The translations under genes were made by a program, and so were the position numbers. The notes under the pieces were generated by a model that was not told the DNA's origin, did no database searches, and was given only the letters and a program-made list of their open reading frames with translations. This document shows positions 1-45,533 of a stretch of DNA of 45,533 nt, in pieces (positions within the stretch are counted from its first letter, which is position 1; each line of letters begins with the position of its first letter). The DNA is from Alphaproteobacteria bacterium. Its GTDB lineage: Bacteria; Pseudomonadota; Alphaproteobacteria; Rhodobacterales; Rhodobacteraceae. The DNA lies in NCBI GenBank assembly GCA_030424645.1, contig JAUHWP010000009.1:1-45533 (forward strand), read 5' to 3'.

Positions 1-89
1 GCGACGGTCGCCAGACACAGCGCCGCCAGCTTTGCCCCGGCAGGCCAGTCATGGGCGCGCGTCCTAACGGGCGAGGTCAGAGATATCAT
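1..89 (-). CDS. bioN: BioN, biotin ECF transporter transmembrane subunit (5' part only)
   Basis: This is the N-terminal part of the T-component of an energy-coupling factor biotin transporter; the gene runs off the left edge. The ATG at 87-89 lies inside the 3' end of bioM in another frame. It gives a start reading MISLTSP, a short charged stretch, then PAGAKLAALCLATV, which resembles the usual beginning of BioN (a PAG-K motif leading into the first membrane helix). The 26-bp overlap with bioM (64-89) indicates translational coupling. Only about 29 codons are visible, so the assignment rests on this start and on the bioM partner. Confidence 0.6.
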   Translation of the reverse strand, partial: MISLTSPVRTRAHDWPAGAKLAALCLATV

Positions 90-795
90 CGCTCTCTCCC
101 TGCCGCGTCATCTCGTCGGTGAAGGCACCCAGCACATCCGCCGCCGCCCCCTGCCCTTGCAGCGCGCCCCGCTCAAGCCACAGAACCTGATCGTAATCCG
201 CCAGATCGCCGGGATCGTGCGACACATGCACAAGCGTGCCGTCATAATGGCTCAGATACCGGGCCAGTTGCATCCGGGTGGGAATATCCAGCCCGGCAAA
301 CGGTTCGTCCAGGATCAGGATGCGCGGCGCCATTGCAAGGATCGACATCAGGCACACAAGCTGCTTTTGCCCCTGCGACAGGGTGTTGACGTGGGCGTCG
401 CGCCAATGGGCCTTGCCGAACTGATCCAGCACCGCCCCCGCCTGCGCCTCGGGATCATCAACCCCAAGCTGGCGTAAACCGAACGCGACCTCCTCGATCA
501 CGGTCGGAAAGATAATCTGGTGATCGGGGTTCTGAAACAGGATGCCCACCAGCGACAGCGCCGCGCGCCGATCCTTCGCCGGGTCGATCCCGTCGATTGT
601 GACCGCCCCCGCGCTTGGCGTGATCAACCCCGCCAGCACCCGCGCGAATGTCGTCTTGCCCGATCCGTTGCGTCCGATGACACCAATGCGCCGCGCGGTC
701 AGGTCCAGTGACACGCCGGACAGAATCGCCCGTCCGTCGATCAGATGATCGACAGCGGCAAAGCGGATCTGTGTGGTCACGGTCGTATCTTTCAC
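64..795 (-). CDS. bioM: BioM, biotin ECF transporter ATPase
   Basis: A 243-residue ABC ATPase of the energy-coupling factor (CbiO/EcfA/BioM) type, which powers vitamin uptake on the cytoplasmic side. The Walker A motif GRNGSGKTT is at residues 41-49, the Q-loop reads FQNPDHQI, the signature is LSQGQKQ (about residue 139) and Walker B is LILDEP. The FQNPD..I Q-loop is typical of ECF ATPases. The overlap with a BioN-like start argues for biotin rather than cobalt. The start is a GTG at 795; a second GTG five codons downstream (780), preceded by GGTGAAAG, is an alternative. No bioY substrate subunit is in view. Cobalt/nickel CbiO is the main alternative. Confidence 0.8.
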   Translation of the reverse strand: MKDTTVTTQIRFAAVDHLIDGRAILSGVSLDLTARRIGVIGRNGSGKTTFARVLAGLITPSAGAVTIDGIDPAKDRRAALSLVGILFQNPDHQIIFPTVIEEVAFGLRQLGVDDPEAQAGAVLDQFGKAHWRDAHVNTLSQGQKQLVCLMSILAMAPRILILDEPFAGLDIPTRMQLARYLSHYDGTLVHVSHDPGDLADYDQVLWLERGALQGQGAAADVLGAFTDEMTRQGESDDISDLAR

Positions 796-885
796 CCGAA
801 CACTGGCCCTTTCATCACCCGGTCACGCGCCTTTTAACGGGGGATGGCACGGAATGCCGCAAGAAAATGCGTCTTGGGTAGTCTT

Positions 886-899
886 ACCTTACGTAAGGT
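886..899. promoter_or_regulatory. 14-bp perfect palindrome upstream of bioM
   Basis: ACCTTACGTAAGGT is a perfect inverted repeat about 90 bp upstream of the bioM start and abutting the stop codon of the LysR gene. It lies in the only short gap (796-898) from which bioMN could be transcribed separately, so it may be an operator. It does not match the BioR-type TTAT(C/A)(G/T)ATAA site known for biotin genes of alphaproteobacteria, so the binding protein is unknown. Confidence 0.35.
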
Positions 900-1762
900 C
901 AAGCGCAGAACTGGCGGCTCAGCACCTCCCACTGGCGGCGGGTCACGTCGCGGTCTTCGGCCACCATCCAATAGGAATTTTCGGACGGCAACGCGGCATC
1001 GGACAGGCGCGAGAGCCGCCCTGCCGCAAGCGCCCCCTGCACCAGCGGAAGCGACGCCAGCAGAACGCCCGCACCAGCCTCGGCCGCCGACAGCGCGGCG
1101 GTGAACGTGTCGAACCGCACCAGCGGCACCGGTGTCGGCGCATCCCCCGTGACCTTGGCCCAGTCGTGCCAGCCCACGCGCGGCCCCGACAGGCCTAGAC
1201 GCGGCAAATCCAGCCAGCCCCCCTGCCCTGCCGTTTTCAACAGCATGGGCGCCGCAACCGGCGTCAGCACCTCGTCAAACAGGCGGGCACGATGAGCGAT
1301 ATCCCAGTCGCCATTGCCGTATCGCACCCGCACCCCGGCCGTTCCCGGCCCGTCCTCGGACGCCAGCACCATGGTCTTGAACGACAGCTCCACCTGATCG
1401 CCCAGTGACAACCCGGCCAGACGGGGCGCGATCCACAACTCAAGGACCGAGGCACTAGCCCAGACCGTCACCCGCCGCCGCTGAATGCCGAACAGCTCTT
1501 CCGAGCTTTGGCGCAACGTGCCAAGCGCATGGGTGACATAAGGCAACCACGCCTCGCCTTCGACAGACAGGACGACACCGCGCGGCTGGCGAATAAACAG
1601 GGTTGCGCCCAACCGGGCCTCAAGGTTGGCGATCCGCTGGCTGATCGCGGCCTGGGTCAGACCGGTTTCCGCGGCGGCGGCGGTGAAACTGCCGGTGCGC
1701 CCTGCCGCCTCAAACGCGCGGACCCAATCCAGCGGCAGGTTGGACAAGGGCGTGTGAACCAT
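899..1762 (-). CDS. LysR-family transcriptional regulator (GcvA-like)
   Basis: A 287-residue LysR-type regulator of normal length. The N-terminal winged helix (residues about 8-67) has the family pattern: LDWVRAFEAAGRTGSFT, then TQAAISQRIANLEARLG and LFIRQPRGVVLS. The remainder is a periplasmic-binding-like effector domain with the W and RYG-GDW elements seen in GcvA-like members. It is divergent from the tmpA-like gene with a 100-bp gap (1763-1862), the classic arrangement of a LysR activator and its target. I therefore infer that it senses a phosphonate-related ligand and controls tmpAB, and possibly itself. Regulation of bioMN downstream is less likely. The effector is not shown by the sequence. 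Confidence 0.8.
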   Translation of the reverse strand: MVHTPLSNLPLDWVRAFEAAGRTGSFTAAAAETGLTQAAISQRIANLEARLGATLFIRQPRGVVLSVEGEAWLPYVTHALGTLRQSSEELFGIQRRRVTVWASASVLELWIAPRLAGLSLGDQVELSFKTMVLASEDGPGTAGVRVRYGNGDWDIAHRARLFDEVLTPVAAPMLLKTAGQGGWLDLPRLGLSGPRVGWHDWAKVTGDAPTPVPLVRFDTFTAALSAAEAGAGVLLASLPLVQGALAAGRLSRLSDAALPSENSYWMVAEDRDVTRRQWEVLSRQFCA

Positions 1763-3604
<1,842 letters not shown>

Positions 3605-3607
3605 TCT

Positions 3608-4130
3608 CTAGCGCCCGCGTTGGTGTCTGATCACCACCTCGTCGACGGTCTTGTCCACGGATTGGCAGGCATAGAGAAGACGGGTGCGGATATGGGTGTC
3701 GACATAATCGGCGTGGAACCGGCTGGGGGCAAGCAGGATCAACTTGTCGCCATCGGGGCCGGTTTCGCGTCCCCGCCGGGACAAGGCCGGAAACCACGCG
3801 TTGAACAGGGTCTGATCTTCGTCGTGCAGAAAAGCTGGACCGTCCCCCACTCCGGGCCGTCCGACAGATCGGGCAAAGGGGCCTCGGCCCCCCCTGCCCC
3901 GCCGCGCGATGCCCCGACCGGCAGGGGCACGACATTGTCGTCCTTCACCTCGTCGTGCGCAGGATCTTTTCGATATCCATCCGGTATTCGGTGACGCGCC
4001 CGCGCGCACCCTGCCGCTTGACGACCAGCCAGCCCATCGTCCTGAGAAGATCGCATTGCGACCGGTCGCCCTGAGTTGCTGCATACTGCCCCCAGCTTGC
4101 CTGTTTGTCCGCTTTCGCGGTTGCCTCGTC
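3608..4130 (-). pseudogene. Decayed plasmid-type replication initiator with DnaA N-terminal-like domain
   Basis: Read on the minus strand, three successive frames carry one broken protein. From about 4127 down to 3957 it reads DKQASWGQYAATQGDRSQCD, then a winged-helix-like stretch ending EYRMDIEKILRTTR and a stop. A second frame follows with a proline-rich linker (VKDDNVVPLPVG). A third frame (to 3608) contains LFNAWFPAL, LILLAPSRFHADYVDTH and RTRLLYACQSVD, resembling the DnaA N-terminal (DnaA_N) fold used by DnaA-like plasmid initiators of Rhodobacterales. At least two frameshifts are needed to join them, and the N-terminal part is missing. I infer a relic of a second replication system. Confidence 0.55.
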
Positions 4131-4200
4131 CCCGGTCTATGCGGGAACCGAGATCGCCAACGCGTTTTCGCCTATTTGCGAGGAGCGAGGCCTCGGCCAG

Positions 4201-4689
4201 TCAGGCGGTCATTTCAGTGGCATAGCATCCCCAGAGGTCGAAAGCATCGGCCCTAGCGCGGCGGTATGAGATGGCGGAGGGTTGATAGCGTCGGGCGCGA
4301 AAGACGGTGTTGATCTGATTATGTGTAGCCAGAAATCTCTGTGCCTGTCGGGGCGATTTGAACCGCTCCATAAGTTTCCCTCACTTTCGGGTCGGCCGAT
4401 GCGATCCTTCGATCCGGTTGTTCAAGCCCTTGCGCGCGCGATGGCCCGCGTCCGGCGCCAGGTCTCAGATCGGCTTGAATTTGCTGCGCAACTTGTCCGT
4501 GATCACGACACGAGGTTCACCGAACTGGTCGATCAGCCTTGCTAGGAAACGCCTTGCAGCCTTGGCGTACCGCTGTGGCTGAACGAGAATATCCTTGACA
4601 TCTGCCGTGGTGAGCGCGCCGCGATGGTAGACCCAGACGGCATAGGCGACGATCCCGCGAGGAAAACGATAGCTTTTCAGGCGCGGCAT
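4201..4689 (-). pseudogene. IS6-family transposase relic with internal deletion
   Basis: The minus strand encodes both ends of an IS6-family DDE transposase. The beginning is MPRLKSYRFPRGIVAYAVWV, joined too early to DILVQPQRYAKAARRF. The IS6 core between these two blocks (HTH second half, first catalytic Asp region) is missing. It continues RVVITDKLRSKFKPI, an in-frame stop, GLNNRIEGSHRPTRK, a second stop, FKSPRQAQRF, and the usual C-terminus YATEMTA with the stop at 4201-4203. Two nonsense codons plus the deletion make it non-functional. Terminal inverted repeats were not recognised. It lies directly beside the replicase relic. Confidence 0.75.
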
Positions 4690-4716
4690 GGAGGATGGTA
4701 CATTCATACCCAACGC

Positions 4717-5679
4717 CTAACCAAGCGCCGCACTGCAAACTCGTTGGCAATCCCCTTCCCACAGCGCCCTTGCCTGGGCGTCGGGTTCCCGCACCCCGAG
4801 GCAATCCAGCGCAAGGGCTGCCGTGCCGATGATGATGTCGGTCTCAAAGGCCGTTATGGGTGTTTCCGTCAGCGCAACGCGCAGGTCCGGCGACGTGGTC
4901 GAGGACAACCTGCGCGGCGCGTGTGGCCTTGGGGCGAAGTTTTCTTCCCAGACCTCGCCACGTCGAAGCCCGAAGGCGGCGATTTCCTTACCGGGATGAC
5001 GCTCGAATTCACCGCCACCGCCTTTTATCACAGTCAGGTTATCCCAGTTCAGCAGGGCGGCCGCGTGCGCTTGCAGCAGGCGGTACGACGGGTGAAACAC
5101 ACCTTGGACGCTGGATTGGGCCGCGCCCGGGTTCAGCATGCGGCAAACGGTGTTGATACAGGACCGCAAGCCCAGAACTGCGCGCAGGTTCAAGAGATGA
5201 AACAGATCCGGGTGTGCGGTTTCAAGCGGAAGATAGGCGATCCGGTCGCGATCCAGAAGGCGTGAAAGTTCATCCGGTGTGTGGGCGGTCCCGATCCCCG
5301 CAGCGGCCAACCCGGCCCGCACTTTCGCGTCGGTCCCGTTCCAACCATGCAACAAGACACGGTGGCCCGCCTGCGCCACCAGTCGCGCGGACAGCAGAAA
5401 CCACGGAGCACCCCGGGTGCGCCCAGCAGCATAGCTGGGCCAGTCCAGATCAACCATTGACAGTTCGGGCATCCTGGCTTGTGACGCAGCGGCCAGGCCC
5501 GCGATCTCGGGCGCGGTTTCACCCTTCATCCGAAGCAGCATCAACAGTGCGCCCACGGCCTCGGGGGCTGCATCACCGCGCAACATCAGCGACATGGCGT
5601 CAAAGGCTTCGTCCTGGGTCAGCGATCGCGACCGACCTGGCCCGCGCCCCAATGTGCGCACATGGGAAGACAGGCTCAT
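4717..5679 (-). CDS. YbiB/TrpD2-like protein (anthranilate phosphoribosyltransferase fold)
   Basis: A 320-residue member of the glycosyltransferase family 3 fold, related to TrpD but closer to the YbiB/TrpD2 branch that binds nucleic acid and has no proven transferase activity. The N-terminal helical domain (EAFDAMSLMLRGDAAPEAVGA) is followed by the larger domain with VLLHGWNG, NLRAVLGLRSCINTVCRMLNP and an IKGGGGEFER loop. Canonical TrpD motifs are not conserved; compare the HGWNG loop with HGNRA-type loops. The ATG at 5677-5679 overlaps the nasA stop (ATGA), so it is the last cistron of the nitrate operon. An upstream in-frame start would intrude 57 bp into nasA. Its role in nitrate assimilation is unknown. 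Confidence 0.75.
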   Translation of the reverse strand: MSLSSHVRTLGRGPGRSRSLTQDEAFDAMSLMLRGDAAPEAVGALLMLLRMKGETAPEIAGLAAASQARMPELSMVDLDWPSYAAGRTRGAPWFLLSARLVAQAGHRVLLHGWNGTDAKVRAGLAAAGIGTAHTPDELSRLLDRDRIAYLPLETAHPDLFHLLNLRAVLGLRSCINTVCRMLNPGAAQSSVQGVFHPSYRLLQAHAAALLNWDNLTVIKGGGGEFERHPGKEIAAFGLRRGEVWEENFAPRPHAPRRLSSTTSPDLRVALTETPITAFETDIIIGTAALALDCLGVREPDAQARALWEGDCQRVCSAALG

Positions 5680-8306
5680 TCCGCGGCTTCCCGTGGTCGG
5701 ACAGCCTGCAACAGCTCGGCAATCTCCGGTCGGCAAGAGCCGCAGTTGGTGCCCGCCCCCAGCGCCTCGCCGATGGTTTCGACGGACATCAGGCCCTGCG
5801 TTTCAATCGCGTTGATGATTGTGTTGATCCCGATCCCGAAACACGAGCACAACACAGGACCGGGATTGGGCGCATCTGCCGGGGGGCGGCCAAACAGGGC
5901 GTCCGGGGAAACAGAGCCGGGCAAGGTTGCCAGATAGTCGCGCATGACGGCCACCGGATTAGGTGAAACGAACAATGCACTGTGTAACACGCCGTCCTGG
6001 TGCAGGACAACCCGCGCACTGCCACGTGAAGCGTCGATGGCCGACGCCAGTTGCGCATCGGGCGCGTTGAACATTCGCCGGGCCTCGGCGTCCCAATCTG
6101 TCACTGGCGCTGTGCCGGCCAGCTCTGCCCGGACGCCGCGCGATGTCCGGGCCACCGCCCAATAGGCTGTGTTTGGTATCATGGTATTGCGGGAAACGGC
6201 AAACCCGTACCATGCCGCGTTGAACCGACTGACGGCAACCACGCTGGCCTTGCTTTCAGGTTGGCCCGAAACCGGATCGCATGCAGCAGCGACCAATGCA
6301 TCCACCCGCGCCGCAGGAGCGTTTTCCCCCGTCCAGTGAATCGGCACAAAGACCTGCCCCGGTTGCACGGCGTTTGTGATACGTGCGCGCAGTATGGCCG
6401 TACCGGTGGGGCTGGTCAGTTTCACAAGATCGGCAGGCTCGATGTCCAGTTCACGCGCATCGTCGGGGTGGATCTCCACGAACGGTTCAGCCAGATGCGC
6501 CGACAAGCGCGGGCTGAGTGCGGTGCGTGTCATGGTGTGCCACTGATCGCGCACACGGCCGGTGTTCAGCCGAAAGGGATAGCGTGGTGAAAGCCTGGCC
6601 GCAGGAGGTTTCCAGGACACTGCAAGCATGCGCGCTTTCCCGTCAGGATGAAAAAACTGCCCGTCTGCAAAGAACCGACCGCCACGGCGCGCTGCACTTA
6701 CTGGCCAGCGTTGCGGGATCAGATCAGCATACTCAGATGCCGTGATACCGGACAGGCCGGAAAGATCGAAATCAAGGCCAAATTGCCCGGCAATGCCTGA
6801 CAGGGCCGCATATTCGCGGAAGATTTCGACCTCGCTGCCATAGTCGAAGGCTTTGCCGAACCCCATCCGCCGTCCGACCTCGGCAAGGATATCCCAGTCT
6901 GGCCGGGCCTGACCCGGCGCGGGCAGGACGCTGCGCTGGCGGCTGATCGTGCGATCCGAATTCGTGACGGTGCCGTCCTTTTCCGCCCAGGCTGATGCAG
7001 GCAACAGAACATGCGCCAGCCGCGCGGTATCCGTCTGACCGGTAATGTCGCTGACAACGGTAAAAGGACATGCGGCAATGGCGTCACGCACCGCATCAGC
7101 TTCGGGCATGGATACGGCGGGGTTGGTATGGATGATCCATAGCGCTTTGATCCGCCCGTCGGCCACGGCCTGGAACATATCCACCGCCTTGAGGCCGGGT
7201 TTGTCGGGAACCGTCCTTGCGCCCCAGAAATCACGCACGGCAACGCGGTGATCGGCGTTTTCAAGATCAAGGTGACAGGCAAGCATGTTGGCCAGCCCCC
7301 CGACTTCGCGCCCGCCCATGGCATTGGGCTGGCCGGTCACGGAAAACGGGCCACAGCCCGGTTTCCCGATGCGGCCGGTCGCAAGATGGCAATTCAGAAT
7401 GGCATTGACCTTGTCCGCGCCAGAGGTGGATTGGTTCACGCCCTGCGAATAGATCGTCACGACCTTTTCGGTGTTCACCCAAAGGCTGCAAAATGCGTCA
7501 ATCTCGGCTTCCGACAGTCCCGTCGGCTTGGTGCTGTCAGACCATGCCGCGTTGAGAGCCGCATCGAAACCCTCGGTGCGCGCGATATACTCCACGTCCA
7601 ATGCACCGCCATCGTAAAGCGCAACAAGAAGCCGATTGAACAGGGCAACGTCCGAGCCAGGTTGCAGCGCAAGGTGCATATCCGCCCCGTCGCAGCTGGC
7701 GGTGCGCCGCGGGTCAATCACAACGACTTTTGTGCCGTGTTTCTTGCGCGCGGCCAGCAGCCGCTGATACAGGACCGGATGGCACCAAGCAAGGTTCGAT
7801 CCGACAAGCACCACCAGTTCGGCCTCGTCGATGTCTTCATAGGTGCCCGGCACGGTATCGGCCCCAAACGCCCGTTTGTGACCTGCCACCGAAGACGCCA
7901 TGCAAAGGCGCGAATTCGTGTCGATATTGGCCGATCCGACAAAGCCTTTCATCAGTTTGTTGGCGACATAATAGTCTTCGGTCAGAAGCTGGCCCGAGAC
8001 ATAGAACGCCGCGCTGTCCGGTCCATGTTCGGCGATGGTTTGCGAAAACCGGTCTGCGACCAGTTGTAACGCCTCGTCCCAACTTGTTTCACGACCCTCC
8101 ACACGGGGGGCCAAAAGGCGCTGTTCCAGCCCGACGGTTTCCCCCAAGGCGGTGCCTTTCGAACATAGGCGCCCGAAGTTTGCCGGATGGTCCGGATCGC
8201 CGCGCACATTCAACCCACCCTGACCATCGGATTGAAGAAGCACACCGCAGCCGACCCCGCAATACGGACAGGTGGAGCGGGTCACGGGCAGACCGGAGCC
8301 GTCCAT
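5676..8306 (-). CDS. nasA: Assimilatory nitrate reductase large subunit (molybdopterin)
   Basis: An 876-residue cytoplasmic Mo-bis-MGD nitrate reductase that reduces nitrate to nitrite. The N-terminal [4Fe-4S] ligands are C13, C16, C20 and C48 (CPYCGVGC ... GRLC). The molybdopterin oxidoreductase core and dinucleotide-binding domain follow. The C-terminal segment from about residue 818 carries a BFD-like [2Fe-2S] motif (VLCSCFGIG ... TNCGSCRPEI), as in NAD(P)H-linked NasA/NarB enzymes. No separate NasB/NasC reductase is in view, so the electron donor is not evident. The start overlaps the nirD stop by one base (TGATG). Confidence 0.93.
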   Translation of the reverse strand: MDGSGLPVTRSTCPYCGVGCGVLLQSDGQGGLNVRGDPDHPANFGRLCSKGTALGETVGLEQRLLAPRVEGRETSWDEALQLVADRFSQTIAEHGPDSAAFYVSGQLLTEDYYVANKLMKGFVGSANIDTNSRLCMASSVAGHKRAFGADTVPGTYEDIDEAELVVLVGSNLAWCHPVLYQRLLAARKKHGTKVVVIDPRRTASCDGADMHLALQPGSDVALFNRLLVALYDGGALDVEYIARTEGFDAALNAAWSDSTKPTGLSEAEIDAFCSLWVNTEKVVTIYSQGVNQSTSGADKVNAILNCHLATGRIGKPGCGPFSVTGQPNAMGGREVGGLANMLACHLDLENADHRVAVRDFWGARTVPDKPGLKAVDMFQAVADGRIKALWIIHTNPAVSMPEADAVRDAIAACPFTVVSDITGQTDTARLAHVLLPASAWAEKDGTVTNSDRTISRQRSVLPAPGQARPDWDILAEVGRRMGFGKAFDYGSEVEIFREYAALSGIAGQFGLDFDLSGLSGITASEYADLIPQRWPVSAARRGGRFFADGQFFHPDGKARMLAVSWKPPAARLSPRYPFRLNTGRVRDQWHTMTRTALSPRLSAHLAEPFVEIHPDDARELDIEPADLVKLTSPTGTAILRARITNAVQPGQVFVPIHWTGENAPAARVDALVAAACDPVSGQPESKASVVAVSRFNAAWYGFAVSRNTMIPNTAYWAVARTSRGVRAELAGTAPVTDWDAEARRMFNAPDAQLASAIDASRGSARVVLHQDGVLHSALFVSPNPVAVMRDYLATLPGSVSPDALFGRPPADAPNPGPVLCSCFGIGINTIINAIETQGLMSVETIGEALGAGTNCGSCRPEIAELLQAVRPREAAE

Positions 8307-8635
8307 CAGGCTGCGCTCCGACTGTCAAGTTTCGCGCCATCAATCAGAACGCGCCCGTCCTGGACCAGCACAAGGAAGGTCGTGATGGCGCCGTCCTCAC
8401 TTGCTGCCTGCCCGGTATTCAGATCGAATACCCAGTTATGCAGCGGGCAGGTCACTGATTGCCCGTGAACGATGCCTTCGGACAAGGGGCCGCCCTTGTG
8501 GGGGCAGCTGTCGGTCGCGGCGAACACCTCGTCTTCCGCGGTGCGAAAGACCGCGACACATCCAAGCGGGGTTTTGATCTTGCGCGCGCCGCGCAAGGGA
8601 ATGTCGTCAATGTGGCCAATGTCGATCCAGTTCAT
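8306..8635 (-). CDS. nirD: Nitrite reductase (NADH) small subunit, Rieske-type
   Basis: A 109-residue NirD. The Rieske [2Fe-2S] ligands are all present: C44-x-H46 and C63-x-x-H66 (SCPHKG and CPLHNW). Some NirD proteins have lost these residues, so this one probably binds a cluster. The start MNWIDIGHID at 8635 was chosen because its ATG overlaps the nirB stop (ATGA, 8632-8635); an upstream in-frame start would run 69 bp into nirB. It acts with NirB to reduce nitrite to ammonium. Confidence 0.92.
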   Translation of the reverse strand: MNWIDIGHIDDIPLRGARKIKTPLGCVAVFRTAEDEVFAATDSCPHKGGPLSEGIVHGQSVTCPLHNWVFDLNTGQAASEDGAITTFLVLVQDGRVLIDGAKLDSRSAA

Positions 8636-11061
8636 TCTGCGGCCTCCAATGTCAAATCTGCAAGCGGTTGATAGCGGTGCGCCTGGGTTGCGTGTTCTGC
8701 CCACGGGTCCTTGCGGTAGATGGATTGCGACAGCTCGAACGCCTCGATCAGGCGTTGCCGTTCGTCCGGATCCGCGATCCGCCCTTGCACCCAGTCAAGC
8801 CCCACCTTGTCCACCCACTTATATGCGCGGTCCAAGTACTTCGCGTTCTCGCGATAAAGCTGAACAAAGGCGATGGTCACGTCGATGGCTTCCTGCTCGG
8901 TCTCGACGTCGCAGAGCCGTTCTGTTTCCCTTACGTCCATTCCCGCTGCCCCGGCAACACTGACCTGATAGCCGCTGTCGACGCAGATTATCCCGATGTC
9001 CTTGCAGGTGGCTTCGGCGCAATTGCGCGGGCAACCCGAAACGCCGAGCTTGACCTTGTGCGGCGTCCAGGACCCCCAAAGCGCCTGTTCAAGCCGGATG
9101 CCAAGACCGGTGCTGTCCTGCGTGCCAAAGCGACAATGGTCGGTGCCAACACAGGTTTTGACTGTGCGCAGGCCCTTGGAATAGGCGTGGCCCGACACAA
9201 GCCCGGCCTTGTTCAGGTCGGCCCAGATAAACGGCAGGTCCTCGCCCCTCACCCCCAACAGGTCAATGCGCTGACCGCCGGTCACTTTGACAGTCGGAAC
9301 ATCATACTTGTCGGCGGCATCCGCGATGGCGCGCAGCTCGGCCGGATTGGTGATCCCACCCCACATCCGTGGCACGACGCTGAAGGTGCCGTCTTTCTGG
9401 ATATTGGCGTGCTTGCGTTCGTTGACGAACCGGCTTTGCGGATCGTCGCGGTATTCCAGCGGCCAATCAGCGAGCAGGTAGAAATTGACCGCAGGGCGGC
9501 ACACATGACAGCCATTGCGCGTCTTCCAACCCAGTTCCTGCCACACGGCGTCCTGGCTTTTCAGTTCCTGACTCTTGATCAGTCGGCGCACATCTTCGTG
9601 CGTCAGATCACAACAGCCGCAGATTGGTTGCGCGGTGGGCATCTGAAAATCATCGCCCAGCGTGACCTGCAACAGTTGTTCAACCAGCCCCGTGCACGTC
9701 CCGCAAGACGCGCTGGCCTTGGTCTGGGCTTTCACCGCGCCCAGATCGGTGGCGCCGTTGGTGATGGCGTCAACAATAGTGCCCTTGCATATGCCGTTGC
9801 AGCCGCAAATCTCCGCCTCACGCGGCAATGCTGCAACGGCTGAGAGAGGGTCCGACGTATCGCCCCCCTGAAAGGCCGGACCGAATATCAGCGTCTCGCG
9901 TATCTCGTCGATTTCGGTGCCGTCCTTGATGAGTTGGAAGAACCAGTTGCCATCGGCAGTATCGCCGTACATCACCGCGCCGATCAGGCGGTCACCTTCG
10001 ATCACCAGACGTTTGTAGATGCCGCGCGCAGGATCACGCAGCACGATGTCCTCGCGCCCTTCGCCCTCGGCAAAGTCGCCGGCGCTGAACAGATCACAGC
10101 CCGTAACCTTCAGCTTGGTTGCGGTGTCCTTGACGACGAAGGCCGCAGCCTGGTCAAGCAATGTGCCAGCCAGCACCTTCGCCTGATCATAAAGCGGTGC
10201 CACAAGCCCGAAGAGATGGCCGTCGAACTCCAGACATTCCCCCACGGCAAAGATATCCGGGTCAGAGGTTTGCATCTGGGCGTTCACCTCGACGCCACGC
10301 GCGACCGAAAGGCCGGCGTCGGTGGCCAGGCGTGTTTCGGGACGGATGCCAACCGCCATGACAACCAGGTCGGCAGGCAGGGTTTCATCGCCCTCAAGAA
10401 GCACAGCCTCGACGCGACCATCCCCGATGATCGCCTTGGTCGAAGCCTGGGTGCGCACGGTGATGCCGCGACGTTCCAGGTCCTTGCGCAGCAGATAGCC
10501 TGCCGCCTCGTCCAGTTGCCGTTCCATCAGGTGGCCCATCAGGTGCACGACAGTGACGTCCATGCCCCGCTCTGCCAGTCCTGCCGCGGCTTCAAGACCC
10601 AAAAGTCCGCCACCGATGACCACCGCCTTGCCGCCCTTGGCCGAGGCCTCGATCATGGCGTTGGTATCATCAAGATCGCGATAGGTGATTACCCCGTCCA
10701 GGTCCTTGCCGGGCACCGGAATGATGAACGGCGCGGATCCCGTGGCGATGATCAGTTTATCATACGGAACGTGGCCGTTCTGGCCAGCGACCACCTTCAT
10801 TTCTGGGTCAATGGCGGTGACGTGCTCGCCAAATCGGCAGGTCACACCATGTGCCGCATACCAATCGTCATCATGGGTGACGATATCGGCATAGGTCTTT
10901 TCACCCGACAAGACGGGGCTAAGCATGATGCGGTTATAATTGCCGCGCGGTTCGGCGTTGAACAGGGTGATGTCGAACGCATCCGGTGCGTCTTCCACCA
11001 AGTGTTCAATGACACGACCGGATGCCATTCCGGCGCCGATGATGACAAGTTTCTGTTTCAT
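8632..11061 (-). CDS. nirB: Nitrite reductase (NADH) large subunit
   Basis: An 809-residue siroheme enzyme that reduces nitrite to ammonium with NADH in the cytoplasm. Domains in order: FAD-binding Rossmann fold (LVIIGAGMASGRV), NAD-binding fold (AVVIGGGLLGLEAA, about residue 145), a BFD-like [2Fe-2S] domain (CGCNGICKG ... SCGTCTG, about 415-460), a second Cys-rich segment (CGCCD ... CHVC, about 480-520), and the sulfite/nitrite reductase domain. That last domain has the siroheme/[4Fe-4S] ligands CVGTDHC and GCPRNCAEATC (about 635-685). The start MKQKLVIIGAG at 11061 fits the usual NirB N-terminus; a longer reading is rejected. The gene sits 4 bp after the nrtC/D-type gene. Confidence 0.94.
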   Translation of the reverse strand: MKQKLVIIGAGMASGRVIEHLVEDAPDAFDITLFNAEPRGNYNRIMLSPVLSGEKTYADIVTHDDDWYAAHGVTCRFGEHVTAIDPEMKVVAGQNGHVPYDKLIIATGSAPFIIPVPGKDLDGVITYRDLDDTNAMIEASAKGGKAVVIGGGLLGLEAAAGLAERGMDVTVVHLMGHLMERQLDEAAGYLLRKDLERRGITVRTQASTKAIIGDGRVEAVLLEGDETLPADLVVMAVGIRPETRLATDAGLSVARGVEVNAQMQTSDPDIFAVGECLEFDGHLFGLVAPLYDQAKVLAGTLLDQAAAFVVKDTATKLKVTGCDLFSAGDFAEGEGREDIVLRDPARGIYKRLVIEGDRLIGAVMYGDTADGNWFFQLIKDGTEIDEIRETLIFGPAFQGGDTSDPLSAVAALPREAEICGCNGICKGTIVDAITNGATDLGAVKAQTKASASCGTCTGLVEQLLQVTLGDDFQMPTAQPICGCCDLTHEDVRRLIKSQELKSQDAVWQELGWKTRNGCHVCRPAVNFYLLADWPLEYRDDPQSRFVNERKHANIQKDGTFSVVPRMWGGITNPAELRAIADAADKYDVPTVKVTGGQRIDLLGVRGEDLPFIWADLNKAGLVSGHAYSKGLRTVKTCVGTDHCRFGTQDSTGLGIRLEQALWGSWTPHKVKLGVSGCPRNCAEATCKDIGIICVDSGYQVSVAGAAGMDVRETERLCDVETEQEAIDVTIAFVQLYRENAKYLDRAYKWVDKVGLDWVQGRIADPDERQRLIEAFELSQSIYRKDPWAEHATQAHRYQPLADLTLEAAE

Positions 11062-11065
11062 GGGT

Positions 11066-12751
11066 TCACTCCGCCGCGATGGTTTCGGGTGTCTTTGATT
11101 TTGGCTTGGGGTTTGCGCCATGTTCGTATTCCTCCAGGAAATCGAGCACCTGCTGGCGGTATTGGTAATAATCTGGATGCGCCAGCAATGCCTTCCGGGT
11201 GCGCGGGCGCGGCAGGTCAACATCGACAATCTTGCCAATGGTTGCCTGCGGCCCGTTCGTCATCATCACCACGCGATCGGCCAGCAATATCGCCTCGTCC
11301 ACATCATGGGTGACGCAGATCGCGGTGACCTGAGTGCGCGACCAGACCTCCATCAGCACTTCCTGCAGCTCCCACCGTGTGAGGCTGTCGAGCATCCCGA
11401 AGGGTTCGTCGAGCAAGAGCAGTTTGGGTGACAAGGCGAAGGCGCGGGCGATGCCGACACGCTGCTGCATGCCATTGGACATATCGGATGCCGTTTTGTC
11501 CATCGCATCGCCAAGCCCGACCCGTTCAAGATAGTATTCAACCACATCCTGGCGTTCCGCCTGAGAGGCACGGGGATACACTTTGTCCACCCCGATCGCC
11601 ACGTTCTCTTTCGCGGTCAACCACGGGAAAAGGTTGGGCGATTGAAACACGACCGCCCGTTCGGGATCGGCACCTTCCACATGGGTGCCATCCAACACGA
11701 TGGCGCCTTTGGAAATCTCGTTCAGCCCCGCGGCCATGGTCAGCACGGTGGATTTTCCGCAACCCGAATGGCCGATCAGGGAAATGAACTCGCCCCGGCT
11801 GATGTTAAGTTCGAAATCTTCGACAACGGTCAGGGGACCCTTCGGTGTCGGATAGACCTTGTGCAGCTGACTGAACTTCAGATAGCGGTTCTGGATTGCC
11901 CCTTTTTGAGCCTCGGCGACAACCGTCGGCAAACCGTGGATCGGGGTTACGTCGGGCAAAAGGCGCGTGCCTTCGACCTTGGCCTCGATGCCGACATCCA
12001 TCAGGTATTTGGTCACGTCGGCACGCAACTTCTTGAAGGCGTCGTTCGTGTTCATCTCCATCCGGTCGCGTGGGCGGGGGATGGTTACGGTGAATTCCTT
12101 TCCCAAGGTGCCATCGGGGTTCAGGGCGATGATCCGGTCAGCAAGGATAATCGCTTCATCCACGTCATTGGTGATCAGAACGCAGGTCTTCTTGTCGGCG
12201 TCCCAGATATGTTCAATCTCGTCCGCCAGATTGGCGCGGGTCAGCGCATCCAGTGCCGACAGTGGTTCGTCCAGCAGCAACATCTCGGGGTTCATGGCCA
12301 GCGCACGCGCCACGTTGACCCGTTGGCGCATCCCACCAGACAACTCGGCCGGCCGGCGTGTGGCGGCGTGGCCAAGTCCAACCATGTCGACATAGTGCGC
12401 GACTTTTTCGGCCCGTTCCGCCTTGCCCAACCCGGGGAACACGGTATCGACCGCCAGCCCGACATTGCCGTTCACAGTCAGCCAGGGCATCAGGGAATAG
12501 CTTTGAAAGATGACCCCGCGCTCTGGTCCGGGTCCGGTGACAGGCTTGGTTTTGAACGTCACCTTGCCTTTGGTCGGATGCTCCAGCCCCGCCATCAGGT
12601 TGATCAGCGTGGTTTTGCCAGAGCCTGAAAAGCCAAGGATGACAAGGAATTCGCCTTCTTTCACATCAAGATCGATGTTCGTGAGCACATGCGTGGCATG
12701 GGTGCCGGAGCCGTAGCTTTGCGAAACGTTTTCGAGTTTGAGAATGCTCAT
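11066..12751 (-). CDS. Nitrate ABC transporter ATPase, two fused ATPase domains
   Basis: A 561-residue protein containing two complete ABC ATPases. Domain 1 has Walker A GFSGSGKTT, signature LSGGMRQR and Walker B LLLDEPLSALD. Domain 2 (from about residue 285) has GHSGCGKST, the SNGMQQRVGIARAF signature typical of nitrate/NrtC-NrtD ATPases, and LLLDEPFGMLD. A fused NrtD-NrtD or NrtC-NrtD arrangement replaces two separate subunits or an ATPase plus solute-binding fusion. ATG 12751 is preferred because GGTGAG precedes it closely. A GTG at 12760, overlapping the nrtB stop, is the alternative. It energises nitrate uptake with NrtA and NrtB. Confidence 0.9.
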   Translation of the reverse strand: MSILKLENVSQSYGSGTHATHVLTNIDLDVKEGEFLVILGFSGSGKTTLINLMAGLEHPTKGKVTFKTKPVTGPGPERGVIFQSYSLMPWLTVNGNVGLAVDTVFPGLGKAERAEKVAHYVDMVGLGHAATRRPAELSGGMRQRVNVARALAMNPEMLLLDEPLSALDALTRANLADEIEHIWDADKKTCVLITNDVDEAIILADRIIALNPDGTLGKEFTVTIPRPRDRMEMNTNDAFKKLRADVTKYLMDVGIEAKVEGTRLLPDVTPIHGLPTVVAEAQKGAIQNRYLKFSQLHKVYPTPKGPLTVVEDFELNISRGEFISLIGHSGCGKSTVLTMAAGLNEISKGAIVLDGTHVEGADPERAVVFQSPNLFPWLTAKENVAIGVDKVYPRASQAERQDVVEYYLERVGLGDAMDKTASDMSNGMQQRVGIARAFALSPKLLLLDEPFGMLDSLTRWELQEVLMEVWSRTQVTAICVTHDVDEAILLADRVVMMTNGPQATIGKIVDVDLPRPRTRKALLAHPDYYQYRQQVLDFLEEYEHGANPKPKSKTPETIAAE

Positions 12752-12756
12752 GATAC

Positions 12757-13833
12757 TCACCGGTTGTTCGTGAAGGTAAAGAGCGATTGCAGGGCAAACA
12801 TCACCCGATCCAGCAGGAAGCCGATGATGCCGATGGTCAGGACCGCAACCATGATCTTGGCCAGCGAGCTGGACGATCCGTTCTGGAATTCGTCCCAGAC
12901 AAACTTTCCAAGCCCCGGATTCTGCGCCAGCATTTCAGCGGCAATCAGGACCATCCAGCCGACACCAAGGCTCAGGCGTAGCCCGGTGAAGATCAGCGGC
13001 AGGGCAGATGGCAGGACAAGCTTGGTGATCTTGGTCCACGTGTTCATCTTCAGGACCTTCGAGACATTGACCAAGTCCTTGTCGATGCTGGCCACACCAA
13101 GCGCCGTGTTGATCAGTGTCGGCCAAAGCGAGCACAACGTCACCGTAATGGCCGAGGTCAGGAAGCTTTTGGCGAACATGCCATCCGCGGTCGTATAGAC
13201 AGCGGACACCACCATGGTCACGATCGGCAACCAGGCAAGCGGCGAGACAGGTTTGAAAATCTGGATGATGGGGTTCAGGGCGGCATTGGCGATGGGTGAC
13301 AGACCAGCAGCGATACCCAACGGAATCGCAACGGCGCTGGCGATCAGGAAGCCGAAAAACACCGTTTTGATCGAGGTCCAGATCTGGCTGTAGTAGCTTG
13401 GCGCCCCCGTATAGGCACGTTGGACGGGTTCTTTGCCCTGCGCGACACGGCGTTCGTTCAGCTTGGCGACCTGTGAATCGAACTTGTCGCGCGAAGCAGC
13501 CTTGATCTGCGCATCTTCGTGCAGGTTGACCGCCTCGGTCCAGACCTGTGCCGGACCGGGGATTGCCCCAAGCGAGGTCTGCACTGTGGGGGCCAGTGCG
13601 GCCCAAAGTGCAAGAAACCCTGCGATTGCCAACAATGGCACGCCCAGAAGGCGCCAGATTTCACCTATCTGGGCTTTGGGATTGTCACCGGCGATGGCTT
13701 TCAGGATCGGGGTCAGCCAGGCAAGACCGATGACCTGAAACCATTTGTCCGCCGTGTTGATCCGTGTAAAGCGACGCTCGCGGCGGGCGGCGCGTGCCGT
13801 ATCAGCGGTGAAGTTCGAGTCTGCGATGCTCAT
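12757..13833 (-). CDS. nrtB: Nitrate ABC transporter permease
   Basis: A 358-residue BPD-type inner-membrane permease. A cytoplasmic N-terminus (ARRERRFTRINTADKWFQ) is followed by a first membrane segment (VPLLAIAGFLALWAAL) and a periplasmic loop. The later helices contain the EAA-like motif (ALGVASIDKDLVNVSKVLKM) that docks on the ATPase. The length exceeds that of simple permeases because of the extra N-terminal helix and the insert between residues 70 and 130. ATG 13833 is chosen because AGGAGA lies just upstream. Confidence 0.9.
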   Translation of the reverse strand: MSIADSNFTADTARAARRERRFTRINTADKWFQVIGLAWLTPILKAIAGDNPKAQIGEIWRLLGVPLLAIAGFLALWAALAPTVQTSLGAIPGPAQVWTEAVNLHEDAQIKAASRDKFDSQVAKLNERRVAQGKEPVQRAYTGAPSYYSQIWTSIKTVFFGFLIASAVAIPLGIAAGLSPIANAALNPIIQIFKPVSPLAWLPIVTMVVSAVYTTADGMFAKSFLTSAITVTLCSLWPTLINTALGVASIDKDLVNVSKVLKMNTWTKITKLVLPSALPLIFTGLRLSLGVGWMVLIAAEMLAQNPGLGKFVWDEFQNGSSSSLAKIMVAVLTIGIIGFLLDRVMFALQSLFTFTNNR

Positions 13834-13893
13834 CGGGATGTCTCCTGCGGGAATGGAATGGCGCGAGCGGGCAACCACCCGCGCGATGGTGGC

Positions 13894-15261
13894 TTAGCCC
13901 TCGACCCGGTCGCCGACGACGGTCTGGGTGCCCTTCAGGCCGATTGGCAGGCTTTCAAGGTAAGCGTTCGGGGTGCGACCATCGAAGGGGATGCCGTCAA
14001 TGATGTCGGCAGCGGGCGTTGGTGCCTTGAAACCGTCGCTATCCCACGGGAAGTCCGCCTCGTTCGCCAGGCCGTCATCCACAAGTGAACGCGCGGCCTC
14101 CAGATAGATATCGGGGCGATAGACGCTGGCCGCGACATCCTTGAACCAAGCGTCGGTCTGCGGTTCGGCGATCTGACCCCAGCGGCGCATCTGGGTCAGG
14201 TACCAGATAGCGTCGGAGTAATAGGGATAGGTCGCATTGTGGCGGAAGAAGACGTTGAAATCGGGAATGTCCCGCTTGTCGCCCTTCTCGAATTCGAAGA
14301 ACCCGGTCATGGAGTTCGCGATCACGTCGTAGTCGGCCCCCACATATTCCGGGCGGCTCAGGATTTCGACGGCCTCGGGACGATTGGCGTTGTCGTTCTC
14401 GTCCAGCCACATCGCGGCCCGGATCAGCGCGCGCACAACCGCCTTGGTGGTGTTCGGGTTCTCTTCGACAAAATCATCCGTCAGGCCAAACACCTTTTCC
14501 GGGTTGTTCTTCCACAGTTGGTAGTCGGTGATGACCGGCACGCCGATACCCTTGAACACCGCTTGCTGGTTCCAAGGCTCGCCCACGCAGTAGCCATGGA
14601 TGGTGCCGGCTTCCATGGTTGCGGGCATCTGCGGCGGCGGTGTGACGGACAGGAAGACATCCGCGTCGATCTGGCCCGAGATGTTATCGGGGCTGTAATA
14701 GCCGGGATTGATACCGCCCGCGGCCAGCCAGTACCGCAGTTCGTAATTGTGGGTCGAAACAGGAAAGACCATTCCCATGTTGAAGGGCTCACCCTTGGCG
14801 TTGAACTCTTCAATGACCGGAACCAACGCTTTGGCCGAGATCGGATGCTGCGGGCGGCCATCCTCCATCGAAGGGATATGTGGGCGCATCATGTCCCACA
14901 CGTCGTTCGAGACGGTGATACCGTTGCCGTTCAGGTCCATCGAGAACGGCGTCACGATGTGGGCTTCTGTGCCATATCCGATGGTGGCGGCCAGTGGCTG
15001 ACCAGCCAGCATATGCGCACCATCCAGTTGTCCGTCGATCACGCCGTCCAGCAGAACCTTCCAGTTGGCCTGCGCTTCAAGCGTCACGAACAGGCCTTCA
15101 TCAAGGAAATACCCTTGTTCATATGCGACGGCGAGCGGCGCCATATCCGTCAGCTTGATAAACCCAAAGGTTAGCTCGTCTTTTTCGATGTCGAGGAGCT
15201 CGGCGAAGGCCGGGCTGATCATTGCGGTTGTGGCAGCGAGGCCAAGAAGGAGAGGTCTCAT
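13894..15261 (-). CDS. nrtA: Nitrate/nitrite-binding periplasmic protein
   Basis: A 455-residue CmpA/NrtA-family solute-binding protein. A cleavable signal peptide is evident ([20 protein letters not shown]). The mature protein begins with the [21 protein letters not shown] signature region shared with NasS, and has [11 protein letters not shown] in the ligand-binding half. It delivers nitrate to NrtB and the fused ATPase. ATG 15261 is preceded by AAAGGATC; an upstream in-frame start would add 23 residues before the signal peptide and is rejected. It is the first cistron after the NasT-type leader, so its transcription should depend on antitermination. Confidence 0.93.
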
Positions 15262-15310
15262 GTTTGATCCTTTCGAAGCACCTGATCCGAGCGGATAGAG
15301 GTCGGGTGAA

Positions 15311-15367
15311 AAACAAAAAAGGCCGATCACTGACCACCGAAACCGTCGGTGGAAAGCGAGCGACCTT
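15311..15367 (-). terminator. Intrinsic terminator in the nrtA leader (NasT antitermination target)
   Basis: In the minus-strand RNA, AAGGTCG (15361-15367) pairs with CGGCCTT (15319-15325, one G-U). Inside lies a perfect 7-bp stem CCACCGA/TCGGTGG (15346-15352 and 15334-15340). A U-rich run (TTTTTTGTTTTT) follows, giving an intrinsic terminator about 50 bp upstream of nrtA. The inner stem can also be drawn closing on a loop ACGGTTT, with A first and G fourth. Position and architecture match leaders controlled by NasT/NasR ANTAR proteins. Confidence 0.7.
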
Positions 15368-15407
15368 GCTCAGAACGTCCCTGTCATTGGGAGGAAATTC
15401 GTTGCGA

Positions 15408-15423
15408 TCCACTCCGTTGTGGA
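15408..15423 (-). promoter_or_regulatory. ANTAR-type P1 hairpin with A1/G4 hexaloop
   Basis: The minus-strand RNA reads TCCAC-AACGGA-GTGGA: a perfect 5-bp stem closing a six-base loop with A at position 1 and G at position 4. This is the loop signature recognised by ANTAR antiterminators. A second small hairpin (TCCC-AATGACA-GGGA, 15378-15392) also shows A1/G4 in its loop and lies between this one and the terminator. NasT, encoded just upstream at 16696-17280, is the obvious ligand. Confidence 0.65.
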
Positions 15424-15506
15424 TGCACCCTGACTATTGCTGCATCGCAGCGTAATCACAAGTTGACCAGGCAGAGAAGGGCCGAAAATCAGGATGCGCA
15501 CGATGT

Positions 15507-15541
15507 CCTGCCCAATATTTGGTCACTTATCGGTGGGCAGG
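15507..15541. repeat. Inverted repeat across the nasS stop codon
   Basis: CCTGCCCA (15507-15514) and TGGGCAGG (15534-15541) form a perfect 8-bp inverted repeat with a 19-base loop that contains the nasS stop codon. There is no U-run on either side, so it is not a standard terminator. It could stabilise the nasTS mRNA end or be incidental. Confidence 0.35.
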
Positions 15542-16699
15542 GTCAAATATGTGGCCATCGAAAAACTCGTTCGGCAACAGTGTAAGCCCGCCACCGGCCG
15601 AGGCGACCGGCATGGCGTGGCGAATCGCGCCTTCGACTTTTTCGGACGCGCCTGGCATGTCATATCCAATACTGCCCAAGTGCCTTCGGTGCAGATCCGA
15701 GCGGAATACCTTTGCGATCTCGTCCAGATCACAAGGGGCGCATTTGCCATGCGACTTGAGCAATTGTTCCGCGATCCACTTTGCCTGACTGCGCCACGGA
15801 AAACTGGCGGCACCTGCATGAAACTCAATGAACCTTTCGACGTGGCGCTGTTCACCGCGCCCGGTCACGGTCAAATGGCCCGACAACGCGCGGTCGATCA
15901 GTTCGGATGGAACATCAAGAAAGGCTTTGCGTGACAACAGATCGCTGGCGGTGGCGTGAGTTTCCGGGTTGGCCAGCCATCGGCCCGCTTTCCATACCGC
16001 CCGCATCAGACGTCCCAAAAGGTCTGGTTCTGTCTCTGCCCAATGGGTGCGAACTGCAAGAACCTTCTCGGGCGCAAAATTCCAGATCGACGTTCCCGGC
16101 AACAGCAACGCGCCTGCGCCCTGCTCGACCGCCACCGAGCCCCATGGTTCCCCGACACAGAACGCATCGACCTCTCCTGCGGCCAGTGCGGTTGCCATCA
16201 ATGGTGGTGGCACGGTTCGGATCACGATACCGTCCGGCCCCAGCGCCGAAGCCCGGCTCCAGTATCGTAACAGCTCCACGTGCATGGAAAACGGAAATGG
16301 CACACCAAACACGATGGGTCCCCGGCGCACCTGCGTCAGCGCTTCGGCGGCGCGAACCGGATCCGCGAAATCGAACCCGTAACCTATGGTCCGCAACCGA
16401 TCTTCAAGTGGCCGGCCCACACCGATGACGTTGCCGTTTACAGACAGAACCGAAACCGCGGACAAAGCTGTCGCGACCCCACCCAGCCCCATCGCCATTG
16501 CGACCGGAAGTGGTGACAGGATATGCGCCGCATCCACGCGACCGAAAGCCAGCATATCGCGGACCGAAGACCACGACGGTGCGGCGATCAGGTCCAGCGA
16601 GATACCCTCGGCCTCGGCAAAACCCATTTCCTGTGCGATGACAAGCGGGGCCGCATCCACCAACGGCATATAGGCAACTGGTATCCTGACGGTCTTCAT
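15527..16699 (-). CDS. nasS: NasS, nitrate/nitrite sensor (NrtA-like)
   Basis: A 390-residue protein of the NrtA/CmpA fold without a signal peptide (it starts MKTVRIPVAYMPLVDAAPLV), hence cytoplasmic. It has the same GEPW element as NrtA (AFCVGEPWGS). In the NasT-NasS system, NasS binds and holds NasT when nitrate and nitrite are absent and releases it when they bind. The ATG overlaps the nasT stop (16696-16699). Followed by the nrtA leader, it controls the genes downstream. The lack of an export signal and the nasT coupling separate it from a transporter component. Confidence 0.9.
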   Translation of the reverse strand: MKTVRIPVAYMPLVDAAPLVIAQEMGFAEAEGISLDLIAAPSWSSVRDMLAFGRVDAAHILSPLPVAMAMGLGGVATALSAVSVLSVNGNVIGVGRPLEDRLRTIGYGFDFADPVRAAEALTQVRRGPIVFGVPFPFSMHVELLRYWSRASALGPDGIVIRTVPPPLMATALAAGEVDAFCVGEPWGSVAVEQGAGALLLPGTSIWNFAPEKVLAVRTHWAETEPDLLGRLMRAVWKAGRWLANPETHATASDLLSRKAFLDVPSELIDRALSGHLTVTGRGEQRHVERFIEFHAGAASFPWRSQAKWIAEQLLKSHGKCAPCDLDEIAKVFRSDLHRRHLGSIGYDMPGASEKVEGAIRHAMPVASAGGGLTLLPNEFFDGHIFDPAHR

Positions 16700-17280
16700 C
16701 CCAAAAGACCCGATGCCGTTACCAATGCCTCGGCGACATCGGCAACGCGCCGCCCCTGATCCATCGCAGTCTTTCGCAGCAACGCATAAGCCGCGCCTTC
16801 ATCCAGCCCCTTCGCTTTCATCAACAGACCTTTGGCGCGGTCGATCACCTTGCGTTCTTCCAGTGCAAGCCGCGTCTCGGCGAGCTCGCTGCGCATCTGG
16901 CGTATCATCGTAAAGCGCGCAATCGCGGTGTCCATCACAGGCTTGATCCGCCCCGGCGTAAGGCCGTCGACCACATAGGCCGAGACCCCGGCTTCGATTG
17001 CAGCTTGCGCCAGACCGCCTGCCGCGCCGGACACGAACATGGCCACAGGGCGCTCTAACGGGCCGGACGCCAGTGTCAGTTCTTCCATCATGTCGCGCGT
17101 CGGATTGTCGAGGTCGATCAGAACGATATCCGGCGAATGGGCGGCAATCTTTCGGGCCAGATTGCTGGAATTGCTGATGGCAAACACATCGCAATCACAC
17201 GCGTCCCTGAGCGCATCTGCAATCGCAGTTGCGCGGTCGCGGTCCTCGTCCACGATGACGATGGTAAGGGCCTTGGTCAT
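16696..17280 (-). CDS. nasT: NasT, ANTAR-domain antiterminator
   Basis: A 194-residue response-regulator-like protein with an N-terminal receiver-like domain (IVIVDEDRDRA ... DIVLIDLDN) and a C-terminal ANTAR RNA-binding domain (about residues 130-190, RLALEERKVIDRAKGLLM ... RRVADVAEAL). ANTAR proteins bind paired hairpins with A1/G4 hexaloops and prevent terminator formation. Such a leader is present ahead of nrtA, so NasT should allow read-through when NasS senses nitrate. It is the first gene of the operon. Confidence 0.92.
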   Translation of the reverse strand: MTKALTIVIVDEDRDRATAIADALRDACDCDVFAISNSSNLARKIAAHSPDIVLIDLDNPTRDMMEELTLASGPLERPVAMFVSGAAGGLAQAAIEAGVSAYVVDGLTPGRIKPVMDTAIARFTMIRQMRSELAETRLALEERKVIDRAKGLLMKAKGLDEGAAYALLRKTAMDQGRRVADVAEALVTASGLLG

Positions 17281-17629
17281 GGCGCCGGAGCCACCTGATG
17301 ACGTGGTGCCGCAGAGGTGCCCGCCTGTTCGACAACGGACGCAAAAATCAGCATTTGCGCGGAATTGTCCATATCACTTCAGCCGCCTGTTCCAACCTGG
17401 CACGGGTGCTGTGCCGACCTGACAAATCGCTGGCACACCCAACCACGCCCATCTCTGCAGCGCAGCATAGATACCGCATCGCAGATGCAACAACCGCCGC
17501 GGAGGAAACATGGCGCTTACACGCCTAAAAAGCGGCTTCGAGTTCGTTTTCGACGCAGGCTGCACGTTTTTTCATCAATCGCGAGACAAAGTGAAACACA
17601 CTCTTGCATGACATGGGGTCCGGAGAAAA
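17281..17629. other. Intergenic region upstream of nasT, nothing recognised
   Basis: About 350 bp between the nasT start and the second IS6 relic. It should hold the nasTS promoter, but I see no convincing sigma-54 or NtrC site and no -35/-10 pair. No reading frame here resembles a known protein. Confidence 0.5.
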
Positions 17630-17854
17630 CGCATCGGACCTGTCACGTTGGAACACATCGGCGAAATGTCGGCCTGTGCGGCTTCACCCATTGCAGGATG
17701 GCTTCCCAACCGATCAGCACACCATTTTGTGCGGGGGATCCTCGACATCGGCCGCGCTCAGGGCAAAACGATGGCCGACCCAGACGGCATATGCGACGAT
17801 CTCGCCACGGAAAGGGAATCCCTTCAGGCGAAGCAGAGCGGATGGTATTTTCAT
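17630..17854 (-). pseudogene. Second IS6-family transposase fragment
   Basis: The minus strand from 17854 reads LLRLKGFPFRGEIVAYAVWV, then GHRFALSAADVED, which is the conserved beginning of IS6 transposases. It is followed at once by frameshifts and stops. Recognisable pieces continue in another frame (WEAILQWV, RHFADVFQRDR) and end about 17630 with SDAFS, which resembles the C-terminal RSDAFS block. Most of the catalytic region is gone. The first relic (4201-4689) is similarly deleted internally. Confidence 0.6.
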
Positions 17855-18014
17855 ACAGGTCGCTTACCTGAAGCGGACCCCCAATAACTTTGCCATCCCC
17901 CACATTCGACGGAACGAGTGCGAAGATATTCGTTTGGGCCAGAACCCCACTGCCAGCAAAGCCGACGTGGACAAGAACACAATCAGTGTTTCAGGTGTTG
18001 GCACTCCCGACCCC

Positions 18015-18299
18015 TTATGTCTGCCGGATTTCGTGATGGCAGTCCCGCCGGAAAAAGATCACTGCAAATGCGGCGCAGGTGGTCAGGACAATGCCAAGGG
18101 GTAAGGCGGTTTCGTTGTAGTATAGCGCGGTCACGTAGCCAGCTGCGGCGCCAAGGCTGATCTGAATGCTGCCAATCGCTGCGGACGCACTGCCCGCCCT
18201 TGCGGCAAAGGGTTGCATGGCGCGCGCTGTGGCGTTGGGCAGGACGATCGAAAGACCGAAAACCACACAAGCAGCAGGACCTGGCATGGTTCTGTTCAA
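18015..18299 (-). pseudogene. C-terminal fragment of a Bcr/CflA-type MFS exporter
   Basis: About 90 codons encode the last two to three membrane helices of a major facilitator drug exporter: VVFGLSIVLPNATARAMQPF, then AGSASAAIGSIQISLGAAAG and a final hydrophobic helix ending FFRRD. The FG-SIVLPN-TA-AM-PF-AGSASA pattern is typical of the Bcr/CflA branch. A full gene has about 400 codons; the upstream three quarters are missing, and the reading continues into unrelated sequence beyond 18299. Confidence 0.6.
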
Positions 18300-18310
18300 C
18301 AGAAGCTTGA

Positions 18311-18342
18311 GTGACGAATGTCACATCACCCGTTGAGCGGGT
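18311..18342. repeat. Two small inverted repeats ahead of the DUF4153-like gene
   Basis: GTGAC-GAAT-GTCAC (18311-18324) and ACCCG-TTGAG-CGGGT (18328-18342) lie in tandem 125-155 bp upstream of the ATG at 18467. They may be operator sites for the downstream two-component regulator or leftovers of the truncated MFS gene. They do not match the CreB direct repeat TTCAC-N6-TTCAC. Confidence 0.25.
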
Positions 18343-18466
18343 CAAGCTGACCGCCTCTGCACAAATCCTGCACGAAACGACCCCGGAACCTGCGCATGGC
18401 CCCGCGGTAGATTGCAAACGCCTGCGGCCAACTGTCTCTGAAAGAACAAAGTTTCGGAGCGATAGA

Positions 18467-20002
18467 ATGAGCAAACACCTGATAATCAATGGGCTTCCAG
18501 ACCGTCTTCGGCTGGACGGCTGGTGGCTGGATGCCACAACCACAGATGCCGATGGCACCCCATCCAATCCGCCCCCCCAATCTTCCCCGGCGACGGCGGG
18601 GTCGCGCGGTTTGCGGGGTTTGCTGGGCCTGGCCCTTCTGGTGCTGATTGCCGATGTCCTGTTCTGGCACCACGCGCCCGGCCTGTCGCTTGCCATCTTC
18701 GCGCTGCTTCTGTCAGCGGCGATGCTGGCGGCGAAACCGGATCGGCCATCGCCGCAAACATGGGTCACGGTTCTGGGGTTGGAGTTGATCTGCAACCTGC
18801 CGGTGATCGAGCAGGTGCAGCTTCTGTCGGTCCTGTTCAGCCTTGCGGGCCTGATCGGGCTGGCGGCCTGGGTCGCCCTTGGACGGCTGGTCGATTGGGG
18901 GCAATCGCTGCGCATCTTCCTGCGGATATCTACCATAGGCGCGGCAATGCTGGGTGCGGATGCGGTGCGGCGGCTGGACAAGGCGCAGGTCCGGTCGAGT
19001 GTTGTCCATCAGGCCAGCGCGCTTTTGTTGCCGATGACCGTGGGTCTTGTCTTCCTACTGCTTCTGACGGCTGCAAACCCGGTCCTTCAGCGCCTTGTTG
19101 AACAGATAGATCTGCGCGACCTGCTTGACCCCGAGCTTTTCTGGCGCGCGCTGTTCTGGTGCATCGCAGCATCGCTGATCTGGCCGTATCTTCATCTGGA
19201 TCAAGGTTGGCTGGGCGGGGCATCCCGGCCACCGAAGGTTTCGACGCGCGGGCGAAATCCGCTTGCGGTGTTCGTGAACCCGGCCTCGGTGCGCAATTCG
19301 CTGGTCCTGTTCAACCTTTTGTTCCTGATCCAGACGGTCATGGATATCGGTGTGCTGACTGGTGGCATGACCCTGCCCGACGGGATGAGCTTTGCGACCT
19401 ATGCCCATCGCGGCGCCTATCCGCTTGTGGTGACGGCGCTGCTGGCGGGGGTGTTTGCGATCACCACACGTCACATGATTGGCGACAACGTGATCCTGCG
19501 CGGGCTGGTCTTTCTGTGGCTGGGTCAGAACATGCTGCTTGTGCTGTCCGCGGCATTCCGGCTTGGCGCCTATGTCGAAGCCTATGCGCTGACGCAACTC
19601 AGGCTTGCGGCGTTTATCTGGATGGCGCTGGTGCTGGTGGGGCTGTGCCTGACCGTTGTCCAGATCGTCCGGCATCGCGACAATGCGTGGCTGGTCCGGT
19701 CAAACCTTCTGGTGCTGGCCGGCACGCTTTATCTGTGTTGTTTCGTCAATTTCGCACAGGTAATCGCGGGCTATAACCTGCGTCATCACACCAGCCTTGC
19801 GCGGCTTGATACCGCTTATGTCTGCCGTCTGGGCGAACAGGCCCTGCCAATGATCGACGCGTTCGAAGCGACAACAGGCCGACTGCTTTGTGGCCCCTAT
19901 GGGCAGCACCGCCCGGTCTTCGCACCGATCCGCGACTGGCGCGAATGGGGCTTTCGGAAATGGCGCCTTCAACGCTATCTTGACGCGAACAAAGTTGGAT
20001 AG
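18467..20002 (+). CDS. DUF4153/DUF4173-like integral membrane protein
   Basis: A 511-residue membrane protein of unknown function. After a cytoplasmic N-terminus (MSKHLIINGLPDRLRLDGWW) there are roughly ten to twelve hydrophobic helices, starting with LLGLALLVLIADVLFW. A central region (TYAHRGAYPLVVTALLAGVF) is the most family-like part and resembles DUF4153/DUF4173 proteins. The C-terminal tail after about residue 435 is soluble (LCGPYGQHRPVFAPIRDWREW). The gene is 8 bp upstream of a response regulator and its kinase, in the place that CreD takes in enterobacteria. ATG 18467 follows GGAG; a longer start at 18311 is rejected because its extension is not membrane-like and begins in the regulatory region. 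Confidence 0.7.
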   Translation: MSKHLIINGLPDRLRLDGWWLDATTTDADGTPSNPPPQSSPATAGSRGLRGLLGLALLVLIADVLFWHHAPGLSLAIFALLLSAAMLAAKPDRPSPQTWVTVLGLELICNLPVIEQVQLLSVLFSLAGLIGLAAWVALGRLVDWGQSLRIFLRISTIGAAMLGADAVRRLDKAQVRSSVVHQASALLLPMTVGLVFLLLLTAANPVLQRLVEQIDLRDLLDPELFWRALFWCIAASLIWPYLHLDQGWLGGASRPPKVSTRGRNPLAVFVNPASVRNSLVLFNLLFLIQTVMDIGVLTGGMTLPDGMSFATYAHRGAYPLVVTALLAGVFAITTRHMIGDNVILRGLVFLWLGQNMLLVLSAAFRLGAYVEAYALTQLRLAAFIWMALVLVGLCLTVVQIVRHRDNAWLVRSNLLVLAGTLYLCCFVNFAQVIAGYNLRHHTSLARLDTAYVCRLGEQALPMIDAFEATTGRLLCGPYGQHRPVFAPIRDWREWGFRKWRLQRYLDANKVG

Positions 20003-20010
20003 AGCACCCC

Positions 20011-20703
20011 ATGGCAGGCCGAATACTCGTTGTCGACGACGATCCCAATATCCGCGAAGTGACCGGTTTTGCGGTCGAGAAGGCCGGGTTCGAAACGCTT
20101 TTCGCGGAAAACGGGCTGGACGCGTTGAAGACGTTCCAGCGCGCGCAGCCCGACCTGATCGTGCTGGATATCGGCCTGCCTGAAATGGACGGGCTCGAGG
20201 TCTGTCGTGAAATCCGCAAAAGCGCAACGGTCCCGATCCTGTTCCTGACCGCCCGCGATGAAGAGGTCGACCGCATCGTCGGCTTTGAAATGGGGGGTGA
20301 TGACTATCTGACCAAGCCCTTTTCCCCGCGCGAACTGGTCGTGCGGATCAAGGCCATCCTGAAACGCACCGCCTGTTCCGCCGAACCGACGGATCGCATT
20401 GTCGTCTGCGGTAACCTGCGGGTCGACCCAGAGCGTCACCAATGCCGTTTTGGCGATAACGACGTCAACCTGACCGCGTCCGAATTCACCCTGCTGTCTG
20501 TCCTGATGGCCAGGCCCGATCACGTGATGTCACGCCCCAGCCTTGTGGATGCGCTCTATGGCCACAACATTCACGTGTCTGACCGGACGATAGACAGCCA
20601 CATTCGCAATATCCGCGCCAAGCTCAGCCAGGTCGGATGCGCAGACGGGATCGTCACCGTTCACGGTGTCGGGCTAAGGATGGGCACGTGCAAAGCGACG
20701 TAA
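20011..20703 (+). CDS. OmpR-family response regulator (CreB-like)
   Basis: A 230-residue regulator. The receiver domain has the acidic pair D9-D10, phospho-acceptor D53 (LIVLDIGLP), the switch threonine in LFLTARDEE and the lysine in LTKPF. The C-terminal winged helix (about 130-228) contains LTASEFTLLSVLM and SDRTIDSHIRNIRAKL. It starts 8 bp after the DUF4153-like gene and overlaps the kinase gene by 16 bp, so all three genes form one operon. The usual GYRL near the end is GLRM here. Confidence 0.88.
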   Translation: MAGRILVVDDDPNIREVTGFAVEKAGFETLFAENGLDALKTFQRAQPDLIVLDIGLPEMDGLEVCREIRKSATVPILFLTARDEEVDRIVGFEMGGDDYLTKPFSPRELVVRIKAILKRTACSAEPTDRIVVCGNLRVDPERHQCRFGDNDVNLTASEFTLLSVLMARPDHVMSRPSLVDALYGHNIHVSDRTIDSHIRNIRAKLSQVGCADGIVTVHGVGLRMGTCKAT

Positions 20704-22220
20704 GGCGCAGGTGGCGCCCACGATTGTGGACCGTGGTTCTTGTGGTGCTGGCACTGGTGCTGTGCCTGCCCTTTGCCGGACTGTTCCTGTTCAAGTTCTA
20801 TGACAGCCAACTGGTGCAGCAAACCGAAGAAAGCCTACTGACACAGGCCGCCGTCCTGTCGGCGACCTATGCCCAGCTTTACGAACGGCAGGCAGAACCG
20901 CGCGCAGAACAGGCCGAAGATCGCCAGCCGCTATCGCCGGTGTTTCCGTCGCTGTCGATCAACAATGACAAGGTGCTGCCGCCCCGCCCCGATGCCGCCC
21001 GCATCACCGATCCGCCCGCCCCGGTCTATCGCCGGATTGCCCCGGCACTGACCCGGATTGGCAACATGGCCCAGCAGCGCACGCTGGCGGGCTATCGCTT
21101 TCTTGACCCCAAGGGCAATGTGATCGCGGGCACGGCCGAGCTGGGCCAATCGCTGGCCGCCGTGGCCGAGGTCGACCGCGCCCTGCAAGGACAGGTAAGC
21201 TCGGTCGCGCGGGTCCGGGTGCGGGAAGAACAGGAACCCGTGCTTTACAACCTCAGCCGCGGCGCGCGGGTGCGGGTCTTTGTTGCCATGCCGGTCTTTG
21301 TCGATGGTGCGGTGATCGGCGCGGTCTATATCAGCCGGACGCCCAACCATATCTTCCGCTTTCTCTATGGCGAACGGTTCAGCCTTGCCAAAGCGGCGGC
21401 GTTTGTCCTTCTGTCCACCGGCCTGATCGGATTTGTCTTCTGGCGGTTCATCACCCGCCCGATCCATGCCCTGATCGACCGGACCAAATCCGTCGCGCAG
21501 GACAATCGCAAATGGGCGCCGATCGAACGCTATGGCACCCGCGAGATCGAGAACCTGAGCCAGAGCTTTCAATCCCTGACCGAACGGCTGCAAAGCCAGC
21601 AGAACGCCCTGAAATCCTATACCGCGCATGTGACGCACGAACTGAAATCCCCGCTGACCGCGCTGAAAGGCGCGACCGAGCTGTTGCGCGACGATGAGAT
21701 GCCGCCCGCGCAGCGGCATCGTTTCCTGGACAATATCGACAAGGATACCCAACGGATGGAGGATTTGCTGGCCAACATGCGCGCCTTCAGCCTAGCCGAT
21801 CAGAACGCAACGACCGGATCGTGCAGCTTGTCCGATCTGTCCGATACGCTGCAAGACACCTTTTCCGGGCTTGAGATAGTGCTGCACAATCAGGACAGAA
21901 CGATCCCCGTTCAGCAGGGCACTTTGATGATCATCCTGACCCATCTGCTTGAAAACGCGGCGCAGCATAGTGCCAGCCAGGTTGTGCTTGACGTGTCGAC
22001 CGATGACGACGCCACATGGCTTGAGGTCACGGATAATGGCACAGGCATCAGCGCGGGCAATCAGGACAAGATTCTGACGCCGTTTTTCACCACCCGGCGC
22101 GACACGGGCGGCACCGGGATGGGCCTGAACATCGTCAAGGCCACGGTCGAGGCTTTGGGGGGGCGGCTAAGCCTTGTGCCGCAGCCAAAAGGTGCGCGCT
22201 TTCGGCTGTCGTTCAGGTGA
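20688..22220 (+). CDS. CreC-like sensor histidine kinase
   Basis: A 510-residue membrane kinase. The first membrane helix (LWTVVLVVLALVLCLPFAGL) and second (AAFVLLSTGLIGFVFW, about residue 245) enclose a periplasmic sensor of about 200 residues. Next come a HAMP region (RPIHALIDRTKSVAQDN), a HisKA domain with H317 in VTHELKSPLTAL, and a HATPase_c domain (LTHLLENAAQH, TDNGTGIS, GGTGMGLNIVK). The start is a GTG at 20688 preceded by AAGGA, overlapping the regulator gene. The last 8 bp overlap the 3' end of rhaK on the other strand. The ligand is unknown; CreC similarity suggests envelope or central-metabolite sensing, by inference only. Confidence 0.85.
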   Translation: MQSDVRRRWRPRLWTVVLVVLALVLCLPFAGLFLFKFYDSQLVQQTEESLLTQAAVLSATYAQLYERQAEPRAEQAEDRQPLSPVFPSLSINNDKVLPPRPDAARITDPPAPVYRRIAPALTRIGNMAQQRTLAGYRFLDPKGNVIAGTAELGQSLAAVAEVDRALQGQVSSVARVRVREEQEPVLYNLSRGARVRVFVAMPVFVDGAVIGAVYISRTPNHIFRFLYGERFSLAKAAAFVLLSTGLIGFVFWRFITRPIHALIDRTKSVAQDNRKWAPIERYGTREIENLSQSFQSLTERLQSQQNALKSYTAHVTHELKSPLTALKGATELLRDDEMPPAQRHRFLDNIDKDTQRMEDLLANMRAFSLADQNATTGSCSLSDLSDTLQDTFSGLEIVLHNQDRTIPVQQGTLMIILTHLLENAAQHSASQVVLDVSTDDDATWLEVTDNGTGISAGNQDKILTPFFTTRRDTGGTGMGLNIVKATVEALGGRLSLVPQPKGARFRLSFR

Positions 22221-23601
22221 TCTGACCGGCGCCGGGCCGCGTTGCCTGTGCCGCCTGCCAGTCCGCGGCATATCCGGCCAGCGCATCGCCGTTCGGGGGC
22301 GTCACAAGGCGGGTTTCGGGGGCGGTGTGGTCGGTGGCAAACAGCATCGCCGCCCCGACCGAGGTGCCGGTCGCGGTTGCCGCAACCTCGACACCACCGG
22401 GATGGAGCGAGGCCAGCATGTCAAGATACTCTGCATTGCGGGCAAACGGCCCTTCGACGATCACCGGCCCCTGCGCCCCGACAAGGTCAAGGCAGGTCTT
22501 GCTCATCAGCGCCAGATAGAAGCCAAGGGCCGCCATGCGCTGCCCCGCGCCCTGCGGCTGGGCCGTCCAAGTGGCAGCAAACCCACGAAACGGGCCAGAC
22601 CCCGGTTCGACTGCTGGCAGCAACATGATGCCCCCGTCCAGCACCGCCTTGCGATCCCTATCGGTGACGTTGGCATCGCCACCTGCGCGGATCACTTCGT
22701 ATTCCCGCCCGCCCATGAACCGGGCTGACGGCACCGCCTGCCCCAAGGCGTTGGTGTTGACCAGCGTGTCGCGTGCAGGATCAAGCGCCCCCTTGCGCCC
22801 GCCAACCGACATGACGACAACCCATGTCCCTGTCGAGATCACGGAAAATGCCCCCTTGCGCGCCAGCACATACGGCAGCAGCGAAGCGTTGGAGTCGTGA
22901 ATGCCGCACACGACCAGCGTGTCCCGAGGCAACCCGGTGCGGGCGGCAATCGCGCCCGTCACGCAGCCCAGCACGTCGCCCGGCCGATGTGGCGGGGCAA
23001 ATTTTTCGGCCAGTCCCAGCCGTTTGACAAGCGATGAAAATTGCCCGGTCCAGGGGTTCCACAGATCGGTGTGGCAGCCAAGGGATGTCACATCGCTGGC
23101 CATGGCGCCGGTCAGGCGAAAGCCCCAGTATTGCGGATAGGTCAGCACATGCGCGACCCGGTCTGCCAGCGCCGGATCGGTTTCAAACTGCCAGAAAAGC
23201 TGTGCCCCAAGGTTCAGCCCTGCCCCCAGCCGCGCCGATCCGGTCTCGGAAAAAGGCGGGCGGATGGCGTTGTAACCCGCCGCCATCGCATCCGGTCCGG
23301 TATGTTCGTAATCCAGCATCGGCGCGGCAAGTTCGCCATCGTGGTCCAACAGGACCGCCGACGCCCCATGCGTGGTCACGGATATGGCATCGACCCGGTG
23401 GCTGGCATGAAAGGCGGTCAGATGCTCAAGGAAAAACGCCCAGTGCCTGTCGAGGTCGAAATGCGGCCAGGGCGGGCCGGGCAAGACAGTGTTGGGCCGG
23501 GTGACGACCGCAATTTCACACAGGCTTTGGCCATCGACCAATGCAATCTTGGCATTGGTTTTCCCGACATCAAGAACAGCGATATGGCGCGGTCTGGTCA
23601 T
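22213..23601 (-). CDS. rhaK: L-rhamnulose kinase (FGGY family)
   Basis: A 462-residue FGGY sugar kinase. It opens with the phosphate-binding motif [18 protein letters not shown], has the substrate-domain [12 protein letters not shown], and the second ATP-site motif [11 protein letters not shown]. In the Rhizobium leguminosarum rhaRSTPQUK operon this position is held by RhaK, which phosphorylates the sugar and is also needed for transport. The four-base overlap with rhaU (23598-23601) places it as the last gene of the operon. Confidence 0.85.
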
Positions 23602-23915
23602 TTAAGATGAAAGACGGTTTCAAGCGGCTGCTCGATTGGGCGGTTGTCGGGATGCACCTCCATGATATCCGCCATATGCGCCCACCACCGCTTCATCACC
23701 GGATGATCGGGCAATGCCGCCATGCCGTGATCGTGGCGACGCCACAGCACACCGAACAGGTGCCGGGTTTCGGGGTCGTAATGGATCGAATAATCCTCGA
23801 CCCCTGCGTCTTTCAACAGGGTCACAAGCTCGGGCCAGATTTCGTCATGCCGCTTGCGATATTCGTCAAGCTGACCGTCTTTCAGCACCATCCGAAAGGC
23901 ATATTTCTCCATCAT
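23598..23915 (-). CDS. rhaU: L-rhamnose mutarotase
   Basis: A 105-residue protein of the RhaM/RhaU (YiiL) family, which interconverts alpha- and beta-L-rhamnose. The whole length matches the family: [19 protein letters not shown], then [29 protein letters not shown] and [15 protein letters not shown]. The histidine in KRHDEIWP is the likely general acid/base. Four-base overlaps link it to both neighbours. Confidence 0.93.
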
Positions 23916-24916
23916 CGCGCCCTCAGGTTGTGATAGATGCGCGGCAGGGCAATCACCCCGATCAGCAATGCGCCGACGACAATGGACATGACGATCCCCG
24001 GCACGTTCAGAAGCCCCAGCCCGAAGGTCACAAGCCCCATCACGAAGGCGGCGATGACCACACCCGGTATTGAACCCGAGCCGCCAAGAATGCTGACCCC
24101 GCCCAGGACGACCATCGTGACCACCTCAAGCTCCATGCCCGTCGCAATCGACGGCCGGGTCGATCCCAGCCGCGAGGTCAGGCAAACCGCCGCCAGCCCC
24201 GCCATCAGCCCGGTCAACAGGAACAGGATCATCTTCACCCGTTCGACCCGGATGCCGGAAAAGGTGGCGGCGGTGGCATTGTTGCCAATCGCATAGACCG
24301 CCCGGCCGAAATTGGTCTTGTGCAGCAAGACACCATAGACGATCGCCAGCAGCACGAAGATCACCATCTCGACCGTGATGACCCAGAAGACATAGCCCTG
24401 CCCGAACCACGCGAAATCGGCCGGATAACCACGAAACGCGCCATCGCCCAGAACGATATAGCTGATCCCGCGAAACAGGCTCATCGTCCCGATGGTCACA
24501 ACGATGGAGGGCAGGCCCAGACGGGTCACAAGCACCCCGTTGAACGCCCCGCAGGCCAGCCCGGTCAGCAGGCCGGTGATGACGATCACCGGGGTGCCGA
24601 ACCCGGCCTGCATCACCAGCCCCATCATGGTCGAGGCCAGTGCGATCACCGACGCCACCGACAGGTCGATCTCGCCCGCGATGATCAGCAAGGCCATCGC
24701 AAAGGCAATCATCGCCTTTTCGGTAAAGTTGAACGTCGCATCCGACAGGTTCCACGCATTCAGGAAATAGGGTGACGCAAAGCTGTTCAGGATGAAGATA
24801 CCGACCGCGACCAGCAGCAGCAGGCTTTCCCAGCTTTTGAACATCTTCGCCGCCGGGGTCGTCAGGCGATCCGGGATATGGCGGGTGGCTTGCGGCTGTG
24901 GGTCGGCAAGGCTCAT
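23912..24916 (-). CDS. rhaQ: Rhamnose ABC transporter permease RhaQ
   Basis: A 334-residue permease of the ribose/RbsC type with about eight to ten membrane helices. The family signatures [15 protein letters not shown] (near residue 90) and a glycine-rich end segment ([19 protein letters not shown]) are present. It forms a heterodimeric channel with RhaP. ATGA overlaps join it to rhaP (24913-24916) and rhaU (23912-23915). The P/Q naming follows the Rhizobium gene order. Confidence 0.88.
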
Positions 24917-25890
24917 TGGGTATGCTCCGCAGATTTCAGGATGACGCGGCCCTTCGACCGGCCGGTGCGCGCGTTGAAGGCGACGGCGATGATGATCGCA
25001 GCACCCGATATGGCAAGCTGCCAGAAGGGCGACACGTCGATCACCGGCAGGGCATTCTTGATGATCCCCAGAAACAGCGCGCCCAGCACGGCACCCGACA
25101 CCGTGGCGACACCGCCCGCAATGGCGACACCCCCGATGACGCAGGCGGCGACGACATCAAGCTCGAACCCGCCCGCAATATCGACATAGGCCACCGCATA
25201 GCGCGCGACCCACAGATACCCGGTCAGACCGGCCAGCATTCCCGAGATTACGAAGGCCAGGAACTGTGTCCGGCCCACGTTGATGCCGGTATAGACCGCC
25301 GCATGGGGGTTGCCCCCCACCGCAAAGAACGCCCGCCCCAGCGTCGTGCGGCCCATGACAAGGCCCAGGATCAGGGTCACGATCACCGCGATCCATCCCA
25401 GCACCGGCAGGCCCAGAACGGTTTCACGCGGGAAGGCTTTGAACGCCGCGCTCATCTGGTGCGAGTTCACCCAGCTTCCATCTGTCAAAAGGAAGATGAT
25501 CCCGCGAAAGATCGTCATCGTGCCCAGCGTGACCACGATGGGCGGAATGGCCAGTTTCCAGACAAGAAACCCGTTGATCGCGCCCATGGTCGCGCCCAAT
25601 GCCAGCGCCAGAAGGACCAGAACGCCGATCGGCACACCGGGGAACGAGACATTGATCAGCGCACAGACCATGCCGGTCAGCGCCAGGTTGGCCGCCACCG
25701 ACAGGTCGATGGACCGGGTCAGGATCACCACCATCTGACCCAATGCAAGGATGATCAAGGGCGCGGTGTCGGTGAACACGGCGACAAGGTTGGTCGGGGT
25801 CACGAAACCGGGAAACCGGCTGGCCACGATGCCCAACAGGACAAGGATGGCGCCCACAAGGATCGCCTCGCGCGAGTTCAGCACGCTCAT
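24913..25890 (-). CDS. rhaP: Rhamnose ABC transporter permease RhaP
   Basis: A 325-residue RbsC-like permease paralogous to RhaQ. It has LGQMVVILTRSIDLSVAANL and the terminal GGVAIAGGVATVSGAVLGAL element. Its start overlaps the rhaT stop by four bases. The arrangement of one ATPase, two different permeases and one binding protein matches the R. leguminosarum rhamnose transporter. Confidence 0.88.
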   Translation of the reverse strand: MSVLNSREAILVGAILVLLGIVASRFPGFVTPTNLVAVFTDTAPLIILALGQMVVILTRSIDLSVAANLALTGMVCALINVSFPGVPIGVLVLLALALGATMGAINGFLVWKLAIPPIVVTLGTMTIFRGIIFLLTDGSWVNSHQMSAAFKAFPRETVLGLPVLGWIAVIVTLILGLVMGRTTLGRAFFAVGGNPHAAVYTGINVGRTQFLAFVISGMLAGLTGYLWVARYAVAYVDIAGGFELDVVAACVIGGVAIAGGVATVSGAVLGALFLGIIKNALPVIDVSPFWQLAISGAAIIIAVAFNARTGRSKGRVILKSAEHTQ

Positions 25891-27413
25891 GCCGCCGCTC
25901 CTTTCGTGGTGATGCCCGCTGCATGGCGGACAAGGGTTTCCGGCGTCAGGGCATCGCCTTCCAGCTCGGCGGCGATCCGGCCTTCGCGCATCACGATCAC
26001 CCGGTCGGACATGCCAAGGATCTCGGGAATTTCAGAGCTGACCATGATCACCGAAAGCCCTTCGGCGGCCAGTTCGGCCATGAACTCGTGCACGGCCGCC
26101 TTCGACCCGATGTCGATCCCCTTGGTCGGTTCGTCAAGAATGATGACCTTGGGCTGCGTGGCCAGCCATTTGGCGATGACCACTTTCTGCTGGTTGCCAC
26201 CCGACAGGCTGCCCACCGGCGTATCCAGCGACGCCGCGCGCAGATCAAGCCGTTCGGTATAGTGCCGGGCCAGCGCAAATTCATTTGCCATCCGGGTGAA
26301 CCCGTTTCGCGACAGGCGTGGCAACGATGGCAGGGTGATGTTCTGGAAAATCGGCATATCAAGGATCGCCCCCTGCTTGCCGCGATCTTCCGGCACGTAA
26401 ACGATGCCTGCCGAAATGGCATCGGCGGGCGAGCGGATGACCCGCACCTTGCCATCCAGGCGGATCGCGCCCTTGGACGGCCGGGTCACACCGATCAGGC
26501 TTTGCATGAACTCGGACCGCCCTGCCCCGACAAGCCCGTAAAAGCCAAGGATTTCTCCGCGACGCAGGGTGAAGCCGATATCCTCGAACTCGGTCGGGTG
26601 GCTGTAGCCTGCAACCGTCAGAACCTCGTCGCCCACCTGCGTGCTGCGTTCGGGATAGATCTGGTCGACCGAGCGACCCACCATCATCTGCACCAGCTCT
26701 GCTTCGCTGGTGTCGGCCATCTCGCCCGTGCCGATGAACTGGCCATCGCGGAACACGGTGTATCTGTCGGCAATGCGGAAAATCTCGTCGAACTTGTGGG
26801 AAATGAACAGGATCGCCTTGCCCTGCGCCTTCAGCGTTTCGACAAGCTCGTAAAGCTCCTCGATCTCCTTGCGGCTCAGGGCGGCGGTGGGTTCATCCAT
26901 GATCACCACGCGGGCTTCGACCGACAGGGCGCGCGCGATGGCGACCAGGTGGCGCGAGGCGATGCCAAGGTCTTTCAGGCGCACCCCGGCGTCGATCTCG
27001 GCCCCGATCCCGTCAAGGATGTCCTGCGCCTGGCGGTGCATGGCAGGCCGGTCGATCAATCCGAACCGCCCCTTGGGTGCATGGCCCAGAAAGATGTTTT
27101 CGGCCACCGATAGCTCGTCGAACAGCACGGTTTCCTGGTGGATGGCGGTCACACCGGCCTGGGCTGCGGCCTGCGCGGTGGGGAACTGAACCGCCTCTCC
27201 GTCCAGCAGGATGCGCCCGCCATCGGGCTGATAGATGCCGGTCAGGGTCTTCACCACCGTCGACTTGCCCGCACCGTTTTCACCGATCAGCGCGGTGACG
27301 CGCCCGGCAAACAGCTCCAGCGTCACACCGTCCAACGCCCTGACGCCCGGAAAGGTCTTGGTGATGCCGTCCAGCGCCAGCACCGGCGCGCTCTGTGCAG
27401 GATCATGACCCAT
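25887..27413 (-). CDS. rhaT: Rhamnose ABC transporter ATPase (two domains, RbsA-like)
   Basis: A 508-residue CUT2-family ATPase with two ABC domains. The first has Walker A GENGAGKST and Walker B VVIMDEPTAALS. The second has a degenerate Walker A region (FYGLVGAGRSEFMQ), signature LSGGNQQKVVIAKWL and IILDEPTKGIDIG. ATG 27413 was chosen; a longer in-frame start adds 21 residues not like the family. This RhaT is the Rhizobium-type ATPase and should not be confused with the E. coli rhamnose-proton symporter of the same name. Confidence 0.9.
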   Translation of the reverse strand: MGHDPAQSAPVLALDGITKTFPGVRALDGVTLELFAGRVTALIGENGAGKSTVVKTLTGIYQPDGGRILLDGEAVQFPTAQAAAQAGVTAIHQETVLFDELSVAENIFLGHAPKGRFGLIDRPAMHRQAQDILDGIGAEIDAGVRLKDLGIASRHLVAIARALSVEARVVIMDEPTAALSRKEIEELYELVETLKAQGKAILFISHKFDEIFRIADRYTVFRDGQFIGTGEMADTSEAELVQMMVGRSVDQIYPERSTQVGDEVLTVAGYSHPTEFEDIGFTLRRGEILGFYGLVGAGRSEFMQSLIGVTRPSKGAIRLDGKVRVIRSPADAISAGIVYVPEDRGKQGAILDMPIFQNITLPSLPRLSRNGFTRMANEFALARHYTERLDLRAASLDTPVGSLSGGNQQKVVIAKWLATQPKVIILDEPTKGIDIGSKAAVHEFMAELAAEGLSVIMVSSEIPEILGMSDRVIVMREGRIAAELEGDALTPETLVRHAAGITTKGAAA

Positions 27414-27451
27414 GGCTGGTCCCCATTGGCAGGTTTGTCGAAGGGCGGTCA

Positions 27452-27480
27452 GGCGGTGCCATGGTCCACACGGCACCGCC
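27452..27480. repeat. Stem-loop between rhaS and rhaT
   Basis: GGCGGTGCC and GGCACCGCC form a perfect 9-bp stem with an 11-base loop just downstream of the rhaS stop. There is no U-run, so it is probably an mRNA-stabilising hairpin that keeps the binding protein more abundant than the membrane subunits, as is common in ABC operons. Confidence 0.55.
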
Positions 27481-27500
27481 CGGAGGCGAAATGTCAGGGA

Positions 27501-28490
27501 TCAGAAAATGTCCTTGAACTCGGCAATGTTCGAGGCGTCATAGACAAACGGATCGGCCATCGCCCCGGCATTGGTGTCATCCAGCGTCACGTCGCCCATG
27601 CGCCCCATCGGGATGCTGGCGCCGGGTTCAGCGGTCGCATCACCCTTGGCCAGGTGATAGGCGATCATCGCCGCCGAATAACCAAGGTCGATCGGGTTCC
27701 AGATCGCAAAGGATTGCGACGCCCCGCTTTCAATCGCGCCCGCCATTTCCGACGGAAGGCCCAGCCCGGTGACATTCACCGACCCTACCTTGCCGGCATC
27801 CACCACAGCCTGCGCGGCCGCCACGATCCCGACCGAGGTCGGCGCGATGATCGCATCGAGATCGGGATAGGATTGGATAAGCCCGGTGGCCTCGCGATAG
27901 GATTTGTCGGCCAGGTCATCGCCATAGACCGTCGCAACCACGTCGATGCCCGGATAATCGCCCATCACCTTGTTCATCTCTTCGATCCAGATGTTCTGGT
28001 TGGTCGAGGTGGTGGTGGCGGACAGCACGGCAACCTCGCCGCCATCCGGCAGGTGATCGGCGGCCAGCTTGATGATCATATTGCCGATCAACGCGTTCGA
28101 TGACGGGTTCAGGTGCATCTGGCGCCCTTCTTCGGCCACGCCGCTATCCCAGCTGATGACGGTGATCCCGCGCTGCATCGCCTTCTGAAGCGTCGGCACC
28201 AAAGCATCGGTGTCATTGGCCGACACCGCAATCGCATCGACATTCTGCGCGATCAGCGAGTTGATCACCTCGATCTGGCCTTCCGCGGTGGTGTCGGTCG
28301 GGCCGGTATAGATGATTTCGACATCGCCCAGCTCGCTGGCGGCTTCTTCGGCGCCCTTCGCGGCCGCTTCGAAGAAGCCGATGCCAAGCGCCTTGACGAC
28401 CAGCGCGATGCGCATGTCTTCGGCCGACGCGGGACCGGCGAACAGCCCTGCGGCCACGGCAACAGATGTCAGAAGTTTCGTCAGTTTCAT
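27501..28490 (-). CDS. rhaS: Rhamnose-binding periplasmic protein
   Basis: A 329-residue type I periplasmic binding protein of the ribose/rhamnose cluster. The signal peptide is MKLTKLLTSVAVAAGLFAGP with cleavage after ASA. The mature protein shows MRIALVVKALGIGFFEAAAKGA, then NSLIAQNVDAIAVSANDTDAL and a domain crossover near VNVTGLGLPSEM. A strong GGAGG-type site precedes ATG 28490. It is the second gene of the rhaR-led operon and delivers L-rhamnose to RhaTPQ. Confidence 0.9.
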   Translation of the reverse strand: MKLTKLLTSVAVAAGLFAGPASAEDMRIALVVKALGIGFFEAAAKGAEEAASELGDVEIIYTGPTDTTAEGQIEVINSLIAQNVDAIAVSANDTDALVPTLQKAMQRGITVISWDSGVAEEGRQMHLNPSSNALIGNMIIKLAADHLPDGGEVAVLSATTTSTNQNIWIEEMNKVMGDYPGIDVVATVYGDDLADKSYREATGLIQSYPDLDAIIAPTSVGIVAAAQAVVDAGKVGSVNVTGLGLPSEMAGAIESGASQSFAIWNPIDLGYSAAMIAYHLAKGDATAEPGASIPMGRMGDVTLDDTNAGAMADPFVYDASNIAEFKDIF

Positions 28491-28539
28491 ATTGGAGTCC
28501 TCCCTGGTTCTCCGTGTTGCGCGGCGCCCGATCGGTTGT

Positions 28540-29340
28540 TCAGGACGCAGCTTCCTCTCTCGCGCCTCCTGCCGAGGCCACGATAAGTCTGATATCCGCC
28601 GCTTCGATCATCGCGGCGGCGCGGTCGCTGATCCCTTCATCGGTGATCAGCACGTCGATCTGCGCCAGCGGGCACAGCACAAGGCTTGAGCGGCTTTCGA
28701 ACTTCGTCGAATCCACCAGCAAGACCAGCTCATCCGCCTGCCCGATCAACTTCTGTTCGGCCTGGATGATCAGCGGGTCCGCCTCCATCACGCCCAGCGG
28801 GGCAACGCCCTGCGCGCCCATGAACATCCGGCGGGCATAGAAATTCCGGGTCACATCATTGTCGAATGGCGACAACACGATGTTCTGTTCGCGATAGATG
28901 ACACCACCGGAAATCAGCACCGAGTTCTTCGAGTTCTTCAGCAGATGTTCGGCAATCGGGAACGAGTTGGTGAACACCTGGCACCGGCGCGTGGCCAGCG
29001 GATGCACCATCTGGAAGGTGGTGGTGCCACCGTTGATGATGATCGGGTCGCCATCGGCGCACAGATCGACCGCGGCCCGCGCGATGGCCTGCTTTTGCTT
29101 GATATTGATCGTTTCGTTGACGGCAAAGGGCCGCCCGGCCAGTCCGGGAAACGGATTGGGCGACAGGGCTTCCGCGCCGCCACGCACCCGGCGCAGCCGC
29201 TTGGCCACATGCAACGCGGCAATATCCCGGCGAATCGTCGCCTCGGACGCCCCTGTCAGGCCACATATCTCTGCCACGGTCACGACCGGCCGGTCCTGAA
29301 CCGCGGACAGAATGATCTCGTGGCGTTCCTTCTCGTGCAT
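28540..29340 (-). CDS. rhaR: DeoR-family regulator of the rhamnose genes
   Basis: A 266-residue DeoR-type repressor. The N-terminal HTH is canonical (HEIILSAVQDRPVVTVAEIC ... SEATIRRDIAAL ... RVRGGA, residues 5-60). The C-terminal sugar-phosphate sensor domain contains IINGGTTTFQM and VLLVDSTKFESRSS. ATG 29340 follows GGGAGGAATTC. In Rhizobium, RhaR represses both divergent transcripts. The concentric inverted repeats at 29386-29458 are the expected operator. Confidence 0.88.
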   Translation of the reverse strand: MHEKERHEIILSAVQDRPVVTVAEICGLTGASEATIRRDIAALHVAKRLRRVRGGAEALSPNPFPGLAGRPFAVNETINIKQKQAIARAAVDLCADGDPIIINGGTTTFQMVHPLATRRCQVFTNSFPIAEHLLKNSKNSVLISGGVIYREQNIVLSPFDNDVTRNFYARRMFMGAQGVAPLGVMEADPLIIQAEQKLIGQADELVLLVDSTKFESRSSLVLCPLAQIDVLITDEGISDRAAAMIEAADIRLIVASAGGAREEAAS

Positions 29341-29385
29341 GAATTCCTCCCGTTGATGAAAAGATTGCCGCAGAAAAACGCTCAC

Positions 29386-29458
29386 TGTCAATCATTTTTT
29401 GTCATATAAATCATGTTATCCGCATTTCATGATTGGTTTTGACTATTAATGATTGACA
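29386..29458. promoter_or_regulatory. Concentric inverted repeats in the rhaR-rhaD divergent promoter (RhaR operator)
   Basis: An outer perfect 11-bp inverted repeat, TGTCAATCATT (29386-29396) and AATGATTGACA (29448-29458), surrounds an inner perfect 7-bp one, AATCATG (29409-29415) and CATGATT (29428-29434). The two share a centre within half a base (29422.0 and 29421.5). Each outer arm contains TTGACA reading outward, a plausible -35 element for each divergent transcript. ATCAT/ATGAT half-sites recur four times. A tetrameric DeoR repressor covering both promoters would explain the symmetry. Confidence 0.65.
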
Positions 29459-29530
29459 AACAGGCCTCTCCTGCGCAGTGTTGGGTCCAATACAGACTAT
29501 TCCTTACTTGAGGATCGGGAGGAGATCACC

Positions 29531-31627
29531 ATGACATCCGCACCTACGCGGCTTGCTTCGCTTTGGGATGACGCCACGGCGGAACAGATGAGCGAAGCTG
29601 AGAAACTGCTCTATCGCTCGAACCTTCTTGGGTCTGACAAGCGGGTGACGAATTACGGCGGCGGCAACACCTCGGCCAAGGTCATCCAGCCCGATCCCCT
29701 GACCGGTCAGGAAACCGAGGTGCTTTGGGTCAAGGGGTCCGGCGGCGATGTCGGTTCGATCAGGATGGATGGCTTTGCGACGCTTTACATGGACAAGCTG
29801 CGCGCGCTGAAAGACAAGTATCGCGGTGTCGAGTTCGAAGACGAAATGGTCGGCTATCTGCCCCATTGCACCTTCAACCTGAACCCGCGCGCGGCCTCGA
29901 TCGACACGCCGCTTCACGCCTATGTGCCCCGAAAACACGTCGATCACATGCACCCCGACGCGATCATCGCCATTGCGGCGTCGAAGAACAGCAAGGCGCT
30001 GACTCAGGAAATCTTCGGTGACGACATCGGCTGGCTGCCATGGAAGAAACCGGGTTACGAGCTTGGCCTGTGGCTTGAAAAATTCTGCCTCGACAACCCG
30101 GATGCCAAGGGGGTCGTGCTGGAAAGCCACGGGCTGTTCACATGGGATGACGACGCCAAGGCCTGTTACGAGCTGACACTGGACATCATCAACAAGGCCA
30201 TCGCCTATTTCGAGGAAAAGACGGCTGACATTCCGGCGTTTGGCGGTGCGGTGCATGAACGCCTTGCCCCCGATGCACGGCGCGCTGTGGCCGCGCAGCT
30301 GATGCCCGCCATTCGCGGCCATGTGTCCGGCGCCCAGCATATGGTCGGCCATTTCGAAGACAGCGACACGGTGCTTGAATTTGTCAACGCCAGGGATATG
30401 CGCGCGCTGGCGGCGCTTGGCACATCCTGCCCCGACCACTTCCTGCGCACCAAGATCCGCCCGCTCGTGGTCGATTTCGACCCTGCCGCCAACAATATCG
30501 ACGCGGTGCTGGACGGGTTGGAGGCGCAGATCGCCGCCTATCGCGATGACTATGCCGCCTATTACGACCGCTGCAAACATGCGGACTCGCCCGCCCTGCG
30601 CGACCCCAATGCCGTGGTTTACCTGATCCCCGGCGTCGGCATGATCACCTTCGCGAAAGACAAGGCAACGGCGCGGATTTCAGGCGAGTTCTATGTCAAC
30701 GCGATCAACGTGATGCGTGGGTCGTCCGCCGTGTCCGAATATTGCGGCCTGCCGGAACAGGAAGCCTTCGATATCGAATACTGGCTGCTGGAAGAGGCCA
30801 AGCTTCAGCGTATGCCGAAGCCGAAATCGCTTGCAGGCCGGGTGGCGATCGTCACCGGCGGGGCCGGCGGGATCGGGGCGGCGACCGCGGCGCGTTATCT
30901 TCAGGAAGGGGCCTGCGTGATGCTGGCCGACATCAACGACACCGCGCTGGACGAGGTGCGCGCAGGGTTTGCCGCCCAATACGGGGCCGATATGGTGCGC
31001 TCGGTCGTTATGAACGTGACCGACGAAACCGCCGTGGCCGACGCTTACGCCTATACCTCTGTCGAATTTGGCGGCGTCGACATCCTGGTGTCCAATGCGG
31101 GCATCGCATCCTCGGCCCCGGTCGAAGACACGACGCTGGCGCTGTGGAACAAGAACATGGACATCCTGTCCACCGGCTATTTCCTGGTCTCGCGCGAGGC
31201 GTTCAAGGTCATGCGCCGTCAAGGTGTCGGTGGTTCGATCGTGTTCGTTGCCTCCAAGAACGGGCTTGCGGCGTCGATGAATGCCTCGGCCTATTGCACG
31301 GCGAAGGCGTCGGAAATCCATCTTGCGCGCTGTCTTGCGCTGGAAGGGGCCGAAGCCGGTATCCGCGTCAACGTGGTCAACCCCGACGCGGTTCTGCGCG
31401 GGTCGAAGATCTGGGAAGGCGATTGGCTGGAACAGCGCGCCGGCACCTATGGCACCGATAAGGACGGGCTGGAGGAGATGTATCGCCAGCGGTCGATGCT
31501 GAAACTGTCGGTGCTGCCCGAAGATATCGCCGAAGCGGCCTATTTCTTTGCATCTGGCCAATCGGCAAAATCGACCGGCAATATCATCAACGTGGATGCA
31601 GGCAACGTGCAGGCGTTCACCCGCTGA
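29531..31627 (+). CDS. rhaD: Bifunctional rhamnulose-1-phosphate aldolase / short-chain dehydrogenase
   Basis: A 698-residue fusion. The N-terminal class II aldolase domain (about 1-420) has the zinc-site HVDHMHPDAI and a second histidine in ESHGLF; it splits L-rhamnulose-1-phosphate to DHAP and L-lactaldehyde. The C-terminal short-chain dehydrogenase (about 435-698) has the nucleotide motif VTGGAGGIGAATA, NAG in VSNAGIAS and the catalytic SAYCTAKAS; it oxidises lactaldehyde to lactate. This fusion is characteristic of alphaproteobacterial rhamnose loci. ATG 29531 follows GGGAGGAG; an upstream TTG in frame lies inside the operator and is rejected. Confidence 0.92.
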   Translation: MTSAPTRLASLWDDATAEQMSEAEKLLYRSNLLGSDKRVTNYGGGNTSAKVIQPDPLTGQETEVLWVKGSGGDVGSIRMDGFATLYMDKLRALKDKYRGVEFEDEMVGYLPHCTFNLNPRAASIDTPLHAYVPRKHVDHMHPDAIIAIAASKNSKALTQEIFGDDIGWLPWKKPGYELGLWLEKFCLDNPDAKGVVLESHGLFTWDDDAKACYELTLDIINKAIAYFEEKTADIPAFGGAVHERLAPDARRAVAAQLMPAIRGHVSGAQHMVGHFEDSDTVLEFVNARDMRALAALGTSCPDHFLRTKIRPLVVDFDPAANNIDAVLDGLEAQIAAYRDDYAAYYDRCKHADSPALRDPNAVVYLIPGVGMITFAKDKATARISGEFYVNAINVMRGSSAVSEYCGLPEQEAFDIEYWLLEEAKLQRMPKPKSLAGRVAIVTGGAGGIGAATAARYLQEGACVMLADINDTALDEVRAGFAAQYGADMVRSVVMNVTDETAVADAYAYTSVEFGGVDILVSNAGIASSAPVEDTTLALWNKNMDILSTGYFLVSREAFKVMRRQGVGGSIVFVASKNGLAASMNASAYCTAKASEIHLARCLALEGAEAGIRVNVVNPDAVLRGSKIWEGDWLEQRAGTYGTDKDGLEEMYRQRSMLKLSVLPEDIAEAAYFFASGQSAKSTGNIINVDAGNVQAFTR

Positions 31628-31684
31628 CCCGTTCGCAAGACCAAGCCGCACCCAACGGGCGCGCGCCACTTCCGGGAGGATACC

Positions 31685-32959
31685 ATGATCGACCCCACAA
31701 TCATCGAGGCACAGAACGCCGCCCGCACTGCCGATCTTCTACGCGACTATGACAGTCTTGGCGAAAAACTGTCACGCACCGGCATCGACATTGATGCGGC
31801 CAAGGCCCGTGCCCTGACATTTTCCGTCGCCGTCCCGTCCTGGGGCACAGGCACGGGCGGCACGCGATTTGCGCGGTTTCCGGGGGAAGGCGAGCCGCGC
31901 GACATTTTCGACAAGCTGGATGATTGCGGCGTGATCCACCGGCTGACCGATGCGGCGGGGTCCGTGTCGCTGCATATTCCGTGGGACAAGGCCGATCCGT
32001 CCGACCTGACAGCCCGCGCGGCGGAACACGGCCTGCGGTTCGACGCGATGAATTCCAACACGTTTCAGGATCAACCGGATCAGGACCGTTCCTATAAGTT
32101 CGGATCACTCAGCCACACCGATCCGGCCACCCGCGCGCAGGCGGTGGAACATAATCTTGAATGTATCGAGATCGGGCAGAAAATCGGATCGAGGGCGCTG
32201 ACCGTCTGGGTGGGTGACGGGTCCAACTTTCCGGGTCAGACCGACATGGGCGGCCAGTTCGAACGCTATCTTGCGTCGATGAAGGACATCTATAAGGCGC
32301 TGCCCGAGGACTGGCAGATCTTTTCCGAACACAAGGGCTTTGAACCCGCTTTCTATTCAACGGTGGTGCAGGACTGGGGCACATCGCTTCTGACCGCGCA
32401 AGAGCTGGGCGACAAGGCAAAATGCCTGGTCGATCTTGGGCATCACCAACCCAATGTGAATATCGAGATGATCGTGTCGCGCCTGATCCATGCGGGCAAG
32501 CTTGGCGGGTTTCACTTCAATGACAGCAAGTATGGCGATGACGATCTGGACAGCGGCACCATCGAACCTTACCGCCTGTTCCTGATCTGGAACGAACTGG
32601 TCAGCGCCGAGGATACGCCCGGACTTGATCTTGCCCATATGATCGACCAGTCACACAACGTGACCGACCCGATCGAAAGCCTGATGATCTCGGCCATCGA
32701 AATCCAGCGTGCCTATGTGCAGGCCAGCCTTGTGGACCGCACGGCACTGCACGGGTTTCAGCAGGAAAACGACGCCCTGATGGCATCGGCCACCCTGCGC
32801 GCGGCGTTTCGCACCGATGTCGACCCGATCCTGCAAATGGCCCGGTACGAGGCCGGCGCCGCCATCGACCCGGTCACGACCTATCGCGCATCCGGCTATC
32901 GCGCGCAGGTCGCGTCTGAACGCCCCAGGATCACGGGCGCAGGCGGCGGCATCGTGTGA
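31685..32959 (+). CDS. rhaI: L-rhamnose isomerase (RhaI type)
   Basis: A 424-residue TIM-barrel sugar isomerase converting L-rhamnose to L-rhamnulose. Metal-binding segments typical of the xylose-isomerase-like family are present: FSEHKGFEPAF, LVDLGHHQPN, and GGFHFNDSKYGDDDLD near residue 285. A GGGAGGATACC site precedes the ATG, and the gene follows rhaD by 57 bp. This RhaI group differs from the E. coli RhaA family. Sequence up to the GGGIV terminus appears complete. Confidence 0.92.
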   Translation: MIDPTIIEAQNAARTADLLRDYDSLGEKLSRTGIDIDAAKARALTFSVAVPSWGTGTGGTRFARFPGEGEPRDIFDKLDDCGVIHRLTDAAGSVSLHIPWDKADPSDLTARAAEHGLRFDAMNSNTFQDQPDQDRSYKFGSLSHTDPATRAQAVEHNLECIEIGQKIGSRALTVWVGDGSNFPGQTDMGGQFERYLASMKDIYKALPEDWQIFSEHKGFEPAFYSTVVQDWGTSLLTAQELGDKAKCLVDLGHHQPNVNIEMIVSRLIHAGKLGGFHFNDSKYGDDDLDSGTIEPYRLFLIWNELVSAEDTPGLDLAHMIDQSHNVTDPIESLMISAIEIQRAYVQASLVDRTALHGFQQENDALMASATLRAAFRTDVDPILQMARYEAGAAIDPVTTYRASGYRAQVASERPRITGAGGGIV

Positions 32960-33449
32960 CCATGGCCTGCCCGGGGTCCGGGTGGGCACATATAGGGCGG
33001 TCCAACGGTCGGGATGGCCCCTTTGGTGGATCGGCGCCCCGCCGTTCACCTTGATGTCCGTTTCCGTGCAATTCCGGGACGGTGTTGGCTTTCTGGCGAA
33101 GCGGTGCGACCGCCGGAGGGCTTATCGCTGATTCCATGCGATGTCGGCGGCACCTGTCCAGACGTCGATTGCCACCCTTCCGCAAAGGTCGAAACCGGCC
33201 TGTTTAGAGCCTTGTTCTCCTGCGCAGTAGTGTCTATTCGCCGCAAACCCGCAAGATGTAGTAAATTAATGCTTGCCCGACTCGGGTGATTTCGTCCATT
33301 TATTTACGGTAAGAGCAGGTTGGGACGCAAAAAAGCGTAACATACGGCGCGCTGCAAAGTGAATTGGGCAACAATAGACCCTGATGCGGCGCCACAACAG
33401 ACATCCGACGCGCCCCATTTGGCGTGTTGAAGAGGCATAAGGCAAGCGA
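32960..33449. other. Intergenic region between rhaI and repA
   Basis: About 490 bp without a recognisable gene. Just after rhaI, GCCTGCCCGG (32965-32974) and CCGGGTGGGC (32978-32987) form a 10-bp stem with two G-U pairs but no U-run, perhaps a weak terminator. The repA promoter must lie in the more AT-rich last 200 bp. Both strands of the middle part contain short open frames with basic, repetitive composition that resemble no protein I know. Confidence 0.45.
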
Positions 33450-34634
33450 ATGGCGCAGGACCGTATTGATCTTTTGGTGGGGGACCACGCCGCGCGGCTG
33501 TCCGAACGGCTTCAGGCGCATCGCGAACAGCTGTTTCCGCCCAACGCGCGCAAGGAACTGCGCAAATTCACCTCGGGCGAGGTGGCTGACCTGCTGGGCG
33601 TGAAAGACGCCTATCTGCGCAAGCTGCATCTTGAAGGGCGCGGGCCGGAACCGGAAATCCGTGCCGGTGGCCGTCGTTACTATTCGCCGCAGGACGTGCA
33701 GGCGCTGCGGGTGATGCTGGAAAAAGGGGCCAAGGCCCCCGGCACCTATCTGCCCGGTCGTCGCGACGGCGATCATTTGCAGGTCGTCACGGTCATCAAC
33801 TTCAAGGGCGGGTCGGGCAAGACGACCACATCCGCCCATCTGGCGCAGAAACTGGCGCTTGACGGATACCGTGTGCTGGCGATCGACCTTGACCCCCAGG
33901 CGTCGTTTTCCGCCTTGCACGGGTTCCAGCCGGAATTTGATCTGCTGGATGGGGGCACGCTTTACGACGCGATCCGCTATGACGACCCGGTGTCGATCCG
34001 GGACGTGATACAGCCCACCTATTTCACCAATCTCGATATCATACCGGGCAATCTTGACCTGATGGAGTTCGAGCACGACACCCCGCGCGCGCTGGCCGAA
34101 CGGTCCGGTCAGATGTTCTTTACCCGCGTTGGCGAGGTTCTGGCCGAGATCGAGTCCGAATACGACATCGTCGTGATGGACTGTCCGCCGCAACTTGGGT
34201 TTCTGACCATGTCCGCGCTTTCCGCCGCCACTGCCGTGCTGGTCACGGTGCATCCGCAGATGCTCGACGTGATGTCGATGTGCCAGTTCCTGCTCATGAC
34301 CTCGAACCTTCTGGGTGTTGTGGCCGAAGCGGGGGGCAACATGAGCTATGACTGGATGCGCTATGTCATCACCCGGTATGAACCGGGCGATGGGCCGCAA
34401 AACCAGATGGTCAGCTTCATGCGGTCGATGTTCGGCGAACATGTCCTGAACCACCCGGTCCTGAAATCCACCGCGATTTCCGATGCAGGGATCACCAAGC
34501 AAACGCTTTACGAGGTGGAAAAGGGTCACTTCACCCGCGCAACCTATGAACGCGCGATGGAAAGCCTGAACGCGGTGAACGGCGAGATCGAAACCCTGAT
34601 TCAACAAGCATGGGGACGAGAGAATGGCACGTAA
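33450..34634 (+). CDS. repA: RepA, plasmid partition ATPase and rep autoregulator
   Basis: A 394-residue ParA-type ATPase of the repABC family. An N-terminal MerR-like HTH (KFTSGEVADLLGVKDAYLRKL, about residues 39-60) for autorepression precedes the deviant Walker A motif FKGGSGKTTTSAHL near residue 118. Walker A' follows (DLDPQASFS), then Walker B (VVMDCPPQLG). It segregates the replicon with RepB. The gene is co-directional with rhaDI and overlaps repB by 11 bp. Length and domain order are normal for Rhodobacterales RepA. Confidence 0.93.
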   Translation: MAQDRIDLLVGDHAARLSERLQAHREQLFPPNARKELRKFTSGEVADLLGVKDAYLRKLHLEGRGPEPEIRAGGRRYYSPQDVQALRVMLEKGAKAPGTYLPGRRDGDHLQVVTVINFKGGSGKTTTSAHLAQKLALDGYRVLAIDLDPQASFSALHGFQPEFDLLDGGTLYDAIRYDDPVSIRDVIQPTYFTNLDIIPGNLDLMEFEHDTPRALAERSGQMFFTRVGEVLAEIESEYDIVVMDCPPQLGFLTMSALSAATAVLVTVHPQMLDVMSMCQFLLMTSNLLGVVAEAGGNMSYDWMRYVITRYEPGDGPQNQMVSFMRSMFGEHVLNHPVLKSTAISDAGITKQTLYEVEKGHFTRATYERAMESLNAVNGEIETLIQQAWGRENGT

Positions 34635-35541
34635 GGATCTGTTGAAAGGCCTGATGGAGGCCGCCCCCAAGGACGCCCCGCGCGCGGCCATGCCGCCCCG
34701 GTCTGCGAAAGGCGCCATCGGGGCTGTCAGCCAGTCGATTTCCGAGCTGCGCAACCGCGCGGTGATCGAGGTGCAGCCCGACCTGATCGACGATGCGGGC
34801 CTGAAAGACCGGTTGGATGCCGAGGACGACGGGCTTGACCAGCTGGCGGCCTCGATCCGCGACTATGGGCAGCAGGTGCCGGTGCTTCTGCGCCATTCAC
34901 CAAACGCCGAAGGCCGCTATGAAATCGTCTATGGCCGCCGCAGGGTCGCCGCGATGAAGAAACTGGGCAGGCCCGTCACGGCCATGGTGCGCGAGCTGAA
35001 CACCCGCGATCTGATCGTGACGCAGGGCCAGGAAAACGCCGCGCGCAAGGACCTGTCCTTTATCGAAAAGGCCAATTTCGCGGCGCAGATGGTCGAACAA
35101 GGCTTTGAACGCAAGGTGGTTTGCGACGCGCTGCACATCGACAAGACCGTGATTTCCCGCATGTTGTCGGTGATCGAAGCCCTGCCGCCCGCCCTTGTCC
35201 CGGCCATCGGGGCAGCACCGTCGGTCGGGCGCGACCGCTGGTTGGCCCTGGCGGCGCGGGCCAAGGGGCGCGATGCGGCACAGGTCATGGCGCTGGCGCA
35301 GGGCGCAACCTCGGACGCGCGGTTTGATGCGGTCTTCGATGGTTTGGCCCCCAAAGGCCCGCGCAAAGGTGCCTCTGCCCCCCCTGCCCCGCTGAAAAGC
35401 GCGTCTGGCAAGGTTCTGGGCGAAGCGAAAGCAACCCCCAAAGGTGCACAGATCAAACTGACCGACCCGGCATTTTCCGGCTGGCTGGTCGACAATATTG
35501 AGGAGATTCACCGGCTTTTTCTTGAGAAGCACGGCGAATAA
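34624..35541 (+). CDS. repB: RepB, plasmid partition protein (ParB family)
   Basis: A 305-residue centromere-binding protein. It begins MARKDLLKGLMEA, the N-terminal RepA-interacting start usual for RepB. The ParB/Srx domain (about 65-155) includes YEIVYGRRRVAAMKKLGRPV, then QGQENAARKDLSFIEKANFA and an HTH (VCDALHIDKTVISRMLSVIE). It should bind the 16-bp palindromes found at 35648, 37536 and 38370. The C-terminal segment (WLVDNIEEIHRLF) probably dimerises. Confidence 0.93.
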   Translation: MARKDLLKGLMEAAPKDAPRAAMPPRSAKGAIGAVSQSISELRNRAVIEVQPDLIDDAGLKDRLDAEDDGLDQLAASIRDYGQQVPVLLRHSPNAEGRYEIVYGRRRVAAMKKLGRPVTAMVRELNTRDLIVTQGQENAARKDLSFIEKANFAAQMVEQGFERKVVCDALHIDKTVISRMLSVIEALPPALVPAIGAAPSVGRDRWLALAARAKGRDAAQVMALAQGATSDARFDAVFDGLAPKGPRKGASAPPAPLKSASGKVLGEAKATPKGAQIKLTDPAFSGWLVDNIEEIHRLFLEKHGE

Positions 35542-35560
35542 CAGGCAAGAAACCCAGCAA

Positions 35561-35645
35561 AGGAGGCAGACCCCAGAAACGAAAAGACCCCCCAAGATAT
35601 GATCCCGAGAGGCCCTTCGAACTAGCACTTCTGAATCTGCCTCCT
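35561..35645 (+). promoter_or_regulatory. Long nested stem-loop in the repB-repC leader
   Basis: In the plus-strand mRNA, AGGAGGCAGA (35561-35570) can pair perfectly with TCTGCCTCCT (35636-35645). Inside it CAGAA (35574-35578) pairs with TTCTG (35629-35633), giving an interrupted stem of 15 bp that encloses the antisense RNA target. In repABC plasmids such leader structures compete with alternative folds and, with the antisense RNA, decide whether repC is expressed. The AGGAGG strand is sequestered in this fold. Confidence 0.55.
35581..35627 (-). ncRNA. Antisense control RNA of repC (ctRNA) with its own terminator
   Basis: On the minus strand, TTGACA (35657-35662) and CAGATT (35634-35639) are spaced by 17 bp and would start an RNA near 35627. 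About 13 bases later a 13-bp stem GGCCTCTCGGGAT-CAT-ATCTTGGGGGGTC (35602-35614 with 35586-35598) is followed by TTTTC. Five of the pairs are G-U, so the same stem on the plus strand would be broken by A-C mismatches: only the minus RNA terminates here. The size (about 47 nt) and location between repB and repC match the incompatibility ctRNA of repABC replicons. Confidence 0.7.
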
Positions 35646-35647
35646 CT

Positions 35648-35663
35648 GTTGACAGATGTCAAC
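35648..35663. repeat. 16-bp palindrome, copy 1 (candidate partition site)
   Basis: GTTGACAGATGTCAAC has 7-bp perfect arms and a central GA. It lies between repB and repC, the common place for the RepB-binding centromere in Rhodobacterales repABC replicons. It also contains the -35 hexamer of the antisense RNA on the minus strand, so RepB binding could affect ctRNA transcription. Two near-identical copies lie at 37536-37551 and 38370-38385. Confidence 0.65.
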
Positions 35664-35706
35664 AACGTCTTGCGGGCGAACAGAATCGTTTTGTCTGAAA
35701 ACAGTA

Positions 35707-36897
35707 ATGCAACACATTTCAACGACGCCTTTCGGGCGGCGAACGCTTGATGCTGGCCTGATGGCTGCGCGTCAGATGGCGGAAACCGCGGTTCCGGATC
35801 GCAGCATCGACAAATACAAGCTTCTGACAGCCCTGACCCAGGCCCGCGCCGCGTTCCGCGTCACTGATCGCGACCTGGTTGTCCTGTCCGCACTGGTCAG
35901 TTTTCATCAGGATCGCGAGCTGGGCGGCGATGACCTGATCGTGTTCCCCTCGAACGCCGTCTTGTCCGAGCGGGCGCATGGCATGGCGGAAAGCACCCTG
36001 CGCCGCCATCTGCGTGCGCTGGTGCAGGCCGGTCTGATCCTGCGCCACGACAGCCCGAACGGAAAGCGTTATGCCACCCGTGATGGCGCCGGCGCGCTGC
36101 GGGTCGCGTTCGGCTTCGACCTCAAGCCCCTGATCATCCGCGCGGACGAGATTTTTGCCGCCGCACGCGCCGCCCACGAGGCGGCAGAGACCCTGCGCCG
36201 CCTGCGCGAACGTGTGGTGTTGCAGCTTCGCGATGCGCGCAAGCTGATCGAATACGCGCAAGAGACCCTGCCCACTCCCGTCGATGCACTGGACGATCAG
36301 GCCCGCCTGCTCTGCCGCACCCTTCGCAGGAAGCTCGACCAGGAAGACCTGAAAGAACTTGCCGTGCAGGCGGCCGAGGTGCTGGCAATGGCTAACGCAC
36401 TCTTTCCCAACGATAAAACAGAAGAAATGAACGGCAATGACGATCAGAATGAGCGGCACATACATTATTCAACCAAAACCCTATATGAATCTGAACCTTC
36501 CAAGAAAATGGAAGAGCGCGAACCGAGTGCCCCACCCTGCCCGTCCGAAGACCGAAAGGTCGATACACAGCTTCCCTTGGGTCTTGTGCTGAAGGCAACG
36601 CCAGATCTTCGTGACTATGCGCCCGATGGCATAAAGGACTGGCACCAGTTCATCGTAACCGTCGCCTTCGTGCGTGGCATGCTGGGGATCAGCGAACACG
36701 CCTGGCTGGAAGCCTGTCGCATCATGGGGGATGTGAATGCGGCGATTTCGGTGGCCTGTATGCTGCAAAGGGCTGAACATATTGCGAAGCCCGGTGGGTA
36801 TCTCAGGGCATTGTCCGCGCGGACAGCCGATGGGCAGTTCACGCCGGGTCCGATGGTCATGGCGTTGTTGCGCGCCGAGAATGTGAAGGCGGCATAG
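35707..36897 (+). CDS. repC: RepC, repABC replication initiator
   Basis: A 396-residue RepC. The start MQHISTTPFGRRTLDAGLMA matches the family N-terminus; an in-frame ATG at 35656 lies inside the palindrome and is rejected. The N-terminal winged-helix region includes VFPSNAVLSERAHGMAESTL and RRHLRALVQAGLILRHDSPN. The middle (about 230-275) is coded by AT-rich DNA. The C-terminal domain has WHQFIVTVAFVRGMLGISEH and AISVACMLQRAEHIAKPGGYL. RepC initiates replication in cis within its own gene and its level is limited by the antisense RNA upstream. Confidence 0.93.
   Translation: MQHISTTPFGRRTLDAGLMAARQMAETAVPDRSIDKYKLLTALTQARAAFRVTDRDLVVLSALVSFHQDRELGGDDLIVFPSNAVLSERAHGMAESTLRRHLRALVQAGLILRHDSPNGKRYATRDGAGALRVAFGFDLKPLIIRADEIFAAARAAHEAAETLRRLRERVVLQLRDARKLIEYAQETLPTPVDALDDQARLLCRTLRRKLDQEDLKELAVQAAEVLAMANALFPNDKTEEMNGNDDQNERHIHYSTKTLYESEPSKKMEEREPSAPPCPSEDRKVDTQLPLGLVLKATPDLRDYAPDGIKDWHQFIVTVAFVRGMLGISEHAWLEACRIMGDVNAAISVACMLQRAEHIAKPGGYLRALSARTADGQFTPGPMVMALLRAENVKAA
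36396..36515. other. AT-rich segment in repC, probable origin of replication
   Basis: This stretch is distinctly AT-rich compared with the surrounding high-G+C coding sequence (for example ACATACATTATTCAACC). In repABC plasmids the origin lies in an AT-rich segment in the middle of repC. No iterons are visible. Confidence 0.5.
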
Positions 36898-37535
36898 GGT
36901 GGGGATCGAATGCAGGACGTGATTGCCGCCTGGCCGGGCAAACGGGACAAGACCGGAGCTGTGCATCCGGCGGTCTATCACATGCTCGATGTCGCCGTGG
37001 TGGCCGAGGTGCTGCTGGAACGCACCCCCTACCCTGCCCCGCTGCGCCATGCGCTGTGCCTCATGATCGCGCTGCACGACCTGGGCAAGATTGGCGTGCC
37101 CTTCCGGGCCATGCTGCGTAATCAGACCCGGCAGACCAAACACCGTTGGGAGATGAGCGAGGTGCTTTTGCTGCATCACGATGCGCTGCTGGCAGAGGTT
37201 CTTGGAAGTCGTTGGTCGCGCCGGGCCTATCTTTATGCGGCAAGTGCCGGGCATCACGGGCGGCCACCGACCCATGATCCGGCCGATATCCGGCTGTTGC
37301 GCGCCCTGGGGGACGAGGCCATCCGCGACAGCGCCAAGATCGTCTGCGCATTCGCCGCACTCTGGCCTGAAGCGTCGTTGGACGATCTCAGCCGCGAGGA
37401 TGCAATCGCGCTCAGCTGGTGGTTGCCGGGCTGTGTCGCCGCAGCGGATTGGATCGGATCGAACGTGGACTGGTTTCCCTTCGCCGCGCCCGATCTGCCC
37501 ATTGACGCCCATCTTGAGAAAGCCCGCGCGCGGGC

Positions 37536-37551
37536 GTTGACAGCTGTCAAC
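37536..37551. repeat. 16-bp palindrome, copy 2 (candidate partition site)
   Basis: GTTGACAGCTGTCAAC is a perfect 16-bp palindrome inside the cas3 pseudogene, 1.9 kb from copy 1. In the cas3 frame it encodes LTAVN. It shares both arms with the copy next to repC and is therefore a good RepB-binding candidate. Confidence 0.6.
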
Positions 37552-38369
37552 TCGGCCGGGTTGCACGCCCCTGCCCCGTCGGACACCACGCTGTTCGACT
37601 TTGCCCTGCGTCCCATGCAGGCCGCCGTCACCGACATCCCCCTGCGCGATGGGCCGATGCTGGCGGTGATCGAAGATGAAACCGGCGCCGGCAAGACCGA
37701 GGCCGCGCTTCTGCTGGCCCAGCGGATGATGCTGGCGGGCAAGGGAAATGGTCTCTATTTCGCCTTGCCGACCATGGCAACGGCCAGCGCGATGTTCCTG
37801 CGCGCGCGCGATGTGGTGGGCAAAATGTTTGATGACGCGCCCAGCCTGACCCTTACCCATGGCCGTGCCGCCTTGTCTGACGCGTTCCGCGACCTCGTGA
37901 TCCGCTCCACGCCGGTCACAGAAGGACCCGTATCGACCGATTGGCCGGCCGACAATAGCCGCCACGCTCTTCTGGCGATGGTCGGGGTGGGCACGATTGC
38001 TGTCCGTCCTGCCGACGAAACATGCCTGCCTGCGTCACTACGGCCTGTCGTCGAGAATCCTGATCGTGGACGAGGTGCACGAGATGGTCGAGGCTTATCT
38101 GTCCGAGGAGTTAGCCCAGTTTCTGACCGCGCATCGCCATGCCGGCGGGTCAGCGATCCAGCTGACGGCCACGCTGCCGCTGGACCAGCGCGCGACGCTG
38201 CTGGCGCGCTATGGGGCAACGGGCGATGGCGACCCGGCTGTCCGGCGCTGACCGTGGCGGGGCGCGACCGTGCGCAGTTTCGAGGCCGCCCCCCTTCCCT
38301 GCTTGGCCCGACTTCCGTTGAACGGCTGACCAGCGCCGAGGACGCCTTGTTCCCTCTGCCGGGGGTGGA

Positions 38370-38385
38370 GTTGACGGCTGTCAAC
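38370..38385. repeat. 16-bp palindrome, copy 3 (candidate partition site)
   Basis: GTTGACGGCTGTCAAC differs from copy 2 by one base and keeps the GTTGAC/GTCAAC arms. It lies in the decayed cas3 and again reads LTAVN in the first cas3 frame. No fourth copy was noticed elsewhere in the window. Confidence 0.6.
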
Positions 38386-38567
38386 TTTCCGAGGTTCGCG
38401 CGTCAGAGCACCACCTTTCCAGGCTGGACTTGCCCGGTCAGGACGCGCCTGCGATTGCCGACCTGACCACGAATTGGCCCGATTGGCGCCGTGCGCACCC
38501 TGACCGTGTGCCCGATGGATGATGCGGGTCGCATTTGCGACGCGTTGCGCTATGATCCGGCGCCGAT

Positions 38568-38781
38568 CTGAATATTGCCTGGCTTGAGCTGCTGATCTGG
38601 CTGGCCGGGCAGGGCGCGCACGGCGGGTTCACGCCCGAGCATGTCGCGGTCGAGGATTGTTCGGTCCAACGGTTTGCGAAGGGCAGGGGTGCCCTGAACG
38701 CCGGCAAGTCCGTCACCTTCGGCGTGCTGGACATGACAGACCCGGCGGCGCTTGTCACGACGCTTGCGCGGGGCATCGGGT
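38568..38781 (+). pseudogene. cas6e: Fragment of cas6e (crRNA endonuclease, type I-E)
   Basis: About 70 codons resemble the C-terminal half of Cas6e: LLIWLAGQGAHGGFTPEHVA, VQRFAKGRG, and VLDMTDPAALVTTLARGIG, the beta-strand and glycine-rich loop that normally continue RGKGFGCGL. The fragment is cut exactly where the next homology (cas1) begins. An upstream stretch (TLTVCPMDDAGRICDALRYD, about 38500-38567) could belong to cas3 or cas6e and is not resolved. cse1, cse2, cas7 and cas5, which should lie before cas6e, are missing. Confidence 0.6.
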
Positions 38782-39064
38782 GTGATGCTGGAATCCGGTG
38801 CGCGGATTAGCCACGCGGCGGTGGCACTGGCGGCCCGTACTGGCCCCCTGATCATCTGGGTGGGCGAGGGCGGCGTGCGGCTCTATTCCGCCGGGCAGCC
38901 GGGCAGGGCGTTTGGCCTGCCGCGACGCGGTCCGGCGCATCATCCCGCAGATCGAAGAGGTGCTGCGCGCCGGCGACCTGCCACCGTCCGCGCCGCCCGA
39001 CGATGCCGTCGGCCCGGTCTTTCCCGACGATCCCGCCTCGGGCGACGGGGGCCACTGCGGATGA
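38782..39064 (+). pseudogene. cas1: Cas1 remnant with internal deletion (type I-E)
   Basis: The first part reads VMLESGARISHAAVALAART, then GPLIIWVGEGGVRLYSAGQPG, which is Cas1e from about residue 55. The frame then shifts and the next recognisable block is RRIIPQIEEVLRAGDLPPS, ending at DGGHCG with the stop at 39062-39064, the usual Cas1e C-terminus. Roughly two thirds of Cas1, including its metal-binding centre, is gone. The stop still overlaps the cas2 ATG, preserving the original operon junction. Confidence 0.75.
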
Positions 39065-39337
39065 TGGTCGTCGTGGTCTCGAACGCGCGACCCCGCTTGC
39101 GTGGACGTCTGGCTTCTGGAAGTGCGCGCAGGGGTCTATGTCGGCAACTATTCGGCCCGCACCCGCGGGGTGATCTGGGATCAGGTCGAAGTCTATATCG
39201 AGCAGGGCGATGCTGTGATGATCTGGAAGGCGCCCACCGATCAGGGATACGATTTCAAAACCGTGGGCTCGAACCGCCGGATGCGGGCGGATTTCGACGG
39301 CATGAAACTGGTCAGCTTCGCGCCCCGCGAACCGTGA
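39061..39337 (+). pseudogene. cas2: Cas2e with a short frameshifting deletion
   Basis: It starts MMVVVVSNARPRLRGRL, the Cas2e N-terminus, and then shifts frame near 39112. The other frame gives VWLLEVRAGVYVGNYSARTR, then WDQVEVYIEQGDAVMIWKAP and FDGMKLVSFAPREP to the stop. Compared with the expected GRLAVWLLE junction, about 8 bp appear to have been lost between short direct repeats of GTCTGG. Otherwise the gene is complete and well conserved, so the damage may be fairly recent. Confidence 0.8.
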
Positions 39338-39426
39338 ATGCCACGGTACGTTCTTTGACAATCGAATAGTTTGGTAGAACAGTTGCCTACAGCAAGAGCG
39401 TTCCCCGCCCACGCGGGGATGAACCG
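39338..39426 (+). CRISPR. CRISPR leader and one surviving type I-E repeat
   Basis: After cas2 an AT-richer leader (39338-39397) with TTCTTTGACAATCGAATAG precedes a single 29-bp repeat at 39398-39426: GCGTTCCCCGCCCACGCGGG followed by GATGAACCG. The CCCCGC/GCGGGG-type stem and GATGAACCG end are diagnostic of subtype I-E. No second repeat follows within the next few hundred bases, so the array has collapsed to its leader-proximal repeat, and no spacer can be bounded. Confidence 0.8.
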
Positions 39427-39827
39427 AAACGCATCTGCCTGTGTCGTGTCAATGGACGCTGAGCGCGATTTTTCGGGTGTTTTGCGCATGTACTTAGGTC
39501 TTTCTTACTACTGTCCGATAAGGCAACATTATTGGACATGATAGCAAAGGAAACATTACGGCGGTTATGTAGTACAAGATCACGTGAAAGCGCCGCGCTG
39601 GAATGGTTCAGAGTGTGGCGTATCCGCGCGCGACCATCCCGGACGACCCAAACAATCTAGCTGAACGATCCGCGCCGGTCACGTTGGAGCGGGTGGAAAC
39701 ATCTGAGGATGTGGCCTTTTTGCCGGGGTGCGGTGTTGGTCATCTGGATCTTGTGTTGGGACACACGCGCGTTGTGATCCGTTCAGGTGCGGCATGACAG
39801 GCGCAGGACATCGAATCGAGTTCGGTG
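39427..39827. other. Non-coding remainder between the CRISPR remnant and the tetR-like gene
   Basis: About 400 bp of low coding character. It contains the resolvase-like site at 39512-39538. A short plus-strand frame (39603-39797) ends with LDLVLGHTRVVIRSG, weakly like the end of IS66-type small transposase-associated proteins. It probably represents further mobile-element debris. Confidence 0.4.
39512..39538. promoter_or_regulatory. Resolvase-like inverted site
   Basis: TGTCCGATAA (39512-39521) and TTATTGGACA (39529-39538) are inverted with one mismatch, spanning 27 bp. Each half fits the TGTCYRWWA half-site used by Tn3/gamma-delta serine resolvases, and the span is close to the 28-bp crossover site I. 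Accessory sites II and III and a resolvase gene are not visible, so this may be a relic or a repressor operator. Confidence 0.35.
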
Positions 39828-40499
39828 TCACCCTTCGCGCGGGCGCACGCCGTTCAGGAAAATCTGGATGGCCCGATCCCGCCGGGCCGCGCGTTCTTCG
39901 GGAAGGCTCAAAACCCGTTCGGGGTCGAGCAGGCAGGGGATGATGTCACCAACCACCATGTCGACCAGAAGCTCGGCTGTGGTCCGAATTTCGTCCCTGC
40001 GCAGGTTAACTTCGCCGGTTTCGGCGGACCGGGCCAGTTCCGCACACAGAAGGTCGATGACTTGCCCTGGTCCCTTGTCGCTCAGGTTTCGGGCCATCTC
40101 GGGGTAGCTGCGGGCCGAAGCGATGACGATCCGGAGCATTTCAAGCGGGACACTGCCGACCTCCAGTTTCGGGTCAAAGGTCAGCAGGATCCTGAGCCGG
40201 TCTTCCAGAGAGGCATTCCGCTCGCTGGGATGCAGGGGGCGAAAAAGCGCATTGCTGATCTTTCTCAGCCCGGCGCCGAGCAGTTCTTCGCGGCTTCGAT
40301 ACAGTTCATACAAGGTGCGCTTCGACATGCCGGCGCGTTCGGCGATGTCGGCCATCGTCACATCGTCGGGGCCGCGTTCCGACAACAGTTCTATTGCGCA
40401 GTCAAGCACTAGGGCCTCGCGTTCCGAAGCCTCCATCTGCACTGGCCGTCCCCGCTTGCGACTTGCGGGTTTGTTGCAGGGTCCCGTGTTCTTGGGCAT
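39828..40499 (-). CDS. TetR/AcrR-family repressor of the RND pump
   Basis: A 223-residue TetR regulator. A basic N-terminal arm (KPASRKRGRPVQME) leads into the HTH (DDVTMADIAERAGMSKRTLY, then LYRSREELL, residues about 40-75). The C-terminal ligand domain is all-helical. It is divergent from the efflux genes with a 137-bp gap containing palindromes in the presumed pump promoter, so it should repress the pump until an effector binds. The effector is unknown. Confidence 0.88.
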   Translation of the reverse strand: MPKNTGPCNKPASRKRGRPVQMEASEREALVLDCAIELLSERGPDDVTMADIAERAGMSKRTLYELYRSREELLGAGLRKISNALFRPLHPSERNASLEDRLRILLTFDPKLEVGSVPLEMLRIVIASARSYPEMARNLSDKGPGQVIDLLCAELARSAETGEVNLRRDEIRTTAELLVDMVVGDIIPCLLDPERVLSLPEERAARRDRAIQIFLNGVRPREG

Positions 40500-40557
40500 C
40501 CGAGTCGGCTCCTAGTTTGTAATCTTGCGCCCCGTCCGCCCGGGTAATCTATACGCT

Positions 40558-40591
40558 CTTTACAAAACTTGCCAGTTTCCTTATTGCAAAG
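40558..40591 (+). promoter_or_regulatory. Promoter and TetR operator of the RND pump
   Basis: TTTACA (40559-40564) and TATTGC (40582-40587) are spaced by 17 bp and could be the -35 and -10 of the pump operon. The spacer holds the palindrome AAACT-TGCC-AGTTT (40565-40578). A wider imperfect repeat CTTTACAA/TTGCAAAG (40558-40565, 40584-40591) flanks it. A TetR dimer there would block RNA polymerase. Confidence 0.45.
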
Positions 40592-40636
40592 GCATCGGCC
40601 CGCCAATCCTGCGGGTTTCTGTCGCCGGAGATTGCC

Positions 40637-41788
40637 GTGTCCGTTTTTCGTTGCCTGATACCTTTCGTTGCCGCGGCTGCGGTCATGACAGCGGCTGTGC
40701 CCCGGGCGGCCGCGCAGGGGCAGGGCGGAGAAGCCCCGCCAACGCCGGTCACAGTGGTGACGCTTGAGGCAAGCGATGTCACCCTGACCTCGACGCTGCC
40801 GGGCCGGGTCGCGGCCTCGGGGCTTGCAGAAGTCCGGCCGCAGGTAAGCGGGATCGTCACCGAACGACTTTTCATCGAAGGCAGGCCGGTCGCCAGGGGT
40901 GACCCGCTTTATCGGATTGATTCAGCCAGCTATGAAGCTGCGAAGGCCGCTGCGGAAGCGGGCCTTGCGCAGGCCGAAGCACAACTGCGTGCGGCGCAAC
41001 GCGAAGAAGCGCGGCAGCAGGAACTTCGGGATCGGAACGTAAGCAGCCAGCAGGCATTCGATGACGCCATCGCGCAGCGTGACGTGGCCGCGGCGGCGGT
41101 GAAGGTTGCCGAAGCGCAGGTGCTGGCGGCGAAGATTGATCTGGATCGCACGACCATAAGCGCCCCGATTTCGGGCACGGTTGGCCTGAGCCAGACAACG
41201 CAGGGCGCGCTTGTCACCGCCGGTCAGGTTTCGCCGTTGACCGTCATTCGCAAGCTGGACCCGGTCTATGTGGACGTGACCCAATCGGCGGCCGAGGTTT
41301 TGCAATGGCGCCGCTCGGGGCAGGTATTGGCGGAAGAGAAGGGCACAACCGTGTCGCTGCGCCTTGCTGATGGCGAAGCTTACGAGCACGAGGGCATTCT
41401 GGCTGCCGCTGAACCCCATGTGAATGAACAGACCGGCGTGATCGTCCTGCGACTGGAGTTTCCAAACCCGGACAGCTTCCTGTTGCCGGGCATGTATGTT
41501 CAGGTTGTCATGCCGCAGGGTGTGATCAAGGACGCCATCCTTGCCCCCCAGGAGGGTGTGACCCGGGACCGCCGCGGACGGCCCGTGGCGATGATCGTGA
41601 ATGGCGAGGACCAGGTCGAGATGCGCGAACTGACGGTGCAGCGCGATCAGGGCAATCAATGGGTCGTGACCCAGGGTCTTGCCCCCGGTGATCGCATCAT
41701 CGTTGCGGGCTTGCAAAAGGTTGCACCGGGTATGACCGTCATGCCGGAAGAGCGCGGGGCCGCTGAACCCGCCCCGGCAGGAAACTGA
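40637..41788 (+). CDS. RND efflux periplasmic adaptor (AcrA/MexA-like)
   Basis: A 383-residue membrane fusion protein linking an RND pump to an outer-membrane channel. A signal peptide ends near AAVPRAAAQ; there is no lipobox cysteine. The beta-barrel/lipoyl half-motifs (RVAASGLAEVRPQVSGIVTE and LDRTTISAPISGTVGLSQTT) flank an alpha-helical hairpin rich in Ala, Glu and Gln (about 85-155). The start is a GTG at 40637 preceded by GGAG. No outer-membrane TolC gene is in view. Confidence 0.9.
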   Translation: MSVFRCLIPFVAAAAVMTAAVPRAAAQGQGGEAPPTPVTVVTLEASDVTLTSTLPGRVAASGLAEVRPQVSGIVTERLFIEGRPVARGDPLYRIDSASYEAAKAAAEAGLAQAEAQLRAAQREEARQQELRDRNVSSQQAFDDAIAQRDVAAAAVKVAEAQVLAAKIDLDRTTISAPISGTVGLSQTTQGALVTAGQVSPLTVIRKLDPVYVDVTQSAAEVLQWRRSGQVLAEEKGTTVSLRLADGEAYEHEGILAAAEPHVNEQTGVIVLRLEFPNPDSFLLPGMYVQVVMPQGVIKDAILAPQEGVTRDRRGRPVAMIVNGEDQVEMRELTVQRDQGNQWVVTQGLAPGDRIIVAGLQKVAPGMTVMPEERGAAEPAPAGN

Positions 41789-41810
41789 CCTAAGCGCCGG
41801 GGAGTCGCAT

Positions 41811-44800
41811 ATGGCCCGCTTTTTCATCGACAGGCCCGTTTTTGCCTGGGTTATCTCGATCCTCATCATGGGGGTCGGCCTGTTGTCGATCTATACGCTT
41901 CCCATTGCGCAATATCCGCAGATCGCGCCGCCATCGGTGCGGGTCAGCGCGCAGTATCCCGGTGCCTCGGCCGAGACCGTGGCTAATACGGTGACTCAGG
42001 TCATCGAGCAGCAGATGACCGGTCTCGACGGGATGCGCTATATGTCGTCGTCGTCGACCTCGGCGGGCACGTCCAACATCACGCTGACATTCGAGGCGGG
42101 AACCGACGCGGATGTGGCGCAGGTCCAGGTTCAGAACAAGCTGGCACAGGCGACGCCGTTGCTGCCGGAAACCGTCCAGAGGCTTGGCGTCCGCGTGCAG
42201 AAGGCCTCGTCGTCCTTCTTCATGGTCATCGCGCTGATTTCGGAAGATGGCGATCTGGATCAGGCGGACCTTTCCGATTATCTGAACTCGAACCTCGTGG
42301 ACGAATTCAGCCGCATCGAAGGGGTCGGCGGCGCGCAGGTGTTCGGGGCGCAATACGCCATGCGGATCTGGCTTGATCCATCGAAGCTTGCCGCTTTCGA
42401 AATGACGCCATCCGACGTGGTGAACGCGGTTTCGGCGCAGAATGCACAGATTTCGGCAGGCGCTTTCGGGACGCTGCCTGCGCCCGAAGGGCAGCAGCTG
42501 ACGGCCACCATCACGGCCCAGTCGCTGTTGTCCACGCCCGAGGACTTCCGAAATATCGTGCTGCGTTCGGAAACCGGTGGCGGACTTGTGCTGTTGAAAG
42601 ACGTGGCGCGGGTCGAGATCGGGGCCGAGAATTATTCGACCATCGCGCGGTTCGATGGTCAACCGGCGTCGGGCATGGCGCTGAACCTGGCCTCGGGGGC
42701 CAATGCGCTGGACACCGCCGAGCGGGTGAAAGAGCGGATCGAAGATTATAAACAGTATTTCCCCGAAGGTGTCAGCTATGTCATCCCCTATGACACCACG
42801 CCTTTTATCGAGATCTCGATCCACGAGGTGCAGAAGACGCTGTTCGAAGCAATCGGGTTGGTCTTCCTGGTGATGCTGCTGTTCTTGCAAAGCATCCGGG
42901 CCACGCTTATTCCGACGCTGGCGGTGCCCGTCGTCATTCTTGGCACATTCGCAATCCTGTCCCTGGCTGGGTTCACGATCAACACGCTGACCATGCTGGC
43001 CATGGTGCTGGCAATCGGGCTGCTGGTCGACGATGCCATCGTTGTCGTCGAGAATGTCGAACGGATCATGGAGGAAGAGGGGCTTTCCGCCCGCGAGGCC
43101 ACGCGCAAGTCGATGGACCAGATCACCGGTGCGCTGATCGGGATCGCCCTTGTTCTGTCGGCGGTGTTCGTTCCCATGGCGTTCTTTGGCGGTTCGACAG
43201 GTGTGATCTATCGCCAGTTCTCGATCACGATTGTCTCGGCCATGGCGCTGTCGGTTCTGGTCGCTTTGACTTTGACGCCGGCGCTTTGTGCCTCGATCCT
43301 GAAATCCAAGGATGCACATCATACGCATCGCGGGCCTTTGGGCTGGTTCAACACCGGCTTTGAGAAGGTGACGGGCGGGTATGCGGGCACGGTCGGATAC
43401 CTGATCCGTCGGCCGTTCCGTGTGCTGGTCGTCTATGCGGCGCTGGGTTACGGCATGGTTTACCTGTTTGAAAATACGCCGACCGGTTTCCTGCCCGCCG
43501 AGGATCAGGGCATATTGATGACACTGATCCAGGCACCCACCGGTGCCACCGCCGAACGCACCCAGGCCGTCGTGGAGGAAGTCGAGCGTTACTTCAACGG
43601 CGCAGAAGTCGAGAATGTGGAGTCGATGTTCGGGGTCGTCGGGTTCAGCTTTGCGGGGCAGGGCCAGAACATGGGCCTTGCCTTCATTCGGATGAAGGAT
43701 TGGGACGAACGCCCGTCACCCCAGCAGTCGGTGCAGGCGGTGGCTGGCCGTGCCTTTCCCGCCTTCATGGGGATCCGGGACGCGATGGTTTTTCCCATTG
43801 TTCCGCCGTCCGTCATCGAATTGGGCAATGTGTCCGGTTTCGACTTCTATTTGCAGGCCCAGGGTGGCCAGACGCATGAGCAGCTTCTGAATGCGCGCAA
43901 TCAACTTCTGGGGATGGCGGCGCAAAGCCCGCTTATTGCCTCGGCCCGGCCGTCCGGTCTGGAAGATGCGGCCCAGTTCGGTCTGGATATCGACTGGCGC
44001 GCAGCCGGTGCCGTCGGTGTCACGCCTGCAAGTGTGGGAACGACCCTCAATATTGCCTGGGCCGGGACATATGTGAACGATTTCAATGACAACGGTCGGA
44101 TCAAGCGTGTCTATGTGCAGGGCGAGGCCGACAGCCGTGCGACACCGTCCGATCTTCAGAAATGGCGGGTCAGAAACACCAATGGCGATCTTGTGCCCTT
44201 CGCCAACTTCACAAGCGAAAGATGGGAATATGGCCCCCAAGGGTTGAACCGTTACAACGGTGTCCCTGCGATGCAGATCCAGGGCTCGCCCGCGCCCGGT
44301 GTCACGACCGGCGAAGCGATTGCCGAGATCGAACGCCTCGTCAGTCAGCTTCCGCCGGGCTACAGCGCCGCTTGGACGGGCCTGTCGCTTGAGGAGCTTG
44401 AATCGGGTGGCTCGGCGCTTCTTCTCTACGCGCTGTCGCTGGCGGCGATCTTCCTCTGCCTTGCCGCGCTTTATGAAAGCTGGGCAATCCCGATCTCGGT
44501 CATGCTTGTCATGCCCATTGGTGTGCTGGGCACGATGGGGGCCGCTTATTGGCTGGGATTTGAAAACGGCGTGTTCTTCCAGGTCGGCCTGCTGACCGTG
44601 ATCGGGCTGACCGGCAAGAACGCCATCCTGATTGTCGAGTTCGCCCGCGAGCGTTTCGACGCAGGCGAAGACCTTTATGCGGCGGTCAAGAAGGCGGCAC
44701 GCCAGCGGTTCCGCCCCATCATCATGACATCCCTTGCGTTCACATTGGGTGTGACACCGCTGGCATTGTCCTCGGGCGCGGGCGCGGGGGGGCGGACGGC

Positions 44801-44942
44801 TGTCGGTTCGGCGGTGCTTGGCGGCACCATCACCGGGACCGTGCTGGGCATCCTGTTCGTGCCGCTGTTTTTCGTGCTTGTCGTGCGCATCGCCAATCGT
44901 GGGCGCGTGAAAGAACAGGCCGGGGCTTCGATCAGCACCTGA
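41811..44942 (+). CDS. RND multidrug efflux transporter (AcrB-like)
   Basis: A 1043-residue HAE1-family inner-membrane antiporter. The start MARFFIDRPVFAWVISILIM and the periplasmic porter domains are canonical. The proton relay aspartates lie in TM4 (AIGLLVDDAIVVVENVER), the paired lysine in TM10 (LTGKNAILIVEFAR). The end (VLGILFVPLFFVLVVR) is complete. It follows the adaptor by 22 bp. Substrate cannot be told from sequence; similar pumps export detergents, dyes and antibiotics. Confidence 0.93.
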   Translation: MARFFIDRPVFAWVISILIMGVGLLSIYTLPIAQYPQIAPPSVRVSAQYPGASAETVANTVTQVIEQQMTGLDGMRYMSSSSTSAGTSNITLTFEAGTDADVAQVQVQNKLAQATPLLPETVQRLGVRVQKASSSFFMVIALISEDGDLDQADLSDYLNSNLVDEFSRIEGVGGAQVFGAQYAMRIWLDPSKLAAFEMTPSDVVNAVSAQNAQISAGAFGTLPAPEGQQLTATITAQSLLSTPEDFRNIVLRSETGGGLVLLKDVARVEIGAENYSTIARFDGQPASGMALNLASGANALDTAERVKERIEDYKQYFPEGVSYVIPYDTTPFIEISIHEVQKTLFEAIGLVFLVMLLFLQSIRATLIPTLAVPVVILGTFAILSLAGFTINTLTMLAMVLAIGLLVDDAIVVVENVERIMEEEGLSAREATRKSMDQITGALIGIALVLSAVFVPMAFFGGSTGVIYRQFSITIVSAMALSVLVALTLTPALCASILKSKDAHHTHRGPLGWFNTGFEKVTGGYAGTVGYLIRRPFRVLVVYAALGYGMVYLFENTPTGFLPAEDQGILMTLIQAPTGATAERTQAVVEEVERYFNGAEVENVESMFGVVGFSFAGQGQNMGLAFIRMKDWDERPSPQQSVQAVAGRAFPAFMGIRDAMVFPIVPPSVIELGNVSGFDFYLQAQGGQTHEQLLNARNQLLGMAAQSPLIASARPSGLEDAAQFGLDIDWRAAGAVGVTPASVGTTLNIAWAGTYVNDFNDNGRIKRVYVQGEADSRATPSDLQKWRVRNTNGDLVPFANFTSERWEYGPQGLNRYNGVPAMQIQGSPAPGVTTGEAIAEIERLVSQLPPGYSAAWTGLSLEELESGGSALLLYALSLAAIFLCLAALYESWAIPISVMLVMPIGVLGTMGAAYWLGFENGVFFQVGLLTVIGLTGKNAILIVEFARERFDAGEDLYAAVKKAARQRFRPIIMTSLAFTLGVTPLALSSGAGAGGRTAVGSAVLGGTITGTVLGILFVPLFFVLVVRIANRGRVKEQAGASIST

Positions 44943-44980
44943 TCTGCATATTTCGGACGGGTCCGATCTGGTTGCCCTTC

Positions 44981-45105
44981 TCAGGGGTGCATCTTCGCGC
45001 CCTTGGTGATCTTGTCGACGATCTTCTTGTCGTGGCGCAGCGCCAACCCCACAAGATTAAGCGCCTCGGTGTCATACTGCCGGACGATCAGCGATCGGAT
45101 CAGGC
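44981..45105 (-). other. Unrecognised C-terminal-like peptide next to ureG
   Basis: The minus strand encodes [20 protein letters not shown], then LALRHDKKIVDKITKGAKMHP and a stop at 44981-44983. Composition and amphipathic pattern look like real protein rather than chance, but there is no start codon with a ribosome-binding site, and the frame differs from ureG. It may be the tail of a gene whose body was lost. I do not recognise the family. Confidence 0.25.
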
Positions 45106-45533
45106 TGCCGGATACCCTGCAGCCATCGGTCGGCAGCTTTGGCTTTCCGAAACGCCAGACAGTTCCAATACCAGCGAGCGCACCGTCTCAATTCCGGATC
45201 GCTTCTTAAGATCACAGAACACAAACGGACGTGCGCCGCGCATCTTTCTGGCATCCCGCTCCATCACCGCCAGATCGGCGCCGACATGCGGTGCAAGGTC
45301 TGTTTTGTTGATGACCAGAATGTCTGATCGGGTGATTGCGGGTCCGCCTTTTCGGGGAATTTCCTCGCCTGCCGCCACGTCGATCACATAGATCGTCAAA
45401 TCCGCAAGCTCCGGGCTGAACGTGGCGGACAGGTTGTCGCCGCCGCTTTCGATCAGGACGATCTCAAGATCGGGATGCCTGTCCGTCAGGTCTGCAATGG
45501 CGGCAAGATTGATCGACGCATCCTCTCGGATCG
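45100..45533 (-). CDS. ureG: UreG, urease accessory GTPase (3' part)
   Basis: The C-terminal two thirds of UreG, cut by the right edge of the window. Family-specific stretches are [20 protein letters not shown], the [20 protein letters not shown] switch region, and [20 protein letters not shown] with the guanine-specificity motif NKTDLAP. UreG delivers nickel to urease with UreE, UreF and UreD, so a urease cluster should lie beyond the window. The last dozen residues ([14 protein letters not shown]) do not look like a normal UreG end and may reflect a 3' rearrangement. Confidence 0.9.

Follow-up and report, generated by a model that had tools for sequence, protein, structure and literature searches.

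The 73-bp site at positions 29386 to 29458, between the divergent genes rhaR and rhaD, probably serves RhaR, a repressor of the DeoR family, as its operator. Its sequence features argue for a symmetric array of six boxes that covers the -35 elements of both flanking promoters and would switch both operons, rhaRSTPQUK and rhaDI. The window, i.e., the whole stretch of 45,533 nucleotides that was analyzed, stems from a draft genome of 3.24 Mb that is about 92% complete. The features of the locus are the following (column counts refer to an alignment of 100 related regions, counts of 145 to a wider set; both are described below).

28540 to 29340, minus strand: rhaR, DeoR family, first gene of rhaRSTPQUK (Pfam and NCBIfam).
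29347 to 29352, minus strand: rhaR ribosome-binding site GGGAGG, from the sequence; columns 29347 to 29351 are conserved in the 100-row alignment.
29362 to 29367, minus strand: predicted rhaR -10 element CAATCT, spacer 18 bp (in relatives more often 17 bp).
29386 to 29391, minus strand: predicted rhaR -35 element TTGACA, exact TTGACA in 116 of 145 regions.
29386 to 29458, no strand: putative operator of 73 bp with two-fold symmetry and its dyad at 29422 (symmetry r = 0.96 in a stack of 91 rows; span 73 in 116 of 145 regions).
29389 to 29394, plus strand: left outer box CAATCA, overlapping the rhaR -35 element; columns 29387 to 29394 at 99 to 100 of 100.
29399 to 29404, plus strand: left middle box, here TTGTCA, with its TCA core at 29402 to 29404 (core columns 92, 98 and 95 of 100).
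29408 to 29413, plus strand: left inner box, here AAATCA, 1 bp off the family position 29409 to 29414.
29418 to 29426, no strand: central element, a TGCRNYGCA palindrome in many relatives and degenerate here (alignment column counts).
29430 to 29435, plus strand: right inner box TGATTG (100-row alignment).
29440 to 29445, plus strand: right middle box, here TGACTA (TGA core columns 100, 100 and 97 of 100).
29450 to 29455, plus strand: right outer box TGATTG, overlapping the rhaD -35 element (100-row alignment).
29453 to 29458, plus strand: predicted rhaD -35 element TTGACA, exact TTGACA in 114 of 145 regions.
29476 to 29481, plus strand: predicted rhaD -10 element CAGTGT, spacer 17 bp (C 87, A 100 and T 95 of 100).
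29517 to 29523, plus strand: rhaD ribosome-binding site GGGAGGA, from the sequence; conserved columns.
29531 to 31627, plus strand: rhaD, rhamnulose-1-phosphate aldolase/dehydrogenase, first gene of rhaDI (NF006189, 1239 bits; TIGR02632, 1076 bits, over cut-off).
31685 to 32959, plus strand: rhaI, L-rhamnose isomerase (NCBIfam TIGR02629, 738 bits, over cut-off).

Left of the operator, the minus strand encodes, according to NCBIfam, RhaR, RhaS, the ATPase of an ABC transporter, two permeases, a mutarotase and a sugar kinase. RhaR contains the domains HTH_DeoR (PF08220) and DeoRC (PF00455), both over the Pfam cut-offs, and its top NCBIfam model is UlaR, with 189 bits and thus below the model's cut-off of 244 bits. 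The NCBIfam cut-offs were passed by RhaD, RhaI and RhaS; the mutarotase (96.1 versus 99.6 bits) and the kinase stayed under theirs. The names RhaT, RhaP, RhaQ and RhaK were taken from the gene order, which is as in Rhizobium.

The initial annotation of this DNA had described a concentric double inverted repeat with outer arms of 11 bp and inner arms of 7 bp around one centre. The outer arms, TGTCAATCATT at 29386 to 29396 and AATGATTGACA at 29448 to 29458, lie exactly where they had been placed and pair at 11 of 11 bases, and TTGACA indeed reads outward from either of them. When the window was searched for the arm with up to two mismatches, eight matches were obtained, and these two were the only exact ones. 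The inner arms, AATCATG at 29409 to 29415 and CATGATT at 29428 to 29434, pair at 7 of 7 bases as well, but their centre lies at 29421.5 and not at 29422, the centre of the outer arms. The offset of half a base arises because the third left box of the window is displaced by 1 bp relative to its relatives. The window's own copy is thus imperfect, with one moved box and a degenerate centre. Its concentric symmetry over 36 bp to either side (19 of 36 pairs) was equalled by 46 of 300 shuffles and is not significant, so that the evidence for the symmetric array comes from related loci.

Two sets of rha loci were used for the comparison. For the first, RhaR homologues were taken from 80 named loci, i.e., the best 80 of 547 relatives, and from 30 whole-genome loci, i.e., the best 30 places, one of which is the window; RhaR was matched at E <= 1e-60 by 48 of 198 genomes of the family. 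In all 111 loci collected up to this step, and in the window, rhaD is divergent to rhaR. After the window's two copies had been dropped, 110 regions remained, and the 100 that were kept at less than 95% similarity could be aligned almost without gaps over 29386 to 29458. The wider set added Rhizobiales plasmids and more distant genomes and contained 176 records (175 loci and the window; the loci L183 to L188 are outside all counts). In 167 of these rhaR and rhaD are divergent, while nine were excluded because a divergent rhaD neighbour was not found. Of the 167, 20 were at least 95% similar to a region already included, and the copies of the window were among these; their removal left 147 non-redundant regions.

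The two ends of the site turned out to be its best conserved parts. All 100 aligned rows have GTCAA in the left arm and TTGAC in the right arm, and the outer 9-mers TGTCAATCA and TGATTGACA are near-invariant apart from their end bases (T in 83 and A in 87 of 100) and the T with which the right 9-mer begins (88 of 100). In the wider set both anchors were found in 145 of 147 regions, the exceptions being L114 and L147. Conservation of the repeat among rha loci, on which the initial annotation had made its reading depend, was thus found in both sets. The 73-bp form also occurs in Rhizobium leguminosarum (L132) and Sinorhizobium meliloti (L133), and locus L014, the span of which was scored as 73, has two tandem copies of TGATTGAC at a distance of 10 bp. 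The operator is AT-rich: its GC content is 0.27 in the window and on average 0.35 in the relatives, versus 0.56 in the flanking intergenic DNA, and it was lower than that of the flanks in 145 of 145 regions.

The column frequencies of the 91 gapless rows of 73 bp were compared with their mirrored complements. The correlation about base 29422 was 0.96, while the runner-up centre reached only 0.48. Within each arm the autocorrelation was highest at a lag of 10 (0.58 on the left and 0.67 on the right, the maximum of lags 3 to 19 in both arms), and direct repeats with a period of 10 to 11 bp are thus present, as can also be seen from the cores of the window. In the family, TCA cores lie at 29392, 29402 and 29412 and TGA cores at 29430, 29440 and 29450, each of them in a CAATCA/TGATTG-like box, and a cTGCR-N-YGCAg element is centred on the dyad in the 100-row alignment. 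The window has the same cores except that the third one is at 29411, so that one step is 9 bp. All six cores were in place in 42 of the 91 rows and at least five in 87. The inner and middle boxes of the left arm are looser than their cores: the left inner core at 29412 to 29414 is found in 82, 85 and 85 of 100 rows, and a full CAATCA within one mismatch is present in 52 of 91 rows at the left inner and in 39 of 91 at the left middle box. The higher conservation of the outer boxes can be explained by their overlap with the -35 elements. The geometry given by the initial annotation was therefore right, but it lacked the middle boxes at 29402 and 29440 and the period of 10 bp, and it did not include the central palindrome of the relatives or the -10 elements.

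The outward -35 elements that had been proposed for the outer arms are supported by the comparison, because a CAnnnT motif, the predicted -10 element, often follows them at a distance of 17 to 18 bp. Of the 145 regions, 85 have it on the rhaD side and 90 on the rhaR side; 75 have it on both sides, 100 on at least one and 45 on neither. All remaining spacings between 8 and 27 bp gave 0 to 6 matches, except that spacing 8 gave 13 on the rhaD side. In the window TTGAC and a -10 element at 17 to 18 bp are present on both sides, which makes it a predicted divergent sigma-70 promoter pair. A sigma-70 scan of the window based on TATAAT yielded no promoter, as the TATAAT rule misses the CAnnnT element that becomes visible by comparison.

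The exact 11-bp arms and the low GC content could also be accounted for by an RNA hairpin, i.e., a terminator or a leader, or by a chance palindrome in AT-rich DNA. The hairpin was dropped, since the repeat lies upstream of both predicted -10 elements and neither transcript should contain it; in addition, there was no Rfam match at the gathering threshold and no terminator-like site was found. When the 190-bp intergenic region was shuffled with its dinucleotides kept, 3 of 1000 shuffles contained an 11-bp inverted repeat that was free of mismatches and lay within 80 bp, as did 2 of 1000 shuffles of the AT-rich 86 bp, and chance is opposed by the retention of both anchors in nearly all non-redundant regions. 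Hairpin and chance together are regarded as extremely improbable. The idea of FNR- or CRP-like sites, which was weighed by eye only, was dropped as well.

The length of the operator was determined from anchor to anchor for the 145 regions. The span was 62 bp in one region, 63 in three, 72 in eight, 73 in 116, 74 in four and 75 in one; longer spans were 81 (one), 83 (one), 84 (two), 94 (three), 95 (four) and 98 bp (one). The lengths thus cluster close to whole helical turns, at 62 to 63, 72 to 75, 81 to 84 and 94 to 98 bp, and not a single span of 64 to 71, 76 to 80 or 85 to 93 bp was seen among the 145 regions. The 17 spans outside 72 to 74 bp had a concentration of 0.78 at a period of 10.5 bp, although the single spans of 75, 81 and 98 bp match whole turns poorly. 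In the 12 operators of at least 81 bp the 58 TCA/TGA positions stay in phase with each other (R = 0.72 for a period of 10.5 bp). A maximum-likelihood tree of RhaR was calculated with 82 rows, which included each of the 16 that do not belong to the seven-turn class and some of the others. At least eight changes among the four turn classes are required on this tree. The seven-turn label changes at least seven times when only well-supported branches are counted, and the six-turn class accounts for four changes, or three with well-supported branches only. As several branches are weak and some are long, all these counts are approximate.

Each arm could also be an operator in its own right, bound by a separate RhaR oligomer, in which case the dyad they share would reflect only the mirrored promoters. 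In favour of this reading, the ula region of Escherichia coli described below has its cores near each gene and no single shared array. The reading would also fit the tolerated lengths of 72 and 74 bp and three loci (L135, L144 and L172) in which the left end and the palindrome are still some 36 bp apart although the whole is longer by one turn, so that the extra turn is one-sided. However, two separate arms would not be expected to keep a length of exactly 73 bp in 116 of 145 regions and to avoid all the lengths between the clusters, and they would not need symmetry in the 10 bp that directly adjoin the dyad on either side. The fixed length, the single dyad and the near-whole-turn changes together favour one phased complex, because an array of proteins that keeps to a single face of the helix would have to change its length in such steps. 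Two independent operators are thus considered unlikely.

The specificity of the array was analyzed with a strict arm pattern, TCAATCA-N7-TCA-N6/7-TCA, in 16 of the 48 matching genomes of the family, including that of the window. The pattern was present in 16 of 16 genomes, and by their coordinates 26 of 26 matches lie between rhaR and rhaD; a reversed control pattern had no match in the same genomes. Weaker sites would be missed by this search, and the incomplete draft state of the window's genome also has to be considered for its result. The exact four-box core, TCA-N7-TCA-N15-TGA-N7-TGA, was found in eight of the 16 genomes, in seven at rha and in one (G133) elsewhere. It was not found in the genome of the window, where one box is shifted by 1 bp. 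Among the 145 regions, 59 have the core with the inner gap N15 and 94 with N25, which pairs the outer and middle left boxes with the inner and middle right boxes. N25 is more common because the left inner box is often inexact.

The central element needs a separate consideration. Its TGCRNYGCA palindrome differs in sequence from the boxes and could be the site of a second regulator, or a distinct core contact of RhaR, while the boxes would be RhaR sites. In distant clades, where the CAATCA boxes fade, the palindrome occurs in two or three copies spaced by about 21 bp, as in L113, L115 and L155, which have three between outward -35 elements. These three loci are among those with the longest operators, and their middle palindrome is at or near the dyad. 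In seven of eight distant genomes a pair exactly 21 bp apart was detected, at 12 distinct places in total. Four of these are away from rha, and the sole exact pair of one genome (G582) is among them, which speaks for such a separate role. Against this, eight of the 12 places are at rha. The predominance of this locus indicates a locus-specific reader, most simply RhaR itself, and a separate role of the central element is judged improbable.

As the best family model of RhaR is UlaR, the ula locus of E. coli K-12 was chosen for comparison. RhaR and UlaR are identical at 84 of 254 positions (33%) over nearly their full length. In the ulaG-ulaA region the exact four-box core occurs three times, at 3139 to 3179, 3149 to 3189 (overlapping) and 3371 to 3411 of L209, and single matches with N5 and N25 are built from the same boxes. 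None of 200 shuffles of the 4.5-kb ula locus reached three cores, and none of 5000 shuffles of positions 3111 to 3480 held even one. On the ulaG side six boxes follow the 10-bp period within each arm. A matrix was built from 232 two-box units of rha, and in a scan of the 4.5 kb two E. coli sites ranked at the top with 17.6 and 17.2 (rha mean 16.5). The runners-up, with 12.7 and 11.5, lie outside the ulaG-ulaA intergenic region, and the top score was attained in 1 of 500 shuffles of that region.

UlaR is reported to be tetrameric on DNA, with Asp206/Lys209 as effector residues (PMC10991401). These residues align with D210 and K213 of RhaR, of which D210 is nearly invariant and K213 invariant in 53 sequences. 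As at rha, divergent sugar operons and a local DeoR repressor are combined at E. coli ula, and its four-box core is the one that 59 of the 145 rha regions have in exact form. In contrast to the compact 73-bp array ending in both -35 elements, the ula cores are about 200 bp apart, and ulaR is located off the shared region while rhaR borders its own. Formation of a loop with IHF has been proposed for E. coli ula. The targets listed for UlaR are ulaR/ulaG/ulaABCDEF (PMC8249747). Judged from the sequence, the site is a further form of the UlaR/RhaR-type DeoR operator, compact and with both predicted promoters integrated at its ends. In the PDB, a search with the single RhaR sequence had no match at E <= 0.01, while the RhaR profile matched one chain only, 7l6l, a 186-residue piece of the deoxyribose operon repressor from the sensor region; by these sequence and profile searches no solved DNA complex of this repressor family was found.

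Motifs of DeoR-type RhaR regulators have been predicted earlier for four taxonomic groups as two imperfect direct repeats with a period of 10 to 11 bp (Rodionova et al. 2013, PMC3870299). The Rhizobiales regulon, represented by R. leguminosarum and S. meliloti, has a homologous RhaR, the same two transcripts and also the 73-bp operator, but by the text description its motif consists of two-box direct repeats (PMC3870299), in contrast to the six-box palindrome including both -35 elements described here. The RhaR of Chloroflexus aurantiacus is likewise a DeoR-family rhamnose repressor on a tandem array. It differs in its box sequence, four TCGAAA sites in 38 bp that were verified by EMSA (PMC3870299), in its sites being tandem as described and not mirrored, and in its target, one rha operon of nine genes. 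In EMSA it was L-rhamnulose, and not rhamnose, that released this repressor from its sites (PMC3870299). The six-box palindrome, the built-in -35 elements and the whole-turn steps were not found described in the literature, which is a weak negative, the subscription literature being mostly uncovered.

From these features we infer RhaR binding, the oligomer number, the inducer, the filling of both arms at the same time and not one by one, and the points where transcription starts, as follows. The six CAATCA/TGATTG-like boxes, three per arm, are one turn apart and hence all on one face of the DNA, and the outermost boxes overlap the predicted -35 elements of the outward promoters of rhaR(STPQUK) on the left and rhaD(I) on the right. 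Without rhamnose, RhaR would occupy the array and keep sigma-70 RNA polymerase off both -35 elements. It would probably bind the four inner boxes as a tetramer, and its contacts would extend from there to the two outer ones; the number of protomers is a guess. An intermediate of rhamnose bound to the DeoRC domain would then free RhaR, and both operons would start together. As rhaR is the first gene of its operon, the switch would also control its own repressor. Some leak on the rhaR side would be needed for continued synthesis of the repressor.

The initial annotation had suggested that one repressor complex switches rhaRSTPQUK and rhaDI at once, and the conservation, the dyad and the promoter elements point in the same direction. 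In R. leguminosarum RhaR is a negative regulator, and cosmid-borne fusions of rhaP and rhaD were inducible by rhamnose, 6.7- and 5.4-fold in Rlt100 (PMC9025865). The same source reports that rhaRS is transcribed without inducer in this species, and thus repression on the rhaR side is not complete. The switch that had been proposed is probably right in the main, while strict symmetry of its function has to be tempered. The rha operators provide a precise prediction, i.e., six boxes, one dyad and one-turn steps, together with natural length variants, and the site offers a compact two-way promoter pair for alphaproteobacteria that would be inducible by a sugar via a single repressor.

A more far-reaching reading can be put forward only tentatively, namely that a phase-locked RhaR array bridges the opposed promoters and has been resized by whole turns, from six to nine, and that UlaR and RhaR share an ancestral four-box unit. 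If this were true, the protein would have to keep to a single face of the helix between the two -35 elements, and a whole branch of the DeoR family would read DNA by one mirrored 10-bp box code.

Four loci from bins titled Oceanospirillales or Granulosicoccaceae (L046, L052, L079 and L080) encode a RhaR that is 76 to 78% identical to that of the window, which reflects either gene transfer or mis-binned contigs. Near the rha genes, at 33450 to 36897, a repABC-type replicon with a ParA-like protein, RepB and RepC was detected with Pfam, and the window is therefore probably plasmid DNA. Directly after repC, at 36910 to 38466, there is an open reading frame of 518 amino acids in which the Pfam scan recognized a single domain, the Cas3 HD nuclease domain (PF18019, E = 9e-26). 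Further downstream, at 41811 to 44942, lies a gene for an AcrB-type RND efflux pump that covers almost the whole Pfam model.
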